64,000 nt of DNA, taken from the NCBI RefSeq assembly GCF_011064545.1, contig NZ_JAAMFG010000037.1:1-64000 (forward strand), in the 5' to 3' direction. The position numbers and the translations under genes are program-made. The notes under the pieces are model-generated. The model saw only the letters and a list, made by a program, of their open reading frames with translations. It did not search any database and was not told the origin of the DNA. This DNA comes from Wenzhouxiangella sp. XN24. GTDB lineage: Bacteria > Pseudomonadota > Gammaproteobacteria > Steroidobacterales > XN24. This document shows, one piece after another, positions 1-64,000 of the stretch; the stretch's first letter is position 1; each line of letters starts with the position of its first letter.

Positions 1-213
1 GCGGCCGCCTCCTCCCTCGAGGACCAGGCCCATGGTCTCGCCCAGGCCGTCTCCGTGTTCCGCATCGACGACGCCAAGCTCTCCGGCATCGCCGCGCCGC
101 GCAGCACGCCGGCGAAGGCGCCCGCGCCCAAGGCGAGCGCCGCCAAGAGCCATGGCGCTGCGCCCAAGCGCGCCGAGCCCGCCGAAGCAGGGGAGGAATG
201 GGCTGAGTTCTAG
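1..213 (+). CDS. Methyl-accepting chemotaxis protein, C-terminal fragment
   Basis: The window opens inside this gene; 70 residues and a TAG stop are visible in frame 1. The first residues (AASSLEDQAHGLAQAVSVFRI) match the end of the MCP cytoplasmic methylation helix, where a string of A/S/E/Q residues leads to the QAVSVFRL-type ending. A flexible Ala/Pro/Lys-rich linker of about 40 residues follows. The protein ends EEWAEF, which fits the xWxxF-type C-terminal pentapeptide that tethers CheR and CheB to receptors in enterobacteria (NWETF there). The next genes are cheR, cheD and cheB, so the tether and its ligands are encoded side by side. The sensor region lies outside the window. Confidence 0.82.
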   Translation, partial: AAASSLEDQAHGLAQAVSVFRIDDAKLSGIAAPRSTPAKAPAPKASAAKSHGAAPKRAEPAEAGEEWAEF

Positions 214-229
214 GTACATCAACGCCGTC

Positions 230-256
230 TAAAGAAACGCCGGCAACTGCCGACTT
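230..256 (+). promoter_or_regulatory. Candidate sigma-28 (FliA) promoter for cheR-cheD-cheB
   Basis: TAAA at 230-233, then exactly 15 bases, then GCCGACTT at 249-256. The sigma-28 consensus is TAAA-N15-GCCGATAA; TAAA and GCCGA match and the last three bases differ in part. It lies 120 bp upstream of cheR and just after the receptor gene ends, where a chemotaxis promoter is expected. No start site has been mapped. Confidence 0.55.
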
Positions 257-376
257 AACTAGTACGAGCAGGCGCTCTCCAGGATTCCGTGAGAACGAGA
301 ACAACAATCCGCCGCAACGCTCGCCGGATCGCTTATGGCGGACGCCGCCCCGGCGCACTGACAGGAATTTGCCCAC

Positions 377-1204
377 ATGGCCGCAGTCGAGCGCGAGTTT
401 GAATTCAGCGACAGGAACTTCGAGGAAGTTCGCCGATTGATCCACGAACACGCGGGCATCTCCCTGCATCCTGGCAAGCGCCACATGGTCTACAGCCGCG
501 TGGCGCGCCGGCTGCGCAATTTCCAGATGACGCGCTTCGACGACTACCTCGACATGCTCAACAACGACGCAGGCGAGTGGCAGCACTTCATCAACTCGCT
601 GACCACTAACCTGACGGCGTTCTTCCGCGAATCGCATCACTTTCCGATCCTGGCGAAGCACGTGCTCGAGCATTGTCGCGGCCGGGACGTCATGCTGTGG
701 TCTTCGGCCTGTTCCACCGGGGAGGAAGCCTGGTCGATGGCCATGACCATGGTGGACGCCTTCGGCACCTTCGAGCCCCCGGTGAAGATCATCGCCACCG
801 ACGTGGACACCAACGTGCTGCTGCATGCCGAGGAAGGCGTCTACAGCGCCGACCGGATCGCGGGCATCCCGGAGCAGGACGTGAAACGCTTCTTCCTGCG
901 GGGCAAGGGCGCACGGGAGGGACTGGTACGGATCCGTCCCGAGCTCGCCAGGCTCGTCACTTTCCGGCCGCTCAACCTGCTGGCCGACGAGTGGCCGATC
1001 CGTCCCCCGCTGGACGCGATCTTCTGCCGCAACGTCATGATCTATTTCGACAAGCCGACGCAACGGCGGGTGCTGCAGAAATTCGTGCCGATCCTCCGCC
1101 CCGAGGGGCTGTTGTTCGCCGGTCATGCCGAGAGCTTCTCGCACGCGATCGACCTGTTCGCCTCCCGCGGCAAGACCGTCTACACCCCGGTGCAGCGGAA
1201 ATGA
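377..1204 (+). CDS. cheR: Chemotaxis protein methyltransferase CheR
   Basis: SAM-dependent methyltransferase that methylates glutamates on MCP receptors during adaptation. The 275 residues match the family's usual length. An N-terminal helical domain (about residues 1-80) holds the TTNLTAFFRESHHF segment typical of CheR. The SAM-binding segment follows (WSSACSTGEEAWSMAM, about 115-130), then IIATDVDTNVL and the conserved IFCRNVMIYF near residue 220. The start at 377 gives the expected N-terminus. The gene is first in a cheR-cheD-cheB operon. Its stop overlaps the cheD start in ATGA, which suggests translational coupling. Confidence 0.97.
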   Translation: MAAVEREFEFSDRNFEEVRRLIHEHAGISLHPGKRHMVYSRVARRLRNFQMTRFDDYLDMLNNDAGEWQHFINSLTTNLTAFFRESHHFPILAKHVLEHCRGRDVMLWSSACSTGEEAWSMAMTMVDAFGTFEPPVKIIATDVDTNVLLHAEEGVYSADRIAGIPEQDVKRFFLRGKGAREGLVRIRPELARLVTFRPLNLLADEWPIRPPLDAIFCRNVMIYFDKPTQRRVLQKFVPILRPEGLLFAGHAESFSHAIDLFASRGKTVYTPVQRK

Positions 1205-1830
1205 AGCCCGCCAAGGCCACTACCACCCCGCCGCTCGGCAGCGCCCTGGTTCCGAACCTCTATTTCGACCGCGATCACGGCACCATGGCGGTCAAGATCC
1301 TGCCGGGCGAGTTCTACGTCTCGACCCGCGGCGAGATCATCGTCACCGTGCTCGGGTCCTGCGTCTCCGCGTGCATCCGCGACCGGGATCTGGGCATCGG
1401 CGGCATGAACCACTTCATGCTCCCCCACGGCCATCCGGACAGCCGCTGGGGCCAGTGCCTCTCGCAGGCCGCGCGCTACGGCACCTTCGCGATGGAGAGC
1501 CTGCTCAACGAGATGTACAAGCTGGGCGCGCGCCGTGAACGCCTGGAGATCAAGGTCGTCGGCGGCGGCAGGGTGCTCGTGCAGATGTCGGATATCGGTT
1601 CGCGGAACGCCACTTTCGTGCGCGAATTCCTGCGCACCGAGAAGCTGCCGATCGCCGGCGAGGACCTCGGCGGCGACTGGCCGCGCAAGGTCGTTTACAT
1701 GCCGGACACGGGGCGCGTGAAGGTCAAGCGGCTGCAGGTGCTGCGCAACGACACGATCATCAAGCGCGAGACGCGCTACCTGGATGAAATCGACCACCTG
1801 CCCGACACCGGCAGCGTGGAACTCTTCTGA
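1201..1830 (+). CDS. cheD: Chemoreceptor glutamine deamidase CheD
   Basis: CheD deamidates specific glutamines on MCPs and can bind CheC-type phosphatases. The 209 residues start at the ATG that overlaps the cheR stop. The family's catalytic Cys, His and Thr are visible in [21 protein letters not shown] and NATFVREFL. The protein ends GSVELF, and the MCP-like protein encoded at 2984-4135 has the same six terminal residues, so both may carry one docking tail. CheB follows 10 bp downstream. An open frame extends upstream through cheR, but nothing homologous to CheD precedes 1201. Confidence 0.95.
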
Positions 1831-1840
1831 GGACGTACTG

Positions 1841-2956
1841 ATGCCAGACTCGCCCATCAAGGTACTGATCATCGACGACTCGGCGCTGGTGCGGAAAATC
1901 CTGACGCTGATGATGCGCAAGGATCCGGACATCGAGGTCGTCGGCGCCGCGCCCGACCCGATCATCGCGCGTGAGAAGATCAAGGAACTCAACCCGGACG
2001 TCCTGACGCTCGACGTCGAGATGCCGCGCATGGACGGCCTGACCTTCCTGCGCAACCTGATGCGCCTGCGCCCCATGCCCGTCGTGATGGTGTCGTCGCT
2101 GACGGAGCGCGGCGCGGACGTCACGCTCGAGGCCCTGTCGCTCGGCGTGATCGACTTCATCACCAAGCCCAAGGGCGACCTCGGCAACCAGCTGACCGAA
2201 CTCGGCGAGGAACTCTGCGCCAAGGTGAAGACGGCGGCGCGCGCCAAGGTGCGCGGCGCCATGCCAGCCGCCTCGTTGTCGGCGGACGCGGTCCTGCCGC
2301 CGCCGCGCCGCCGGCACCTGAACACCACCGACAGCCTGATCGCCATCGGCGCCTCCACCGGCGGAACCGAGGCCATCAAGGAAGTGCTGCTCGGCATGCC
2401 GCCTGACGCGCCCGGTATCGTCATCGCCCAGCACATCCCGCCCGGCTTCAGCCGCGCCTTCGCGGAGCGCATGGACAAGCTCACCCGCTTGCGGGTCAAG
2501 GAAGCGGAGGACGGCGACGTGGTGCTGCAGGGCCATGCCTTCGTCGCCCCAGGCGACCATCACCTGCTGGTCGAACGCTCCGGCGGGCGCTACATCTGCC
2601 GCATCAACGACGGCCCGCCGGTGAACCGCCACCGGCCCAGCGTAGACGTCATGTTCCGTTCGATCGCGGACTGTGCGGGCCCCCGCGCCGTGGCCGCGAT
2701 CCTCACGGGCATGGGCGCCGACGGCGCGAAGGGCCTGCTGGAGCTGCGCGAAGCCGGCGCCCACACCGTCGCCCAGGACGAGGCCACCAGCGTCGTCTGG
2801 GGCATGCCGGGCGAAGCCGTCAAGATCGGCGCGGCCGCCGAGGTGCTGCCGCTGGGCAGGATCGCGAATGCCCTGCTCGCGGCGCCGGCCGGCAAAACCG
2901 GCGCGGGCAAACATCCCGGCGCCGGCGCTCAAGCTATTGCAGGGTCCGGCCGATAA
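1841..2956 (+). CDS. cheB: Chemotaxis response regulator protein-glutamate methylesterase CheB
   Basis: CheB removes receptor methyl groups and counters CheR. The 371 residues comprise a receiver domain (about 1-125; DD near residue 11, phosphoacceptor in [17 protein letters not shown] at its end), a linker, and a C-terminal methylesterase domain. The Ser-His-Asp catalytic residues are recognisable in [19 protein letters not shown] and MGADGAKGL. The ATG at 1841 follows GAGGACG, a reasonable ribosome binding site, and gives the standard N-terminus [13 protein letters not shown]. An in-frame upstream start at 1784 lies inside cheD and is not needed. Confidence 0.98.
2930..2956 (+). promoter_or_regulatory. 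Candidate sigma-28 (FliA) promoter for the MCP-like gene
   Basis: GCCGATAA at 2949-2956 is a perfect match to the sigma-28 -10 element. The upstream part (CAAGCTAT at 2930-2937) matches the -35 TAAAGTTT only partly, with the correct 11-base gap between the two octamers. The site overlaps the last codons of cheB and sits 28 bp before the start at 2984. Confidence 0.5.
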
Positions 2957-2983
2957 CACTCTCACGTAACACCGCCGAGCGGA

Positions 2984-4135
2984 ATGGACGTCATGCACAG
3001 CATCTCTTCTCGTAATTTCATGTTGGTCGCGGCGCTGCTGGCGCTGGCCGTCCTCGGCCTCAGCGTCGGCAACGGCGCCTGGCTGCAGGCCGGCCTGGCC
3101 CTCGTCGTGGTCGCCCTGCTCGGTGCGGGGGTGCTCAGCGAAGCCTCCAGCGCCCGCCAGAGCGCCGAACACAGCGAAGCGGTCGCCGAGACCGTGGACG
3201 CGGCGCTGGCCGACGAATTGCCCCGAATCAACACCCAGGTGGCGCGCGTCAAGGGACTCATCTCCGACGCGGTCGCCCAGCTGTCCCGCAGTTTCAACAA
3301 GATGCACGGGGTGACCCAGGCGCAGGCCGCGTTGCTGCAGAAAGGCCTCAGCGGCGCCGTGGTCGACGAGCGTGCCGATAGCAACGAGCGGACCAGCGAG
3401 GCGCTGGAGCGTTTCGTCGATGCGCTGATCCAGTCGAGCCAGCAAAGCGTGCACATGGCCAACGAGACCGAGAAGATGCTCAGCCACCTGCAGGGCATCT
3501 TCAAGCTGCTCGAGGACGCGCGCAGCCTGGCCGAACAGACCAATCTCCTGGCGCTGAACGCCAGCATCGAGGCGGCGCGCGCCGGCGAGGCAGGGCGCGG
3601 CTTCGCGGTGGTCGCCGACGAGGTCCGCAAGCTGTCGATCCGCTCCGCCGAGTTCAACGAACAGATCCGCGAGCGCGTCACCGACACCAGCGAGGCCGTG
3701 GCCCGCGTGCAGCAGAAGGTCAACCAGATGGCCGCTCGCGACATGGGCGAGACGCTGCAGGAAAAGGAACGCATCACCCGCATGATCACCCAGGCGGACG
3801 CCGTGCGGGCGCAGTTGCGCGAGGCCATCGCCGAAATGGCGCCGCTCGGCGAGCAGCTCGGCGCCGCGGTCGGCGACGCGGTGCGCTCGCTGCAGTTCGA
3901 GGATATCTCCTCGCAGTCGCTGGGCGTCGCGGTGGAAAGCGTGGAGCACCTCGAGGCGCTGCGCGAGCAGCTGAGAAACGGCAAGCCGGCGGAGAAACCC
4001 GCGGCCCGGCCGGCGCCGGCGCCGAAGAAACCCAGCGTGGTGGCGATGCCTGCACCCGCCCCGGCTCCCCCGCCGCGGCCGCACGGCCCGGTGTCGCAGA
4101 CCAGCATGCAGGCCGGCAGCGTCGAATTGTTCTGA
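2984..4135 (+). CDS. MCP-like signalling protein with two membrane segments and no sensor domain
   Basis: 383 residues. Two hydrophobic segments (about 12-29 and 33-50) are separated by only a few residues, so there is almost no periplasmic loop. The cytoplasmic part holds the MCP hairpin tip ([20 protein letters not shown], then [18 protein letters not shown], about residues 185-225), which contacts CheA/CheW in receptors. HAMP and ligand-binding domains are absent and the helical bundle is short. A Pro/Ala-rich linker leads to the C-terminus GSVELF, as in CheD. It may sense a cytoplasmic or membrane state, or act as a chemotaxis accessory protein. A sigma-28-like promoter precedes it. Confidence 0.85.
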
Positions 4136-4218
4136 ATCCGGCGTTGTTCTGAGGATGGCGCTCCCGGGCGCGGCCGTTATGATGGGACGCTGTTCCGTCA
4201 GCCCCCGTCGCCGCGCCC

Positions 4219-6066
4219 ATGTCCAGCCCCTCCATGCCGTCCGCAGGCCACGCCTTGCCGCCCCCCGGCGGGCGCGTCGCCGCGTCACCGCTGGACACCT
4301 TGTCGCGGGTGTTCGGCTTTGCCGCCTTCCGCCTCCGCCAGGAAGAGATCATCGCGGACCTCGTGGCGGGGAAAGACGCCTTCGTGCTCATGCCCACCGG
4401 GGGCGGCAAGTCGCTGTGCTACCAGGTCCCGGCATTGCATCGGCGCGGCACGGCGATCGTCGTCTCACCCCTGATCTCGCTCATGAAGGACCAGGTCGAT
4501 GCGCTGCTGGCCAACGGGGTCGCCGCGGCCTTCTATAACTCCTCGCTGGAGGGCGACGCCGCCCGCCGGACGCTCGCCCGGCTCCACGCCGGCGAGCTGG
4601 ACCTGCTGTACGTCGCGCCCGAGACGCTGATGAGCGACACGTTTCTCGGCCGCCTCGACGGCATCGAGATCGCGCTGTTCGCGGTGGACGAGGCGCATTG
4701 CGTGTCGCAATGGGGCCATGATTTCCGTCCCGAGTACGTCCAGCTCGGCGCCCTGCGCCGGCGGTTTCCCGGTATTCCGCTGGTCGCTTTGACCGCCACC
4801 GCGGATCCGCAGACGCGCGAGGATATCGTCCGGGTGCTCGATCTCGAGCACGCCACGCGGTACGTCGCGAGCTTCGACCGGCCCAATATCCGCTACACGG
4901 TGCGCGAGAAGCACAAGCCGCTGGAGCAGCTCGCGGCCTTTCTCGCGTCGCGGGACGGCCAGGCGGGGATCATCTACGCCCTGTCGCGGCGCCGGGTGGA
5001 CGAGTTGACCGAAAAGCTGTGCGCCCGGGGCCTGCGGGCCGGCGCCTATCACGCGGGACTGGCGGCGACGGAACGCCACCGCGTGCAGGAAGCCTTCCTG
5101 CGCGACGAGCTGGATATCGTGGTGGCGACGGTCGCCTTCGGCATGGGCATCGACAAGCCGAACGTGCGCTTCGTCGTCCACTACGACATGCCGAAAAACA
5201 TCGAGGGCTACTACCAGGAAACGGGCCGCGCCGGGCGCGATGGCCTGCCCGCCGAGGCCCTCTTGCTGTTCGGCGCGCAGGACGTGGTCACCGCCCGCGC
5301 GCTCGTGGAACGGGGCGCCAACGAGGCGCGCCAGCGGATCGAGGTGCACAAGCTCAACGCGATGGTCGCGCTGGCCGAGAGCCTGACCTGCCGACGCCGC
5401 GTGCTGCTCGGCTACTTCGGCGAGCGCCTCGCCGAGGACTGCGGCAATTGCGACGTCTGCCTGGAGCCGCCGGAGCGCTTCGATGCGACCGAAGACGCGC
5501 GCAAGGCGCTGTCCTGCGTGTACCGCCTGGACCAGGGATACGGCATCAAGTACGTCATCGACGTGCTGCGCGGCACGCGGAACGAGCGCATTCTCGCCGC
5601 CGGGCATGACCGCCTCTCCACCTTCGGCATCGGCGCGCACCACGGCATGCAGGAATGGGCCTCGCTGCTGCGCCAGCTGATCCATCGCGGTTACCTCGAG
5701 CAGGACATCGCGCGCTACTCGGTGCTGCGGCTCACGCCGGCCGCGCGACCCCTGCTGCGCGGCGAGGAAACACTCGAGCTGGCGCGCCCCCGGGTCAAGG
5801 CTGCAGCGAAGCGCAAGCCGGCGCGGATCGCCGCGAGCGGAGGTCCTTACGACGAATCGCTGTTCGACGCCTTGCGCGCATTGCGCAAGTCGCTGGCCGA
5901 CGCCCAGGGCGTGCCGCCCTACATCATCTTCGGCGACGCCACGCTCATCGAGATGGCCCGCGAGCTGCCGACCAACGCCACCGCCCTGCTCGGCATCTCC
6001 GGCGTGGGCCAGAAAAAGCTGGAGCGCTACGGCGAGGACTTTCTCGCCATCATCCGCGCGCACTGA
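4219..6066 (+). CDS. recQ: ATP-dependent DNA helicase RecQ
   Basis: A 3'-5' superfamily 2 helicase acting in recombination and fork repair. The 615 residues hold Walker A ([12 protein letters not shown], about 57-68), a DEAH box in [18 protein letters not shown], the second helicase domain with [13 protein letters not shown], and the RecQ zinc-binding cysteines ([10 protein letters not shown]...DCGNCDVC). After the RQC winged helix comes an HRDC domain ending in the [14 protein letters not shown] hairpin. No strong ribosome binding site precedes the ATG at 4219, and an in-frame ATG at 4234 is possible. It stands alone between the chemotaxis locus and the phosphodiesterase gene. Confidence 0.97.
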
Positions 6067-6143
6067 GTGTCATCGCCTCGAAACGTGCGGGTGATGGAGT
6101 AGGTCCTCGGAGACCGCAACGCGCAGACGCGATCGAGGCCACC

Positions 6144-7484
6144 ATGTCGATTCCCCGTGTTTTCAGATTGTCGGTGCTGCTGGTCAGCGCCGCGGTGATC
6201 GTGCCGTCGGCGACCCGCGCGGATACGCCGCCAGCGGGCCGCACCGGTGAACCGCAGCCAGGAGCAGACACCGCGGAGGCCGTCCACCCCGTCGTCATCG
6301 CCCACCGCGGCGCCTCCGGTTACCTGCCGGAGCACACCCTCGCGGCCTACGCCTTCGCCTACGCCCTGGGGGCTGATTTCATCGAACCCGACATCGTCCT
6401 GACGAGCGACGGCCATCCGGTCGCGCTGCACGACCTGACACTCGACGCGACCACCGACGTGCGCGAGCGGTTCCCCGGCCGGGCCCGCGCCGACGGGCTG
6501 CACTACGCGCTCGACTTCACGCTGGCCGAGCTGCGGCAGTTGCGCGTGTTCGAACGCATCGAGCCCGGGACCGGCGAGCCGCGGTACCCGGCGCGGTTTC
6601 CCGCCGGGACGGGCAACTTCGGCATCGTGACGCTGGCCGAGCTGATCGAACTGGTGCAGGGCCTGAACACGAGCACGGGCAGGAACGTCGGCATCTACCC
6701 GGAAACCAAGTTTCCCGCCTTCCATGCGGAACACGGCCATGACCTCGCGGCGATCGTGGCCGCGGAACTGGAACGCCATGGCTACAGCGAAAGGAATGAC
6801 TACGCGATCATCCAGTCCTTCGAGCCCGAGCCGTTGCGCCGCCTCCGCGAGAAAGGCGTTCGCCTGCGCCTGGTGCAGCTGCTCGGCGAGAACGACTGGG
6901 ACATGAACGATGTCGATTACACGCCGATGTACACGCCCGAAGGCCTCGCGGAGATCGCGAAATTTGCCGATGGCATCGGCCCGCCGATCAGCCGCATCCT
7001 GCTCGGCGCGCAGGCCGACGGTACGCAGAAATTCAGCACGCTGGTAACCGACGCCAGGCAGGTGGGGCTGTCGGTGCACCCCTATACCGTGCGAACCGAC
7101 AATCTGCCCCACCGGCTCTCAGTCGAGGAACTGCTCCACCTGTTGCTCGAGGTGCAATGCGTGGACGGGCTGTTCATCGACCAGCCGGACGCGATGGTGA
7201 GATTCCTGCGCGCTCGGAAAGGCCCAGGTTTCGACAGCCGCCGCGCAGCCGGCCTGCAACTATCCCGTAGCGGCATCTCCGAGCGGGAACCAGGTCAGAC
7301 CACGCAGCGCATGCAGATGGGCCACCCCGGCGAAACCCGCGTACGCTGCCGCAGCGAACCACACGGCAGCTACTCGCGCCGAGGGGAACGCAACCCAGCG
7401 ATCGATCAGCAGCCCGGCCAGCGGAAGCACCTGGAGCGCGTGAATGCCAATGAAATGCGCGATCCTCAGGTCGCCGGCGACTGA
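6144..7484 (+). CDS. Glycerophosphodiester phosphodiesterase (GlpQ type) with an unusual C-terminal tail
   Basis: Hydrolyses glycerophosphodiesters to glycerol 3-phosphate and an alcohol, probably in the periplasm: residues 1-28 form a signal peptide ending near TRA. The GDPD core shows AHRGASGYLPEHTLAAY, ADFIEPDI and VALHDLTLD, with the catalytic His pair and metal-binding Glu/Asp, and ends near residue 358 (FIDQPDAMVRFLRA). The frame then runs on to residue 446. Residues 373-446 are read antisense through the end of the convergent membrane-protein gene (225-bp overlap) and look like non-biological sequence. Either the natural stop has been lost or there is a frameshift near 7215-7260. Confidence 0.9.
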   Translation: MSIPRVFRLSVLLVSAAVIVPSATRADTPPAGRTGEPQPGADTAEAVHPVVIAHRGASGYLPEHTLAAYAFAYALGADFIEPDIVLTSDGHPVALHDLTLDATTDVRERFPGRARADGLHYALDFTLAELRQLRVFERIEPGTGEPRYPARFPAGTGNFGIVTLAELIELVQGLNTSTGRNVGIYPETKFPAFHAEHGHDLAAIVAAELERHGYSERNDYAIIQSFEPEPLRRLREKGVRLRLVQLLGENDWDMNDVDYTPMYTPEGLAEIAKFADGIGPPISRILLGAQADGTQKFSTLVTDARQVGLSVHPYTVRTDNLPHRLSVEELLHLLLEVQCVDGLFIDQPDAMVRFLRARKGPGFDSRRAAGLQLSRSGISEREPGQTTQRMQMGHPGETRVRCRSEPHGSYSRRGERNPAIDQQPGQRKHLERVNANEMRDPQVAGD

Positions 7485-8078
7485 ACTCCAGGCCAGCACG
7501 GGAATTCCCGCAGCACCATCAGGCGCGCCCACAGTGTGGCCGGCGTTGGCGATCATGACGAAGCCCTGCGCGCTCCCGACCAGGAAGACCGCCAGGCCCA
7601 GGCGGACGCCCCAAAGGTAGGCGGGAGCGGCTGGTCGGCGCTCCGTCATGAACAGCAACAATGCAACAAATACGGCTGCCGAGTTGGCAGCGACGCCGAA
7701 ACCCATCAGGCTGAACACGGCGCTGTCGAAAGGTGTCGAAGCATTGTAGTGTGAGGTCGTGCCTCGAGCGGCCTGCATGGTGATCAGGACCTGTTCCGTT
7801 ACCATCGAGCCAATAATCACTGCCGCCAGCAACACAACCACGCGGCGCGCAGGCCCAAGCTCTCCCAGCAACCACGCCATGGTCAGCAGGTATACCGTGA
7901 TCGAAAGCGCGAACTTGGCCGGCTTGAGCCAGGCATTCACCCCGGTAATCTGCCGTGGATCGAGCACCATGAGCACCAAAAGCAGCCCGAAAAGAAGGAA
8001 ATGCGCTAGCGCCACGCGCGTCAACCACGCCCCACGCCGATGAAACTCGTTGATCAGGGCACGCAAGCCCGCCACCAT
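7260..8078 (-). CDS. Seven-TM-like membrane protein of unknown function
   Basis: 272 residues with about seven hydrophobic segments. I do not recognise the family. Possible functional residues include HYNAST in the loop after the third helix, HTVGAPDGAAG, and two histidines in IAHFIGIHALQVLPL; the pattern could suit a haem- or metal-binding membrane protein, but that is a guess. Last gene of a five-gene operon; its start overlaps the upstream ABA4-like gene by 25 bp. Its 3' end overlaps the convergent phosphodiesterase frame by 225 bp, and this protein keeps a normal membrane-protein composition throughout, so this is the real frame there. Confidence 0.8.
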   Translation of the reverse strand: MVAGLRALINEFHRRGAWLTRVALAHFLLFGLLLVLMVLDPRQITGVNAWLKPAKFALSITVYLLTMAWLLGELGPARRVVVLLAAVIIGSMVTEQVLITMQAARGTTSHYNASTPFDSAVFSLMGFGVAANSAAVFVALLLFMTERRPAAPAYLWGVRLGLAVFLVGSAQGFVMIANAGHTVGAPDGAAGIPVLAWSSVAGDLRIAHFIGIHALQVLPLAGLLIDRWVAFPSARVAAVWFAAAAYAGFAGVAHLHALRGLTWFPLGDAATG

Positions 8079-8521
8079 GCACGACCGTTACGCCACCTGC
8101 AGACGGTGCGGATGAGCAGGTAGAGAAGTAATCCGGCCGGACCGGCCAGGAAACAGAATACGAGGGACAACGCGACGAGCGATCGCGGCAGACGCTCGCT
8201 GCGCTGCTGGCCTGCAATCCAGCAACCGATGAAGTAATCGAACACCAGGAAATGCAACCAGCCGGCCAGCAGAATCTGGTCTGATCCGAACAGTCCTCGA
8301 ACGGCGCCAAGGCTGCCGAAGCCGCCATCCTGGAACGGCACATGCGGGAATATCAGGAGAACATAGGCCAGGCCGAACAGCAGCGGCAGCCCAAAGAAGC
8401 CTATCCACTTCACAGCACTTGCCAGCCGGGAAACCCAGAGACTCACTAACAGCAGAACCCACAACCCGGTCATCAATTGACCAGCAGCACCGAAAGTCGC
8501 GCCCGCTTCAAATGGCCACAT
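8054..8521 (-). CDS. ABA4-like (DUF4281) membrane protein
   Basis: 155 residues with four hydrophobic helices. The segment DQILLAGWLHFLVFDYFIGCWI is the hallmark of the ABA4-like family (DUF4281), named for a plant protein needed for neoxanthin synthesis; bacterial members have no assigned function. The start at 8521 keeps the usual short N-terminal lead before the first helix; a later ATG at 8473 would remove it. The gene overlaps the thioredoxin-like gene upstream by 14 bp and the 7-TM gene downstream by 25 bp, so all are probably translated from one transcript. Confidence 0.82.
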   Translation of the reverse strand: MWPFEAGATFGAAGQLMTGLWVLLLVSLWVSRLASAVKWIGFFGLPLLFGLAYVLLIFPHVPFQDGGFGSLGAVRGLFGSDQILLAGWLHFLVFDYFIGCWIAGQQRSERLPRSLVALSLVFCFLAGPAGLLLYLLIRTVCRWRNGRAWWRACVP

Positions 8522-8987
8522 TGCAATGCGCCCTCAGGTCGGCGACGAACTCGTGCAAGGCCGTGCCGCCGAGTCCGGCATGGTAGTGGCGCGACAAGCG
8601 ACCAGCGCGATCGAAGAGATACAGGTTGGCACGCCCTGGCTCGAAACCGAGCCGCTCAGCCAATCGGCCCCGCCAGTCCAACAGCACGGCACTGGAGTTG
8701 CGGAAGCTCCGCCGCACGAACGGCCTCGCTATGGCCGGCACTTCTGCAAGCTGGGCCACTTCGATCAAAACGCAAACGCCGGTCTCCAGAGCGCTCAGCC
8801 ACTCCCCTGCTTCACGGACGCCTTTTCGGTCGCTGTACAAAACTACGACCGGGCCAGCCGGTACCGGCAAGACGACGGCTTCCCGTCCGAACTGATCCTC
8901 GAGCACGACTCTGGATGCGGCGCCAGGTGCTGCCGCAGACGAGGACAGCGCGATCCCAGTCAGCAGCATCGGGAAGATCGAGGTCAC
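8508..8987 (-). CDS. Secreted thioredoxin-fold-like protein lacking the active-site cysteines
   Basis: 159 residues with a signal peptide (about 1-24). The mature part begins LEDQFGREA, like the DQFG entry strand of SCO1/redoxin proteins, and continues with a hydrophobic strand PVVVLYSDRKG. A CxxC would be expected there but SDRK is found, so it should not work as a thiol oxidoreductase. A later strand (ANLYLFDRAGRLSRHYH) resembles the redoxin core with a His pair. Two cysteines remain, one in TGVCVLIE and one near the C-terminus. It overlaps its neighbours by 4 and 14 bp. The fold call is by pattern only. Confidence 0.65.
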   Translation of the reverse strand: MTSIFPMLLTGIALSSSAAAPGAASRVVLEDQFGREAVVLPVPAGPVVVLYSDRKGVREAGEWLSALETGVCVLIEVAQLAEVPAIARPFVRRSFRNSSAVLLDWRGRLAERLGFEPGRANLYLFDRAGRLSRHYHAGLGGTALHEFVADLRAHCNVAI

Positions 8988-9295
8988 GCCGAACCCTTCG
9001 GGTCGAGCATCGCGCGGATCAAGGCAAGATGGTTGTCCAGCGCGCTCCGTCCCCTGCTGGTGAGGGTGTAACTCGTGTTCTGCTTTCGCTTGATGAAGCT
9101 TTTGGTCTCCTCGACGTACCCGGCCGCCGCGAGCTTCTGCATATGCGCGCCGAGATTGCCGTCACTGGCGCCGATCTGCTCACGCAGGAAGCTGAAGTCC
9201 GCATTCTCCACCGTTGCCAGGAGTGTCATCGCAGCAAGCCGGATACGTGACGCGAGCAGGGGATCGATCTGGCGGTAGTCATGACTGACGCTCAT
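8984..9295 (-). CDS. Winged-helix transcriptional regulator (HTH_34/ArsR-like)
   Basis: 103 residues. The core SDGNLGAHMQKLAAAGYVEE is the recognition-helix region of the MarR/ArsR-like winged helix often annotated HTH_34, and KSFIKRKQNTSYTLTSRGR is the wing. The ATG at 9295 gives a normal N-terminus; the open frame extends further upstream through the membrane-protein gene without homology. It overlaps the upstream membrane gene in ATGA (9292-9295) and the downstream secreted-protein gene by 4 bp. It resembles the regulator at 37913-38257. The palindrome at the operon promoter is its most likely operator, so it probably regulates its own operon. Confidence 0.88.
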   Translation of the reverse strand: MSVSHDYRQIDPLLASRIRLAAMTLLATVENADFSFLREQIGASDGNLGAHMQKLAAAGYVEETKSFIKRKQNTSYTLTSRGRSALDNHLALIRAMLDPKGSA

Positions 9296-9852
9296 TGCGT
9301 CGCCGCGCTCCTGTGCAGCGCCAGGGCCGGCACAATCAACAGCACCAGCAACAACCCGCCGAAAACGACCAGTCGCAGTGATGGCGGCACGAAAAACAAG
9401 AGCGCTGCACCGACCCACCATGCGATGGCCAGACCGACCAACACCTGCCGTCCGGTCAGGACCGCGCTCGCGAGGTAAGCAAGACCGAAGAAGGCGGCGA
9501 AAACCGGTGGGATCGTCTGCGTGGGCAGGGCGCCCGAAAAAGTACCCACGAACCCGATCAGTGTCATCGACGTCAGCACGGCGAACCAGGTCGTGGCGAG
9601 CACGCGTTGCGCGAACAATCTGGCCTGGCCGCGCGTCCTCGCCATGCGCCAGCCCGTATAGAGCCACGCGATCGCGATCAGCACTGCCCACAACCAGGGG
9701 CCGTCCAGCGCCTCAACCGTGTATACCAGCCCGACGCCAACGAGCGTCAGGGCTCCCCAGACCAGCAACGGCAGTGAGTCGACGCTCAACGCTGCACGGC
9801 TGTTTTCGACAATGCGCCGGACATAGGCGAGGTCATCTTGAACTTGTGTCAT
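9292..9852 (-). CDS. Five-helix membrane protein, first gene of an autoregulated operon
   Basis: 186 residues. A soluble N-terminus of about 28 residues (DLAYVRRIVENSR) precedes about five hydrophobic helices. I do not recognise the family. It is encoded directly before, and overlapping, a winged-helix regulator; a similar soluble-lead membrane protein precedes a related regulator at 38254-38895. Such pairs may work as membrane-linked control of the regulator, by inference only. The ATG at 9852 has a strong GGGAGG ribosome binding site 5 bp upstream; the longer frame reaching 9924 would put the promoter and operator inside the gene. Confidence 0.8.
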   Translation of the reverse strand: MTQVQDDLAYVRRIVENSRAALSVDSLPLLVWGALTLVGVGLVYTVEALDGPWLWAVLIAIAWLYTGWRMARTRGQARLFAQRVLATTWFAVLTSMTLIGFVGTFSGALPTQTIPPVFAAFFGLAYLASAVLTGRQVLVGLAIAWWVGAALLFFVPPSLRLVVFGGLLLVLLIVPALALHRSAATQ

Positions 9853-9868
9853 CGTGGGCCTCCCTTGT

Positions 9869-9893
9869 GTACTCTGTTTTTCAGAGTACTCTG
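9869..9893 (-). promoter_or_regulatory. Palindromic operator of the 9852-7260 operon
   Basis: On the plus strand GTACTCTG (9869-9876), five T, then CAGAGTAC (9882-9889): a perfect 8-bp inverted repeat. The second arm is also part of a 12-bp perfect palindrome, CAGAGTACTCTG (9882-9893). It lies just downstream of the -10 box and covers the likely transcription start, where a bound repressor would block transcription. Confidence 0.65.
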
Positions 9894-9895
9894 CC

Positions 9896-9924
9896 TTTAT
9901 AAAGAGCGCAAGCCTGTAATGCAA
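9896..9924 (-). promoter_or_regulatory. Sigma-70-type promoter of the five-gene operon
   Basis: On the minus strand TTGCAT (9919-9924), a 17-bp spacer, then TATAAA (9896-9901): close to the sigma-70 consensus with ideal spacing. The expected start falls at the edge of or inside the palindromic operator, leaving a leader of about 30-40 bases before the ATG at 9852. Confidence 0.7.
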
Positions 9925-10043
9925 TCACGATAGAGGGGGGGAAAATTAAAACCCGCGCCTTCGCGAGGACTCGCTGGCACGATCACCTGCCGCCGGGGCC
10001 CGTTACATACAATCCCGCGGAACGCTGCAAGCCATCAATGGAA

Positions 10044-10119
10044 TGGTGGCCAGGGACAGAATCGAACTGTCGACACCGTGATTTTCAGTCACGTGCTCTA
10101 CCAACTGAGCTACCTGGCC
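10044..10119 (-). tRNA. tRNA-Phe (GAA)
   Basis: 76 bases on the minus strand. The acceptor arms GGCCAGG and CCTGGCC pair perfectly, the D-arm carries AGCTCAGTTGGTAGAGC, the anticodon loop reads CTGAAAA with anticodon GAA, and the T-arm holds GTTCGATTC. The discriminator is A and the CCA end is encoded. Confidence 0.97.
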
Positions 10120-10253
10120 ATCGGTGCGAGGCGCGTATTAGACCCGGGCGGCCGCTGGCCCGTCAAGGCAGGTTCGACGGGCGCCCGACTTTGACCCGTC
10201 TGCGGCGGAACGACTACCCTGATTATCTCAGTCACCGCCAGGCAGGATCCCTC

Positions 10254-11555
10254 GTGACCTCCAGCAACTCCCTGTTTCAGCATGAATCGCCGGCCGCGAC
10301 GGTCGCGGACGCCTACCACGCGGTGCGATCCCGCTCGCGCGCCCTGGCGGCGCCGCTCTCCGCAGAAGATGCCTGCGTCCAGAGCATGCCCGACGCGAGC
10401 CCCGCCAAGTGGCACCTCGCCCACACCACCTGGTTTTTCGAGCGTTTCATTCTCGCGGCGCGAGCCCCGGATTACCGGGTTTTCGACGAGCGCTTCGATT
10501 ACCTGTTCAACTCCTACTACTACACGGCGGGGCAGATGCACGCCCGGTCGCAGCGCGGCCTGGTGACCCGGCCGTCGCTGGCCGAGGTGCTCGACTACCG
10601 TAGCCACGTCGATGCCGGCATCCAGTCGCTGCTGGAACGGGAGCAGGGCGACGACGAACTGGCTTTTCTCGTCACGCTGGGCATCAACCACGAGCAGCAG
10701 CACCAGGAATTATTGCTCACCGACATCAAGCACCTGTTCGCCCAGAACCCGCTGCTGCCTGCTTATGCCGACCTGGCGGCTGCAGCGCCCGCGGCTACCG
10801 ACGCGTTGCCTGCGGCGCCTGCCGCGGCCCTGCCGCTAACCTGGGTGGCAGGCCGATCCGGCCGCGTCGAGGTGGGCCACGACGGCCACGGCTTCGCTTT
10901 CGACAACGAGGGCCCCCGTCACGAGGTCCTGCTGCGCGAACACGCGCTGGCCTCGCGGCTGGTCACCAATGCGGAATTCCGCGAGTTCATCGACGACGGC
11001 GGCTATGCCGAATCGTCCCTCTGGCTGTCCGACGGCTGGTCCACCGTGCTCGCCGAGGGCTGGAACCGCCCCCTGTACTGGCAGGAAGACCTCGAGCAGG
11101 CCTTCACGCTCGGCGGACTCATGCCGATCGAGGCCGACGCGCCGGTCACCCACCTGAGCCTGTTCGAGGCGGATGCGTTCGCCCGCTGGGCGGGCTGCAG
11201 GCTGCCGACGGAGTTCGAATGGGAAGTGGCCGCCCGAGACCGTCTGCGCGAGGGCAACTGGGCGGACAGCGGAACCTTCAGGCCGCAGCCGGCGACACCC
11301 GGCGAGGGGCTGCGGCAGCTATATGGCGATGCCTGGGAATGGACCGCCAGCCCGTACACCCCCTACCCCGGCTTCCAGCCGCTGGCCGGCTCGCTGGGTG
11401 AATACAACGGCAAGTTCATGTGCAGCCAGATGGTGCTGCGCGGCGGCTCCTGCGCCACCCCGGCCGGACATGTGCGCCCGACCTACCGTAATTTTTTCTA
11501 TCCCGGCCAGCGCTGGCAGTTCAGCGGCGTGCGCCTCGCCAGGGACGGCTCATGA
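10254..11555 (+). CDS. egtB: Ergothioneine biosynthesis sulfoxide synthase EgtB
   Basis: Non-haem iron enzyme that joins hercynine to a thiol (gamma-glutamylcysteine or cysteine) with oxygen to make the ergothioneine sulfoxide precursor. The 433 residues hold an N-terminal DinB-like domain with iron ligands His57 (HLAHTTWFFE) and His146/His150 (NHEQQHQE), then a formylglycine-enzyme-like C-terminal domain with GCRLPTEFEWEVAAR and WEWTASPY. The GTG at 10254 is used because the upstream frame only translates the tRNA-Phe complement (ESNCRHRDFQ type). Coupled to egtD by an ATGA overlap; egtC and egtE are not nearby. Confidence 0.95.
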   Translation: MTSSNSLFQHESPAATVADAYHAVRSRSRALAAPLSAEDACVQSMPDASPAKWHLAHTTWFFERFILAARAPDYRVFDERFDYLFNSYYYTAGQMHARSQRGLVTRPSLAEVLDYRSHVDAGIQSLLEREQGDDELAFLVTLGINHEQQHQELLLTDIKHLFAQNPLLPAYADLAAAAPAATDALPAAPAAALPLTWVAGRSGRVEVGHDGHGFAFDNEGPRHEVLLREHALASRLVTNAEFREFIDDGGYAESSLWLSDGWSTVLAEGWNRPLYWQEDLEQAFTLGGLMPIEADAPVTHLSLFEADAFARWAGCRLPTEFEWEVAARDRLREGNWADSGTFRPQPATPGEGLRQLYGDAWEWTASPYTPYPGFQPLAGSLGEYNGKFMCSQMVLRGGSCATPAGHVRPTYRNFFYPGQRWQFSGVRLARDGS

Positions 11556-12556
11556 CGGACAACCTTCGCGTCGTCTCCGACTTCAGCCCGGACGACGAAG
11601 TGATGCTCGCCGAGGTCCTCCGGGGCCTTTCCCTGCCAAACAAGAACATCCCGTCGCTGTACTTCTACGACCAGCGCGGCTCCGAGCTCTTCGACGCCAT
11701 CACGGAGCTGCCGGAGTATTACCCGACTCGCACCGAGATCGCGATTCTCGAGCAGCACGGCGCCGAGATGGCCGCCGCGCTCGGGCCCGGCGTGCGCCTC
11801 ATCGAGCTGGGTTCCGGCTCGGCCGTGAAGACGGAGCTGCTGCTGGCCAATCTCGACGCCACCGCAGCCTACGTGCCGGTGGAGATTTCCCTGGACCACC
11901 TGCGCGCCGCGGCCGCGCGCATCGCGGCGGATTTTCCGGATCTCGAGGTGTTGCCCGTCACGGCCGACTTCACGGAACCCTTCGACCTCCCGGAACCGAC
12001 ACGCGGCAAAGTGCGGCGGAACGTGGCCTTCTTTCCGGGTTCCACGATCGGCAATTTCCCACGGTCGATGGCCGCCGACCTGCTCGACGCGACACGCCGC
12101 GAGGTCGGACCCGGCGGTGCGATGCTCGTGGGCGTGGACCTGGAAAAGGATCGCGCGACGCTCGAACGGGCCTACAACGACGCCGCCGGGGTGACGGCCG
12201 AATTCAACCTGAATCTCCTCGTGCGCCTGAATCGCGAACTGGGCGCGGATTTCGACGTAAACGGGTTCCGCCACGAGGCCGTCTGGGACGGGGCCGCCGG
12301 GCGGATCGAGATGCGCCTGGTCAGCTTGCGCGCGCAACAGGTCCGCATCGCGGGTCACCCGTTCCGTTTCGAGCCGGGTGAAGTGCTCGTCACCGAGTAC
12401 TCTCACAAGTACTCGCTCGCGGGCTTCCGCGCGCTGGCCGAGGGGGCGGGTTTCGAGGTCGCCCGGGTCTGGACCGATCCCGAGCAACTGTTTTCAGTGC
12501 AGCTGCTGGTGGTGCCGGAGACAGCGGCCCCTCAGTCCTCCGGCGGCGGCACGTAA
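11552..12556 (+). CDS. egtD: L-histidine N-alpha-methyltransferase EgtD
   Basis: Trimethylates histidine to hercynine with SAM, the first step of ergothioneine synthesis. The 334 residues match the family's usual length. They show [26 protein letters not shown] in the substrate-binding domain, the SAM motif [16 protein letters not shown] (about 88-103), and [13 protein letters not shown]. It follows egtB with a 4-bp overlap, so the first and second enzymes of the pathway are made together. Its 3' end overlaps the convergent yggX gene by 25 bp. Confidence 0.96.
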
Positions 12557-12807
12557 CCCTCGGGCGCGGCGGCCCCGCCGCCGAAGAAATACTGCTCCAG
12601 CTGCTCGCGCAGGAACTCGCGCGCCTTCGGTTCGATCACCACGAGCCGGTACTCGTTGATCAGCATGGTCTGGTGGCCGAGCCATTTCTGCCACGCTTCT
12701 TTGGACACCTGCTCGTAAATGCGCTGGCCGAGTTCGCCGGGGTACGGCGGGCGGTCGAGGCCCTCGGCCTCGCGGCCCAGCAGGATGCATTGGACGGTTC
12801 TGCTCAT
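12532..12807 (-). CDS. yggX: Probable Fe(2+)-trafficking protein YggX
   Basis: 91-residue cytoplasmic protein linked to protection of iron-sulfur clusters from oxidation. It begins [18 protein letters not shown], with the family's single conserved cysteine, and carries [28 protein letters not shown] in two stretches typical of YggX. The C-terminal Gly/Pro tail is slightly longer than in E. coli. The start overlaps the mutY stop by 4 bp. The mutY-yggX pairing is widely conserved and makes sense, because MutY carries a [4Fe-4S] cluster. Confidence 0.95.
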
Positions 12808-13880
12808 GGCTGTTCCTTCGGTGTAGCGGCGGCCGGATGCGGCGAATGCGCCTCGATGAGACGGCTGACGACGGCCGCCAGTCCAAGCTTCGCCGGGGAG
12901 CGGGCGTTATACCAGACCCACCGGCCGGGCTCCATCAGCGTCCGCGGCGGCGCGCACAGATCGGCGGGCACCGGCTCGATTTCCAGTTCGAAATGCGTGA
13001 AACCGTGCCGCAGCGTGGCCAGGGGCTCGCGGGCGACGACCGGCGCGTCGAGCATGCGCGTCGCCCAGCCCGGCGCGGATTCCTCGCCGAGCTCGGGCGG
13101 GCACCACAGCCCGCCCCAGATCCCCTGCGGGGGACGACGTTCGAGCAGCAACGCGCCCGCAGCGTCGCGCAACAACAGCATCCGCACCCGGCGCAGAGGC
13201 CGGGCCCGCCTGGGCCGCGGCGCCGGGAACTCGGTCTCGCGCTGCTGCCGGTGCGCCTCGCAGCGGGCCGCCAGCGGACAGGCCGGACAGATCGGCCGCC
13301 CACGCCGGCAGACGGTCGCGCCAAGGTCCATGATGGCCTGCGTGTAGTCGGCGACACGCCCGGCGGGCGTGTGTTCCTCGGCCAGTGCCCAGAGCCGTCG
13401 CTCCACGGCCGCGGTCCCCGGCCAGCCGGGCACCGCATGAACGCGGGCGAGCACCCGTTTCACGTTGCCGTCGAGAATCGGGTGACGCTGGCCGAAGGCC
13501 TGGGCCAGGATCGCGCCGGCTGTAGAGCGACCGATGCCGGGAAGTGCAGACACGGCATCGAAGTCCTCGGGAAACCGGCCGTCATGCCGTTCGACCAGGA
13601 CAGTCGCGGCCTTGTGCAGGTTGCGAGCCCGGGCGTAGTAACCCAGCCCCGACCAGTGATGCAGGACCTCGTCGAGGGGTGCGCCAGCCAGGCTCGGGAT
13701 ATCGGGGAACCGCGCCATGAAGCGCTCGAAATACGGAATCACGGTGGCGACCTGGGTCTGCTGCAACATGATCTCGGAGATCCATACGGCATAGGCGGAC
13801 CGGCCCTGCTGCCATGGCAAATCGTGCCGGCCCTCCTGGTCGTACCAGTCGAGCAGCCTCGCAGCCAGGGTGTCACTCAT
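12804..13880 (-). CDS. mutY: Adenine DNA glycosylase MutY
   Basis: Removes adenine mispaired with 8-oxoguanine. The 358 residues hold the helix-hairpin-helix glycosylase domain with catalytic Glu36 (SEIMLQQTQ), [11 protein letters not shown] and the conserved Asp in LDGNVKR. The [4Fe-4S] cluster motif C-X6-C-X2-C-X5-C is present near 195-215 ([17 protein letters not shown]), and a C-terminal NUDIX-like domain recognises 8-oxoG. It overlaps the SRPBCC gene upstream by 8 bp and yggX downstream by 4 bp. MutM, which repairs the same lesion, is encoded at 46959. Confidence 0.97.
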
Positions 13881-14493
13881 GCCGTCTCACAGCCCGCCTG
13901 TCCACTTCCGCCATGGTCTCGAGCGTCATCCGCTCCACGGAGCGCGCCAGGGCGGTCTCCCCGAACAGCGGCGACACGCTGAAAGCCGGCACGAAACGCG
14001 TCCGGTAACGCAGGTGGGCGCCGCCCTCGTGAGGCGTGAAATGCCATTCCGTGCGCCCTTCGCTGAAGGAGCCGCGGCCGGGGACGTCGGTGGCGACCAG
14101 GGTATCGTCCCGGCGACGGATCTGCTCGACCCGGTGCAATGTCCTGCAGAACAGCAGGACGCAGCCCTCGAGGCGCGTATAAACCTCCTCGGTCTGCGGC
14201 CCGACCGGGCCCAGCGAGCGGCTTTCCAGCAACTGCGGATGGAGTTCGTGGACGCGGGCGTAATCGGTAAGCACCGCGAGCAGCGCCTCGGGGGATGCCT
14301 CGAAGCGGGCTTCGATCTCCAGCACGAAGGCGGGACCGTCGCGTTGCATTTCCGCCGTATCCAGCTCGAACGCCGCGGCGCCGGCGAACGGCAGCAAGGC
14401 GATTGCGAGCGCGGTGGCGAACGCGGCGGCGAACGCGGTGGCGCGTGCGGCGATCGCTGGGCAGACGGGCGCCGGGACGCTGTTCCCCGTCAA
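13873..14493 (-). CDS. Exported SRPBCC (START-like) family protein
   Basis: 206 residues with an Ala-rich hydrophobic signal segment (about 13-42). The mature part looks like a SRPBCC/polyketide-cyclase fold: [22 protein letters not shown], then [10 protein letters not shown], and a C-terminal helix with [13 protein letters not shown]. Such folds bind small lipophilic ligands; no substrate can be named. Its ATG overlaps the AsmA-like stop in ATGA and its stop overlaps the mutY start by 8 bp, so it lies inside the asmA-mutY-yggX operon. The signal-peptide DNA contains short GCG-AAC-GCG repeats. Confidence 0.78.
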
Positions 14494-16649
14494 GAGCCGC
14501 CGTCGTCCTTGCGCAGCCGGTCCCTGAGGCTGCGAAACTTGTCCTCGGCCCGCTCCTTGAGGCTGTCCTCGAGCGACTCGCCCTCCGCCGGATCGACGCC
14601 GAGGCGGCGCAAGGCTTCCTCCGTCGCCTTGTCGCGCAACATCCCCGCGATATCCACGCTGACGGACGGTGAATCCAGGGTGCCGCTGAGACGCAGCGGC
14701 AGCGTGGCGCCGGCCAGCTCGGCAGTTTCGCCGGTCGCCTCGTCCTCGACCTCGCGCAGCACGGTGGCATTGAGCCGGTAATCGAGCGTGCCGGCGGAGA
14801 GGTCCACCTCGCCGCTTCCTGTCACGCCGAGAAACGGGAGCCCGGCGGTGAGATCGTCGTTGACGAGTTTTCCGTCGCGAATCACCGCCGTACCGGTGAG
14901 CCGCCGGAACTCGGTATCCGGCGACGTGCGCGTCGGCGCCTCCCGCCCCCTGGCGAGCGCATAGGCACGCTGGATCTCGTACCAGAGGTTGACGCCCTTG
15001 AAGGCACCATCCGCCAGGTCGAAGGCGAGTTCGCCGTCGAGCCCGGACACCAGTCCAGCCGTCGTGGCCGCACGCGTGCTGAGGTCGGCATCGAACTCGG
15101 CGACGCCCGTGAGGCGCTCGAAGTCGGCGAGATCGCGCGCGAACGGCAACAGCTGGAACCCGGACAGCGACTGTTCCACGCTCAACCGCGCCGGCGCCTC
15201 GCGCGCATCGAGCCGTGCTTTGCCGTCCATCCGGCCCTCGTACAGCGCCGCCCCGAGCGGTTGCAGCTCGAGCACGCCGTCACGCGCCACGGCCCGCGCC
15301 TCCACCCCCGTCATCACCAGGCCGTTGAGCTTCACCCTGCCCGCTGTGAACGATGCGTCCAGGTCCAGGGTCTTCAGCCACTCGAACGCAAGCTCGACAT
15401 CACCGGCCGGCGCCTCCTCGGCCGGCGCGTCGGTTTCCGGGGGCAGGTAACGGTCGAGATCGATCGCATCCAGGGCCATGTCCGCACGGATTCGGGGAAT
15501 CTCGCCGAGCCCTATCGACGCCGTGCCCTCGAGCGTCGAATCATCCAGCACGGCGACCAGGTCCTGCAGCCGGGCCTCGGAGGGATCCGCGACATACTCC
15601 GCCTGCAGCGACGCCGACCCCAGCACGGCAGGATCGGCAGTCTCGGGCGCCTCGATCCCGAGCTGCTCGAAAACATCACGCGGCGAGAATTCCTCGACGA
15701 CGATGCGCCCGCGGAACGCAGGCGCATCGATGATGCGCTCGCCCGTGACGTCCAGGGTGGCATCGACACCCGCCGCTTCGGCAGAGACATCGGGAATGGC
15801 CAGCGTCTGGGCCTCCAGGTCGGCATCGAGCTGCGGCATGCGCAAGGCGAACGCCCGGCGCTGGCTCTCCCCGGTCTCGAAACCGCCGGTGAGTCCGAAA
15901 TCGCGCAGCGTGACGGCGCCGAAATCCTCGGCAAACTGCACGGTCGCCTCCAGCTGCGCGTCGAGCGTCGATTCGCCGTCACCGATAGTCACCATCGTCT
16001 CGGCCTCGAGCTCGAAAGGCCGGCCCGGCGCGAGTTCCCCTGTCGAGAGCGTGGGTACCGCAGCCTCGATGATCGTCCCGGCCGCGCGGTCCTCGAAGCG
16101 TACGAGCGCATCCTCGAGCTGCAGTCCGGCGATGCGCTCCAGCCGGAAAGTGCCGTCCGCGCCATCGGGTCCGACATCCGGCGGCGGGCCGCGCCCGTCG
16201 CCGGTCTCCTCGGCCGCGCCAGCCTCACCTCGCGCGCCCCCGTCGTCAGCACCGAGACCCTCCCAGTTTGCGGTGCCGTCGGCCTGTCGGACGAGATTGA
16301 TGCGCAGGCCTTCCAGGCGCAGCGTGCTGACCTCGAGCCGGCGCGACAGGAGCGGCATGAGCCGCGCGCCGACCGCAGCGGAACCGATTTCCACGAAAGG
16401 CGTATCGCCGAACCCCGGCGGATTGCCGAGCCGCATCCGTCCCACTTCCAGCCCGAGCCACGGGAACACGCTCAGCGACACCTCGCCGGCGATTTCGAAA
16501 TCGCGCCCGGTTTCCTCGGTCACCGCGCGCGCGATGTCGTCCCGGTAGTCGTTGGGATCGACGACCAGCGGAATGATGATCACCGCGGCCAGCACCACGA
16601 CGACCAGCAGCCCGAACAGGCCGAGAATGATTTTCAGCGCTTTGGTCAT
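14490..16649 (-). CDS. AsmA family outer-membrane assembly/lipid transport protein
   Basis: 719 residues. An N-terminal membrane anchor (about 6-28) is followed by FAIAGEVSLSVFPWLGLEVGRMRLGNP-type sequence (DFEIAGEVSLSVFPWLGLEV here), the signature of AsmA, and a long repetitive beta-rich region. The C-terminal AsmA_2 segment includes SGTLDSPSVSVDIAGM. AsmA-like proteins are thought to bridge inner and outer membranes and affect phospholipid movement. A Gly/Pro-rich insertion lies near residues 130-165. It heads the operon with the SRPBCC gene, mutY and yggX; asmA next to mutY is a recurring arrangement in gammaproteobacteria. Confidence 0.88.
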   Translation of the reverse strand: MTKALKIILGLFGLLVVVVLAAVIIIPLVVDPNDYRDDIARAVTEETGRDFEIAGEVSLSVFPWLGLEVGRMRLGNPPGFGDTPFVEIGSAAVGARLMPLLSRRLEVSTLRLEGLRINLVRQADGTANWEGLGADDGGARGEAGAAEETGDGRGPPPDVGPDGADGTFRLERIAGLQLEDALVRFEDRAAGTIIEAAVPTLSTGELAPGRPFELEAETMVTIGDGESTLDAQLEATVQFAEDFGAVTLRDFGLTGGFETGESQRRAFALRMPQLDADLEAQTLAIPDVSAEAAGVDATLDVTGERIIDAPAFRGRIVVEEFSPRDVFEQLGIEAPETADPAVLGSASLQAEYVADPSEARLQDLVAVLDDSTLEGTASIGLGEIPRIRADMALDAIDLDRYLPPETDAPAEEAPAGDVELAFEWLKTLDLDASFTAGRVKLNGLVMTGVEARAVARDGVLELQPLGAALYEGRMDGKARLDAREAPARLSVEQSLSGFQLLPFARDLADFERLTGVAEFDADLSTRAATTAGLVSGLDGELAFDLADGAFKGVNLWYEIQRAYALARGREAPTRTSPDTEFRRLTGTAVIRDGKLVNDDLTAGLPFLGVTGSGEVDLSAGTLDYRLNATVLREVEDEATGETAELAGATLPLRLSGTLDSPSVSVDIAGMLRDKATEEALRRLGVDPAEGESLEDSLKERAEDKFRSLRDRLRKDDGGS

Positions 16650-16724
16650 GAGCTTGCAGCTCCCGGCAACGACGTACTGTGGACGCCTGTCGCTCCGATT
16701 ATAGAAGCCGGAGCCGACCGGAAC

Positions 16725-17879
16725 TCAGAGCCAGTGACCGACCACCGCCTGGAACTCGGTCGCCGGCATCGGGCGACTGATGACGAAACCCTGCACCCTG
16801 TCGCAGCCGGCGGCATGCAGGAACTCCAGCGTCTCGCTGGTTTCGACGGCCTCGGCGGTCGTCTCGAGGCCGAGTTCGTGCGCCAGCAGGATGATGCCGC
16901 GCACCAGCCTGCGCGCATCCTCGTCGTCGTCGAGATTGGCTACGAGCCGCCGGTCGATCTTGATCTCGCTGAACGGCGTCCTGTACAGGTCGGTCAGGGA
17001 CGAGTTGCCGCTGCCGAAATGCTCGAGCGCCAGGCCGAAACCGTGGATGCGAAGCCGGGCGAGCATGCCGAGGAAGCCCCCGGGCGCGAGCGCGAGCCCC
17101 GGCTCCGGAATCTCCAGCACCAGGGAACGGGCGGGCACGTCGTACTCCAGCACCAGCCGGCGCAGCCGCTCGGGGAAATCCGGGTCCGTCACGAGGGCCG
17201 GCGACAGGTTGACCCCCACGCGCAGGGGCATGTCGGCGCGATGCCAGACACCCAGCTGCTGCACCGAACTGAGCAGCACGCAATCCGTGATTGCAGCGAT
17301 CTGGCCTTCGGCCTCCGCCACGGGCAGGAATGCATCGGGCAGCACCATGCCGTGCTGCGGATGCTCCCACCGCGCCAGCGCCTCCGCGCCATCCGCGCGC
17401 CAGCCGGACTCGCTGCGCATCAGCTGCAGCTGGTACCACGCGCCGATCTCGCCCCGCATGACGGCCGCGCTGATGTCCTCGGCGGTGAACTCGAGTTCAC
17501 CGGCAAGCGCCCGCAGGGCCACTTCCAGGCCTTCCTGCGACACGGGCTTCGCAAGAATCCCCGCCACGGCCAGGCCCTGCTGCTCGGCCATGCTCCGCGC
17601 TGCACGAACCGCGCGATCGTCCGGGCCGCCCAGCAACAGCAGGAAAGCGCCCGAGGCCGCGACCGCCGGCAGGATCTCGTTTACGGGATCATCCAGCACG
17701 GCCGGATCGAGCACGACGGCATCCGGGCCGAAACCGGCCACCGCATCCGCGATCCCGTCGCCACCCGGAATACGCCGCGCGAGCAGGCCATAGGCCGTGG
17801 CGGCCTCCTCGACCGGTTGCAGGGCGAAATCGTCGTTGCCGACGATCAGGAGCCGCCGGAGTTGAATGGTTTCGTGCAC
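16725..17879 (-). CDS. REC-EAL protein with altered catalytic Asp pair
   Basis: 384 residues: a divergent receiver (about 1-125; Asp58 in VVLDPAV, Lys111 in LAKPV) and an EAL domain (about 140-380). EAL domains degrade c-di-GMP. Here Glu166, Asn224 (VNLSP), Glu256 (LEIPE), Lys307 (IKID) and the QGF motif are kept. The DDFGTGYSSL motif, however, reads EHFGSGNSSL, so both metal-binding aspartates are replaced (Glu286, His287). Catalysis is therefore doubtful, while c-di-GMP binding may remain, as in FimX-type receptors. The gene lies 3 bp downstream of the REC-PAS-coiled-coil gene, so the two are likely co-transcribed partners. Confidence 0.87.
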   Translation of the reverse strand: MHETIQLRRLLIVGNDDFALQPVEEAATAYGLLARRIPGGDGIADAVAGFGPDAVVLDPAVLDDPVNEILPAVAASGAFLLLLGGPDDRAVRAARSMAEQQGLAVAGILAKPVSQEGLEVALRALAGELEFTAEDISAAVMRGEIGAWYQLQLMRSESGWRADGAEALARWEHPQHGMVLPDAFLPVAEAEGQIAAITDCVLLSSVQQLGVWHRADMPLRVGVNLSPALVTDPDFPERLRRLVLEYDVPARSLVLEIPEPGLALAPGGFLGMLARLRIHGFGLALEHFGSGNSSLTDLYRTPFSEIKIDRRLVANLDDDEDARRLVRGIILLAHELGLETTAEAVETSETLEFLHAAGCDRVQGFVISRPMPATEFQAVVGHWL

Positions 17880-17882
17880 CGC

Positions 17883-19979
17883 TTAGCTCGCTTTGTCTTT
17901 GTCCTGGTCCAGGCGGGCGTCTCGCCCCCCGGTCTCGGAATCATTCAGCAATGGCTCGAACACGCGTTGCACGATGTCATCGAGGTGCGACCGCAAACCC
18001 TGCCGGACATCGCCCAGCTCGGCGCGCAAGCGTGCCGGCACCTGCTCCGCGGCCGCCAAAGCGGCCGCCAGCTCATCCTGCTTTTGACGCTCTGCCTCGA
18101 GGGTCTCGGCCAGTTGCTCATGCCTGCTGCGCTCGGCCTCCAGCGCTTTCGACAATTCCTCGTAGTTGGCGCGCTCGGCCTGCAGCGCTTTCGACAATTC
18201 CTCGTACCTGGCGCGCTCAGCCTGCAGCGCCTGGGCCAATTCCTCGTGCCTGCCGCGCTCGTCCTCGAGCGTCTGCGCCAGTTGTTCGTGACTGCCGCGC
18301 TCTGCTTCCAGCGTCGCCGCCAATTGTTCCTGCCCGCTGCGCTCCGCGTCCAGTGTTTCCGCAAGCTCCGCATACCGTTGCCGCTCAGCCTCCAGCAACT
18401 CGGCGAGCCGGGTGTTCTCCGTGTCGTCCACCTTGGTGGGCGCGACCTCCGCGGCGACCTCACGCTGCGCAAGGTCCGTGCAATCGACGCCGTAGACCAC
18501 GAAGCCCAGCCCGTCTCCGGCGGCGCCGCGCCGGGGCGAAACGACCCAGCGCATCAGCCGGCCGTCCTCGGCATGGACGTCGCGGACGGCCGATTCCCCG
18601 CCGGCCGCGATTGCCGCGAGTGCATCACCGACGGCCTCCGCATCCGGGCGCGGCAACACCTTGAGCACGTCGCGCCCACGCACCGGCGCACGTCCGAATG
18701 CCTCCGCATGATCATTGGCCGCCAGGACTTCGAAGTCGGGCGCGACCCGGAACATCGGACCACCGAGGGCGCCGAAATCGGCCTCCAGTTCGGCGGTCGC
18801 GGCCCTCAGTTCCGTCGTCGCCTGCTGCGCCTGGGTGATGTCTTCATGGCTGACGACCGCCCCGGCGATGCCGGGATTCAGCAGCGGGTTCACGGCGATC
18901 CGCCAGCGGCGTCCCGCGGCGTCGTACTCGATGCTGAAACGATCCACCACGCCGCCGAGGACCTGGCGCACGCCACGGCGCAACGCGGTGCAATCCAGGT
19001 CGCCGAATACCTCTGGATCTTCCGATTTCTCGATAAAACGGCGGCCGGGACCGAAAGCGCGGCCGGCGTGACAGGCGGGTTCCTCGAATGCCGTCCAGGC
19101 CTGGTTGCAATCGATGATCACGGCCGAGGAATCGAGCACGGCGCGCGCCACGCGGGCCGAATCGAAGACCGCGCGCAGGAAACGGCGGCCTTGTTCGGTC
19201 TCGCGGATCCGCTTCTGTTGCCGCTGCGCGTCGGCCAGCGTGCCCGCCGCCTGCAGGAGGCGGTTCTTGTCGTCGAACTGCGCGCGGCCGCGCACGGTGC
19301 ACCAGCGATAGGCGCCCCCGCCCACCTTGATGCGCGCGTCCAGCTGCCAGGGCTGGTCCGTCGCCAGGTGCTCGGCGACCTGGCGCAGCACCAGTTCCCG
19401 GTCATCAGGATGGACCCGCTCCCGCACGGCCTCCAGCGATTCGGCGCATTCCGGCGCCGGCAGCTGCCAGTCCGCGGGGTTCCTGGCGGCGAGCCAGACC
19501 TCGGACCCGCCCTGTTCGTAATGCCATGCGAGATCGCCCGTCGCGCCCAGGCTGGCAGCCACGCGCTGCTGGCGACGACGGGAGACGGTGTCGGCGCGGG
19601 CGCGCGCCACGGCGCTGTGCAGCCGATCGACGAGTCCCGCCGATTCGACGGCTTCGGGCCCGATTCGATCCTGGGCTCCGAGCGCGCGACAGGCGGCGGC
19701 GTCCGGCCCCGAACCCGCCGTGCCCAGCGCGACCACCGGCAGGTCAGGGGCGATACCGGCCAGGTCGGAAAGCAAGTGCAGGCCGTCACCCAGGCCCATG
19801 GCGAGATCCACCAGCGCGAGATCATAGCTGTCGGCCCCGAGACGCCGGCGCGCAGTGGCCAGGCTCTCGGCGCCTTCGATCATGATCAGCCCGGATTCCT
19901 CGCGCTGCAGGCCCTGGCCCACCCGGCGGATGACTTCCGGGTCGTCTGCAAGCAGCAGTATGCGCAGGGACTGGGACAT
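17883..19979 (-). CDS. REC-PAS-PAS-PAS protein with a repetitive coiled coil and no output domain
   Basis: 698 residues from the ATG at 19979; a longer frame adds 15 unlikely residues. A receiver-like domain comes first (LRILLLADDPE, VDLAMG near residue 60), followed by about three PAS domains (around 145-265, 270-390 and 400-500). Residues 524-635 form eight 14-residue repeats of the type ELAxTLEAERxxxE, a clear coiled coil, then a helical tail with QVPARLRAEL. No kinase, GGDEF, EAL or DNA-binding domain is present, so it probably signals by protein contact, most likely to the REC-EAL protein 3 bp downstream. Confidence 0.85.
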   Translation of the reverse strand: MSQSLRILLLADDPEVIRRVGQGLQREESGLIMIEGAESLATARRRLGADSYDLALVDLAMGLGDGLHLLSDLAGIAPDLPVVALGTAGSGPDAAACRALGAQDRIGPEAVESAGLVDRLHSAVARARADTVSRRRQQRVAASLGATGDLAWHYEQGGSEVWLAARNPADWQLPAPECAESLEAVRERVHPDDRELVLRQVAEHLATDQPWQLDARIKVGGGAYRWCTVRGRAQFDDKNRLLQAAGTLADAQRQQKRIRETEQGRRFLRAVFDSARVARAVLDSSAVIIDCNQAWTAFEEPACHAGRAFGPGRRFIEKSEDPEVFGDLDCTALRRGVRQVLGGVVDRFSIEYDAAGRRWRIAVNPLLNPGIAGAVVSHEDITQAQQATTELRAATAELEADFGALGGPMFRVAPDFEVLAANDHAEAFGRAPVRGRDVLKVLPRPDAEAVGDALAAIAAGGESAVRDVHAEDGRLMRWVVSPRRGAAGDGLGFVVYGVDCTDLAQREVAAEVAPTKVDDTENTRLAELLEAERQRYAELAETLDAERSGQEQLAATLEAERGSHEQLAQTLEDERGRHEELAQALQAERARYEELSKALQAERANYEELSKALEAERSRHEQLAETLEAERQKQDELAAALAAAEQVPARLRAELGDVRQGLRSHLDDIVQRVFEPLLNDSETGGRDARLDQDKDKAS
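18075..18410 (-). repeat. Eight in-frame 42-bp repeats coding for a coiled coil
   Basis: Eight consecutive 42-bp units encode 14-residue (two-heptad) repeats with the pattern (E/Q)L(A/S)xxL(E/Q)xERxxxx. The DNA copies are diverged but obviously related. Copy-number change would alter the coiled coil by exactly two heptads and keep both frame and phase. Confidence 0.85.
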
Positions 19980-20054
19980 CGCGGTCTGGCAATCCTTCGA
20001 CGGGTGGCACGGCGAAATTACCACGAACCCGGCCCCGCGTCCTTGCGCGGGGGC

Positions 20055-21035
20055 TCAGATCCCGGGCACGCCGAGGATAGTCGCCCCGTCGTCCCGCGGC
20101 CAGCGTTCCCGCGGGATTGCTGTCTGGAAGTCGTCCGGCTTGACCACCAGCAAGTCGCAAGGTAGCCGGTCCAGGACGCGCTCGGCCGTGCTGCCGATGA
20201 ATACGCGGCCGAAGGGATTGCGCGCGATGGCCCCCATCACGACCAGGTCCGCGGCCGTCTCGCTACAGTATTCCGGCAGCTCGATCTCCGGTCGGCCTTC
20301 GACGAGGGCGACCCGTGCGGGTGAGGCATCGACCGCGGCGAGCGCCGCGTAGACGGCTTCCCGGTGCCTTTGCTCCGTCTCGGGGTCGGCAAAGTCCGGC
20401 ATCAGCGGGTGCTCGGCCTCGCCGACGAAGGCGCGGAGTTTCCGCTGCCAGGCGTGAAAAGCGTGCAACGTGCCACCGGCACCTGCAGCGAACTGGCCGG
20501 CAAGCCGCAGGATGCCGGCGTCGAGCTCCTCCCGGCGGCCATGGCGCTGCGTCGGGTCGATCGACGCGACGATCACGGGAGAATCGCGCCACGGCTTCCC
20601 GTGCGTGAGCAACACCGGCGAGGGACAATGACGCACCAGTTGCCAGTGGGCCGCGGACAGTGCCCCGCCACGGGGATCGTCCTGTCCCGGCAGCGCGACG
20701 ACCAGCAGGTTCGCGGCGCGCTCCAGTACGCGGCGAATCAGGGCTTCCTCGAACGGGTGGTCCCAGACGGCGTGCGCCTCGACGTGGCCGGCGAAGCCGA
20801 GTTCCGGCGCGGCGGCCAGCAAACGCTCGACATTCCGCGCGCAGAGCGAGTCGCGCGCATGCTCCATGCTTTCCCGGGTCGCGAAATGCGCCAGCGACAC
20901 GTGGGGATTGTAGACGGGACTGAACAACTCCAGCGCGGCGCCGAGTTGCCCGGCGAGGCGTGCGCCGACCTGTGCCGCGGCCAGCGATGTGGCGCGCGGA
21001 TCGACACCCACCAGGATTCGTCCGAAGTTGCTCAT
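20055..21035 (-). CDS. Tandem universal stress protein (UspE-like)
   Basis: 326 residues from the ATG at 21035, forming two UspA domains (about 1-150 and 155-310). The second carries the ATP-binding type motif G-x2-G-x9-G-S/T in MGAIARNPFGRVFIGSTAERVL (read as MGAIARNP and FGRVFIGSTAERVL), so this half may bind nucleotide. The first half lacks a clear copy. The double-domain layout matches UspE, linked to stress survival and cell interactions. The gene is divergent from the FixL-like kinase with about 135 bp between starts. Tandem Usp genes often belong to oxygen-limitation regulons, which fits the neighbours, but no FNR-type box is visible in this gap. Confidence 0.9.
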   Translation of the reverse strand: MSNFGRILVGVDPRATSLAAAQVGARLAGQLGAALELFSPVYNPHVSLAHFATRESMEHARDSLCARNVERLLAAAPELGFAGHVEAHAVWDHPFEEALIRRVLERAANLLVVALPGQDDPRGGALSAAHWQLVRHCPSPVLLTHGKPWRDSPVIVASIDPTQRHGRREELDAGILRLAGQFAAGAGGTLHAFHAWQRKLRAFVGEAEHPLMPDFADPETEQRHREAVYAALAAVDASPARVALVEGRPEIELPEYCSETAADLVVMGAIARNPFGRVFIGSTAERVLDRLPCDLLVVKPDDFQTAIPRERWPRDDGATILGVPGI

Positions 21036-21170
21036 GATGCCTTGCCGGCTGCCCTGCCCGCGACACGCGGGATGCGTCGGGCATGTCCCTACGGTTATTC
21101 TAGTCGGGCATTTGCAGACCGGCCACGCGCCCGGCCCAGCCGGGGCCCGCCAAAGGAACACCCCGAGCCG

Positions 21171-23498
21171 ATGGATACTTCCGACACGATGCCGGCCACC
21201 GCCCCGCCCGAACAAAGCCGGCGCGCCCAGAGCAAGCTGGCGGCATTGCTGAACGCGACGCCCGATGCCGTGATCCTGATCGACGGCAACGGCATCATCG
21301 AGTCCTTCAACCCGGGCGCAGAACGGATCTTCGGCTACAGTGCGAAGGAAATCGTCGGCCAGAACGTCGCCATGCTGATGCCGTTGCCGGTCCGCTCCGG
21401 GCACGACGGCTATATCCAGCGCTACCAGCGGACCGGCGAGGCGCGCTTCATGCTGGCGCCGCGCGAGGTCGAGGCCTGTCGCAAGGACGGCTCGCTGTTT
21501 CCGGCCGAAGTCTCCGTGGGCCAGGTGGACGGCGCGGAATTGTCGAGCTTTATCGGCATCATCCGCGACATCAGCGAGCGGGTCGCCGCCGAGGCGCGGC
21601 TGCACCAGGTCGAAGCCAACCTCCTCACCGCCCAGTCGCTGGCACACGTGGGCAGCTTCGAAGGCGACTGGCCGGCCTCGGGCGCCAACTTCTGGTCCGA
21701 CGAATTCTTCCGCATCGCGGGGCTCAGTCCCGACCAGGCCCCCATGAGCCAGGCGGACTTCGTCGCCCGCTTCGCGCATCCCGACGATCGCCCGCACGTC
21801 GAAGCACGCCTGGCGGAAGATGCATCAAAGTCCTCCGGCGGCGGGGAACTCGAGTACCGGATCATCCGGCCGGACGGGACCATCCGCCATATCCAGACGA
21901 TCTACCAGATCGTCGCCAACCCGATCACCGGCAAGCGGCGGATCGAAGGCACGATACTCGACCAGACCTTCCGGCGGCACGCCGAGGAAGCGCTGCGGCG
22001 GGAGCGCGATCGCGCCCAGCGTTATCTCGACCTGGTGAACGTCATGATCATCGCCGTGAACCGTGCCGGGCGGATCACGCTGGTGAATCGCAAGGCCTGC
22101 GAGCTCTTCGGCACGCCGGAACACGAACTGATCGGCAAGGACTTTTTTGCCGCCTGCCAGCCGCCGGGTTTTGCCGGACGCTCGAGAATCCTCTTCGAGG
22201 AGGCGCTGGCCGGGCGCGAATCCAGTTTCAGCCTGCTGGAAGGCCCGGTCCTGACGCGCGACGGCCATACGCGACGGGTTTTCTGGCGAAACCAGTTCCT
22301 GCGCGATGACACCGGCTCCATCAACGGCGTGCTGAGCGCCGGCGAGGATGTCACTGAGCAGCGCGAGACCGAGGCCCAGCTCCGCCAGGCGGAGGAGGAA
22401 CTGCGGCTGATTTTCCGCCGGGCCCCGGTCGGCATGGCGACGCTCTCGGCCGCGCACGAAATCGACGGGCATTACCTGACCGTGAACCAGGCGCTGTGCA
22501 ACATGCTGGGCTACACGGAAAGCGAGCTGCTGGCCCGCTCGGTGCGCGACGTGACGCCGCCCGATGACATTCCCGATACGTTGCGCCAGTTCCGCACGCT
22601 GTTCGGCGGCGCCGATACCGTCAAGTACGAAAAGCGCTTCATCCACAAGAATGGCTCGATCGTCCACGCGCTCGTCCACCTCAGCGTCATCCTCGACCAC
22701 GAGGGGCGCCCGATGCTCATCATCAGCCAGATCCTGGACCGCACCGACGTGGTGCTGGCCGAAATGGAGGCCCGCAAGCAGCGCGAACGGCTCGCCCACG
22801 TGGCGCGGCTCGGGACCCTCGGCGAGATGGCGGCGGGGATCGCGCATGAGCTCAATCAGCCGCTCGCCGCCATCGCGAACTACACGCAGGCCTGCCAGCG
22901 CCTGCTGGCGGCGGGGCAGATGGAAGCGGACGAACTCGGCGAGGTCCTGGGCCGGGTCACCGGGCAGGCGCGCCGCGCAGGCGACGTCATCCACCGGCTG
23001 CGCGCTTTCGTGCGCCGCCACACGCCCGACCGCAGGCACCGTGACGCCAACGAACTGATCGTCGAGATCCTGCCGCTGGTGGAAATGGACTGCCGCTCCC
23101 ACGAGGTCGATCTGAAACTCCAGTTCCAGTCCGACCTGCCCAGGGTGCAGGTGGACGGCATCCAGCTCCAGCAGGTTCTCCTGAACCTGACGCGCAACGC
23201 CGTCGAGGCGATGAACGCCTGCGAGCCGGAGTCCCGGCGACTCGTCATCCGCACGGAGGCGCTCAGCGAAGACGAAGTGGAACTGGCGGTCGAAGATGCG
23301 GGCCCCGGCGTCCCCGACAGCCTGCTCGAACAGCTTTTCGAGCCGTTTTTCACCACGAAACCGGAAGGAATGGGGCTGGGGCTGTCGTTGAGCCGCTCGA
23401 TCATAGAGGCACACGGCGGCATACTGAGATACGATTCGGGCGCCGAGCTCGGCAGTGTATTCAGGATCAGGCTCCCCACGGCCCCCGAGGAGGAATAA
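21171..23498 (+). CDS. FixL-like sensor histidine kinase with four PAS domains and a probable haem-binding first PAS
   Basis: 775 residues. The first PAS (about 22-140) resembles FixL: FGYSAKEIVGQNVAMLMP, then RSGHDGYIQRY. His78 aligns with the FixL haem ligand (Bradyrhizobium His200), Arg84 with Arg206 and Arg98 with Arg220; the FixL His214 position is Arg92. Three further PAS/PAC units follow (about 150-275, 285-400, 405-530). The kinase core shows the phospho-His559 (GIAHELNQPLAAI), N box NLTRNAVEAM, DAGPGVP and FEPFFTTKPEGMGLGL. No membrane segment is seen, so it is cytoplasmic. The stop overlaps the FixJ-like start by one base (TAATG). Confidence 0.93.
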   Translation: MDTSDTMPATAPPEQSRRAQSKLAALLNATPDAVILIDGNGIIESFNPGAERIFGYSAKEIVGQNVAMLMPLPVRSGHDGYIQRYQRTGEARFMLAPREVEACRKDGSLFPAEVSVGQVDGAELSSFIGIIRDISERVAAEARLHQVEANLLTAQSLAHVGSFEGDWPASGANFWSDEFFRIAGLSPDQAPMSQADFVARFAHPDDRPHVEARLAEDASKSSGGGELEYRIIRPDGTIRHIQTIYQIVANPITGKRRIEGTILDQTFRRHAEEALRRERDRAQRYLDLVNVMIIAVNRAGRITLVNRKACELFGTPEHELIGKDFFAACQPPGFAGRSRILFEEALAGRESSFSLLEGPVLTRDGHTRRVFWRNQFLRDDTGSINGVLSAGEDVTEQRETEAQLRQAEEELRLIFRRAPVGMATLSAAHEIDGHYLTVNQALCNMLGYTESELLARSVRDVTPPDDIPDTLRQFRTLFGGADTVKYEKRFIHKNGSIVHALVHLSVILDHEGRPMLIISQILDRTDVVLAEMEARKQRERLAHVARLGTLGEMAAGIAHELNQPLAAIANYTQACQRLLAAGQMEADELGEVLGRVTGQARRAGDVIHRLRAFVRRHTPDRRHRDANELIVEILPLVEMDCRSHEVDLKLQFQSDLPRVQVDGIQLQQVLLNLTRNAVEAMNACEPESRRLVIRTEALSEDEVELAVEDAGPGVPDSLLEQLFEPFFTTKPEGMGLGLSLSRSIIEAHGGILRYDSGAELGSVFRIRLPTAPEEE

Positions 23499-24121
23499 TG
23501 GCGACAAGCGAGGCCACAGTATTCATCGTTGACGACGACGAGGCAGTCCGCGACTCCCTGGGGCTGCTGCTGCGCTCCGCCGGCTACCGGGCGCGTTGCT
23601 ACGGCAGCGCCAAGGACTTCCTGAAGGCCTTCGACCCCCGCGACTACGGTTGCCTGGTGCTGGATATCCGCATGCCCGGCATGACGGGCCTGGAACTCCA
23701 GAAACACCTCACCGAGATCGGCTGCACGATTCCGATCGTGTTCATCACCGGCCACGGCGATATCCCGATGGCCGTGGAGGCGGTGCGGCTCGGCGCCGTG
23801 GACTTCCTGCAGAAGCCCTTCCGCGACCAGGAGCTGGTGGACCGGATCAACGACGCGATGAAGCAGGCCGCGCAGCAGCGCGAAGGCCAGCTCGAGCGGC
23901 TCGAGATCCTCGATCGCGTGGACAGCCTGACCGCGCGTGAAAAGCAGGTGATGGGCCAGGTCGTCCTCGGCAAGGCCAACAAGGTCATCGCCGGCGACCT
24001 CGGCGTGAGCCAGCGCACGGTGGAGATCCACCGCGCCCGCGTGATGGAAAAAATGCAGGCCAACTCCCTGGCCCACCTCGTCCGGATGGTCATGGTGGCG
24101 GAGAATCAGCCAGGCGCCTGA
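23498..24121 (+). CDS. FixJ-family response regulator
   Basis: 207 residues. The receiver (about 1-125) holds the acidic pocket DDDEAVRDS, phosphoacceptor Asp56 (LVLDIRMPGMTG), FITGHGD and KPF. A LuxR/GerE helix-turn-helix follows (LTAREKQVMGQVVLGKANKVIAGDLG, read as LTAREKQVMGQVV and KANKVIAGDLGVSQRTVEIH). It is the obvious partner of the kinase whose stop overlaps its start. In rhizobia FixJ activates fixK, whose product binds TTGAT-N4-ATCAA boxes; a box of that type lies 1.9 kb downstream at 26004. No fixK gene is in the window. Confidence 0.95.
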   Translation: MATSEATVFIVDDDEAVRDSLGLLLRSAGYRARCYGSAKDFLKAFDPRDYGCLVLDIRMPGMTGLELQKHLTEIGCTIPIVFITGHGDIPMAVEAVRLGAVDFLQKPFRDQELVDRINDAMKQAAQQREGQLERLEILDRVDSLTAREKQVMGQVVLGKANKVIAGDLGVSQRTVEIHRARVMEKMQANSLAHLVRMVMVAENQPGA

Positions 24122-24154
24122 ACCGGCGGCTTAGGTAGATGTTCGTATTTCATT

Positions 24155-24220
24155 GCCCGGAGCGAGTTTCAATACTCGCAGGGTAAGAAAAAGAACATGA
24201 CTAAGAACGTCGCTCCGGGC
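24155..24220 (+). promoter_or_regulatory. Long inverted repeat between the FixJ-like and pseudo-receiver genes
   Basis: GCCCGGAGCGA (24155-24165) and TCGCTCCGGGC (24210-24220) form a perfect 11-bp inverted repeat around a 44-base loop, which itself holds a small CGAGT/ACTCG hairpin (24163-24178). It could be an RNA structure in the leader of the gene at 24259, an attenuator after the FixJ-like gene, or a spaced protein-binding site. No T-tract follows, so a simple terminator is unlikely. Confidence 0.5.
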
Positions 24221-24258
24221 CGGAGCGGCAGTGCCCCACGCCTTGCCGGTTCGAAACT

Positions 24259-24663
24259 ATGGCCCCAGTCCCTGAAAGCAGCGCTGAGGCACACCAGGCG
24301 ACCATTTGTGTCGTGGAAGGCGATGCCCGAGAGCGGGACGCGCTGGTCCAACTGTTGAGCCACCTGCAGCATGACGTCGATGCCTTTGACTCGGCGGAAG
24401 CGCTGCTGGCTGCGATCGACGAGAAACAGGCGCAGGTCCTTGTGACCGGCCTCGAGCTGCCGGGCATGAACGGTATCGAGCTGCTTCGCGAACTGCGCAA
24501 GCAGGGACGCCAGGTGCCCACGATCGTGCTGGCCGGCGAATCCGACGTGGCCACCGCAGTGGACGCCATCCGGGCCGGGGCGATGGATTTCATCCAGAAA
24601 CCGGTCATCGAGCGGATCGTGCTGCGGCGCGTGCGCGACGCCCTGGCCCAACCGGTGGCCTAG
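24259..24663 (+). CDS. Stand-alone pseudo-receiver protein
   Basis: 134 residues covering one receiver fold and nothing else. It is closest to the FixJ-type receiver beside it (ELPGMNGIELLRELRKQG, AIRAGAMDFIQKPV). The phosphorylation site is lost: the position of the acceptor Asp is Gly64 (VLVTGLELPG), and the usual acidic DD pocket reads EGD. It therefore should not be phosphorylated by the neighbouring kinase and may act as a constitutive or ligand-controlled binding partner. The ATG at 24259 gives a complete domain. It lies 137 bp after the FixJ-like gene, with a long inverted repeat between them. Confidence 0.85.
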   Translation: MAPVPESSAEAHQATICVVEGDARERDALVQLLSHLQHDVDAFDSAEALLAAIDEKQAQVLVTGLELPGMNGIELLRELRKQGRQVPTIVLAGESDVATAVDAIRAGAMDFIQKPVIERIVLRRVRDALAQPVA

Positions 24664-24801
24664 TCCTCGACCCCGGCCCGCAGGAGGGCCGCTGCGCCGC
24701 AGCAAAACCCGTCGAATCAACCGCTCGCCGTCAACTTGTGACGCAGTTCCCGCCCCGCAGACGAGTACCCGTCTAGTCTGCACGAAAGCGGCGGACGGAC
24801 C

Positions 24802-25935
24802 ATGCGAACCCTACTCAAACTCATTGTTTTCGTGATTCTCGTCGGCGTGCTGGCGCTCGGCGGACTGCGCCTGTATTTCGGCGGCGGCGCACCGTATCCC
24901 GCGCTGGTAGGTTCGCCGATCGTCGCCGAAGGCGGCCTCGAGACGGTGTTGTCTCATCCGGAACCCATCGGCAACGTCGCCGTCAGCGCCGCTGGAAGGG
25001 TGTTTTTCACCGTCCACCCCGAGGGACAACCGACCGGGCCGACGCTGCTCGAATGGCGCAACGGCCGGGCGGAACCCTATCCCGCGGCGGATCTCAACGA
25101 AGCCCTGCTGGAAACTCCCCTGGGCCTCGTGGTCGATCGCTTCGAGCGCCTCTGGGTCATCGATTCGGGAACCCACGGCCTGGGCCGACCAAGAATCGTC
25201 GCGATCGATCTCACGACCGATAGGGTCGTGCATGAACACGTGTTCTCGCGAGAGGTCGCCCCCCGCGGCTCGTTCCTGCAGGACCTGCAGGTCGATCCGG
25301 CGGGACGCATGATCTACATCGCCGACACGAGCTTCTGGCGCAAGTCGCCGGCCCTGCTCGTGTACGACAGCGCGACGCGGCGCACGCGTCGCGTGCTGGA
25401 AGCGCACGCATCGACCCTCCCGCAGGACTGGACCATCCGCACGCCCATCCGCGAGATGAAGTTCCTCGGCGGCGCAGTGACGATGAAACCCGGACTGGAC
25501 GGAATCGCGGTGGATCCGACCGGGCAATGGCTGGTGTTCGGCGCCATGGCGCACGACACGATGTACCGGATCCCGACCAGTGCGCTGGCAGATGAAGCAC
25601 TGTCCGACAGTGACCTCGCCCAACGGCTCGAAGCCCTCGGCAAGAAGCCGTTGAGCGACGGCTTGTCCGCGGATCTGTCGGGGAACGTCTACATCACGGA
25701 CGTGGAACACGGCGCCGTATTGCGCATGGCGCCCGGCGGCGGCCTCACGACCATCGTGCGCTCGCCGCGAATCCGCTGGGCCGACGGCCTTTCATTCGGC
25801 CCGGACGGCTGGCTGTATCTGGCCGACAGCGCACTGCCCCAGGTCGTGCTGCGCCCGCGCGGACACATCCGCGAACATGGCCCGTATCACGTGTACCGGT
25901 TCCGGCCGGGCACGACGGGTGTGCCCGGGCACTGA
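24802..25935 (+). CDS. Membrane-anchored SMP-30/Yellow-type beta-propeller protein
   Basis: 377 residues. An N-terminal membrane anchor or uncleaved signal (about 5-28) is followed by a six-bladed propeller with repeated NVAVSAAGRVFFT, LWVIDSGTHG, VDPAGRMIYIADTS, VDPTGQWLVFG, DLSGNVYITDVEHG and FGPDGWLYLADSA blades. LWVIDSG is the mark of the Yellow/major-royal-jelly group in the same superfamily as gluconolactonase-like hydrolases. Substrate unknown; the enzyme may act on a sugar lactone or may only bind ligand. A GGCGGACGG stretch precedes the ATG. The stop is followed by a short direct repeat and the small-RNA region. Confidence 0.85.
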   Translation: MRTLLKLIVFVILVGVLALGGLRLYFGGGAPYPALVGSPIVAEGGLETVLSHPEPIGNVAVSAAGRVFFTVHPEGQPTGPTLLEWRNGRAEPYPAADLNEALLETPLGLVVDRFERLWVIDSGTHGLGRPRIVAIDLTTDRVVHEHVFSREVAPRGSFLQDLQVDPAGRMIYIADTSFWRKSPALLVYDSATRRTRRVLEAHASTLPQDWTIRTPIREMKFLGGAVTMKPGLDGIAVDPTGQWLVFGAMAHDTMYRIPTSALADEALSDSDLAQRLEALGKKPLSDGLSADLSGNVYITDVEHGAVLRMAPGGGLTTIVRSPRIRWADGLSFGPDGWLYLADSALPQVVLRPRGHIREHGPYHVYRFRPGTTGVPGH

Positions 25936-25970
25936 CGCGTTCCTGGACGATGCGGACGCGTTCCTGGATG
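25934..25970 (+). repeat. Short 21-bp-period direct repeat
   Basis: GACGCGTTCCTGGA occurs at 25934-25947 and again at 25955-25968, period 21 bp, starting inside the stop codon of the propeller gene. Two copies only; function unknown. Confidence 0.7.
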
Positions 25971-26003
25971 ACTCTAGGGACATTCCGCAGGCAAGCCCGA
26001 AAC

Positions 26004-26045
26004 TTGATCCTGGTCAATAAAACCGGTCGCCGGCAGGCATATAAA
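26004..26045 (+). promoter_or_regulatory. FNR/Anr/FixK-type box and -10 element (class II promoter)
   Basis: TTGATCCTGGTCAA at 26004-26017 matches nine of ten fixed bases of TTGAT-N4-ATCAA. TATAAA at 26040-26045 is a good -10 element. A start seven bases after it (about 26052) places the box centre (26010.5) at -41.5, the standard class II position for FNR and CRP-family activators. No good -35 hexamer is present, as expected for an activator-dependent promoter. Confidence 0.65.
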
Positions 26046-26051
26046 TGTACC

Positions 26052-26192
26052 TGGCAGTCGAGACCACATGGAAGTGGCGCCGGCCGGTACGCCAAGGAGG
26101 CACCGCCGGCCGGTTTTGATGTCGGATTCTTGGCTGCCGACACTCTCCTCTTGGTTTGGGCCCTCTGACGTCAGTCCGGGGGCCTTTTCTTT
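26052..26192 (+). ncRNA. Candidate FNR-type-activated small RNA, about 140 nt
   Basis: The start is inferred from the promoter and the end from the terminator. Predicted elements in order: CCAC/GUGG hairpin (26064-26077); a stem of two CCGGCCGG copies (26080-26087 with 26106-26113) whose loop shows CCAAGGAGG; a TGTCGG/CCGACA hairpin (26120-26142); an unpaired C/U-rich stretch ending CTCCTCTTGG (26145-26154); and a terminator with a U-tract. The C/U stretch could pair with Shine-Dalgarno sequences, or with the CCAAGGAGG loop within the molecule. No convincing small ORF is present, and the gene downstream is on the other strand. Alternative: a 3' UTR of the propeller gene. Confidence 0.5.
26159..26192 (+). 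terminator. Rho-independent terminator of the candidate small RNA
   Basis: GGCCCTC (26159-26165) pairs with GGGGGCC (26178-26184), a 7-bp stem including one G-U pair, over a 12-base loop that contains TGACGTCA, followed by TTTTCTTT. The M48 protease gene ends at 26200 from the other side. Confidence 0.7.
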
Positions 26193-26199
26193 GCCCGGC

Positions 26200-27012
26200 T
26201 CAATAATCGCCCGGGCGGATGGGGTAGACCGGGCGCTCTCCGGGCGCCTCGTAATACGGCATCATCTGGTCAGCAAGGCGCGCCAGCGTTTCCTGGCGGT
26301 TACCGGGCGACGGATGGGTGCTGAGAAATTCCGGCGGACCGGCGCCGCCCGCCTCGGCCATCTTCCGCCACAGGGAAGCGGCTGCATCGGGGTCATATCC
26401 CGCCCGCGCGGCCAGTTCGATGCCGATCCTGTCGGCCTCGACTTCCGCCGCCCGGCTGTTGGGCAGGTTGATGGCCAGCAACGCGGCGGCGGCCGCGCCG
26501 GTCATGACGCGCTGGTCGCCGGTCGCGATTCCGGCCGCAAGCACGCCCATCTGGCTGGCCATGACCACCGACATGCGCTCCGCGGTGTGATGTGCGAGCG
26601 CATGCGCGATCTCGTGGCCGATGACCTGAGCGATCTCGTCGTCGGTCGCGTCGGTCTGCTCGATGAGCCCGGTGTAGATGGCCATCCGCCCCCCGGCCAT
26701 GGCCCAGGCATTGACGGTCTCGGGGTCGTCGATGACCTCGATACTCCAGTCCCAGTCGGCGGTGTTCGGATACTGCGCTATGGCCTGCGCCACGACGCGG
26801 CCGGTGATCCGGTTGACCCGCTCGACGATCTCGCCTTCGGCCTTGATCAGGCCCTTCTCGTCGAAAGCCTGCATCTGCTGCGTGTAAGCCGCGCGGGAGG
26901 AAGCGATCGCCTGGTCTGGCGAGACCAGCATCAACTGGCGCCGGCCGGTCGGGCTCGTGGCGCACGCCGCGAGGACGACGACCAGCAGGCAGGTCACGAA
27001 CAGTTTTTTCAC
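26200..27012 (-). CDS. M48 family zinc metalloprotease lipoprotein (LoiP/BepA-like core)
   Basis: 270 residues. The signal peptide ends in a lipobox (LAACATS, Cys about residue 17), so it should be a lipoprotein of the periplasmic side. The zinc motif HEIAHALAHHTAERM lies near residue 135, with the third-ligand region EVEADRIGIELAARAGYDPDAAA read as EVEADRIGIELAA, and the C-terminal STHPSPGNRQETL typical of the family. No TPR domain follows, so it resembles LoiP/YcaL rather than BepA. Such proteases degrade misassembled outer-membrane proteins. A tandem repeat with hairpins lies immediately upstream. Confidence 0.93.
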   Translation of the reverse strand: MKKLFVTCLLVVVLAACATSPTGRRQLMLVSPDQAIASSRAAYTQQMQAFDEKGLIKAEGEIVERVNRITGRVVAQAIAQYPNTADWDWSIEVIDDPETVNAWAMAGGRMAIYTGLIEQTDATDDEIAQVIGHEIAHALAHHTAERMSVVMASQMGVLAAGIATGDQRVMTGAAAAALLAINLPNSRAAEVEADRIGIELAARAGYDPDAAASLWRKMAEAGGAGPPEFLSTHPSPGNRQETLARLADQMMPYYEAPGERPVYPIRPGDY

Positions 27013-27037
27013 GCGGGCTCACCTCGGCAGAGTCTGC

Positions 27038-27105
27038 CCTGGCGCGCCTTGCGCCAGGCGTTTGGGTCGTACCTGGCGCGCCTTGCGCCAGGCGTTTGGG
27101 TCGTA
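27038..27105. repeat. Perfect 34-bp tandem duplication with a hairpin in each copy
   Basis: Two identical 34-bp units abut (27038-27071 and 27072-27105). Each contains CCTGGCGC-N5-GCGCCAGG, a perfect 8-bp inverted repeat, followed by a 13-base GTTTGGGTCGTA-type tail. The pair sits between the divergent starts of the M48 protease (27012) and the FAD oxidoreductase (27214). It may be a REP-like element or two tandem operators. Confidence 0.9.
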
Positions 27106-27213
27106 TGAGTCTATTCTAGGCTACCCCGGCGTCCAGGCCACCCGCGCGGGCTTGGTGTTCCCGTCCGGGACCGCTAGAGTGCCGGGCAGTTCCGCCACCT
27201 CACGGGTGAGCCG

Positions 27214-28872
27214 ATGCTCCCGAACCAGCACACGGACGTCATCGTCATCGGCGGCGGCCACAACGGGCTCGTCTGCGCGGCCTACCTGGCCGGCCGCGGC
27301 CTGAAGGTGACAGTGCTCGAACGGCGTCCCGTCCTGGGCGGCGCGGCCGTCACGGAAACGTTTCACCCCGGGTTTCGCAACTCGAGCTGCAGCTACACGG
27401 TCAGCCTGCTGGATCCGCAAATCATCACGGAGCTGCGGCTCGCGGAACACGGGTTGCGGATCGTCGAGCGACCGCTGGCCAACTTCCTGCCGCGCGGCGA
27501 TGGCACGGCCTTTCGCTTCGGCGGACCCGACACGGCCGCCGAGGTGGCGCGATTCTCGCGCCGCGACGCCGAACGGCTGCCGGCGTGGCTGGCCATGCTG
27601 GAACGGGTGGTCGTCGTACTCCGCGCGCTCGCGGGCGAGACGCCGCCGAACGTGTCGGACCGATTCGTCATGGCCGACTGGCTGGCGTCGTGGTCGGTCG
27701 CCAGGAAGCTCAAGGGTCTCGACATGCGCGGGCGGCGCGACCTGCTCGACTTGTTCACCAAGAGCGCAGGGGAGCTGCTCGACGACTGGTTCGAATCGGA
27801 TCCACTGAAGGCGGTGCTCGGCTGGGACGCGATCGTCGGGAACTTCGCCAGCCCCTACACGCCCGGCACGGCCTACGTGCTGCTGCACCACGTGTTCGGC
27901 GAGGTGAACGGGAAATCCGGCGCGTGGGGCCATGCGATCGGCGGCATGGGCGCCATCAGCGAGGCCATCGCCACCGAAGCGCGCCACCGCGGCGTGGACA
28001 TCCGATGCAATGCTGCCGTCGAGCGCATCGAGGTCCAGGGTGGCCGCGCCACGGGCGTGGTGCTGGCGGACGGGAGAGTGCTGCGTGCCCGCCAGGTCGT
28101 CGCCGGGGTCAATCCGAAACTGCTGTACACGCAGATGTTCGACCCGGCGGACCTGGACCCGGAGATCCTCGCGCGCTTCGGCCGCTACCGCTGTGGCTCG
28201 GGCACCTTCCGCATCAACCTGGCGCTAGCCGAGTTGCCGGACTTCCGCGCCGCGCCGGGCACCGAGTTACAGCCTCATCATGCCAGCGGGATTCTCGTGG
28301 GCGACTCGTTGCGCTATTTCGAGCAGGCCTACTTCGACGCACGCTCGCGGGAGCACAACCCGGGCTGGGCGCGTGAGCCGGTGGTGGAAATGGTGATTTC
28401 ATCCACCCTGGACGACACGCTGGCGCCGCCCGGCCGGCACGTCGCGAGCCTGTTCTGCCAGCACGTCAACCCCGCACCCGAGGGCGGCTGGGACCGTCAC
28501 CGCGAAACCTTCGCGGACCTGGCGATCGCCACGGTGAACCGCCACGCGCCGAATTTCGCCGCCAGCATACTCGGCCGCCGCCTTCTCTCGCCGCTGGACC
28601 TGGAGCGCGAATACGGCCTGCTCGGCGGGGACATCTTTCATGGCGCACTGGGCCTCGACCAGCTGTTCAGCGCGCGTCCGCTGCTCGGCCAGGCCGACTA
28701 TCGCGGCGCCGTGCCCGACTTGTACCTGTGCGGTTCGGGCACCCACCCCGGCGGCGGTGTCACCGGGTTGCCCGGGAGGAACGCGGCGCGCGAGATCCTG
28801 CGTGACGCACGCGGTGCACGGCGCCGTCGCCGCGGTCACTCCGGCGGCTTGAAGCCCTCGACAGAGCGATAG
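27214..28872 (+). CDS. FAD-dependent phytoene-desaturase-like oxidoreductase (PYROXD2/CrtI family)
   Basis: 552 residues. The N-terminal dinucleotide-binding fold is clear (DVIVIGGGHNGLVCAAYLAG, then VTVLERRPVLGGAAVTE). The middle has the CrtI-superfamily helper domain with GGMGAISEAIA and ADGRVLRARQVVAGVNP, and the C-terminus has LYLCGSGTHPGGGVTGLPGRNAA (read as LYLCGSGTHPGGGVTGLPG), the second FAD contact. It is nearer to the PYROXD2-like group than to true carotenoid desaturases, and no carotenoid genes are nearby, so the substrate is unknown. Starts ATG at 27214. The 3' end overlaps the convergent SdpI-like gene by 37 bp. Confidence 0.88.
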   Translation: MLPNQHTDVIVIGGGHNGLVCAAYLAGRGLKVTVLERRPVLGGAAVTETFHPGFRNSSCSYTVSLLDPQIITELRLAEHGLRIVERPLANFLPRGDGTAFRFGGPDTAAEVARFSRRDAERLPAWLAMLERVVVVLRALAGETPPNVSDRFVMADWLASWSVARKLKGLDMRGRRDLLDLFTKSAGELLDDWFESDPLKAVLGWDAIVGNFASPYTPGTAYVLLHHVFGEVNGKSGAWGHAIGGMGAISEAIATEARHRGVDIRCNAAVERIEVQGGRATGVVLADGRVLRARQVVAGVNPKLLYTQMFDPADLDPEILARFGRYRCGSGTFRINLALAELPDFRAAPGTELQPHHASGILVGDSLRYFEQAYFDARSREHNPGWAREPVVEMVISSTLDDTLAPPGRHVASLFCQHVNPAPEGGWDRHRETFADLAIATVNRHAPNFAASILGRRLLSPLDLEREYGLLGGDIFHGALGLDQLFSARPLLGQADYRGAVPDLYLCGSGTHPGGGVTGLPGRNAAREILRDARGARRRRRGHSGGLKPSTER

Positions 28873-29495
28873 ACGAAGAAGGAATAGACCACGGGCGCGA
28901 GGACAGCCACAGCGATCACCACGGCGAGGACAATCTCATTGGCGCCAAAGATGCCCATCCCGACCAGCACCACGCCGGTCACCACCATGACCCAGCCGCC
29001 AAGCCGGTGGGTACGCCGCCAGACCTCGTCCGACGCCAGGGTCCATGGCGTGCGGATGCCGAGAAAGAAATTTCGCGTGGTCTTGCCGAGGTAGTTGCCG
29101 AGGACCACGAGCAACAGACCGACGCCGACCAGCACGGGCCGTCCCATGTCGGCACCCCACCACCCCAGCGCATGACCCAGCACGCTGACGTGGATGAAGA
29201 GCAGGAAAGCCAGCAACGCCAACTGAACGCGGTTCCAGATCGGCGCAAAGGGTTCCACCCGCCAGCCTGTGGGCGAAACTTTCGGCAGGCCCCACAGCAG
29301 CAGCCAGGTCACGAGCATGATGCCCGGCATCATGAGCACCGCGGTCAGCGGGTCGGACCAGTCGTCCGCTTCTCCGGCACGGTTGAAATGGGTGGCGACC
29401 TGTTCCGGCAACTCGCCGTAGACCAGCGCGCCGAAGCTGATTGCCAGCATGCACAGCATCAGGGAAACCCACTGGGTCGGTCGACTGCTCATCAT
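28836..29495 (-). CDS. SdpI/DUF1648 family membrane protein
   Basis: 219 residues with about six membrane helices. The first loop carries the DUF1648 signature (LPEQVATHFNRAGEADDW) and the second half resembles the YhfL/SdpI unit (NYLGKTTRNFFLGIRTPWTLASDEVW, read as NYLGKTTRNFFLGIRTPWTL). In Bacillus, SdpI gives immunity to the SdpC toxin and sequesters the repressor SdpR. Here the gene also follows an ArsR-type repressor with a 4-bp overlap, but no sdpABC toxin genes are seen, so the immunity role is not implied; membrane sensing that controls the repressor is plausible. Confidence 0.88.
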   Translation of the reverse strand: MMSSRPTQWVSLMLCMLAISFGALVYGELPEQVATHFNRAGEADDWSDPLTAVLMMPGIMLVTWLLLWGLPKVSPTGWRVEPFAPIWNRVQLALLAFLLFIHVSVLGHALGWWGADMGRPVLVGVGLLLVVLGNYLGKTTRNFFLGIRTPWTLASDEVWRRTHRLGGWVMVVTGVVLVGMGIFGANEIVLAVVIAVAVLAPVVYSFFVYRSVEGFKPPE

Positions 29496-29764
29496 TTCTT
29501 CCTCTCGGGCTTGAACAGGTCTGCCATCATCCGCGCCAGGTCCTCGAACACGGAGGTGTTCAGCGAATACACGACGTGCTGGCCGCGGCGCTCGGACCGC
29601 ACCAGTCCGGCGGCCTTGAGCACGTTGAAGTGATGCGAAAGCGTGGCTTTCGCCTGCGGGAATTCTTCGGCCAGCTCGCCGGCGGTCGCGGGCCCGCGCT
29701 GCAATCGCCTCAACACGTCACGGCGGGTCGGGTCGGCCAGGGCCTTGAAAAGCGAATCGGACAT
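29492..29764 (-). CDS. ArsR-family autorepressor (SdpR-like)
   Basis: 90 residues, a single winged helix: LFKALADPTRRDVLRRLQRG at the N-terminus, AKATLSHHFNVLKAAGLV as the recognition helix, and RRGQHVVYSLN as the wing. There are no metal-binding cysteines, in line with SdpR rather than metal sensors. The stop overlaps the start of the SdpI-like gene in ATGA. A triple set of TTAGATA half sites lies 12-40 bp upstream of the ATG, so autoregulation is likely. Confidence 0.93.
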   Translation of the reverse strand: MSDSLFKALADPTRRDVLRRLQRGPATAGELAEEFPQAKATLSHHFNVLKAAGLVRSERRGQHVVYSLNTSVFEDLARMMADLFKPERKK

Positions 29765-29775
29765 GAAGTTCTTTT

Positions 29776-29803
29776 ATTTAGATAATTAGATAAATATCTA
29801 AAT
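29776..29803 (-). promoter_or_regulatory. SdpR-type operator
   Basis: ATTTAGATA (29776-29784) and TATCTAAAT (29795-29803) form a perfect 9-bp inverted repeat; nested inside it TTAGATA-AA-TATCTAA (29786-29801) is a second perfect repeat. The region is strikingly AT-rich for this genome and lies directly before the repressor start. Confidence 0.75.
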
Positions 29804-29866
29804 ACTCTCGCGCACGGACGGTGTCAAGCTTCTCTCGGACCCGACCTCGAAGATTCCCGCGCCGGC

Positions 29867-30235
29867 TCAGCTGCAGTCAGCGCAGCCCTGCTCACCGCTG
29901 CCGTCGGGCGGCGTCGCCGGGCTCAGCCCTCCGGCGGCCCACAGGGCCACTGCACGTTCCAGGTCTTTTTCCTGGGTGACGAACGCCGCAATGCCCTTGC
30001 GCGCCATCCGCCGCCGCAACCCGGGCCCCATGCTGCCGGCGATCAGCACGTCGATGTCGTCGAGCGGATGCGGCGTGTCCCCGCCGCTCTCGTGGAACGA
30101 ATCTTCCTTGGCCAATTCGAGGATTTCGCGCCGGCGAATCTCCCCCGCCTCCACGTCGAACAACCAGAATTTCCGGCAACGCCCGGCGTGCTCGGTCACT
30201 TCCTTGCGGTTCTGACTCGTGACGGCGACTTTCAT
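29867..30235 (-). CDS. NifX/NafY-like (dinitrogenase cofactor biosynthesis family) protein
   Basis: 122 residues. MKVAVTSQNRKEVTEHAGRC is the typical start of the NifB/NifX/NafY C-terminal-type domain, and DVLIAGSMGPGLRRRMARKG is its conserved loop. Members bind iron-molybdenum cofactor precursors or other metal clusters, but many occur outside nitrogen-fixing genomes with unknown roles. The tail GCADCS adds two cysteines that could bind metal. The ATG at 30235 is used; a longer frame starts with MGSIPITRS, which is translated tRNA sequence. No nif genes are in the window. Confidence 0.88.
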   Translation of the reverse strand: MKVAVTSQNRKEVTEHAGRCRKFWLFDVEAGEIRRREILELAKEDSFHESGGDTPHPLDDIDVLIAGSMGPGLRRRMARKGIAAFVTQEKDLERAVALWAAGGLSPATPPDGSGEQGCADCS

Positions 30236-30267
30236 GAAGATCTCCGAGCGGAGCGGCGAAAACAGGA

Positions 30268-30341
30268 TGGAGCGGGTGATGGGAATCGAACCCACGTTCG
30301 TAGCTTGGGAAGCTACTGTTCTACCATTGAACTACACCCGC
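30268..30341 (-). tRNA. tRNA-Gly (CCC)
   Basis: 74 bases on the minus strand. Acceptor GCGGGTG pairs with CACCCGC, the D-arm is TAGTTCAATGGTAGAAC, the anticodon stem GTAGC/GCTAC encloses TTCCCAA with anticodon CCC, and the T-arm has GGTTCGATTCC. The discriminator is T and the CCA end is encoded. Confidence 0.96.
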
Positions 30342-30389
30342 AGCTCGCGCTGTGGCCGCCAATTCTACTGGCTCTGGCAGCCCTAATCC

Positions 30390-31298
30390 ATGCCCGCATC
30401 CTCGCGACAACACACCGCCCTGCTGGTCATCGGCTTCGTGCTGTTGTGGAACTCGGGCTTCATCGGCGCCGAGTTCGGCCTGGACTACACGGGCGTCTTC
30501 ACGCTGCTCTCGTGGCGCTACGGTTTGCTGGCGCTGATCTTGCTGGTCTACCTTGCGCTGCGCCGGCAGTTGTACTGGCCGGGCGCGAGAGCCGCCGGGC
30601 TCACGGCGGTCGTGGGGCTGTTCGCGCACGGCGTATGGCTGAGCTGCGTCATGCTGTCCCTGCAACTCGGCATTCCCGCGGGCATCGTCGCGCTGGTGGT
30701 GGCGTTGCAGCCGATGACGGTGGGCGCCCTGTCCGGACGGGTGACCGGCGAGCCCACCTCGGCCGGCAGCTGGGTGGGCCTGGTGGTCGGCTTCGCGGGC
30801 GTGCTGATCGCCGTGCTGGGCCGCGCGGGCCTGGACGACGGACCGTCGCTGCCGGCTTACCTGGTGCCCTTCGGCGCGGTCGTCGCCTTCACGGCCGCCA
30901 GCCTGCTGCAGCGCCGGATCGAGGTGCACAGCCCGGCAGACCACGTGCCGGTGGCGCTCGCGCTGTTCTATCAATCCGTGGCCACAGCGCTGGTCGCCGC
31001 GATTCCCGCCATCGCGCTCGAGGGCCTGGCCACACGCTGGACGCCAGAGTTTGTTGCGATCCTCGGCTGGCTGATTATTGCCGTGTCGCTCGCCGCCTAT
31101 GACTTGATGTGGCGGCTCATCGAGCGCATGGACGCGACCCGCGTTGCCAGCCTGTTCTACTTCGGCCCGCCGGTGACCATGCTCATGGCATGGATCGCGT
31201 TCGGCGACACACTGCGCACCGGCGACCTGCTCGGCCTGGCGGTGATCGCCGTCGGCGTGCTGCTGGTTTACCGCACCGGCCGCGATCGGCGCAGCTGA
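30390..31298 (+). CDS. EamA/DMT superfamily transporter
   Basis: 302 residues with ten membrane helices in two EamA repeats (about 8-140 and 150-295). The first helix [16 protein letters not shown] and the helix-4 region [17 protein letters not shown] are typical of metabolite and drug efflux members; the second repeat ends [23 protein letters not shown]. The substrate cannot be told from sequence. It begins 48 bp after the divergent tRNA-Gly and stands alone. Confidence 0.92.
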
Positions 31299-31389
31299 AT
31301 CTGCCCCACCCTGCGCACCGAAACCTTCCCCGGGTGATTTGATGCCGGCCCTTTCGGCTGGTGACGCAAAACGAACGGGAGATTATCGA

Positions 31390-31941
31390 ATGAAGTCTGT
31401 TGCAAGAACTTATGCTGCGAACCCTGTTGCAGTGCTCGCCGGTGTCGTCATGCTGGCCGCGGCGGCGATCGGCATGTCATCGGTCGCGCAGGCGGGGCAC
31501 CATTCCGGCAAGGCGGCGTACGGCTCCAAGGACATCGTGGACACGGCCGCTGCCGCCGGATCCTTCGGCACGCTGCTGGCCGCCGCCGAGGCCGCCGGCC
31601 TGGTCGATGCGCTGAAGGGCGAAGGCCCGCTGACCGTGTTCGCGCCCACCGACGAGGCTTTTGCAGCATTGCCGGAAGGGACGGTCGAGAACCTGCTCAA
31701 GCCCGAAAACAAGGACGCGCTCGCCGGCATCCTGCTGTACCACGTGGTGTCGGGCAAGATCATGAGCGGCGACATCGGCAGCTCGGCCTCCCCCGCCACG
31801 CTGCAGGGCGCCACCATCGACGTGAAGTCGAGCTACGGCAAGGTGACGGTCAACGGCGCCAACGTCGTGGCAGCTGACGTCGCGGCCAGCAATGGCGTGA
31901 TCCACGTGATCGACGCGGTGATCCTGCCGCCGTCGAGCTGA
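31390..31941 (+). CDS. Secreted single fasciclin (FAS1) domain protein
   Basis: 183 residues. A signal peptide (about 1-35, ending VAQA-GHH) is followed by one FAS1 domain with its two hallmark boxes: [20 protein letters not shown] and the terminal [17 protein letters not shown]1 proteins mediate adhesion and matrix contacts; in bacteria many are exported in biofilm-forming or photosynthetic species. The ATG at 31390 follows a GGGAG ribosome binding site; an upstream in-frame start at 31339 lacks one. The gene ends in front of a double terminator. Confidence 0.93.
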
Positions 31942-31951
31942 GCCCTCAAGA

Positions 31952-31988
31952 AAACGGGGCCGCAGCTGAATTTGCTGCGACCCCGTTT
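31952..31988. terminator. Terminator between convergent genes (first hairpin)
   Basis: AAACGGGG plus CGCAGC at 31952-31966 pairs with GCTGCG plus CCCCGTTT at 31974-31988, giving a very stable stem with one mismatch and a short loop. Flanking A and T runs would serve both strands. Confidence 0.8.
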
Positions 31989-32012
31989 GCGAGGGTCTGA
32001 TTCAGGTGATTG

Positions 32013-32038
32013 AGCCCCCGCATGCGGGGGCTTTTTTT
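32013..32038. terminator. Strong terminator between convergent genes (second hairpin)
   Basis: AGCCCCCGC and GCGGGGGCT pair through a tight AT turn at 32013-32031, followed by seven T. It ends plus-strand transcription from the fasciclin gene. Confidence 0.9.
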
Positions 32039-32044
32039 CGCAAC

Positions 32045-32575
32045 TCACATGGCGTCTGCGACAACCACGTCGGCATCTTCGATGATCAGGTCGTACTGGT
32101 AGCCCATGCCGAAGTCCTTGTTCAGCTCCAGCGCGCCGGTCACGACCACCGTGTCGCCGACCTCCGGCAGGACGAAGGGCGTGGTCACGGTGAGGGTGTC
32201 GGCGCCTTCGGCACCCGAGCCGTCACGTACGTGCAACCAGTTTTTCCCCATGATCCCGGCATTGGTCTTGACGACCTTGCCCCGGAGCACGATCTCTTCG
32301 CCGGCCAGCTGGTCTTTCTCGGCGTAGATTTCCGCGATGGTCTTGCCGCCTTCGGCTCTCTCGATGCCCGACAGGTCCACATCGTCGCTGGGCTCGGAGG
32401 GCGCGGGATGCGACTCCGGCATGGCGGGTGCGGACGACGGGTTCGATTCCGTCGCCGGCATGTTCTGCGCGGCTGGCGCATCCACGACCTGCGGTTCCTC
32501 CTTCGCACAAGCCGTGAGGGAAACGGCCGCGGTCACGGCAAGCAGGCAGGCAACAGTAAATTTCGACACTGGCAT
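32045..32575 (-). CDS. OB-fold lipoprotein of unknown function
   Basis: 176 residues. The signal peptide ends in a lipobox (LTACAKEE, Cys about residue 23). A low-complexity Pro/Ser/Glu linker (about 30-65) leads to a C-terminal domain (about 75-176) with GKTIAEIYAEKDQLAGEEIVLRGKV in two parts, NWLHVRDGSG and LPEVGDTVVVTGAL, the pattern of the nucleic-acid-binding OB-fold-like domain found in many proteobacterial exported proteins. The ATG at 32575 has a CGGAG ribosome binding site; the longer frame to 32707 has no sign of coding. Likely bound to the outer membrane. Confidence 0.85.
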   Translation of the reverse strand: MPVSKFTVACLLAVTAAVSLTACAKEEPQVVDAPAAQNMPATESNPSSAPAMPESHPAPSEPSDDVDLSGIERAEGGKTIAEIYAEKDQLAGEEIVLRGKVVKTNAGIMGKNWLHVRDGSGAEGADTLTVTTPFVLPEVGDTVVVTGALELNKDFGMGYQYDLIIEDADVVVADAM

Positions 32576-32874
32576 TCTCCGGTTTCGAGGTGAACGACAG
32601 CAGCCCTGCGGCTGCCACGGCTCAATGAAAAACAAGCCGCATTGTACCCGAGGGTGCCGACGGTGGGGTCGGACCGCGGTAAGCCACTGATCAGATGACA
32701 CAAACAAGCGAAAAAGGCGTACTGGGAACGCTTAGAAGCGAGATTTCGGCGGATAAATCGGCCGCTAAGGCCGGTTGAAACCATCCACCGTCCCACATTC
32801 GACAGGCCTGCGCCCCGGCGCAACCCCGATGTCCTGCGCTAAACTAGCCGCACCGACGACAGGACACGGGAACA
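32576..32874. other. 299-bp gap between divergent genes, no gene seen
   Basis: It separates the lipoprotein (minus) from a small membrane protein (plus). A TACAAT -10-like hexamer on the minus strand at 32641-32646 could belong to the lipoprotein promoter, though no matching -35 is evident. Open frames across it have no coding character. Confidence 0.6.
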
Positions 32875-33090
32875 ATGAACTCGGCACAAAGAGACTTCAT
32901 CGACGGCCTCGGCCTGGCTGTCCTGGCCGCCCTGGTCACCATAGCGCTGCTCTACGGGACCTTCGTCGCCATCGGCAAGGCCGACTATTTCCGCATGGCG
33001 ATCTTCGGCATCCTGGGTGTCGTCGCACTCTACTGGACCGTCCGTTTTACCCGGGCCCAGTTCGCGGCTTACCGGGCATCGAAAAACTGA
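32875..33090 (+). CDS. Small two-helix membrane protein
   Basis: 71 residues with two hydrophobic helices (about 12-33 and 40-57) and a basic C-terminal tail (RFTRAQFAAYRASKN). I do not recognise it. The ATG at 32875 follows a GGGAA stretch. The gene ends 13 bp before thiS and may be co-transcribed with thiS-thiG, but nothing ties it to thiamine synthesis. Confidence 0.65.
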   Translation: MNSAQRDFIDGLGLAVLAALVTIALLYGTFVAIGKADYFRMAIFGILGVVALYWTVRFTRAQFAAYRASKN

Positions 33091-33103
33091 ACGGCCCGAC
33101 GCC

Positions 33104-33304
33104 ATGGAAATCATCCTCAACGGCAAGCCGAAGAACGTGGCGGACGGCCTGACAGCGGCCGAGCTGGTGGCCGACCTGGCCCTGTCCGGACGGCGCTATG
33201 CCATGGAAGTGAACGGCGAACTCCTGCCCAAGCGGGTTCATGCGGACCATGAACTGTCGGCGGGCGACCGGGTCGAAATCGTCCAGGCTGTCGGCGGCGG
33301 ATGA
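33104..33304 (+). CDS. thiS: Sulfur carrier protein ThiS
   Basis: 66-residue ubiquitin-fold carrier that delivers sulfur, as a C-terminal thiocarboxylate, for the thiazole part of thiamine. It begins [10 protein letters not shown] and ends VQAVGGG; the terminal Gly-Gly is the site that is adenylated and thiolated. It sits 34 bp before thiG, its partner in thiazole synthase. The activating enzyme (thiF type), thiH or thiO is not in the window. Confidence 0.95.
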
Positions 33305-33338
33305 CGCCGGCCAGCCCCACCAGAAGGAATCCCTACGC

Positions 33339-34121
33339 ATGCAAGACGACCTGCTCGAGCTCGCCGGGCGCAGCTACCGCTCACGCCTGTTGACCGGCAC
33401 GGGCAAGTACCGCGACTTCGACGAGACGCTCGCGGCCACCGAAGCCAGCGGGGCGGAGATCGTCACCGTGGCAATCCGCCGTACCAACATCGGCCAGGAC
33501 GCGAACCAGCCCAACCTCCTCGACTATCTTTCACCGGACCGCTTCACGATCCTGCCGAATACGGCGGGCTGTTTCACGGCCGCCGACGCGATCCGCACCT
33601 GCCGCCTGGCACGAGAGCTGCTGGACGGCCACTCGCTCGTCAAGCTCGAAGTGCTGGCGGACCAGAAGACCCTGTTCCCGGACATCACCGCGACCCTGGA
33701 GGCCGCGGAAGTTCTCGTGAAGGAGGATTTCCAGGTCATGGTCTACACGAACGACGACCCGATCATCGCCAAGCGGCTGGAGGAACTGGGCTGCGTCTCG
33801 GTCATGCCGCTGGCCGCTCCGATCGGTTCCGGGCTGGGCATCCGCAACCCCTACAACATACTCACCATCGTGGAGAACGCCACGGTGCCGATCATCGTCG
33901 ATGCCGGCGTGGGTACCGCCTCCGATGCGTCGATCGCCATGGAACTGGGTTGCCACGGCGTGCTCATGAACACGGCCATCGCCGGGGCGCGCGACCCGGT
34001 GCTGATGGCCTCGGCGATGCGCAAGGCCGTCGAAGCCGGCCGGGAGGCTTTTCGCGCGGGCCGCATCCCACGCAAGCGATTCGCCTCCGCCTCCTCGCCA
34101 CTCGACGGGATGTTCTTCTGA
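33339..34121 (+). CDS. thiG: Thiazole synthase ThiG
   Basis: 260-residue TIM barrel that makes the thiamine thiazole from 1-deoxyxylulose phosphate, dehydroglycine and ThiS-thiocarboxylate. It shows [13 protein letters not shown] at the N-terminus, the Schiff-base lysine in [10 protein letters not shown] (about residue 108), [15 protein letters not shown] and the phosphate loop [11 protein letters not shown]. The ATG at 33339 gives the standard length; the open frame upstream runs through thiS. The 3' end abuts trmB. Confidence 0.96.
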
Positions 34122-34168
34122 ACGATCGAGGGGCGGCCCACCCGAAGACGCCGGGGCATCACCGTACC

Positions 34169-34864
34169 GTGCGCAGTTTCGTCCGGCGCGCAGGACGCCT
34201 GACGCCGTCACAGGCCCGGGCGATCGAATCGCTCTGGTCGCATTTCGGCATCGATCCGCCCTCGACCCCCCTCGACCTGGACACCGTGTTCGGCCGCCAC
34301 GCAGCGCGCACGCTGGAGATCGGGTTCGGCGACGGCGACAACCTCGCGACGCTGGCCGCGCGCCACCCCGAGCGCGATTATCTCGGCGTCGAGGTCCACG
34401 ACCCGGGGGTCGGCCGCCTCCTGTTGCGCATCGAGCGCGAGGGCCTCGAGAACATCCGCGTGGCACGACACGACGCCGTCGAAGTCATCAACCACTGGCT
34501 GGCCCCGGACTCCATCGACGAGCTGCTGGTGTTCTTCCCGGACCCGTGGCACAAGAAACGCCACCACAAGCGGCGTCTCATACAGGCCGGGTTCCTGGAG
34601 CAGCTGGCCCGCGTGATGCCGCCCGGCGCGCGCCTGCACCTGGCGACCGACTGGGCGCCCTACGCCGAGGACATGCTGATCACCTGCGACGCCTCGCCGG
34701 CTTTCGAGAACGCGCAGCCCGGCGGCGGCTATGCCGCGCGGCCCGATACACGCCCGACGACCAAGTTCGAGCGCCGCGGGTTGCGTCTCGGGCACGAGGT
34801 GTTCGACCTGCTCTGCAAGCGCACCGACTGGCAGCCGCCCCAGGGGGATCAACCGTCCGGCTAG
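34169..34864 (+). CDS. trmB: tRNA (guanine-N7-)-methyltransferase TrmB
   Basis: Makes m7G46 in tRNA. The protein carries RSFVRRAGRLTPSQARAIESLW at the N-terminus (read as RSFVRRAGRL and TPSQARAIESLW), the SAM motif TLEIGFGDGDNLATLA, FFPDPWHKKRHHKRRL and the C-terminal TKFERRG block. There is no ATG in frame. GTG at 34169 would give 231 residues but starts right at the conserved RSFVRRQGR block; homologues usually have several residues before it, so a CTG at 34118, overlapping the thiG stop, is an alternative. The stop overlaps the convergent marC stop by 4 bp. Confidence 0.9.
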   Translation: MRSFVRRAGRLTPSQARAIESLWSHFGIDPPSTPLDLDTVFGRHAARTLEIGFGDGDNLATLAARHPERDYLGVEVHDPGVGRLLLRIEREGLENIRVARHDAVEVINHWLAPDSIDELLVFFPDPWHKKRHHKRRLIQAGFLEQLARVMPPGARLHLATDWAPYAEDMLITCDASPAFENAQPGGGYAARPDTRPTTKFERRGLRLGHEVFDLLCKRTDWQPPQGDQPSG

Positions 34865-35481
34865 ACGAGCACCTCGGTGAAGCCATCCACGACGTATTGC
34901 ACGGCCAGCGCCGAGAGCACGACGCCGAGCAGGCGGCTGATGACGGTACCGCCCGTGACACCCATGACACGCATCAAGGGTTGCGTCAAAAGGAGGAACA
35001 CCAGCGTCACCAGGAGAGCCAGCAGCCCCATGGCGAGCACCAGGCCGAATTCCAGGTAGCCGGTGGTTTCCGCGGTCAGCAGCAGCAGGGTCGCCAGCGC
35101 ACCCGGCCCCGTGATCAGCGGGAACGCCATCGGAAACACCGAAATATCATCGCGGTAACGGGCTTCTTCCTGTTCCCGAACGGTGGTCGAGCGCAAACCG
35201 GACTCGCGCGCCAGGACCATGTCGACGGACAGCAGGAACAGCAACATGCCGCCGGCGATCTTGAACGCCGACACGCTGATGCCCAGCAGGCGTAACAGCC
35301 AGTCGCCGGCGACCGCGAAGACGATGAAGATCCCTGCCGAGATCGCGACGGACTTCAGCGCCATGCGGCGACGGTAGCCGGGCTCCCCGCCGCGCGTGAG
35401 CGCGCCGAACATCGGCACCAGCGAAACCGGTTCGATGACGACGAAGAAGATGATGAAGGTCTTGATCAGTTGCTCGGTCAT
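34861..35481 (-). CDS. MarC family integral membrane protein
   Basis: 206 residues with six helices. IEPVSLVPMF in helix 1, the FKIAGGMLLFLLSVDMV segment and FPLITGPGALATLLLL are the family's conserved parts. Members (YchE, YhgN, MarC) have no settled function; early links to antibiotic resistance were not upheld. Monocistronic, divergent from the small protein gene at 35623. Confidence 0.92.
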   Translation of the reverse strand: MTEQLIKTFIIFFVVIEPVSLVPMFGALTRGGEPGYRRRMALKSVAISAGIFIVFAVAGDWLLRLLGISVSAFKIAGGMLLFLLSVDMVLARESGLRSTTVREQEEARYRDDISVFPMAFPLITGPGALATLLLLTAETTGYLEFGLVLAMGLLALLVTLVFLLLTQPLMRVMGVTGGTVISRLLGVVLSALAVQYVVDGFTEVLV

Positions 35482-35514
35482 GACCGTGCGTTCCCGGGGG
35501 ACGAGTAAGAGCGC

Positions 35515-35542
35515 TTGCAGGCCCGCCCTGCTGGACTATAAG
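35515..35542 (+). promoter_or_regulatory. Sigma-70-like promoter for the gene at 35623
   Basis: TTGCAG (35515-35520), a 16-bp spacer and TATAAG (35537-35542), 80 bp before the ATG, in the gap divergent from marC. Confidence 0.5.
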
Positions 35543-35622
35543 TAGGGGCGAGGAAAGACATCCGCGGGCCGCTCGCGAAAGGCGGGCAAGGATAACAGGC
35601 CCGCCTGACCGTGGAAATCATC

Positions 35623-35916
35623 ATGCCGTTGAGAATTCCTGAAATTGGCGAGTGGTACGTGGACCGCGACGAGAACCGCTTCGAGATCGTCGCGCTCGAC
35701 GAGGACGATCGCACCATCGAGCTCCAGCATTTCGACGGAACGGTCGAGGAGTACGACTTCGTGGCGTGGGAGAGCAGCGATTTCCGGCTCACGGGGCCGC
35801 CCGAGGATTATTCCGGTTCGCTGGACATCGAGCGCGAGGACATGGATACCGACCTCAACCGGCCGGCGGGCGAGAAGACGGCCGATCCGCTCGAATACCT
35901 GGACAAATCCAAGTAA
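35623..35916 (+). CDS. Small acidic protein, DUF6763-like
   Basis: 97 residues, strongly acidic. It opens with a short beta-rich module: GEWYVDRDENRFEIVALDED, then TIELQHFDGTVEEYDFVAW, followed by a disordered Asp/Glu-rich tail. I recall similar short proteins in many gammaproteobacteria, annotated as a domain of unknown function (DUF6763). A CYT-like or SH3-like barrel is likely, with no activity known. The ATG at 35623 has a GGA core 8 bp upstream; GTG at 35611 is also in frame and would add four residues. Confidence 0.75.
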   Translation: MPLRIPEIGEWYVDRDENRFEIVALDEDDRTIELQHFDGTVEEYDFVAWESSDFRLTGPPEDYSGSLDIEREDMDTDLNRPAGEKTADPLEYLDKSK

Positions 35917-35995
35917 CCTGCAAGGCAAGTCGCGACCGGTCGCGAGTCTCTCGTGGCCGGACGTTTCCAATTGCAATCCGCAAAGCAGGCACTGA

Positions 35996-36427
35996 TTGAA
36001 AGCGAGCGTCACCCCGGCCAAATTCGCCACGCCCGACGACTGTGAGGCTGCTTTTTACGCGGCCTTTCGCAACGGCGATGTCGAGGGCATGGACGCCGTC
36101 TGGGCAGCGGACGGCGAGCTCATCTGCATTCATCCGGCGCAGGCGCCGATCATCGGTCGCGTGGATGTGATGCAGAGCTGGCGCCAGATCCTCGGCAACA
36201 GCGGCGGCGTCGAGGTCGGTTTCGACTGCAAGCAGCGCCTGCGCGGCGGCCCGCTGGCGGCTCACATCGGCATCGAAGTCATCGGCGCGCCGGGAAATGA
36301 ACCCGCGCTCGTCACCGTCACCAACGTCTACGCGTTGACCCCCGGCGGCTGGAAGATGCGCAGCCACCATGCGGGGCCGATTCACCGGGGCGTGGGCCGG
36401 TCGGGCCCCCGGGGGACGATGCACTGA
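35996..36427 (+). CDS. SnoaL/NTF2-like fold protein
   Basis: 143 residues. The sequence DDCEAAFYAAFRNGDVEGMDAVWAAD and ICIHPAQAPIIGRVDVMQSWRQIL is the helix-and-strand pattern of a SnoaL_3/NTF2 cone; VTVTNVYALTPGGWKMRSHHAGP closes it with a His pair. Members are enzymes or binding proteins, and function cannot be read here. A TTG codon at 35996 is the probable start, since the first in-frame ATG would delete the first helix; AGCAGG precedes it. The last residues are Arg/Gly-rich and probably disordered. Convergent with the serine hydrolase gene. Confidence 0.8.
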   Translation: MKASVTPAKFATPDDCEAAFYAAFRNGDVEGMDAVWAADGELICIHPAQAPIIGRVDVMQSWRQILGNSGGVEVGFDCKQRLRGGPLAAHIGIEVIGAPGNEPALVTVTNVYALTPGGWKMRSHHAGPIHRGVGRSGPRGTMH

Positions 36428-36437
36428 CACGATGCGG

Positions 36438-37916
36438 CTAGCGTCCCGAGGCCAGGAGCCCGCGGGCCAGCTGGTCGACCACGCCGCCTCCGCCATTGGC
36501 GAGCACCGCAAGGGCAAGCTGCTCCTCCGGCACCATGGCGAGAAAACTGCTGCTGCCGGCCGTGCCGCCGTTATGCCACACCACGTTGCGGTCATCGATC
36601 TTCGCATGGTGCCAGCCCAGACCGATCTCGATGTCCGGCGCCCCTGCCGCCCCCCGGGGGCGCAGCGCGTCCGACACCCAGCCGGGCTCGTCCGCGAGCA
36701 GCGCCTGCGCCAGCTCGAGGAGGTCACGGGCGCTCGCCTGCCAGCCGCCGGTCGGCGCATAGGCATCGAGCCGCCAGGGCGTCGCCGGCTTGCCGGCCTG
36801 GTGGCCCACTGCGCGGCGGCCCTCGGTGTCTCCGGGAGCCAGCACCGGCGGCGCCAGCTCCAGCGGCGCGAACACCCGCTCAGCCAGCAACGTCTCGTAG
36901 GACTGGTTCGCCGACCGCGCAAGCAACTGGCCCAGCAGCGCCATGCCGAGATTCGAGTAGGCGTAGTTCCCGCGGCCGGACGCGATCGTCTCCGCTGGTA
37001 CGCGGACCGCATCGGCGAATATCTCGCCCGGCGTGCTGCCCGCATACGGGTTGTCGCTGGTCATCCGCGCCTGCATCTCGGGCCCGCTCGCCAGGCGCGG
37101 CAGGCCGGAGCGGTGCGTGGCAAGCATCTCGAGGGTAAGGGCCTCGAGCTCGGGTGACGGGTCCAGCCCGGACGGCAGCATCGGTCCGATGGGTTGCCCG
37201 GGATCGACGTCTCCGGCCGCCGCCATCCGCGCCAGCAACAAGCCGGTGAGCCCCTTGGTGATCGAGCCTGCTTCGAAGATGGTGTCGGCATCGGGCGCCT
37301 TCCCGTCGCCGGCATCGCCCCAGGCCACGAAGCGGACCCCTTCGCGGTCCGCCAGGCCGACGATCACGCCCGGCGCGGCGCCGGCATTCTCGACGAAGGC
37401 CTGCAGGCGCGCGGCGACGTCCGGCGTATCGGGCAGCCGGCCGGGCGGCAAAGGCTTCTCCGGGGCGGCGGACACGGCCGGATCCTCGGGCGGCGCCGGG
37501 CCCACCTGGAAGCCGTCGATCCGGCCGTTGGGCGCGACGGCCCAGGTGATCGCGATCGGCATCGGCACGCCGCTCCAGCGAGCCACGCGGCGATAGATCC
37601 TGAGCCCACCCTCCTCGATCACGCGCTCGTCGAGAATCTCGTCTTCGCTGCCGAGTTCGTCGCGCACCTGCTTGCTGAACCCCTCCAGGCCCTCGGGACT
37701 GCCGACGACCGCGCGCATCTGCTCGCTGAACCTCGCCCAGACCGGCGCAACATCGCCCGCGAGAAAGCTCGCGGTCAATTTCCGGCCGTCGGCGAGCGCG
37801 GCGTCCGCCGCATCGACGTCCCGGGTGGCGTTTTCATCACTCGCGGCTTTAGCGCCTTGGGCGCCCGCCATGCACAAAAGAAACGTGACAGTTGCGTTTT
37901 TCAACAACGATTTCAT
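36438..37916 (-). CDS. Secreted serine hydrolase of the beta-lactamase/esterase (class C-like) family
   Basis: 492 residues. A signal peptide (about 1-25) leads to an N-terminal domain (about 30-145) of DUF3887-like appearance, a Pro-rich linker and the beta-lactamase-fold domain. Catalytic motifs are present: Ser218-x-x-Lys221 (AGSITKG), Tyr320-Ser-Asn322 (YAYSNLG) and HNG in VVWHNGGTAG near residue 453. Such enzymes act as esterases, DD-peptidases or peptide hydrolases; clinical beta-lactamase activity is not implied. It is the third gene of an operon with a membrane protein and a winged-helix regulator, and its start overlaps the regulator stop in ATGA. Confidence 0.9.
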   Translation of the reverse strand: MKSLLKNATVTFLLCMAGAQGAKAASDENATRDVDAADAALADGRKLTASFLAGDVAPVWARFSEQMRAVVGSPEGLEGFSKQVRDELGSEDEILDERVIEEGGLRIYRRVARWSGVPMPIAITWAVAPNGRIDGFQVGPAPPEDPAVSAAPEKPLPPGRLPDTPDVAARLQAFVENAGAAPGVIVGLADREGVRFVAWGDAGDGKAPDADTIFEAGSITKGLTGLLLARMAAAGDVDPGQPIGPMLPSGLDPSPELEALTLEMLATHRSGLPRLASGPEMQARMTSDNPYAGSTPGEIFADAVRVPAETIASGRGNYAYSNLGMALLGQLLARSANQSYETLLAERVFAPLELAPPVLAPGDTEGRRAVGHQAGKPATPWRLDAYAPTGGWQASARDLLELAQALLADEPGWVSDALRPRGAAGAPDIEIGLGWHHAKIDDRNVVWHNGGTAGSSSFLAMVPEEQLALAVLANGGGGVVDQLARGLLASGR

Positions 37917-38257
37917 GACTTTCCTCCTCTGGTATTGACTGGCACCTCGTCGATCAGCGCCCTGAGTTGCTCACGGTAGGTCGCGAGCGCTGCCCGGCCT
38001 TCCGTCGTGATCGCGGCGCGGGTTTGCGGCCGCTTGCCCTCGAATCGTTTTTCGATCGACACCAGCCCGCCCGCCTCGAGCTTGCTGAGATGGCTCGAAA
38101 GATTCCCTTTGCTGAGCCGGCACGCCATTTCCAGGAAGCCGAACTCCGCGAACTCGGCCTGGCTGAGCACCGTCAGGATCGCGAGCCGGGCCGGCTCGTG
38201 AACCAGCCGGTCCATGGCCAGGACCCCGTCGAGGGCCGCCCGGGTGCGTTTCTTCAC
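37913..38257 (-). CDS. Winged-helix transcriptional regulator (HTH_34-like)
   Basis: 114 residues. After a basic start (MKKRTRAAL) comes HEPARLAILTVLSQAEFAEF, then the recognition-helix region SKGNLSSHLSKLEAGGLVS and the wing KRFEGKRPQTRAAITTEGR. It is similar in layout and sequence to the regulator at 8984-9295 (both have KGNL/DGNL-xxH-xxKL and T-x-x-GR-x-AL). It overlaps the membrane gene upstream and the serine hydrolase gene downstream by 4 bp each. The two palindromes upstream of the operon are its probable binding sites. Confidence 0.9.
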   Translation of the reverse strand: MKKRTRAALDGVLAMDRLVHEPARLAILTVLSQAEFAEFGFLEMACRLSKGNLSSHLSKLEAGGLVSIEKRFEGKRPQTRAAITTEGRAALATYREQLRALIDEVPVNTRGGKS

Positions 38258-38895
38258 AGCGCTTCACCCTGTGCCGGCGGTGCCGCCAGCTCGGCGCGCA
38301 GCACCAGGTAATCACGGTGTTCCCGCCAGCCGGTGAAAACCGCGATGGCCGCGCACAAGGCTATGTAGGGGACCCAGATCGGCGGGTAGTTGCCGCCATG
38401 AATCACGACGGCCGACTGGCACATCAGCAGGACGCCCACCAGGAAATCGCTCGCCGACCAGAACCAACGCCACGCAACGAACGGGATCGCGACGACCATC
38501 GCCACGTAGCCGAGGACGCGCGCATCCGGCGCTCGGCCGTCACGCAGCAGGGCAGCGACGACGAAGCCGAGCACCACCAGCGAAACCGCTGTCAGGTAGA
38601 CCACGTTCCAGGCATGCGCCCGGCGCTCTTTCGGCGTAGGCGACTGCAGCACGGCGCCTTCGCGCTGGTAATACCCGCGCCGCAGCAATTCCTTGGCGCC
38701 CAGCCAGAGCAGGGGGGTCGCGGCAAGCAATGCGCGCAGGACGGGCGTGAGCTCCGCGTAGGCATTCAAGAGGAAACTCGCCGCGAGCAGGCCGCCCCCG
38801 ATCACCGAACTCAGGCCGCCCGCGCTGCGTGAATAACGTGCATAACGCTCCGCCTGGCGGGCGAGTCGATCGAGGTCTTCGAGCTGGGAGTTCAT
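38254..38895 (-). CDS. Membrane protein with soluble N-terminus, partner of the winged-helix gene
   Basis: 213 residues. A charged N-terminal helix (LEDLDRLARQAERYARYSR) is followed by about six hydrophobic segments. Family not recognised. The start at 38895 has AGGAG eight bases upstream, and the longer frame would run through the operator. The same order (membrane protein, then a related winged-helix gene, 4-bp overlap) occurs at 9852-8984. By inference, the membrane protein may hold or release the regulator in response to a membrane signal. Confidence 0.8.
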   Translation of the reverse strand: MNSQLEDLDRLARQAERYARYSRSAGGLSSVIGGGLLAASFLLNAYAELTPVLRALLAATPLLWLGAKELLRRGYYQREGAVLQSPTPKERRAHAWNVVYLTAVSLVVLGFVVAALLRDGRAPDARVLGYVAMVVAIPFVAWRWFWSASDFLVGVLLMCQSAVVIHGGNYPPIWVPYIALCAAIAVFTGWREHRDYLVLRAELAAPPAQGEAL

Positions 38896-38917
38896 GCGTA
38901 CATCTCCTGTGACACTG

Positions 38918-38946
38918 CCAACTAGTTTGCCGTACAAACTAGTTTG
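38918..38946 (-). promoter_or_regulatory. Paired palindromic operator of the 38895-36438 operon
   Basis: CCAACTAGTTTG (38918-38929) and the perfect palindrome CAAACTAGTTTG (38935-38946), 17 bp apart centre to centre, lie 23 bp upstream of the start. Two phased identical sites suggest cooperative binding of a dimeric repressor, most likely the winged-helix protein of this operon. Confidence 0.7.
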
Positions 38947-38971
38947 CGTCAACAGGGAGTGTGAACATCCA

Positions 38972-40354
38972 TCAACGGTCGTCGTGTCCGGCCCGGCCCT
39001 CGCCCGCCTCCGGAGCACGAACATGCGCTTCGGGATAGCGGCGCATGAGCAAAAGCAGCAACGGCAGGCCGAGCAACGCGAGCCCGGCCGTCAGCGCGAA
39101 GAACACCGCCCAGTCGCCTTCCAGCGCGTCCACCATCCAGCCGCTGGAAGCAGACAGCCAGATCCGGCCCAGGTTGCCGGCGGAGGCGAGGAGCGCGAAC
39201 TGCGTCGCGGTATAGGCGACGTTGCAGAGGCTCGACAGGTAGGCGACGAAGGCCACGGTGGCCAGCCCCGCAGTGAAGTTGTCCGCGATCACCGCCACCC
39301 GGAACACCAGGGGATCGTTGCCCGACATCGCCAGCCACGAATAGCTGAGGTTGGTGGCCGCCGCCAGCAAGCCGGCCACCACGAGCGCCCGGAACAGGCC
39401 GATGCGTGCCACCAGCACGCCGCCGGCCAGCACGCCGACGCCGTTCGCGACGAAACCGTAGACCTTCATCACCTCGGCAATCTCGCCGAGACTGAAACCC
39501 AGCTCGCGGTAGAACACGCCGGACATGCGTCCGAGCAGCGCATCGCCGAACTTGAAGACGATGATGAACGCCAGCACCAGCACCCAGCCGCGACGTTTCA
39601 TGAAATCCACGAAGGGAGCCACCACCGCGCCGTAGAGCCAGGCGGTCACGCCGGCCAGGCGCCCCCGCAACCACGCGACCCGATGCAGCAGGTCCGCGAC
39701 CCGCGCCTCGTGCTCCACGGTGTCGGCCGGCGGTCGATACGGCGGTTCCGGGCTCAGCAGGATGGCCAGCATGCCCACGCCCACGCCCGCCGCAAGGAAC
39801 AGGTAGGCCGTGTTCCAGCCGAACAGCTGCGCCAGGTAGAGCCCGCCCGCGCCGCCGATCAACGTGCCGCCCAGGTGCCAGCCCCAGATCGCGGCGGCCG
39901 AGCCCGCGCCGTACTGCTCGGGCGACAGCACGTCGATCCGGTAGGCGTCGATGACGACGTCCTGGGTGGCGGAAACGAAGGTGACGAACAGCACCGCGGC
40001 CGCCACCACGAAGAGATCGGCGGAGGGTTGCGCGCGCGACAGCACGAGAATCGCCGCCACCAGCCAGAACTGGGTGAACAAGGCCCAGCCGCGCCGCCGG
40101 CCGAAACGCGCCGTGAAAAAAGGCAGCCGCATGCGGTCCACCAGCGGCGCCCAGAGAAAGTTGATGGCGTAGGGCGTGGCCGCGATCGCGAACAGGCCGA
40201 TGTCGGTGCGCGAGACGCCCTCGTCGCGCAGCCAGATCGACAGGTTGGTGAACACCAGCGGCGCCGGCAGGCCGCTCGAGAAGCCCAGCGCCAGCAGCGT
40301 CGCCATGCGCCGATCGCGATAGGGCTCCAGCAGGCGCCTGAGGCGTTCGATCAC
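38972..40354 (-). CDS. ampG: AmpG-family muropeptide MFS transporter
   Basis: 460 residues with about 12-14 helices. The N-terminal part [29 protein letters not shown] and [14 protein letters not shown] (both read in parts) are characteristic of AmpG, which imports anhydromuropeptides for cell-wall recycling; [14 protein letters not shown] is another family block. A GTG at 40354 overlaps the xth stop in GTGA and is the likely start; the longer frame encroaches on xth without homology. No ampD, nagZ or ampC lies nearby, although a beta-lactamase-fold hydrolase is encoded 1 kb away. Confidence 0.93.
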
Positions 40355-41124
40355 GTCGGCCAGTCGTAGTCGATGATCAGGGGGGCGTGATCGGACAGGC
40401 GATGCCCCGTGTAGATATCCGCCGCGCGCACACGTTGGCCGAGGCCCGGCGTCACCACCTGGTAGTCGATGCGCCAGCCGACGTTCTTTTCCCGGGCCCG
40501 CCCGCGGTTCGACCACCAGGTGAAACGATCAGGCCGCGGATCCACGACACGAAAGGCGTCCACGAAACCGTGGCGGTCGAACAGCGCGTCCATCCAGGCA
40601 CGCTCCTCCGGCAGGAAACCCGAGTTCTTCAGGTTGCCGCGCCAGTTCTTCAGGTCGATCTGCTTGTGCGCGATGTTCCAGTCGCCGCAGATCACGTACT
40701 CCCGCGGACGCTTGCGCACCCGGCGCAGGAAGTCCTCGAACTCGGCGAGGAAACGGAACTTGGCCTCCTGGCGCGGATCGCCCGAAGAGCCCGAGGGCAT
40801 GTACAGCGAGGCCACCGACAGGCCGGGGAAGACCGCCTCGATGTAGCGCGCCTCGGCGTCGAACTCCGCCGAGCCGAAACTGCGCACCACCCGCTGCGGC
40901 CGGACGCGGGAATACACGGCCACGCCGCTGTAGCCCTTGCGTTCGGCATCGAGGTAATAACAGTGGTAGCCGGCCGGGCGGAACATCGCGTCCACGATCT
41001 GGTGTTCCTGCGCGCGGGTCTCCTGCAGGCAGACGACGTCCGCATCCTGGCCGGGGAGCCATTCGAAGAAACCCTTGCGGGCAGCGGAGCGGATGCCGTT
41101 GGCATTCAGGCTGATGATGCGCAT
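40351..41124 (-). CDS. xth: Exodeoxyribonuclease III (AP endonuclease)
   Basis: 257 residues. Base-excision repair enzyme cleaving 5' of abasic sites. It begins [14 protein letters not shown] and has the metal-binding Glu in [17 protein letters not shown], the catalytic Asp-Asn in [13 protein letters not shown], and the final [12 protein letters not shown] His-Asp. Length and motifs fit the ExoA/XthA family. Divergent from pyrE with a 93-bp gap; ampG follows with a 4-bp overlap. Confidence 0.96.
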
Positions 41125-41217
41125 GGTGACCGAGCGTCCTGGACCGGCGTGTATCATACCGTCCGCCGCGCCCCTGACGTCGTGCGGCGTTTTCGTCCGT
41201 CATTCCGGGATCCCGCG

Positions 41218-41865
41218 ATGCAAGATTACAAGCAGGCGTTCATCGACCTGGCGCTCGCCCAGGGCGCACTCAAGTTCGGCAGCTTCATGCTGAAGTCCGG
41301 CCGCGAAAGCCCCTATTTCTTCAATGCCGGCCTGTTCAACACCGGCGCCGCCCTGGCCAAGCTGGGCGCCTGCTATGCGGATGCCATCCACAGTGCCGGC
41401 CTGTCTTTCGACGTGTTGTTCGGCCCGGCGTACAAGGGCATCCCGCTGGCGACGGCGACGGCCGTCGCGCTGGCCGAGCGGCACGGCCGCGATACGCCGT
41501 GGGTGTTCAACCGCAAGGAAGCCAAGGACCATGGCGAGGGCGGCAGCCTGGTGGGCGCGCCGCTGGCCGGGCGCGTGCTGATCATCGACGACGTGATCAC
41601 CGCCGGGACCGCGATTCGCGAATCGATCGGAATCATCCGTGCCGCCGGGGCCGAGCCGTGCGGGGTCGCGCTGGCCCTGGACCGCCAGGAGCGTGGCCGC
41701 GGCCCGCGCTCCGCGGTACAGGAGGTGGAACAGGACATGGGCCTACAGGTCACCAGCATCATCACCCTCGCCGACCTTTTGGCCGATCTCGAGGAACGCG
41801 GCGCGACCGACCCGCGCCAGGTCCAGGCGCTGCGCGCCTACCGGGAAACCTACGGCATCGCCTGA
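41218..41865 (+). CDS. pyrE: Orotate phosphoribosyltransferase PyrE
   Basis: 215 residues. Joins orotate to PRPP to form OMP in pyrimidine synthesis. [20 protein letters not shown] marks the N-terminus, [11 protein letters not shown] the active-site strand, and [17 protein letters not shown] the PRPP-binding loop. The ATG at 41218 gives the family length. The dut gene, also in pyrimidine metabolism, lies close by on the other strand. The xth-pyrE divergent pair is common in gammaproteobacteria. Confidence 0.97.
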
Positions 41866-41939
41866 GCGCGGGCCTTTTCGGGCCCACCAGCCGCGGTTAT
41901 AGGCGGTTTTGCGACATTCCCGGATTGTGAAGCGCGTGT

Positions 41940-41968
41940 TTCAGCCGGCAGGCCCGAGGCGCTATGAT
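41940..41968 (+). promoter_or_regulatory. Sigma-70-like promoter for the DUF4124 gene
   Basis: TTCAGC (41940-41945), a 17-bp spacer and TATGAT (41963-41968), 38 bp before the ATG at 42007. Confidence 0.45.
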
Positions 41969-42006
41969 GTGGACGCAATCCGAACAGCGATCCAGGGGTG
42001 GACGGC

Positions 42007-42588
42007 ATGCGCACGAGAGATGTTTTTCTGTCGGCAACAGCGGCGATACTGCTCGTCGCCGCGTCCGGCACCGCCGACGCGCAGAAGGTCTACCGCTGGG
42101 TCGATGAAAACGGCGTGGTCCACTTCGGCGATGCAATCCCTCCGGAATATTCCAGGGAAAAGCACGAGGTGCTGGACGGACGCGGCACGCGCGTCACGGT
42201 CCATGGCGAGAAAGACGAAGACACCGGCCCGGTATACAGCAGCCGCGACCTGGCGCTCCTGACGACCTATGCCTCGGTGGCCGATATCGAGGCAGTCCGC
42301 GACAATCGCCTCGGTTACCTGCATTCGCAAAACGACGTAGCCCTCGAGCGCCTGCAGAACCTGCAGCAGCGCCGGACCGAACTGGCCGGCAACCCGGCGG
42401 CCATCAACGAGCTCGCCACCGTCGAACAGCGCATCGGCGAATACGATGCCGAACTGGAGCGCCGCAACGCGGAGATCGAGCGCATTCGCGCGCAGTTCGA
42501 AGACGATATCCTGCGGTTTCGCGAACTCAAGAGCATCACCACCGCGGAAGGGCCCACGCCGCCGGAAGGACTCGACCCGGAGCGGTAA
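42007..42588 (+). CDS. DUF4124 periplasmic protein with coiled coil
   Basis: 193 residues. A signal peptide (about 1-26, TADA-QKV) is followed at once by the DUF4124 motif KVYRWVDENGVVHFGDAIPPE, a short domain very common in gammaproteobacterial exported proteins and of unknown role. Residues about 100-175 form a charged coiled coil (RLQNLQQRRTELAGN, ELERRNAEIERIRAQFEDD). The start at 42007 is preferred over GTG 41998 because it directly precedes the basic signal-peptide n-region. Confidence 0.85.
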   Translation: MRTRDVFLSATAAILLVAASGTADAQKVYRWVDENGVVHFGDAIPPEYSREKHEVLDGRGTRVTVHGEKDEDTGPVYSSRDLALLTTYASVADIEAVRDNRLGYLHSQNDVALERLQNLQQRRTELAGNPAAINELATVEQRIGEYDAELERRNAEIERIRAQFEDDILRFRELKSITTAEGPTPPEGLDPER

Positions 42589-42605
42589 ACCGGTTGCGCC
42601 TCAAC

Positions 42606-42662
42606 GGCGACCGGCCTCGGTGGCGACCGGCCTCAGTGGCGACCGGCCTCAGTGGCGGCCGG
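42606..42662. repeat. 16-bp tandem repeat at the end of dut
   Basis: Three full units of GGCGACCGGCCTC(G/A)GT (42606-42653) and a partial fourth. The array starts 17 bp after the DUF4124 stop, and the dut stop codon (42649-42651) lies inside the third unit. Confidence 0.85.
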
Positions 42663-43104
42663 AATGGCCGAAGCCGCCGTCGCCTCGTTCGCTCTGGTCG
42701 AACGAGGACACCACCTCGAAGCGTGCCCGTACGACCGGCAGGATGACCATCTGGGCGATCCGCTCGCCGGGCTGGATGGTGAACGGCTGGCTGCCGCGAT
42801 TCCACGCGGACACGAAGACCTGCCCCTGGTAGTCGGAATCGATCAGTCCGACCAGGTTGCCGAGCACGATGCCGTGCTTGTGCCCGAGACCGGAGCGCGG
42901 CAGCAGCACGGCCGCGAGGCCCGGATCGGCGATATGGATGGCCAGGCCGGTGGGCACGAGTTCAGTCTGGCCGGGCCCAAGCTCCAGGGGAGCGTCCAGG
43001 CAGGCGCGCAGGTCCAGCCCCGCAGAACCGGGCGTCGCATAGTCGGGCAAGGGAAATTTCGATCCCAGCCGGGGATCAAGAATCCTGAGCTTGATGGCTT
43101 GCAC
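42649..43104 (-). CDS. dut: dUTP diphosphatase
   Basis: 151 residues. Hydrolyses dUTP to dUMP, keeping uracil out of DNA and supplying dTMP synthesis. The five trimeric dUTPase motifs are seen: [42 protein letters not shown] and the terminal [12 protein letters not shown]. In the last, His stands where Ser is usual (GFGSTG). The start region overlaps the end of coaBC by 29 bp, the frequent coaBC-dut order. The stop lies within a 16-bp tandem repeat, so its final residues may vary between strains. Confidence 0.95.
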
Positions 43105-44290
43105 GCATCCTCTCCACGATCAGTCCGATGAGACGGTCCGCGAGTTCGGCCTTGACTCCCCCGCCGAGATCCTTGCGGCCGTCAGCCCACAGCGCCACGA
43201 GTGCATTGTCCTCCCGGTCGAAGCCGCAGTCGGCGCCCACCCGGTTCGCGGCGATCAGGTCGAGCTTCTTGGCCTCGAGCTTGAGCCTTGCGTTCGCCTC
43301 CACGTCGTTCGTCTCGGCCGCGAAACCGACCACGAAAGGGCGTGCCGCAGAGGCGGCCACTTCCGCGAGAATGTCAGGATTGCGCACCAGTTCCAGGGTC
43401 ATCGCCCCGGCCTTCTTCTTGATTTTCTGCGCCGCCGGATGCGCCGGCCGGTAGTCGGCCACGGCCGCCGCCCCGACGAACAATGCCGCCCCCGGGAGCT
43501 CCGCCTGCACGGCGGCACGCATCGCCTCGGCGGTATCTGCGGGCACCACGCGAACCCCGGGGGGCGCCGGAAGATCCACCGGCCCGCTGACGAGCGCCAC
43601 CTCGGCGCCGGCCCGCGCGGCTGCCGCTGCGACGGCGTAACCCATTTTTCCGGAGCTCCGATTGGTCAGGTACCGCACGGGATCGAGCGCCTCGCGTGTC
43701 GGGCCCGCGGTCACCACGACCTTGCGGCCCGCGAGCGGACCCTCCGCACCGGGCAGGGCCAGCGCAGCGACGATCTCCTGCGGCTCGAGCATGCGGCCCT
43801 CGCCGGTTTCACCACAGGCCTGTTCTCCGGACCCCGGACCGAGCAGCCGCACGCCACGCGCCGCCAGCCGCGCCACGTTGTCGCGGGTCGCCGGATTGCC
43901 CCACATGAGACGGTTCATGGCCGGCGCGACGACGATCGGCGCGCCGGTGGCCAGGCACAAGGTGGTCAACAGGTCGTCCGCCATGCCGGCTGCGAGGCGC
44001 GCGAGAAAACCGGCGGTCGCCGGCGCCACCAGGACCAGGTCCGCCCACCGCGCCAGTTCGATGTGGCTCATCGACGCCTCGGCAGACGCGTCCCACAGCC
44101 CGTCCCGGACGGGATGCCCGGAAACCGCCTGGAACGTCAGCGGCGTCACGAAGCGGGCGGCCGATGGCGTGAGGACGACACGGACCTCCGCACCCTGCGC
44201 CCGGAGGCGCCGGACCAGGTCGGGCGACTTGTAAGCCGCGATACCGCCGGTCACGCCCAGCAGCACGTGTTTTCCAGTGAGAGTAGGCAT
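43076..44290 (-). CDS. coaBC: Bifunctional phosphopantothenoylcysteine decarboxylase/synthase CoaBC
   Basis: 404 residues. Converts 4'-phosphopantothenate and cysteine to 4'-phosphopantetheine. The flavin-dependent decarboxylase half has [14 protein letters not shown], the catalytic His in [19 protein letters not shown] and the active-site Cys in [15 protein letters not shown]. The CTP-dependent synthase half has [27 protein letters not shown] (in parts) and [17 protein letters not shown]. Start ATG at 44290 ([12 protein letters not shown]). CoaD, a later step, is encoded at 49485. Divergent from radC. Confidence 0.96.
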
Positions 44291-44371
44291 AAAGGCTCCA
44301 TGCCCGGACTGCATCGGGCAGCTTAACCTGAGTGGCCCTTCCGCTGGTAACCCGGGGCGCATGCCTGAGCC

Positions 44372-45055
44372 ATGAATCACCTGCCTATAAGAGACTGGCC
44401 CGCCGCTGAACGGCCACGGGAGAAGCTGCTGGCGACGGGCCCGGGCCGTCTTTCGGACGCTGAACTGGTGGCGATCTTCCTGCGCTGCGGTGCCAGGGGA
44501 CACAGCGCCGTGGATCTCGCCCGCCAGTTGCTGCTCAGCTTCGGCGGCCTGCGCGGGCTGCTGACCGCGGACCTGGCGAGCTTCTCGGCATTGCCGGGTC
44601 TCGGGCCGGTCAAGTACGCCCAGCTGCAGGCGGGCCTGGAACTCGCCCGTCGCCACCTGGAGGAGACCGTCAGGCGCGGCCCGGCCCTCGGCTCCCCGGA
44701 CGCCGTGCGGCGCTTTCTCCGGGCGCGTCTCCGGGACCTCCCGCACGAAGTGTTCTGCTGCCTGCACCTGGACAACCGCAACCGCGTGATTCTCTTCGAG
44801 GAACTGTTCCGCGGCACCATCGACGGGGCCAGCGTCCACCCCCGCGAGGTCGTCAAGCGCGCCCTGGCGCAGAACGCCGCGGCGCTGATCCTGGCGCACA
44901 ATCACCCCTCGGGCGTCGCCGAGCCCAGCCAGGCCGACGAGGTGATCACCCGGCGGCTGAAGAGCGCCCTCGCCCTCGTCGATATCCGGGTGCTGGACCA
45001 CCTGGTCGTGGGGGACGCCGCCTGCGTCAGCTTCGCCGAGCGCGGACTGCTCTAG
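44372..45055 (+). CDS. radC: RadC family JAB1/MPN domain protein
   Basis: 227 residues. An N-terminal helix-hairpin-helix ([35 protein letters not shown]) precedes the MPN/JAMM domain with the metal motif [15 protein letters not shown]. Once linked to DNA repair, but its real activity is unsettled. The divergent coaBC-radC pair followed by rpmB-rpmG is a well-conserved gammaproteobacterial order. Confidence 0.95.
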
Positions 45056-45071
45056 GTTTCTGGCGGGTGGC

Positions 45072-45100
45072 TTGCGCCGTCCGACAGGCGTCGGCATAAT
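45072..45100 (+). promoter_or_regulatory. Sigma-70-like promoter for rpmB-rpmG
   Basis: TTGCGC (45072-45077), a 17-bp spacer and CATAAT (45095-45100), 50 bp before rpmB. Confidence 0.55.
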
Positions 45101-45149
45101 GGCCGACTCTCAAATGGCCGGTCTGCCGGTTTTTTCCGAGGTCAAAATC

Positions 45150-45386
45150 ATGTCGCGAGTCTGCCAGGTCACCGGCAAGGGGCCACTCACGGGCAACAAC
45201 GTGTCTCACGCGAACAACAAGTCGCGTCGGCGCTTCCTGCCCAATCTCCACACCCACCGCATCTGGGTGGAAAGCGAGCGTCGCTTTGTGAAGCTGCGCG
45301 TGTCCCAGCATGGGCTGCGCATCATCGACCGCAAGGGCATCGAGACGGTGCTCGCCGACCTTCGCGCCCGCGGCGAAAAGTACTGA
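45150..45386 (+). CDS. rpmB: 50S ribosomal protein L28
   Basis: 78 residues, the standard length. It starts [23 protein letters not shown], read as [12 protein letters not shown] and [10 protein letters not shown], and contains [14 protein letters not shown] and [15 protein letters not shown], all typical of L28. Followed after 10 bp by rpmG. Confidence 0.98.
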
Positions 45387-45396
45387 GGAGCCAGCC

Positions 45397-45552
45397 ATGC
45401 GTGACAAGATCAAGCTGGTGTCGTCCGCGGGAACGGGACATTTCTACACCACGACCAAGAACAAGCGGCTGCATCCGGAGAAGATGGAGCTGATCAAATT
45501 CGATCCCAAGGCGCGCAAGCACGTCGCCTACAAGGAAGCGAAAATAAAATGA
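45397..45552 (+). CDS. rpmG: 50S ribosomal protein L33 (cysteine-free form)
   Basis: 51 residues. [20 protein letters not shown] at the start and [18 protein letters not shown] at the end are typical L33. The four zinc cysteines of the C+ paralogue are absent, so it does not depend on zinc. GAGGAG lies 10 bp upstream of the ATG. A strong terminator follows. Confidence 0.98.
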
Positions 45553-45579
45553 GCGTTGGCTGCAGGCCGACGCGCTGAC

Positions 45580-45613
45580 AAAAAAGCCCGCCTTTCGGCG
45601 GGCTTTTTCTTTG
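45580..45613. terminator. Bidirectional terminator between rpmG and the desaturase gene
   Basis: A-run, GCCCGCC (45586-45592), loop TTTC, GGCGGGC (45597-45603), T-run. The flanking A and T tracts let it work for both convergent transcripts. Confidence 0.92.
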
Positions 45614-45655
45614 TGCGGACCAGCGGTCGGCTGCCGCCAGCGGGCCACGCGCCCC

Positions 45656-46852
45656 TCAGGCAGGACGCAAGGCATACCCCCGCAGGCTGGCGGCGAACTC
45701 CTGCAGCGCGCGCACGCCGCTGGCTTCGGCCTCCGCACACCACTCCCGCACCTGCGCCACCAGTTTCTCGTTGCTGGTCGCCGAACCGTTCCAGATCGCC
45801 TTCAGCCGCTCGCGGAACTCGTGGACGGTCGCCAGCGCCTGGCTGTTGTCCAGCACCTCGCCGAGCCGCCGTCGCGCATTGGCGTCGAGCAACCCCGTCT
45901 CGCGCACCAGCAGCTTGCGCAACCGGCCGGCCCGCTCTGGCAGGCGCTTGCGCAATGCCGCGAACTCGGTACGCAACACCGGCAGCGTCACCATGCGGGA
46001 ATAATCACGCATCACGTGCATCCGCCCGACGACGATCGCGCGCACGGTGTCGAGATCGAGTTGCTGGCGGGCCGTCGCCCTGGCCGGCACCGGGGCCGTG
46101 CGCCGGACTTTCGCGAGCCGGAAGAAAGACAAGGCCCGCAGGACGACCCAGCCGATATCCAGTTCCCAGCGCCGGATGGAGAAACGCGCCGACGAGGGGA
46201 AGGCGTGATGGTTGTTGTGCAGCTCCTCGCCGCCGAGCAGCAGCCCCCAGGGCGTGACGTTGCGCGAGGCATCGGCGCATTCGAAATTGCGGTAGCCGGC
46301 GTAATGGCCGACGCCGTTGACGATGCCGGCGGCGAGCAGTGGCTGGGAGGCCAGCTGGACCGCGATCATGATGATGCCCGGGATGCCGAACAGCACGAGA
46401 AACAGCACGACCATCAGCACGATGCCGAGGTAGTTGTGGGCGGCGCCGTAGACCTTGCGTTCCAGCCAGTCGTCCGGCGCGCCGCGGCCGTACTTGGCCA
46501 GCGTTTCCTGGTTGCGCGCTTCGTGACGATAGAGCTCCGCGCCCTCGAGCAGCACCTTCTTGAGCCCCTCGACCTGCGGGCTGTGGGGATCGTCCGGTGT
46601 CTCGCAGCGCGCGTGGTGCTTGCGATGGATGGCCACCCATTCGCGGGTGCTGATGCCCGTGGTCATCCACAGCCAGAAGCGGCAGAAATGCCGGATCGCC
46701 GGATGCAGGTCGACGGCGCGATGGGCGGCGTCGCGGTGGAGGTAGAGCGTCACCGCGAACACGGTCACCTGCACCATGATGAGCGAGGCGAGCACGTAGC
46801 CCCAGGCCGACAGGCCGAGCAAGCCGTACTGGTATTCGAAAAGGAGTTCCAT
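45656..46852 (-). CDS. Membrane fatty acid (acyl-CoA/acyl-lipid delta-9 type) desaturase
   Basis: 398 residues. Oxygen-dependent di-iron desaturase that inserts a cis double bond into acyl chains in the inner membrane. The three histidine boxes are in order: HRDAAH (about 40-45), HRKHH (about 76-80) and ELHNNHH (about 215-221), between two pairs of membrane helices. Residues about 260-398 form an extra Arg/Leu-rich helical extension without membrane segments. Unsaturation by this route needs oxygen, which relates loosely to the oxygen-sensing genes in the window. The ATG at 46852 is divergent from mutM. Confidence 0.92.
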   Translation of the reverse strand: MELLFEYQYGLLGLSAWGYVLASLIMVQVTVFAVTLYLHRDAAHRAVDLHPAIRHFCRFWLWMTTGISTREWVAIHRKHHARCETPDDPHSPQVEGLKKVLLEGAELYRHEARNQETLAKYGRGAPDDWLERKVYGAAHNYLGIVLMVVLFLVLFGIPGIIMIAVQLASQPLLAAGIVNGVGHYAGYRNFECADASRNVTPWGLLLGGEELHNNHHAFPSSARFSIRRWELDIGWVVLRALSFFRLAKVRRTAPVPARATARQQLDLDTVRAIVVGRMHVMRDYSRMVTLPVLRTEFAALRKRLPERAGRLRKLLVRETGLLDANARRRLGEVLDNSQALATVHEFRERLKAIWNGSATSNEKLVAQVREWCAEAEASGVRALQEFAASLRGYALRPA

Positions 46853-46958
46853 CACCTGGATACCACCGTGTTGAGAATCATTGGAATAATTAATGTCACT
46901 ATAGGAGCTTGACCGCCGGAAGTCATTCGGCGGCGCGCCACGGATCGAAGCCAGCCCC

Positions 46959-47777
46959 ATGCCCGAACTGCCCGAAGTCGAGACCACGCGCCGCGGCGTC
47001 GCACCGTGGATCGAGGGCACGCGCGTCACCGCGGTCGCGCTGCGCCAGCCGCAGCTGCGCTGGCCTGTGCCCGCATCCCTCGGGCGCGAGCTGCCCGGGC
47101 GCAGGGTGCTGGCCGCTGAGCGCCGTGCCAAGTACCTGCTGTTCCGGGCCGAGGGTGACCGGACCCTCATGCTGCACCTGGGCATGAGCGGCAGCCTGCG
47201 GATACTCCAGGCCGCCGCGCCGCCCGGCAGGCACGATCACATGGACCTGGTTCTCGAAGGGGGCCGGCTGCTGCGTTTTCACGACCCGCGCCGCTTCGGC
47301 TCAGCCGACTGGATCGCGGGCGATCCGCTGCGCCATCCGCTGCTCTGCGAGCTCGGTCCCGAGCCGCTCGGCCCCGGCTTCAGTCCCGAATACCTCGCAG
47401 CAGCCTGCCGCGGCCGCAGGATCGCGATCAAGCAGCTCATCATGAACGGGCGGATCGTGGTCGGGGTCGGCAACATCTACGCCAGCGAGGCGCTGTTCCG
47501 CGCCGGCATTCACCCGCTGCGCGCCGCCGGACGGATCGGCGCGCCGCGCCTGGCGGCGCTGGTCACGGCCATCCGCGAAGTGCTCGAAGCGGCGATTCGC
47601 CAGGGCGGCACGACATTGCGCGACTTCGCCTGGGGCGACGGCCAGCGCGGCTACTTCCGTCCCGAGCTGGCCGTGTACGACCGGGCGGGCGAGCCCTGCC
47701 TGCGCTGCGCAGGGACGATCCGGGCCATCGTGCAGGGGCAGCGCTCGAGTTACTACTGCGCCGGCTGCCAGCGCTGA
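46959..47777 (+). CDS. mutM: Formamidopyrimidine-DNA glycosylase MutM
   Basis: 272 residues. Excises 8-oxoguanine and formamidopyrimidines and nicks the abasic site. It starts PELPEVETTRRGV; Pro1 after Met removal is the nucleophile and Glu2 assists. HDPRRFGS, VGVGNIYASEALFRAGIHP and the C-terminal zinc finger (CLRCAGTI...YYCAGCQR) are all present. With MutY at 12804 it forms the GO repair pair. Confidence 0.97.
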   Translation: MPELPEVETTRRGVAPWIEGTRVTAVALRQPQLRWPVPASLGRELPGRRVLAAERRAKYLLFRAEGDRTLMLHLGMSGSLRILQAAAPPGRHDHMDLVLEGGRLLRFHDPRRFGSADWIAGDPLRHPLLCELGPEPLGPGFSPEYLAAACRGRRIAIKQLIMNGRIVVGVGNIYASEALFRAGIHPLRAAGRIGAPRLAALVTAIREVLEAAIRQGGTTLRDFAWGDGQRGYFRPELAVYDRAGEPCLRCAGTIRAIVQGQRSSYYCAGCQR

Positions 47778-47785
47778 GCCGCGCC

Positions 47786-49492
47786 TCAGTAAGTCCAGCC
47801 CTCGATCTCGCCGCGCGGATCGGTCGCCGCCTCGAGGCGGTTGCCCGCGTAATCCCAGGTGACGACGTTCATGTTGCCGTACATGCGGCGACTGGGTTGC
47901 AGGGCGTGCCCGCGCGCCGCAAGGGCGGCACTTTCCTCCGCGCTGAACGCTTCGGGCTCATGCACGACACGATCGGGCAGGTACTGGTGATGGTAGCGCG
48001 GCAGCGAAGTCATCGTGGCGGCGTCCGCACCCTCGATCCAGGCGAGTGTCGCGAGCAGCACCATGCTGATGATGCGGCTGCCGCCCGGCGTGCCGAGCAC
48101 GGCGACGCCGCGTGGCGACTCCAGGAAAGTCGGTGTCATGCTCGACAACATCCGCTTGCCCGGCGCGATGTCGTTCGCGCCGGCGCCGACCAGCTGGTAC
48201 AGGTTCGGTTCGCCCGGCTTGGTGGCGAAATCGTCCATCTCGTTGTTGAGCAGCAGGTCGAGCCCCGGGACGATGAAGCTGCTGCCGAACCAGCCATTCA
48301 GCGTCTGCGTCACGGCAACGCGATTGCCGGCCGCGTCGACCACCGAAAAATGCGTCGTGTGGTCGCCGTCCTCGTCCTGGTGCAGCGGCGAGAACACCGC
48401 ACTCGGAGTGGCCCTGTCGTTGCGCATCGAGGTCCGCAGGCCGGCTGCGTAATGCGGGTGCAACAGCCTTTCCAGCGGCATGTCCACGAAATCGGGATCG
48501 CCTAGGTAGCCGCGATCGCGAAAGGCGCGGCGCAGCGCTTCGACGACGAGGTGCGCGCGCGCAGCGGGCTCCATCGTCTCGAGGTCATAGGACTGCAACA
48601 GGTTCAGCGCCTGGATCATGGCCACCCCACCGGCCGAGGGCGGCGGGGGCAGCACGATTCTCAGTCCCCCGGGGAATTCCGCGGCCAGGGGCTCGCGCTC
48701 GATCACGCGGTAGTTCTCCAGGTCCTCCAGCGACCAGATGCCGCCGTGCGCACGCACCGCATCCACCATGGCGGCCGCGCTCTCGCCGCCGTAGAACCCC
48801 GGGAGTCCGTCGCGGGCGAGGCGCTCCATCAGCCGGGCGAGCCCGGGCAGCCGCATGCGCGCACCCAGCGGCGGCACCTCGCCCCCGGGCAGCAACAGTT
48901 CACTGCCGGGCCAGCGGCGCAGTTGCTCGGCCTTGAAGTTCAACCCCAGGCGCATCCGTTCGTAGACCGGGTAGCCGTCGCGCGCCAGCGCGATCGCCGG
49001 CGCCAGCGTCTCCGCCAGGGGCAGGCGCCCATAGCGCTCGCTCACGTGGACGAATGCCGCAGGCGTGCCGGGAATGCCGGCCGCAAGCGGCCCGTTCAGC
49101 GACAGTCCCGGGACCGGCTCGCCCTGCTCGTCCAGGTACATCTCGGCATGAGCTTCGCCCGGGGCGGTCTCCCGCGCATCGACCAGGACCTGGCGGCCGT
49201 CGTCGGCGACATGGAGCAGCCAGAACCCCCCTCCGCCGAGACCCGACGAGTAAGGCTCCACCACGCCGAGCGCGGCGCTCACGGCGACGGCGGCATCGAA
49301 GGCGTTGCCGCCGGCCTCGAGGACCGCCATGCCCGCGCGCGTGGCGAGCGGATGCGCGCTCGCGATCGCGGCCTGGCCCGGCGCACCGGCCCACGCAAAC
49401 ACTGGCAGACACAGGAGAAACAGCGCCAGCACGCGGTACACGCCGGCCAGGCGGTACCAGGGAGTCGCGCGACCGTAGTGGAGTTCAGCCAC
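47786..49492 (-). CDS. ggt: Gamma-glutamyltransferase (Ntn hydrolase)
   Basis: 568 residues. Signal peptide (about 15-36). The precursor cuts itself before a catalytic threonine, visible in [20 protein letters not shown], to give large and small subunits. [34 protein letters not shown] and [13 protein letters not shown] (S-S-M-x-P in the oxyanion region) are conserved. It cleaves gamma-glutamyl bonds, for example of glutathione, in the periplasm. GTG at 49492 overlaps the coaD end by 8 bp. Note that ergothioneine synthesis may use gamma-glutamylcysteine; a link is only suggestive. Confidence 0.94.
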
Positions 49493-49982
49493 GCTCAGCC
49501 CTGCTCGCCGCGCGGCGTTTCAGCGCGGCCTCGACGACCGGGTCCACGAAGCGCGACACGTCGCCGCCGAGCATGGCGATTTCACGCACCATGCTCGACG
49601 AGATGAAGCTGAACTGCTCGGTGGGCGTCAGGAACACCGTTTCGACCTGCCCCGCGATGTGCCGGCTCATGGTCGCAAGCTGGAACTCGAACTCGAAATC
49701 GGAGACGGCGCGCAAGCCGCGGATCATCACCGGCAGGCCGTGTTCCTGCGCGAACTTGACGGTGAGGCCGCTGTAGCCGCGCACCTCCACGTTGGGCAGT
49801 TCCGCGAGCACCGCAGCCGCCAGTTCCACGCGCTCATCGAGACTGAAGAGCGGGGCCTTGGCCGGGTTCGCGGCGATGGCGACCACCACGCGTTCGAAGA
49901 TCGAGGCCGCCCGCCGGACGAGGTCGAGATGACCGTTGGTGATCGGATCGAAGGTACCGGGGTACATCGCCGAGATACTCAT
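49485..49982 (-). CDS. coaD: Phosphopantetheine adenylyltransferase CoaD
   Basis: 165 residues. Transfers AMP to 4'-phosphopantetheine, the penultimate step to coenzyme [21 protein letters not shown] holds the TxGH-type nucleotide motif, [16 protein letters not shown] binds substrate, and [11 protein letters not shown] is the ISSTxVR block. Its start overlaps the rsmD stop in ATGA; rsmD-coaD is a standard gammaproteobacterial pair. Confidence 0.97.
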
Positions 49983-50569
49983 GAACTCTCTGCCTTCACA
50001 GGTTCGGGGCGAGCCAGATGGTACCGCACCTGGCCCGCGGCCGCGCTCCGATGCAGCTGCCAGCCGGCGGGCAACACGGGCGGCGCGATGCCCGCCTCGT
50101 GCTCGAGGTACACCGCCGCCCCGGGCGCCAGCCAGCCGTGCCGCAGGAGCGCGTCGAGTGACGGAGCCAGCAGGTCGCGCCGGTAAGGGGGGTCGAGAAA
50201 AACGATATCGAATGGGGTGCCCGGCGCCTCGAGGTACCGCCGCGCGTCCATGCGGATCGTCTCGCCTCGCGTGCATTTCAGGATCTCGAGACTGGCCGCA
50301 ACCTGGTGCAGTGCTGCGGGCGCGATATCGACGAACACGGCCCGTGCCGCACCGCGCGACAGGGCCTCGAGCCCGAGCGCCCCGCTGCCGGCGTACAGGT
50401 CCAGGCAGCGTGCGCCCTGGATCACCGGCGACAGCCAGTTGAACAGCGTCTCGCGAACACGATCGGGCGTCGGGCGCACGTCGGCGCCGGCCGGCAGCGG
50501 CAGTCGCCGGCTGCGCCATTCACCGCCGATGATCCGGAAGCTGCCTGGTTTGCCCCGCCTGGTCGTCAT
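49979..50569 (-). CDS. rsmD: 16S rRNA (guanine(966)-N2)-methyltransferase RsmD
   Basis: 196 residues. [13 protein letters not shown], then [15 protein letters not shown], the SAM motif [20 protein letters not shown] and the catalytic DPPY in [12 protein letters not shown] identify it. It heads the rsmD-coaD operon and is divergent from the lipase gene; ftsY follows on that side, preserving the familiar rsmD/ftsYEX neighbourhood with the lipase gene inserted between. Confidence 0.96.
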
Positions 50570-50826
50570 CCCTTCATCGCCTGCCCGGAGTTCTCGAAAG
50601 CGTGATCATATCGTCCCGTGCCGAGCGGCGAACCCTGGCGGCGATGCCCTGCGTCACTGATGACGCAAGTGCAGCAAACTCAAGGCCTTGAAACGACGAT
50701 GAGAACCAGCGTAGGCTTCCCCGGACGACCGCGCGGCGCAAGCCGAGACATGCGCCGTGCCACGCGCGTCCCCGGACGATAAACGATTCGAAAAAAGATC
50801 ATTCCTGTTTGGTAGGAGTCATAACG

Positions 50827-53292
50827 ATGAGAAGCCTCTATTCGGTGGCGCTTGCAGTAGTTGCGCTGGCGCTCTCCGGGTGTTTGTCGGACGCCAACGA
50901 TCCTGACGCACCATCTGTCGGAACCGGCAATGGCGTGCCTGAACTCCCGGTTGCCAGTGCCACGTTCCGGGCGCAATTCGATCCGCTGAGCGCGATCGTG
51001 CCGTATCCCAACGACATCCTCGGTTTCGTTGCGGACCCGGGCACCGACGGCACGCTCAACCTGCCGGCGCAACCACTGCAGCCGCTCGCGCCGCTGGTCA
51101 ACCAGCTCGATGGCTTCTCCACGAACGCGCGCATCCAGGCCAACTTCACCCGCGCGGTGGACCCGGCCACGCTGACGCCGCAGACGGTGTTCCTGCTCGA
51201 GGTGGCGATCAGCCCGACGAACAAGGCCGTGGTCGGGCTGTCGGATACGACCCTCTGCAAGGTCGCGCTGGCGCCCGCCGAAAACTGCGCCGCCATCGGC
51301 GTCGCCGCGACGGGCAATCCCTTCCTCGTGCAGGGCGTCGATTACTCGGTCGGCCTCGCCCCGGACATCGATGCCGGTGGCCAGACGATCCAGCTCAAGC
51401 CGCTGCGGCCGCTGAATTCGAACCGCGACAACCTGTTCACGCCAGGCACCGAGAACGGCTACCTGATGATCCTCACGGACGGCATCACGGACACGCAGGG
51501 CAACCCGGCGCAGCCCGACAACACCTTCGCGCAGATTCGCGCGGGCTTCCTGGCGGGCGCAATCCAGCTGCCCCCGCCGGGTACGCCCCTGCCGCCCGAC
51601 CTGACGACGGAAGAGTTGCTCGGGCTGTTCATCGCCGCGCACCTGCAGGTCGGCCAGACCCTGGGCGTCCCGGTGGGCAACATCGTGGTGACCGCCAGCT
51701 TCACGACGCTCGATACCGAGACCGTGCTGCAGACCGCGGCCGACATGGCTACCGCCGGCCCGTCGCAGATCGCCCAGTTCGTCACCCCCGTGCCGCTGCC
51801 CGGTCCCGGGGAAATCGTGTTGCCGGCCGGCACGCCTGTCACCACGGCGCTGGTGCTCGGGTTGCAGGACGTCGATGCCTCCGCCATCCCCGGCGAGGGC
51901 GATGTCTACGCCGGCGCACTGCAGATCCCGTACTACCTGTCGCCGCCCACGGCTGAAGCGCCGGCGGCGCCGTTGTCCGCCCCGTGGGTTGCGGCCACCG
52001 AAAGCCCGCTCGACGACACGAGCACGGTGCTCAACAAGTTCAACCCGGTACCCCTGAAGCGCGCCGACGTCAGCGTGCCGGTCGTGATCACCATCCCGAA
52101 CGACAACACCGACTACGCTGCGGCCATCGGCGGCACGGCCGTCAAGCCGGAAGCCGGCTGGCCGGTCGTGATCTTCAATCACGGCATCACGCGCAACCGG
52201 CTCGACATGTTCGCCATCACCGAACCGCTGAACAACGCCGGCTACGCCGTGATCGCCATCGACCAGCCCCTCCACGGCATCGCCGCGGCGCAGATCGACT
52301 TCGCCGAGATCACGCCTGAAGAGCTCGGCGCGATCCTGGCGGCGAATCCGACGGCCCTGTTCCGGGTTCCCGGGGTCCCGGAGCGCACCTTCGATCTCGA
52401 CCTGCTCGACAATGAAACGGGCGCAAGCGGACCGGACGGCAACATCGACGAGAGCGGCGCGCACTTCATCAATCTCGCCAACGGTCTGGTCAGCCGCGAC
52501 AACCTGCGCCAGGCCGGCGTCGACCTGGTCGGCCTCACGCGTTCGATCCCGACACTGGATATCGACGGCGATGAAGCGCCCGACTTCGACGGCAGCCGCG
52601 TGCACTTCATCGGCCAGTCGCTCGGCGCGATCACCGGGACCAACTTCCTCTCGGTGGAAGACGGGGTGGCCACGGCGACGCTGGGCGTCGGCGGCGGCAC
52701 GGTATCCGACCTGCTGCTCGACAGTTTCTCCTTCGGCCCGCGGATCGAGGCAGGACTGATCGGCAACGGCCTGGTGCCCAACACCAGCCTGTACAACAAC
52801 TTCATCCGCGACCTGCAGAACATCGTGGACGCCGGCGACCCGATCAGCCACGCGGCCCGGGCGGCCGGCAACACCGCAGTGCACTTCATCCAGGTGGACG
52901 GAGACTCGGTCGTGCCGAACAGTGCGTCGAATCGCCTGGCGGCCGAGATGGAGCGCGCGGGCCTGGAGGACTACGCCTTCTCGCCGACGCCCGTCATCGA
53001 CCCGGCGGGCCTCAAGGCGCGTGTCTGCTTCACCGACGGCGCCTCGCACGGTTCGCAGCTCCAGCCGACTGATGACGAGGCCGCGTCGCAGACCGCGACC
53101 GGCGAGATGCAGGCGCAGCAACTGGTGTTCATCGCGGGCAATCCGATGGCGATGCTGCCCGCCAACGGCCAGACGCTGATCTTCGGCGCCACGGGCAGTC
53201 CGATCGCCCCCGCGGCCTACGGCAACTTCACCGATGACTGCAACGCGCCGAACCGGACTCGCGCGAATGCGGCGCCGCCCGCGGACGACTGA
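50827..53292 (+). CDS. Surface lipase lipoprotein of the VolA/Pla-1/cef family
   Basis: 821 residues. The signal peptide ends in a lipobox (LALSGCLSD, Cys about residue 20). The N-terminal domain with FDPLSAIVPYPNDILGF is the bacterial virulence-factor lipase N-terminal type; the C-terminal alpha/beta hydrolase has VVIFNHGITRNRLDMF, IDQPLHGIA and the nucleophile elbow FIGQSLGAITG (Ser598). In Vibrio, VolA is a surface lysophospholipase that releases fatty acids. The ATG at 50827 has GGAG nine bases upstream. A strong terminator follows. It separates rsmD from ftsY, which are usually adjacent, and so looks inserted into a conserved locus. Confidence 0.9.
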   Translation: MRSLYSVALAVVALALSGCLSDANDPDAPSVGTGNGVPELPVASATFRAQFDPLSAIVPYPNDILGFVADPGTDGTLNLPAQPLQPLAPLVNQLDGFSTNARIQANFTRAVDPATLTPQTVFLLEVAISPTNKAVVGLSDTTLCKVALAPAENCAAIGVAATGNPFLVQGVDYSVGLAPDIDAGGQTIQLKPLRPLNSNRDNLFTPGTENGYLMILTDGITDTQGNPAQPDNTFAQIRAGFLAGAIQLPPPGTPLPPDLTTEELLGLFIAAHLQVGQTLGVPVGNIVVTASFTTLDTETVLQTAADMATAGPSQIAQFVTPVPLPGPGEIVLPAGTPVTTALVLGLQDVDASAIPGEGDVYAGALQIPYYLSPPTAEAPAAPLSAPWVAATESPLDDTSTVLNKFNPVPLKRADVSVPVVITIPNDNTDYAAAIGGTAVKPEAGWPVVIFNHGITRNRLDMFAITEPLNNAGYAVIAIDQPLHGIAAAQIDFAEITPEELGAILAANPTALFRVPGVPERTFDLDLLDNETGASGPDGNIDESGAHFINLANGLVSRDNLRQAGVDLVGLTRSIPTLDIDGDEAPDFDGSRVHFIGQSLGAITGTNFLSVEDGVATATLGVGGGTVSDLLLDSFSFGPRIEAGLIGNGLVPNTSLYNNFIRDLQNIVDAGDPISHAARAAGNTAVHFIQVDGDSVVPNSASNRLAAEMERAGLEDYAFSPTPVIDPAGLKARVCFTDGASHGSQLQPTDDEAASQTATGEMQAQQLVFIAGNPMAMLPANGQTLIFGATGSPIAPAAYGNFTDDCNAPNRTRANAAPPADD

Positions 53293-53317
53293 TTCCGGCT
53301 CTCGCCGGTGACTACAG

Positions 53318-53348
53318 GCGGGCGGCCTCCGGGCCGCCCGCTTTCTTT
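53318..53348 (+). terminator. Terminator after the lipase gene
   Basis: GCGGGCGGCC (53318-53327) and GGCCGCCCGC (53332-53341) form a perfect 10-bp stem with a TCCG tetraloop, followed by TTTCTTT. Confidence 0.9.
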
Positions 53349-53403
53349 CCGGCGCCCCGACGGAGGCGTTAGCATAGCGGTACCGCCCGCTTGCCACCGG
53401 TTC

Positions 53404-54420
53404 ATGATGCCCACACCCGATCCCAATGCCGGCCAGCCACGCGCCGCGACCGACGGCGACGCGCCGGAGTCCGGCCAGAAACGCAAGGGTTTCTTCCGTC
53501 GCCTCCGCGAGCGCCTGAACCAGGGCGACAGCTGGCTCACCTACGACCTCGCGCACCTGTTGCCGGGCGGCAAGGTGGGCGAGGAATTCATCGAGGAAAT
53601 GGAGACGCGCCTGCTGACCGGCGACGTCGGCGTAGACGCGACATCGCAGATCGTCTCCGGTCTCGAGCGCAAGCTGTGGCGCGACGAACTCGGCGACAGC
53701 CGCGCCGTGATCGACACCATCCGCCGGGAGATGCTCGAGATTCTCACGCCGTGCGAGGCGCCGCTCGAGATCCCGCCGGACATCCGTCCCTTCGTCGTGC
53801 TGGTCGTCGGCGTCAACGGGGCAGGCAAGACGACGACGATCGGCAAGATCGCACACAAGCTGAAGGCCGACGGCCGGTCGGTCATGCTCGCCGCCGGCGA
53901 CACCTTCCGCGCCGCGGCGGTGGAACAGTTGCAGACCTGGGGCGCGCGGAATGACGTCCCCGTGATCGCGCAGCACACGGGCGCCGATCCTGCGGCGGTC
54001 GTCTACGACGCCTTCGAGGCCGCCCGCGCGCGCCGCGTGGACGTGCTGCTGGCCGACACGGCCGGACGGCTTCATACGCAGGAAAACCTGATGGACGAAC
54101 TGCGCAAGGTGAAGCGCGTCCTCGGGCGTCTCGACGCGGATGCGCCTCACGAGGTCCTGCTGGTGCTGGACGGCGGCAGCGGCCAGAACGCGCTGCTGCA
54201 GGCGCGGCGCTTCAACGAGGCGGTCGGCGTCACCGGCATCGCGATCACCAAGCTCGACGGCAGCGCGAAAGGCGGGATCGTGCTGGCGATCGCGCGCGAA
54301 CTGGGCCTGCCGATGCGCTTCATCGGCATCGGCGAGAGCATCGAAGACCTCGCGCCATTCGAGGCCGGGCCTTTCGTCGACGCCTTGCTCGCCGCACCCG
54401 CGCCCGGCGCGCCCCGATGA
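53404..54420 (+). CDS. ftsY: Signal recognition particle receptor FtsY
   Basis: 338 residues. Receptor GTPase that docks SRP-ribosome complexes at the membrane. The acidic N-terminal A domain is very short compared with E. coli (about 45 residues before the N domain). The NG domain has GVNGAGKTTTIGKIAHKLK, DTFRAAAVEQL, DTAGRLHTQENLMDEL and TKLDGSAKGG. The ATG codons at 53404 and 53407 are equivalent. It is followed after 4 bp by ftsE. Confidence 0.96.
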   Translation: MMPTPDPNAGQPRAATDGDAPESGQKRKGFFRRLRERLNQGDSWLTYDLAHLLPGGKVGEEFIEEMETRLLTGDVGVDATSQIVSGLERKLWRDELGDSRAVIDTIRREMLEILTPCEAPLEIPPDIRPFVVLVVGVNGAGKTTTIGKIAHKLKADGRSVMLAAGDTFRAAAVEQLQTWGARNDVPVIAQHTGADPAAVVYDAFEAARARRVDVLLADTAGRLHTQENLMDELRKVKRVLGRLDADAPHEVLLVLDGGSGQNALLQARRFNEAVGVTGIAITKLDGSAKGGIVLAIARELGLPMRFIGIGESIEDLAPFEAGPFVDALLAAPAPGAPR

Positions 54421-54424
54421 GCCG

Positions 54425-55111
54425 ATGATCCGCTTCGAACAGGTCCACAAGCGCTATCCCGGCGGGCGAGATGCGCTGCGGGATCTGAGCTTCCGGATCG
54501 AGGCCGGGGAGATGGTTTTCCTCACGGGGCATTCGGGCGCGGGCAAGAGCACCCTCCTGAAGCTCATCTCCTGTATCGAGCGGCCGACCCGCGGCCAGGT
54601 GCTGATCGGCGGACGGAACACGGCAGGGATTTCGCGGCGACAGGTGCCGGCCTTTCGCAGGCAGATCGGCATGGTGTTCCAGGACCACAAGCTGCTGGCC
54701 GACCGCACGGTGTTCGACAACGTGGCGCTGCCGCTGGTGATCTCCGGCGGCACGCGCCGGGAGACCGGGCGTCGCGTGCGGGCGGCGCTGGACCAGGTCG
54801 GCCTCCTGGGCAAGGAGCAGCTGCCGCCGGTCATGCTGTCCACCGGCGAGCAGCAGCGCGTCGGCATCGCGCGCGCCATCGCGGCCCGTCCACCCCTGCT
54901 CATCGCCGACGAGCCCACCGGCAACCTGGACCCGGACCTGTCACTGGAGATCATGTACCTGTTCGCGCGCCTCAATCGCGTCGGCGTGACCGTGCTGGTG
55001 GCCAGTCACGACCAGGGGCTGCTCGAGCGGCTCGGTCATCGCCGCATCGCGCTCGGCGACGGGCGCCTCGTCGAGGATGTAGACCATGCCTTCCCGGGCA
55101 TCCCGGCCTAA
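54425..55111 (+). CDS. ftsE: Cell-division ABC transporter ATPase FtsE
   Basis: 228 residues. With FtsX it controls peptidoglycan hydrolases at the septum. Walker A is GHSGAGKST (about 36-44), the Q-loop is MVFQDHKLL, Walker B is LLIADEPTGNLDP and the H-loop is VASHD. The signature reads LSTGEQQRVGIARA, with Thr for the usual Gly in LSGGEQ. The ATG at 54425 follows the ftsY stop by 4 bp, and the 3' end overlaps ftsX by 26 bp. Confidence 0.96.
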   Translation: MIRFEQVHKRYPGGRDALRDLSFRIEAGEMVFLTGHSGAGKSTLLKLISCIERPTRGQVLIGGRNTAGISRRQVPAFRRQIGMVFQDHKLLADRTVFDNVALPLVISGGTRRETGRRVRAALDQVGLLGKEQLPPVMLSTGEQQRVGIARAIAARPPLLIADEPTGNLDPDLSLEIMYLFARLNRVGVTVLVASHDQGLLERLGHRRIALGDGRLVEDVDHAFPGIPA

Positions 55112-56144
55112 GGCCTCGGGCGCACGGCGCGGCACCGGAAGGCGCAATCGCCGGCCGTCGCTTCTGGCACGCCTGAGCTGGCCGAACATCGCGTTCCGCT
55201 GGCCGGGCGCCGGCCTTCTCGGGCATCTGCGCACCTGGCTTCAGCGCCACGTGCAGACCATGATCGGCTCGCTGGGACGACTCAGCGAACAACCCGTCGC
55301 GACCGGCATGACCCTGGCGGTGATCGGCGTCGCGCTGGCGCTGCCCGCGAGCCTGCACCTGCTGGTGGCCAACCTGCAGGCGCTTTCCGGGCACTGGGAC
55401 GACGGCATCGAACTCTCGCTCTACCTGGAACACGGCCAGTCGCCTGGGCGGGCTGCCGCGCTGGCCGAAGAGATCCGCGCCTGGCCCGAGGTGGAGGCCG
55501 TCGAACTGGTGACCGCCGACGAGGCGCTCGCCCGGTTCCGCGCCGGTTCCGGTCTCGGCGCCACGGTGGACGCGCTCGATGCCAACCCGTTGCCTCACCT
55601 GGTGATCGTGCGGCCCGCGGCCCGTGGCGACGAGGCCGAGGCGATGGAGGCGCTGGCCGCCCGGCTGCGCGCGCTGCCCGAGGCGGATATCGTGCAGGCC
55701 GACGCTGAATGGGTGCGGCGGTTGTCCGCCATGCTGGAGATCGCCGGCCGCCTCGCGCTGCTGGCTGCGGGCCTCCTGGCCGTCGGGGTGCTGGTGATCG
55801 TCGGCAACACCATCCGGCTGGACATCCAGAACCGCCGCGACGAGATCGAGGTCATGAAGCTGGTCGGCGGCACGGACGGCTTCATTCGCCGCCCGCTGCT
55901 CTATGGCGGGTTCTGGTACGGCCTGGGCGGCGGCCTCGTCGCGCTGATCATCGTGCAGGGGGGGTTGCTCGCCCTGGGCGGACCGGCGGCGCGGCTCGCC
56001 GAGCTGTACGGCTCGGGCTTCCGGCCGACCGGCCTCGGCGGCGACGGTGCACTCGCCCTGCTGGCCGCCGGCGCGGCCCTCGGGTGGCTCGGCGCGTGGG
56101 TCTCGGCGACGCGCCACCTGCGGCGCATCGAGCCCGGAATCTGA
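55086..56144 (+). CDS. ftsX: Cell-division protein FtsX
   Basis: 352 residues. The Arg-rich N-terminus (1-50) is longer than in E. coli. Four membrane helices flank a periplasmic domain (about 90-220; WPEVEAVELVTADEALARF, ADAEWVRRLSAML) that contacts amidase activators. The C-terminal FtsX permease segment has VGNTIRLDIQNRRDEIEVMK and VGGTDGFIRRPLLYGG. The first codons overlap ftsE by 26 bp. Confidence 0.95.
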   Translation: MPSRASRPKASGARRGTGRRNRRPSLLARLSWPNIAFRWPGAGLLGHLRTWLQRHVQTMIGSLGRLSEQPVATGMTLAVIGVALALPASLHLLVANLQALSGHWDDGIELSLYLEHGQSPGRAAALAEEIRAWPEVEAVELVTADEALARFRAGSGLGATVDALDANPLPHLVIVRPAARGDEAEAMEALAARLRALPEADIVQADAEWVRRLSAMLEIAGRLALLAAGLLAVGVLVIVGNTIRLDIQNRRDEIEVMKLVGGTDGFIRRPLLYGGFWYGLGGGLVALIIVQGGLLALGGPAARLAELYGSGFRPTGLGGDGALALLAAGAALGWLGAWVSATRHLRRIEPGI

Positions 56145-56205
56145 GCCAATAACCTGACTTGATTCACATTTCTGCTCCAGAACCGCCGGGGAACCCCGGC
56201 CGCCG

Positions 56206-56232
56206 TTAGCACTCTAAGACATCGACTGCTAA
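56206..56232 (+). promoter_or_regulatory. CIRCE element (HrcA operator) upstream of rpoH
   Basis: TTAGCACTC (56206-56214), exactly nine bases, then GACTGCTAA (56224-56232). The CIRCE consensus is TTAGCACTC-N9-GAGTGCTAA, so 17 of 18 arm bases match. The second arm runs into a TAAAAT -10-like hexamer (56230-56235), so HrcA binding would cover the promoter. The start codon lies 28 bp downstream. Confidence 0.85.
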
Positions 56233-56260
56233 AATCCCGGGTGAGAGGGGAGGAATCTGT

Positions 56261-57133
56261 ATGAGCACAGCGCTCGTCATGCGCCACAACGAGTTGGTGC
56301 TGGCCGCACCGGTCGGCAATCTCAACGCGTACATCAACGCGGTGTCCACGATCCCGGTGCTGAGCGCCGACGAGGAGACCGAGTTGGCCTGGCGTTTCCG
56401 CCGCGACAGCGACCTGGACGCGGCGCGGCAGCTCGTGCTCTCCCACCTGCGCTTCGTGGTGCACATCGCACGCGGCTACAACGGCTACGGCCTGCAGCTC
56501 GGCGACCTGATCCAGGAAGGCAATATCGGCCTCATGAAGGCCGTGAAGCGCTTCGATCCCACCGTGGGGGTGCGGCTCGTCTCCTTCGCCGTCCACTGGA
56601 TTCGCGCGGAGATCCACGAGTTCGTCCTGAAGAACTGGCGGCTCGTGAAGATCGCCACCACCAAGGCGCAGCGCAAGCTGTTTTTCAACCTCCGCAAGGC
56701 CAAGGAACGCCTCGGCTGGCTGTCCGCCGAGGAGACACGGGCGGTCGCCGGTGATCTCGGCGTCACGCCCGCCGAGGTCAACGAAATGGAGCAGCGCCTG
56801 GCCGCTCGCGACATGTCGCTGGATCCGCGCCCGGATGCCGACGACGAGGAACGTCTCGGCGCGCCGGCGGCTTACCTGCCCGCACCGGGCGCCGACCCGG
56901 CGGAACTGGTGGCCGACGAAGATTCGGATGAGATCGCCCACCAGGCGCTCGGCGCCGCGCTCGGCGATCTCGACGACCGCAGCCGGGAGATTCTCCGCCG
57001 GCGCTGGCTCGCGGAAGACAAGGCCACGCTGCAGGAGCTCGCGGACGAATACGGCGTCTCAGCGGAGCGCATCCGCCAGATCGAGGCCGCGGCGATGAAA
57101 AAGCTGCGCGGCCTCATCGACCGCGCAGCCTGA
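56261..57133 (+). CDS. rpoH: RNA polymerase heat-shock sigma factor RpoH (sigma-32)
   Basis: 290 residues. Region 2 has [43 protein letters not shown] (read in blocks) and the -10 binding [18 protein letters not shown]. The RpoH box QRKLFFNLR (137-145) identifies sigma-32. Region 4 has [20 protein letters not shown] strong GGGGAGG ribosome binding site precedes the ATG. The ftsYEX-rpoH order is conserved, and the CIRCE element between ftsX and rpoH puts this sigma factor under a second heat-shock regulator; hrcA itself is outside the window. Confidence 0.97.
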
Positions 57134-57163
57134 CTCCGTCGAGAAGGCTTTCGCCGCGCGCCC

Positions 57164-57841
57164 TCAGGTGGTGATCGGCGACAGCGTCAATTCGACGCGA
57201 CGATTCGCCGCACGTCCCGCAGCCGTCGAGTTGTCGGCCACCGGCTGCATTTCTCCCTGGCCGAAAGCCAGGATCCGCTGCCGGTCGATGTCACGGTTGG
57301 CGAGATAGGTCGCGACCGTCGCGGCCCGCCGCTCCGACAGGGCCTGGTTGTATTCCGCCGAGCCCGTGCTGTCGGTGTGTCCCACGACCTCGACGACCGT
57401 CTTGTCGTACTCCTCCAGTACCAGCGACACTGAGTTCAGCACGTCGAAGAACTGCGGATTCAGGTCGGAGCTGTCGGTCTGGAAGGTGATGTTGCCCGGC
57501 ATGTTGAGCAGGATCTCGTCGCCGACCCGCGTGACGCTGACGCCGCTGCCGGCCAGCCGCTGGCGAAGCTCCGCTTCCTGTTGATCCATGTAGTTGCCGA
57601 CCGCGCCACCGGCCAGCGCGCCGACGCCGGCGCCGATGAGCGCCCGCTTGCGGCGATCCTTCGAATCGTCGCCGGTCAGAATGCCCAGCAGCGCGCCCGC
57701 CCCGGCCCCTATGGCTGCGCCCTTGGTGGCACTCGCCGTCTTGGTCTCGCCCGTGTACGGGTCGATTGTCTGGCAACCGGCGGCCAGCACGGCCGTGGCG
57801 ACGATCGACGCCGTCGCCAGGTGCATGATCTTTCGCTTCAT
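57164..57841 (-). CDS. OmpA-family outer-membrane lipoprotein with glycine zipper
   Basis: 225 residues. The signal ends in LAAGCQTID (lipidated Cys about residue 23). Residues about 40-85 form a Gly-rich hydrophobic zipper (GAAIGAGAGALLGILTG, AGGAVGNYMDQQEAEL). The C-terminal OmpA domain binds peptidoglycan: VEVVGHTDSTGSAEYNQALSERRA in blocks, and the end GRAANRRVEL. It resembles YiaD-type lipoproteins. Divergent from the DUF962 gene, with a palindromic site between the two starts. Confidence 0.93.
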   Translation of the reverse strand: MKRKIMHLATASIVATAVLAAGCQTIDPYTGETKTASATKGAAIGAGAGALLGILTGDDSKDRRKRALIGAGVGALAGGAVGNYMDQQEAELRQRLAGSGVSVTRVGDEILLNMPGNITFQTDSSDLNPQFFDVLNSVSLVLEEYDKTVVEVVGHTDSTGSAEYNQALSERRAATVATYLANRDIDRQRILAFGQGEMQPVADNSTAAGRAANRRVELTLSPITT

Positions 57842-57929
57842 TGTCTGCTCCTGTGGAAAAAAATCCGGGAGGCGGCCGGCCCACGGGCGGCCGCCGCTCC
57901 CGGTGTCCATGTCTCCATGATACCTTCGC

Positions 57930-57949
57930 CACGTGTCGGACACGTGTCC
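57930..57949. promoter_or_regulatory. Overlapping palindromes between divergent genes
   Basis: CACGTGTCGGACACGTG (57930-57946, 8-bp arms around one base) overlaps GGACACGTGTCC (57938-57949, a perfect 12-bp palindrome). In effect there are three ACGTGTC half sites in alternating orientation, 20 bp before the DUF962 start and about 90 bp before the OmpA-like start. A dimeric regulator's operator is likely; the protein is unknown. Confidence 0.6.
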
Positions 57950-57969
57950 CGGGCCGAGGGAGAACACAT

Positions 57970-58437
57970 ATGCGCAGCATAGACGACTGGTTGACGGCCT
58001 ACGGTGCCAGCCATCAGCACCCGGTCAACAAGCTCATCCACTGGATCTGCGTCCCGGCGATCGTCTTCAGTCTCATCGGCCTGCTGTGGGCCCTGCCGGT
58101 GCCCGCCACTTTCGCCGACATTTCGCCCGCGCTCAACTGGGCCGTGCTGTTCACGATGGCCGCCGTGGTCTACTACTTCCTCATGTCGGTATCGCTGGCC
58201 GTCGGCGCGACGCTCGTGCTGACGCTCCTGCTGCTGCTCGCCGCCGGGCTCGACGAACTGGCGACGCCGCTGTGGGCCATCTCGCTGGTCGTGTTCGTCG
58301 TGGCATGGATCGGCCAGTTCATCGGGCATCGCATCGAGGGCAAGAAACCCTCGTTCTTCGAGGACCTGCAGTTCCTCATGATCGGGCCGTTGTGGCTGCT
58401 TGCGGCGGCCTACCGGCGGGTCGGGATTCCCTACTGA
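57970..58437 (+). CDS. DUF962/Mpo1-like membrane protein
   Basis: 155 residues with four membrane helices. WLTAYGASHQHPVNKLIHWICVP and WIGQFIGHRIEGKKPSFFEDL (each read in parts) are the histidine-bearing ends of the DUF962 family. The yeast member Mpo1 is an iron-dependent dioxygenase that shortens 2-hydroxy fatty acids by one carbon in phytosphingosine breakdown. The same histidines are present here, so a lipid oxygenase role is plausible. AGGGAGA precedes the ATG at 57970. Confidence 0.88.
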   Translation: MRSIDDWLTAYGASHQHPVNKLIHWICVPAIVFSLIGLLWALPVPATFADISPALNWAVLFTMAAVVYYFLMSVSLAVGATLVLTLLLLLAAGLDELATPLWAISLVVFVVAWIGQFIGHRIEGKKPSFFEDLQFLMIGPLWLLAAAYRRVGIPY

Positions 58438-58528
58438 AGTCGAGCTGGAGCCCAGCGCGGCACCGCTGAAATCGACCGCGGCACTGCCGGGCGCGCGGCC
58501 GGTGGCAAGTCGCGTGGAAGCGCAGGCC

Positions 58529-59830
58529 TCAGGCGCCGGAGTCGCGCGCCGCCTTGGCAACGGCCGCCGTGACCGCGTCGTGCACCGCCAGGTTGAGCGG
58601 GTCCGGCACGAGGTCATGGTCCGACGCCAGGTCGGCGATCGTCTCGGCCGCCGCCACCAGCATCTCGTCGGTGAAACGCCGGGCGCCCGCCTCGAGGGCA
58701 CCCCTGAACAGCCCGGGAAAGCCGAGCACGTTGTTGATGCTCTTGCCGTCGGCCGCGAAGGCCGCGCCCGCGGCGAGCGCGGCCTGCGGCTCGATTTCCG
58801 GGTCGGGGTTGGACAACGCGAGGATCACCTGGCCGGCGCGCACCATGGCGGGCTTGATGAGGCCGGGCACGCCGGTCGTGGCGATGACGATGTCCGCTTC
58901 CGCCATGACCCGGGCCAGGTCCGCCGGCTCGCCGCCGAGCGCGGCGAAGCGCTGCCGGGCGCCGGCGTCCAGGTCCGCGCCCAGGATCCGGGGCGTGCCG
59001 CGCGACAGGAGCAGCCGGGCGATGCCGATGCCGGCCGCGCCGAGTCCGACCTGGCCGACGACGCTTCGGGACAGCCGCTGCCCGGCCTGGCGCCCGGCGT
59101 TGCGCACCGCCGCCATCGCCACCACGGCCGTGCCGTGCTGGTCGTCATGCAGCACCGGGATGTCGAGTCGCGCCCGCAATGTGTCCTCGACCTCGAAACA
59201 GCCGGGGGCCGCGATGTCCTCGAGCTGGATCGCGCCGAACGACGGGGCGATCGCCGCGATGATCTCGACCAGGCGCTTTGGATCCTTCTCCTCGACCAGG
59301 ATCGGCACGCCCGACAGCCCGGCGAGGCTCGCCATCAGCGCAGCCTTGCCTTCCATCACCGGCATCCCTGCAAGCGCGCCGATGTCACCGAGGCCGAGCA
59401 CGGCGGTGCCGTTGGTCACGATCGCGACCGTGCGGCTGATCGCGGTGTACTCGGCGGCCAGCGCCGGGTTGTCGCGGATCGCAAGGCAGACGCGTGCGAC
59501 ACCGGGCGTGTAGACGTCACGCAGGATCTGCAGGCTGCCGATATCCAGCGTGCTGACGGTGCGGATCTTGCCGCCGCGGTGGCGATTGAACACCCGGTCG
59601 GAGCGCCCCAGCAGGCGCGCGTTGGGCAATGCGTCGATCCGCTCCCTGAGGCGCGGGCCGGCATCGGGATCCATTTCGAGTGTGATTTCCCAGACCGTCT
59701 TGTCCTGGTCGCGACGCAGCGAGGCCAGGTGTTCGACGACCAGCCCCTCGTCACCGATGACGCCGAGGATGCTGGCCAGGCTGCCCGGCCGATGGGCGGA
59801 TTCGATCAACAGGATCTCGGGGATTTTCAT
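58529..59830 (-). CDS. NAD(P)-dependent malic enzyme with N-terminal ACT-like domain
   Basis: 433 residues. Decarboxylates malate to pyruvate. An N-terminal ACT-like regulatory domain (about 1-75; ILLIESAHRPGSLASILGVI) precedes the malic enzyme N domain (DVYTPGVARVCLAI, GTAVLGLGDIGALAGMPVMEGKAAL in blocks) and the NAD domain (GLGAAGIGIARLLL, ALSNPDPEIEP). DDQHGTAVVAMAA carries metal and substrate residues. The ACT domain may let an amino acid tune activity. The start is taken at 59830 (MKIPEILLIE). Divergent from the acyl-CoA dehydrogenase gene. Confidence 0.93.
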   Translation of the reverse strand: MKIPEILLIESAHRPGSLASILGVIGDEGLVVEHLASLRRDQDKTVWEITLEMDPDAGPRLRERIDALPNARLLGRSDRVFNRHRGGKIRTVSTLDIGSLQILRDVYTPGVARVCLAIRDNPALAAEYTAISRTVAIVTNGTAVLGLGDIGALAGMPVMEGKAALMASLAGLSGVPILVEEKDPKRLVEIIAAIAPSFGAIQLEDIAAPGCFEVEDTLRARLDIPVLHDDQHGTAVVAMAAVRNAGRQAGQRLSRSVVGQVGLGAAGIGIARLLLSRGTPRILGADLDAGARQRFAALGGEPADLARVMAEADIVIATTGVPGLIKPAMVRAGQVILALSNPDPEIEPQAALAAGAAFAADGKSINNVLGFPGLFRGALEAGARRFTDEMLVAAAETIADLASDHDLVPDPLNLAVHDAVTAAVAKAARDSGA

Positions 59831-59969
59831 GCGGCACATTATCGCCGTAAACCGATGGCCCGCGCATCGTTCGCCCATCTTCTGCGCGGACCCCGGGCGG
59901 CCGATCGGCTAGAATGATCGCCTCGTCCGGAGCGCGTGCCCGGGCCATCGCTTTCCGGGAGATTCCAGC

Positions 59970-61133
59970 GTGAGTTCCGTCAATCCCTTCGATTTCTACG
60001 ACGTCCGCGGCACGTTGTCCGAGGACGAGCAGATGGTGCAGGACACCGTCGCCCGCTTCACCGATGAGAAAGTCCTGCCGATCATCCGGGAATGCTTCGA
60101 GGAACACCGTTTCCCGGCCGAGCTGGTGCCCGAGCTGGCCGACCTCGGCCTGCTCGGCTCCTCGCTGGAAGGCTATGGCTGCGCCGGCCTGAACGGCGTG
60201 TCCTACGGCCTGATCTGCCAGGAACTCGAGCGCGGCGATTCCGGCATCCGCAGCTTCGTCTCCGTGCAGTCAAGCCTGGTGATGTGGCCGATCCACACCT
60301 ACGGCAGCGAGGAGCAGAAACAGCGATGGCTGCCGGCGCTGGCGTCCGGCGAGGCGATCGGCTGCTTCGGCCTGACCGAACCCCACGGCGGTTCGGACCC
60401 GGGCAACATGAAGACCCACGCGAAACGCGACGGCGACGACTGGATCATCAACGGCGCCAAGATGTGGATCACCAACGGCAGCGTCGCCGATGTCGCCGTC
60501 GTCTGGGCGATGACGGACGACGGCCTGCGAGGCTTCCTGGTCGAGAAGGGCATGAAGGGCTTCGACGCACCCGAGATTCACCGGAAGTTTTCGCTGCGCG
60601 CCTCGGTCACCTCCTCGCTGTTCTTCGACAACGTGAGGGTTCCGGCGGCCAGCATGCTGCCCGGCGTCCGCGGCCTCAAGGGCCCGCTCGGCTGTCTCAC
60701 CCAGGCGCGTTACGGCATCACCTGGGGTGCCATCGGCGCCGCGCAGGCCTGCCTCAAGGAAGCGCTGGATTATTCCAACGATCGCGAGCTGTTCAACCGG
60801 CCGGTCTCGCATACCCAGACGGTCCAGCGACGGCTCGCGGACATGTCGCGAAGGATCACCACGGGCCAGCTGCTGTCGCTGCAGCTGGGGCGCCTCAAGG
60901 ACGCGGGACGCATGCAGCCGTCGCAGGTCTCGATGGCGAAATGGAACAACGTCCGCATGGCGCTCGACATCGCCCGCGATGCGCGCGATATTCTCGGCGG
61001 CGCCGGCATCAGCGCCGAATACTGCCCGATCCGCCACATGCTGAATCTCGAAAGCGTCATCACCTACGAAGGCACCGAGACGATCCACGAACTCGTCATC
61101 GGTCGGGAGCTGACGGGTGTCAACGCCTTCTGA
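59970..61133 (+). CDS. gcdH: Acyl-CoA dehydrogenase, glutaryl-CoA dehydrogenase type
   Basis: 387 residues. FAD enzyme; glutaryl-CoA dehydrogenase oxidises and decarboxylates glutaryl-CoA to crotonyl-CoA in lysine and tryptophan breakdown. GIRSFVSVQSSLVMWPIHTYG, CFGLTEPHGGSDPGNM and the C-terminal TYEGTETIHELVIGRELTG with catalytic Glu367 are typical of this subgroup. GTG at 59970 has GGGAGA upstream. Its last 17 bp overlap the start of the E1 dehydrogenase gene. The substrate call rests on subgroup motifs. Confidence 0.9.
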   Translation: MSSVNPFDFYDVRGTLSEDEQMVQDTVARFTDEKVLPIIRECFEEHRFPAELVPELADLGLLGSSLEGYGCAGLNGVSYGLICQELERGDSGIRSFVSVQSSLVMWPIHTYGSEEQKQRWLPALASGEAIGCFGLTEPHGGSDPGNMKTHAKRDGDDWIINGAKMWITNGSVADVAVVWAMTDDGLRGFLVEKGMKGFDAPEIHRKFSLRASVTSSLFFDNVRVPAASMLPGVRGLKGPLGCLTQARYGITWGAIGAAQACLKEALDYSNDRELFNRPVSHTQTVQRRLADMSRRITTGQLLSLQLGRLKDAGRMQPSQVSMAKWNNVRMALDIARDARDILGGAGISAEYCPIRHMLNLESVITYEGTETIHELVIGRELTGVNAF

Positions 61134-63405
61134 GGCCGCGCTCGCGAAACGCGCCGCGCGCGGGCTCAATCGCGCCGCGGTGATCGACGGCAATTTCCTC
61201 GAACTCCTGCGCGGGCTGACGGCAGCGGAACGCGAGCGGCCGCAACCGCATGCACCGATCGCGCCGGGCAGCCGGATGACCGCCGGGGAATTCGTCGAGA
61301 TCTTCCGCCACCAGCTGCTGTCGCGGCACCTCGACCTGCAGGCGCGCGAGATGCGCGCGCGCAACGAGGGCTTCTACACCATCGGCAGCTCCGGCCACGA
61401 AGCCAATGCCGTGCTTGGCTTTCTTTGCCGCGAGACCGACCCGGCTTTCCTGCATTACCGCTCGGGCGGCTTCATGATGGCGCGCCTGGCCAAGGACGCG
61501 GACTGCGACCCCGTCTACGAAACCTGCCTGTCGCTGGCGGCGAGCAGCGAGGACCCGGTTTCGGGCGGACGCCACAAGGTGTGGGGCAGCGATCGCAAGT
61601 TGTGGGTGCTGCCGCAGACCTCGACCATCGCCAGCCACCTGCCCAAGGCGGTCGGTGCGGCGCTGGGGCTCGAAGAAGCCCGGCGGATCCGGCGCACACC
61701 GCCGGTGCCGGCCGACAGCATCGTGCTGTGCAGCTTCGGCGACGCCTCGACGAACCATGCGACCGCGCTGGCGGGATTCAATGCCGCCCAGTGGGCCGCC
61801 TACCAGCGACTTCCCGTCCCCGTGCTCTTCGTCTGCGAAGACAACGGCATCGGCATTTCCGTGAGCACCCCGGCGGGCTGGATCGAGGCCGGCTTCTCGC
61901 GCCGCGAAGGCCTGGATTACTTTGCTGCGGACGGGACGTCGCTGCCCGAGGCTTTCGAAATGGCGGCGCGCGCGGTGGAACACTGCCGCAAGCGCCGCCG
62001 TCCCACCTTCCTGCATCTCAAGGTGCCGCGCCTGCTGGGCCATGCGGGCACCGACTGGGAAGGGGATTACATGGAGATCGCCGCCATCGAGGCGAACGAG
62101 GCACGCGATCCGCTGCTCGCCGCCGCACGACTCGCCGTGGCGAGCGGTTGCCTGGCGCCTGACGAAGTCCTGGCGCTTTACGAAGAGTCCCGCACGCGGG
62201 TCGCGGAAAGCGCGGCGCGCGCGGCCCGGCGCCCGCGGCTCGAAACCGCATCCGAGGTGATGGCCACGATCGCGCCGCTCGATGCCGCGGCCGTGCATGC
62301 CGAGGCCGCCCGTGCGCCGGCTGTTGAAGACCGGCTCGCGGTGTTCGGCGGTGCGGCCCGCCTGCCCGAGGCGGGGCCGCCGCGCCACCTGTCGCTGCAG
62401 ATCAACCGCGCGCTGCACGACCTGATGATCAAGTATCCGGAGATGACGCTGTTCGGCGAGGACGTGGCGCGCAAGGGTGGCGTCTACACGGTGACCGCCG
62501 GGCTGGCGAGCACCTTTCGCGGCGGTCGCGTCTTCAACACGCTGCTCGACGAGACCACCATCCTCGGCCTCGCGCAGGGCGCGGGATACATGGGGCTGCT
62601 GCCCTTTCCCGAGATCCAGTACCTCGCGTACTTCCACAACGCCTGCGACCAGCTGCGCGGCGAGGCCTGCTCGCTGCAGTTTTTTTCGAACGGCCAGTGG
62701 GCGAACCCCATGGTCGTCCGCATCGCCGGCCTGGCTTACCAGAAAGGCTTCGGCGGGCACTTTCACAACGACAATTCCTTCGCGGCCTTGCGCGATATCC
62801 CCGGGCTCATCGTCGCCTGCCCCGCACGCGGCGACGATGCGGCGGGGATGCTGCGCACCGCCGCCGCCCTGGCGAAGGTGAACGGCCGGGTGGTGGCGTT
62901 CCTCGAGCCGATCGCGCTCTACATGACGAAGGACCTGCACGAAAACAAGGACGGCGGCTGGCTGTGCAGCTATCCCCCGCCCGAGACCTTCGTGCCCTTT
63001 GGTGCGCCGCGCGCCTACGGCGACGAGCGACCCGAGGTCCTGGTCGTGACCTTCGGCAATGGTGTACGGATGTCCCTGCGCGCGGCCGAACGGGTGGTGC
63101 CGGAGGCGGGACGCCGCATCCGCGTGCTGGACCTGCGCTGGCTCAAGCCGCTGAACGCCGAAGCCATCGTGCGCGAGGCCGACGCGGCCGGAAAAGTGCT
63201 GGTGGTCGACGAGGGGCGCCGCACCGGCGGGATCGCGGAAGAGATCTTCACGCTGCTCGACGAGTCCGCCCGCCCCGGCCTGCCCAAGGCGCGGGTCACC
63301 AGCGAGGACTCTTTCGTCCCCCTGGGCCCCGCCGCCGATACCGTGCTGGCCTCCGAGGCGGCGATCGAGGCCGCCCTGCGCGAACTGCTGTCCGACACCT
63401 CGTGA
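61117..63405 (+). CDS. Fused alpha-beta E1 component of a branched-chain-type 2-oxoacid dehydrogenase
   Basis: 762 residues joining the E1 alpha-like half (about 1-370) and the E1 beta-like half (about 395-755) of thiamine-diphosphate-dependent 2-oxoacid dehydrogenases. The ThDP motif in the alpha half reads GDASTNHA...CEDN; usually it is GDG/GDA...N. GFYTIGSSGHEANAVLG, LPQTSTIASHLPKAVG and, in the beta half, LFGEDVARKGGVYTVT, GYMGLLPFPEIQY and VLVVDEGRRTGGIAEEI support the call. GTG at 61117 overlaps the dehydrogenase gene by 17 bp. No E2 or E3 gene is in the window. Confidence 0.9.
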   Translation: MSTPSEAALAKRAARGLNRAAVIDGNFLELLRGLTAAERERPQPHAPIAPGSRMTAGEFVEIFRHQLLSRHLDLQAREMRARNEGFYTIGSSGHEANAVLGFLCRETDPAFLHYRSGGFMMARLAKDADCDPVYETCLSLAASSEDPVSGGRHKVWGSDRKLWVLPQTSTIASHLPKAVGAALGLEEARRIRRTPPVPADSIVLCSFGDASTNHATALAGFNAAQWAAYQRLPVPVLFVCEDNGIGISVSTPAGWIEAGFSRREGLDYFAADGTSLPEAFEMAARAVEHCRKRRRPTFLHLKVPRLLGHAGTDWEGDYMEIAAIEANEARDPLLAAARLAVASGCLAPDEVLALYEESRTRVAESAARAARRPRLETASEVMATIAPLDAAAVHAEAARAPAVEDRLAVFGGAARLPEAGPPRHLSLQINRALHDLMIKYPEMTLFGEDVARKGGVYTVTAGLASTFRGGRVFNTLLDETTILGLAQGAGYMGLLPFPEIQYLAYFHNACDQLRGEACSLQFFSNGQWANPMVVRIAGLAYQKGFGGHFHNDNSFAALRDIPGLIVACPARGDDAAGMLRTAAALAKVNGRVVAFLEPIALYMTKDLHENKDGGWLCSYPPPETFVPFGAPRAYGDERPEVLVVTFGNGVRMSLRAAERVVPEAGRRIRVLDLRWLKPLNAEAIVREADAAGKVLVVDEGRRTGGIAEEIFTLLDESARPGLPKARVTSEDSFVPLGPAADTVLASEAAIEAALRELLSDTS

Positions 63406-64000
63406 GCCGGCACATCGCCATAGTCGAGGATGAAGCGGCGATCCGCGAGAACTACGCCGACGCCTTCCGGCGCGCCGGCTATCGCGTGAGCATGTTCGCC
63501 GCGCGGCGCGAGGCGCTCGACGCCTTCGACGCGCGCCTGCCCGACCTGGTCGTGATCGACGTCAGCTTGGGCGCGGAGCCGGAAGGCGGCTTCGAGCTGT
63601 GCCGTGAACTGCGCGCCCGCGCGCCGCGCCTGCCGCTGATTTTCCTCACGGCGCGCGACAGCGATTTCGACGCCGTGTCAGGTCTGCGACTCGGCGCCGA
63701 CGACTACCTGACCAAGGACATCAGCCTGCCGCACCTGCTGGCGCGCATCGCCGCGCTGTTCCGCCGCCTGCAGGCCCTCACCGAACCCGCCGATGCACAA
63801 CGCGTGCTCGAGCGCGGCCAGCTGCAGCTCGATGTCGAACGACTGGAGGCACGCTGGGCCGGGCAGGACCCGGGGCTCACGCTGACCGAGTTCTGGATCG
63901 TGCATGCGCTGGCCAGGCACCCGGGCCACGTCAAGAACCGGCAGCAGCTCATGGATGCCGCGCACGTGGTGCTCGACGACGCCACGATCACCTCGCACGT
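63402..64000 (+). CDS. pdsR: OmpR-type response regulator, proteobacterial dedicated sortase system (PdsR-like), truncated by the window end
   Basis: 199 codons are visible and no stop is reached. GTG at 63402 overlaps the E1 stop in GTGA. The receiver has IAIVEDEAAIRENYADAFRR, Asp in LVVIDVSLGAEPEGGFELC (an insertion after the Asp), FLTARDSDFDAVSGLRLGADDYLTKD, then a winged helix with TLTEFWIVHALARHPGHVKNRQQLMDAA. This matches what I remember of the response regulator next to the single sortase and its exported target in marine gammaproteobacteria. The kinase and sortase would lie beyond 64000. Confidence 0.85.
   Translation, partial: MSRHIAIVEDEAAIRENYADAFRRAGYRVSMFAARREALDAFDARLPDLVVIDVSLGAEPEGGFELCRELRARAPRLPLIFLTARDSDFDAVSGLRLGADDYLTKDISLPHLLARIAALFRRLQALTEPADAQRVLERGQLQLDVERLEARWAGQDPGLTLTEFWIVHALARHPGHVKNRQQLMDAAHVVLDDATITSH

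Follow-up and report, generated by a model that had tools for sequence, protein, structure and literature searches.

The window, i.e., the whole stretch of 64,000 nt analyzed here, contains a convergent intergenic gap flanked by a propeller gene on the plus strand (end at 25935), whose product corresponds to the Pfam family MRJP, and by an M48 peptidase gene on the minus strand (end at 26200). A putative sRNA gene with a predicted promoter of its own lies in this gap and was delimited by nucleotide identity, fold z-scores and a covariance model. All of its features are on the plus strand: an upstream promoter element (CTAGGGACATTCCGCA, 25974–25989), an FNR/Anr-type box (TTGATCCTGGTCAA, 26004–26017), a −10 element TATAAAT (26040–26046) and a predicted transcript of about 138 nt (26053–26190), composed of a long 5′ hairpin (26053–26138), a single-stranded linker (GACACTCTCCTCTTGGTTT, 26139–26157) containing the proposed seed (CTCTCCTCTTGG, 26143–26154), and an intrinsic terminator hairpin with a T-rich tail (26158–26190). 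The preliminary description had placed no sense gene within a kilobase; this was correct downstream, since the first recognizable sense gene begins at 27214, but not upstream, where the propeller gene stops 68 nt before the box on the same strand. Two possible regulators are also encoded on the plus strand, a FixL-like histidine kinase ORF with a heme-type PAS domain (20364–23498) and a FixJ response regulator (23498–24121), the latter scoring 261.2 bits against the NCBIfam FixJ model (cut-off 255). The fixL-fixJ-receiver set, found here in a gammaproteobacterium, extends over 20364–24663. Additionally, a perfect 34-base direct repeat in two tandem copies was observed upstream of the M48 gene (27038–27105).

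The box agrees with TTGAT-N4-ATCAA at 9 of 10 bases and the sequence TATAAA occupies 26040–26045, 22 nt 3′ of the box, both as originally reported. Since the box is centered at 26010.5, a transcription start at 26052 would place it at −41.5, the position first claimed; the start is a prediction, however, and the conserved transcribed block begins at G26053, which moves the box to −42.5. The promoter therefore combines a box near −41.5 with a −10 hexamer at the matching spacing in all three species compared, the arrangement of an FNR class II promoter. One-mismatch boxes occur twice in the window against 0.27 expected, and 3 of 100 shuffles reached this number, so the box by itself is just mildly unusual; the second copy lies inside the M48 gene. 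The box is imperfect, and the relatives carry TTGACCCGGGTCAA and TTGACCCGAGTCAA with TTGAC half-sites. Taken from the sequence, FNR control of this promoter is likely.

The proximity of the propeller gene, which runs in the same direction, raises the alternative that the stretch is the 3′ UTR of that gene with its terminator and no promoter of its own, conserved for mRNA stability or termination. A simple scan of the plus strand listed neither the proposed sRNA promoter nor its terminator, and it returned no terminator between the propeller gene and the box and no promoter of the sigma-70 type, as this alternative would predict. Against it, the box, the 22-nt spacer and TATAAAT were preserved in the three genus genomes, the conserved block starts at the predicted transcription start, and the C/U tract of the linker is invariant although it is unnecessary for termination. 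A mere 3′ UTR is hence regarded as decidedly unlikely, and an independent transcription unit is preferred.

The folding of the proposed RNA was better than that of dinucleotide shuffles in the three species, with z-scores of −4.30 (window, 26053–26189), −3.89 and −3.00. The same design was obtained in all of them: one long two-part hairpin, which has an invariant arm, GGCAGTCGAGACC, and a GC-rich inner stem, followed by the single-stranded C/U linker and the terminator hairpin (26158–26185). The three hairpins described initially were reduced by this comparison, since the middle one (GTCGG..CCGAC) was not conserved in the alignment and the RNA consists of the long hairpin plus the terminator. 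The unpaired C/U stretch was borne out, as the linker is identical in the three species and unpaired in their three folds except for a 2-bp mini-hairpin, and the terminator was present at the claimed place, with its T-rich tail, and conserved in the three species. Covariation was considered as support for the fold and gave none, with compensatory double changes at 0 of the 41 pairs in the three sequences. A conserved short peptide encoded by the stretch was also considered. A frame of 72 codons (25950–26168) is open in the window, but the three species share no similar open frame, the frames being shifted by indels and broken by stops, and a small protein gene is scarcely credible. The element therefore presents what is expected of an sRNA gene: its own promoter, as predicted from the sequence, an intrinsic terminator and no conserved ORF.

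The genus was represented by three genomes, G000 (which includes the window), G001 (Thioalkalivibrio sp. XN8) and G002. Conservation of the box and the hairpins, fixed beforehand as the test by which the proposal could fail, was found at the same locus in the three genomes, the middle hairpin excepted. A DNA search with 25936–26200 in 147 relatives gave strong matches in G002 (82%) and G001 (79%), and the alignment preserves the upstream CTAGGGACWTTCCGCA, the box, TATAAAT, GGCAGTCGAGACC, the inner GC stem, GACACTCTCCTCTTGGTTT and the terminator. The RNA is 83.9% (G002) and 81.8% (G001) identical to that of the window, and the promoter stretch (25974–26052) 73.1 and 74.4%, respectively. In the propeller gene, identity at third codon positions was 52.0% (G002) and 51.5% (G001); in the M48 gene, scored in G002, it was 57.8%. 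A covariance model (R1) recovered its three source species with E values of 4.3e-33 to 1.5e-39, values that are true by construction since R1 was built from them.

Across the 396 genomes of the order that were searched, the element was not found outside the genus. The DNA search returned 15 genomes at E ≤0.01, three of them being the genus with the window included; the matches in the other 12 spanned 22–39 bases (E 2.8e-4 to 0.01), and no such element was seen around the match in the two that were inspected (L005 and L013). R1 matched six of the 396 genomes, three of them from the genus; the remaining matches (L020–L022) were rejected, lacking the box, the C/U tract and the 5′ arm in their surroundings, and L020 shares a similar terminator only. 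This search used strict filters and scored up to eight candidates per genome, so weak homologues may be missed. With looser filters on 37 genomes, eight matched at E ≤1, again including the three of the genus, and the weak matches L082–L088 had no box or C/U tract close by, L084 and L087 containing a 13-mer similar to the 5′ arm with two mismatches. A pattern scan of the genome contigs gave nine stretches, of which R1 matched that of XN8 (L049) and not the other eight; as a stretch had to contain both the C/U tract and TATAA, variants would go unnoticed. The propeller protein was present in 19 of 117 genomes (20 loci, examined with 1.5-kb flanks), and the searched elements co-occur beside its gene in the genus only. 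One-mismatch boxes without the other elements were observed at L027, L029, L030, L033, L040 and L043, although at L040 a C/U match with two mismatches was present at another place. A real and genus-specific sRNA gene is the likeliest explanation.

Proteins with a Crp-type HTH were found in all seven genomes searched (G000–G006, one family), with eight matches in G000, and one such protein in each genus member has the arrangement CxxC-x5-C. In G000, the fourth cysteine of this protein aligns with that of FNR, the best match among solved structures (PDB) was FNR (E 5.8e-53) and the best NCBIfam match was Fnr, at 216.6 bits just below the cut-off of 228. Four cysteines together with the PDB match to FNR are the marks of an oxygen-sensing FNR protein. 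The protein also contains the letters E..SR, which we take to be FNR/Anr-type recognition residues. Exact TTGAY-N4-RTCAA boxes numbered 9, 7 and 6 in G000, G001 and G002, against 2, 2 and 0 in the controls, and 15 of these 22 loci plus that of the window itself were inspected. A box of the same class lies between the FNR/Anr-type gene and ompW (labeled by Pfam in 3/3) in the three genomes, with TAGAAT 21 nt further.

Another Crp/Fnr-family protein, such as a DNR/NNR-like sensor of nitric oxide, or FixJ alone might be the main regulator of an otherwise real sRNA gene. The eight Crp-type HTH matches in G000 mean that another family member might act, and the TTGAC half-sites of the relatives, the conserved upstream element and the nearby fixLJ genes agree with this possibility. 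It was considered unlikely in view of the E..SR letters of the FNR/Anr-type protein and of the box of the same class adjoining its gene, and an FNR/Anr-type activator is retained as the preferred one. Two further observations were made among the inspected boxes. An FNR-type palindrome lies beside an elongation-factor-G-like gene in the three species (L057, L058 and L059, near 1501; labeled by Pfam for L058, the others being alike by eye), on the side of the frame starting near MLD-S--MTPR. In two species, an FNR-type box is located upstream of an MMPL-family gene (Pfam; L063:1501 in G000, L067:1501 in G002), and no good −10 element was found there at class II distance.

The promoter as first read, from the box and the −10 element, holds but was incomplete, because a further conserved element, possibly a FixJ site, had been overlooked. 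This upstream element, centered at about −71, is invariant in 15 of 16 columns across the three species. The FixJ site of S. meliloti fixK is TAAGTAATTTCCCTTA (PMC4999443), and the best agreement with it, when both strands and small shifts were allowed, was 10/16 positions for the element of the window and 9/16 for that of G001; when the G001 element was shuffled 20,000 times, 0.23% of the shuffles reached 10/16 and 1.9% reached 9/16. Other consensus forms of FixJ sites exist and a common consensus is described as lacking (PMC4999443). Allowing up to two mismatches gave 6, 6 and 2 copies of the element in G000, G001 and G002 and 8, 9 and 3 of its reversed control, so the element is not enriched by number alone.

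The fixLJ genes are located 2 kb upstream of the sRNA locus, and the gene order fixL-fixJ-receiver-propeller is common to the window, G001 and G002. The best solved-structure matches of the FixL-like ORF were FixL, aligned at the RS-x-HD histidine and at an arginine; against the NCBIfam FixL model it scored 402.7 and did not reach the cut-off of 850. In G003, fixL, fixJ, receiver and propeller appear in this order with other genes between the last two, and no sRNA element follows the propeller gene. The 12-kb stretches of G116, G012 and G100 contain the propeller gene and gave no fixLJ match. A FixJ input at the sRNA promoter, which we infer from this neighborhood and the site likeness, may be taken as a lead.

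Separately, a conserved stretch of about 350 nt that seems to be noncoding was observed upstream of slyX (Pfam, L073) in G001 (L071:1500–1850) and G002 (L073:1500–1850). It closes with a strong terminator, is preceded by an inverted copy, with one mismatch, of the upstream promoter element of the sRNA (CTAGGGAC-N-TTCCGCA) and has a fold z of −2.27 (L071:1560–1840). No Rfam match was obtained for it at E ≤1, and it is possibly a second orphan RNA.

Masking of ribosome-binding sites by the C/U tract, as proposed at the outset, was supported in part: the pairing with the hvfA leader is strong in G000 and G002, but it is ordinary in G001 and near-complements of the seed were not enriched. The pattern AAGAGGAG-N2-10-ATG gave 19 rows in the three genomes (3, 9 and 7, against 1, 5 and 1 for the control), counts that are no evidence for targeting because AAGAGGAG makes a good Shine-Dalgarno sequence in its own right. 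In whole genomes, near-complements of the seed with one mismatch (AAYCAAGAGGAG) numbered 5, 3 and 4, one per genome being the sRNA locus itself, against 3, 7 and 6 for the control. One G001 row of the Shine-Dalgarno-type pattern was the leader of a protein with EGKCG repeats (hvfA). The EGKCG proteins of G001 and G000 scored above the NCBIfam cut-off for the HvfA-repeat domain and below that of the HvfA equivalog. GAAACCAAGAGctgacAAACCAAGAGagagagGG precedes the start of the G000 orthologue, which was found by synteny, and the G002 orthologue carries GAACCGAGAGAGAGAGG.

The duplexes of the sRNA with the hvfA leaders reached −22.7 (G000), −22.8 (G002) and −18.3 kcal/mol (G001). Among 453 sampled leaders of G000 the mean was −11.5 kcal/mol (SD 3.2), one reaching −22 (at −23.0) and 12 reaching −18. 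The hvfA leaders of G003–G006, where the searches recovered no sRNA, gave −12.1, −13.5, −18.1 and −15.5, and the G001 duplex is no better than that of G005. Against this background, therefore, hvfA stands out in G000 and G002 and not in G001. The 10-mer AAACCAAGAG occurs twice in the G000 hvfA leader, and the longest unbroken Watson-Crick match among the 453 leaders was 8, rising to 9 when the linker was extended; the unbroken match in G002 includes a G-U pair, and 25 of the 453 leaders equal that run if G-U is allowed. In a first background test, with a longer linker including variable bases, hvfA (−28.0) was second, one of the 453 being better (−28.4). Because a home-made rule was used to assign gene starts, miscalled genes are present among the 453 leaders, and hvfA under its right start is absent from them; moreover, the hvfA link emerged after a choice among several candidates. 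From these sequences, hvfA would be the best target lead, with a convincing pairing in two of the species and an unremarkable one in the other.

Other strong candidate sites were not shared among the species. The MKNNFFRV gene was rejected as a shared target, because its site AATCAAGAGGAG is the best one in G001 and G002 and the gene has no match in G000. The gene of a 118-aa protein (G000 and G001) was discarded on its weaker duplexes (−15.5 and −18.8). An RND adaptor candidate, considered in G000, has TACCAAGAGGAGAG before its GTG start.

MNIO enzymes use oxygen, and EGKCG-repeat metallophore precursors are modified by iron enzymes that need it. In G000, hvfA is preceded by the genes of a sigma factor and a DUF3379 protein and followed by methyladenine glycosylase and MAPEG genes, and no MNIO gene was found among these neighbors. 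Sizeable proportions of the Buf1 and Buf2 precursors are encoded away from MNIO genes (PMC12452194), and stand-alone precursor genes are mentioned in one of the figure legends of that article.

Conservation, promoter architecture, the single-stranded tract in the folds and the complementarity are computed results. A stand-alone sRNA gene activated by FNR, whose product acts in trans and covers ribosome-binding sites with its C/U tract, is, on this basis, the probable explanation. Under low oxygen, an FNR/Anr-type regulator would bind the box at about −41.5 and activate the TATAAAT promoter, and a second regulator, possibly FixJ from the neighboring fixLJ, may be bound at about −71. An RNA of about 138 nt, ending at its own terminator, would then block the translation of target mRNAs by pairing its single-stranded GACACUCUCCUCUUGGUUU to their ribosome-binding region, with hvfA, encoding an EGKCG-repeat metallophore precursor, as the best target lead; from the computed features we infer the transcription of the RNA, its oxygen control, the FixJ input and the direction of target regulation. 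A further and doubtful step would be a dual oxygen-sensor gate, with heme FixL/FixJ and iron-sulphur FNR acting on one promoter and the RNA shutting off the HvfA RiPP precursor. Since HvfA maturation is thought to need oxygen, such a shut-off would spare a peptide that the cell could not finish.

The element adds a candidate oxygen-controlled sRNA to a little-studied gammaproteobacterial group, with Thioalkalivibrio sp. XN8 as one named carrier. If the hvfA pairing is true, production of a RiPP metallophore would be tied to oxygen sensing through an RNA; no report of such a link appeared in the titles and abstract openings of a literature search. The FixJ-like element would, in turn, put FixLJ and FNR at one RNA promoter.

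The window gave no Rfam match at the gathering score, and at E ≤5 only RF02278 and RF02967 appeared, both below the cut-off; membership of the element in a known family, FnrS included, was rejected, as no covariance model reached its cut-off. No mention of this RNA was found in the literature searched, mostly as titles and abstract openings. AniS and PhrS are low-oxygen sRNAs of other proteobacteria. PaiI and PcrZ have been described as such as well (PMC8139620). These four are linked to FNR, ANR, NarL or FnrL, and the element is set apart from them through Rfam rather than by direct alignment. It shares a C/U-rich stretch before the terminator with the Betaproteobacteria toxic small RNA (RF02278), which gave a weak match at 26131–26191; however, with 18.4 bits this match stayed below the gathering score of 50, and six pairs of the first stem of the family are broken in the alignment. 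FnrS of E. coli and Salmonella is a low-oxygen sRNA under FNR that represses mRNAs unneeded without oxygen (PMC8139620). The element resembles it as a proposed low-oxygen, FNR-controlled sRNA, a likeness drawn from sequence alone, but differs in its own sequence, locus and lineage. The rhizobial FixLJ-FixK system is similar in that a heme-FixL, FixJ and an FNR-family box are gathered in one neighborhood, together with an upstream element resembling the FixJ site of fixK; in contrast, the suspected end product here is an RNA and the host is a gammaproteobacterium.
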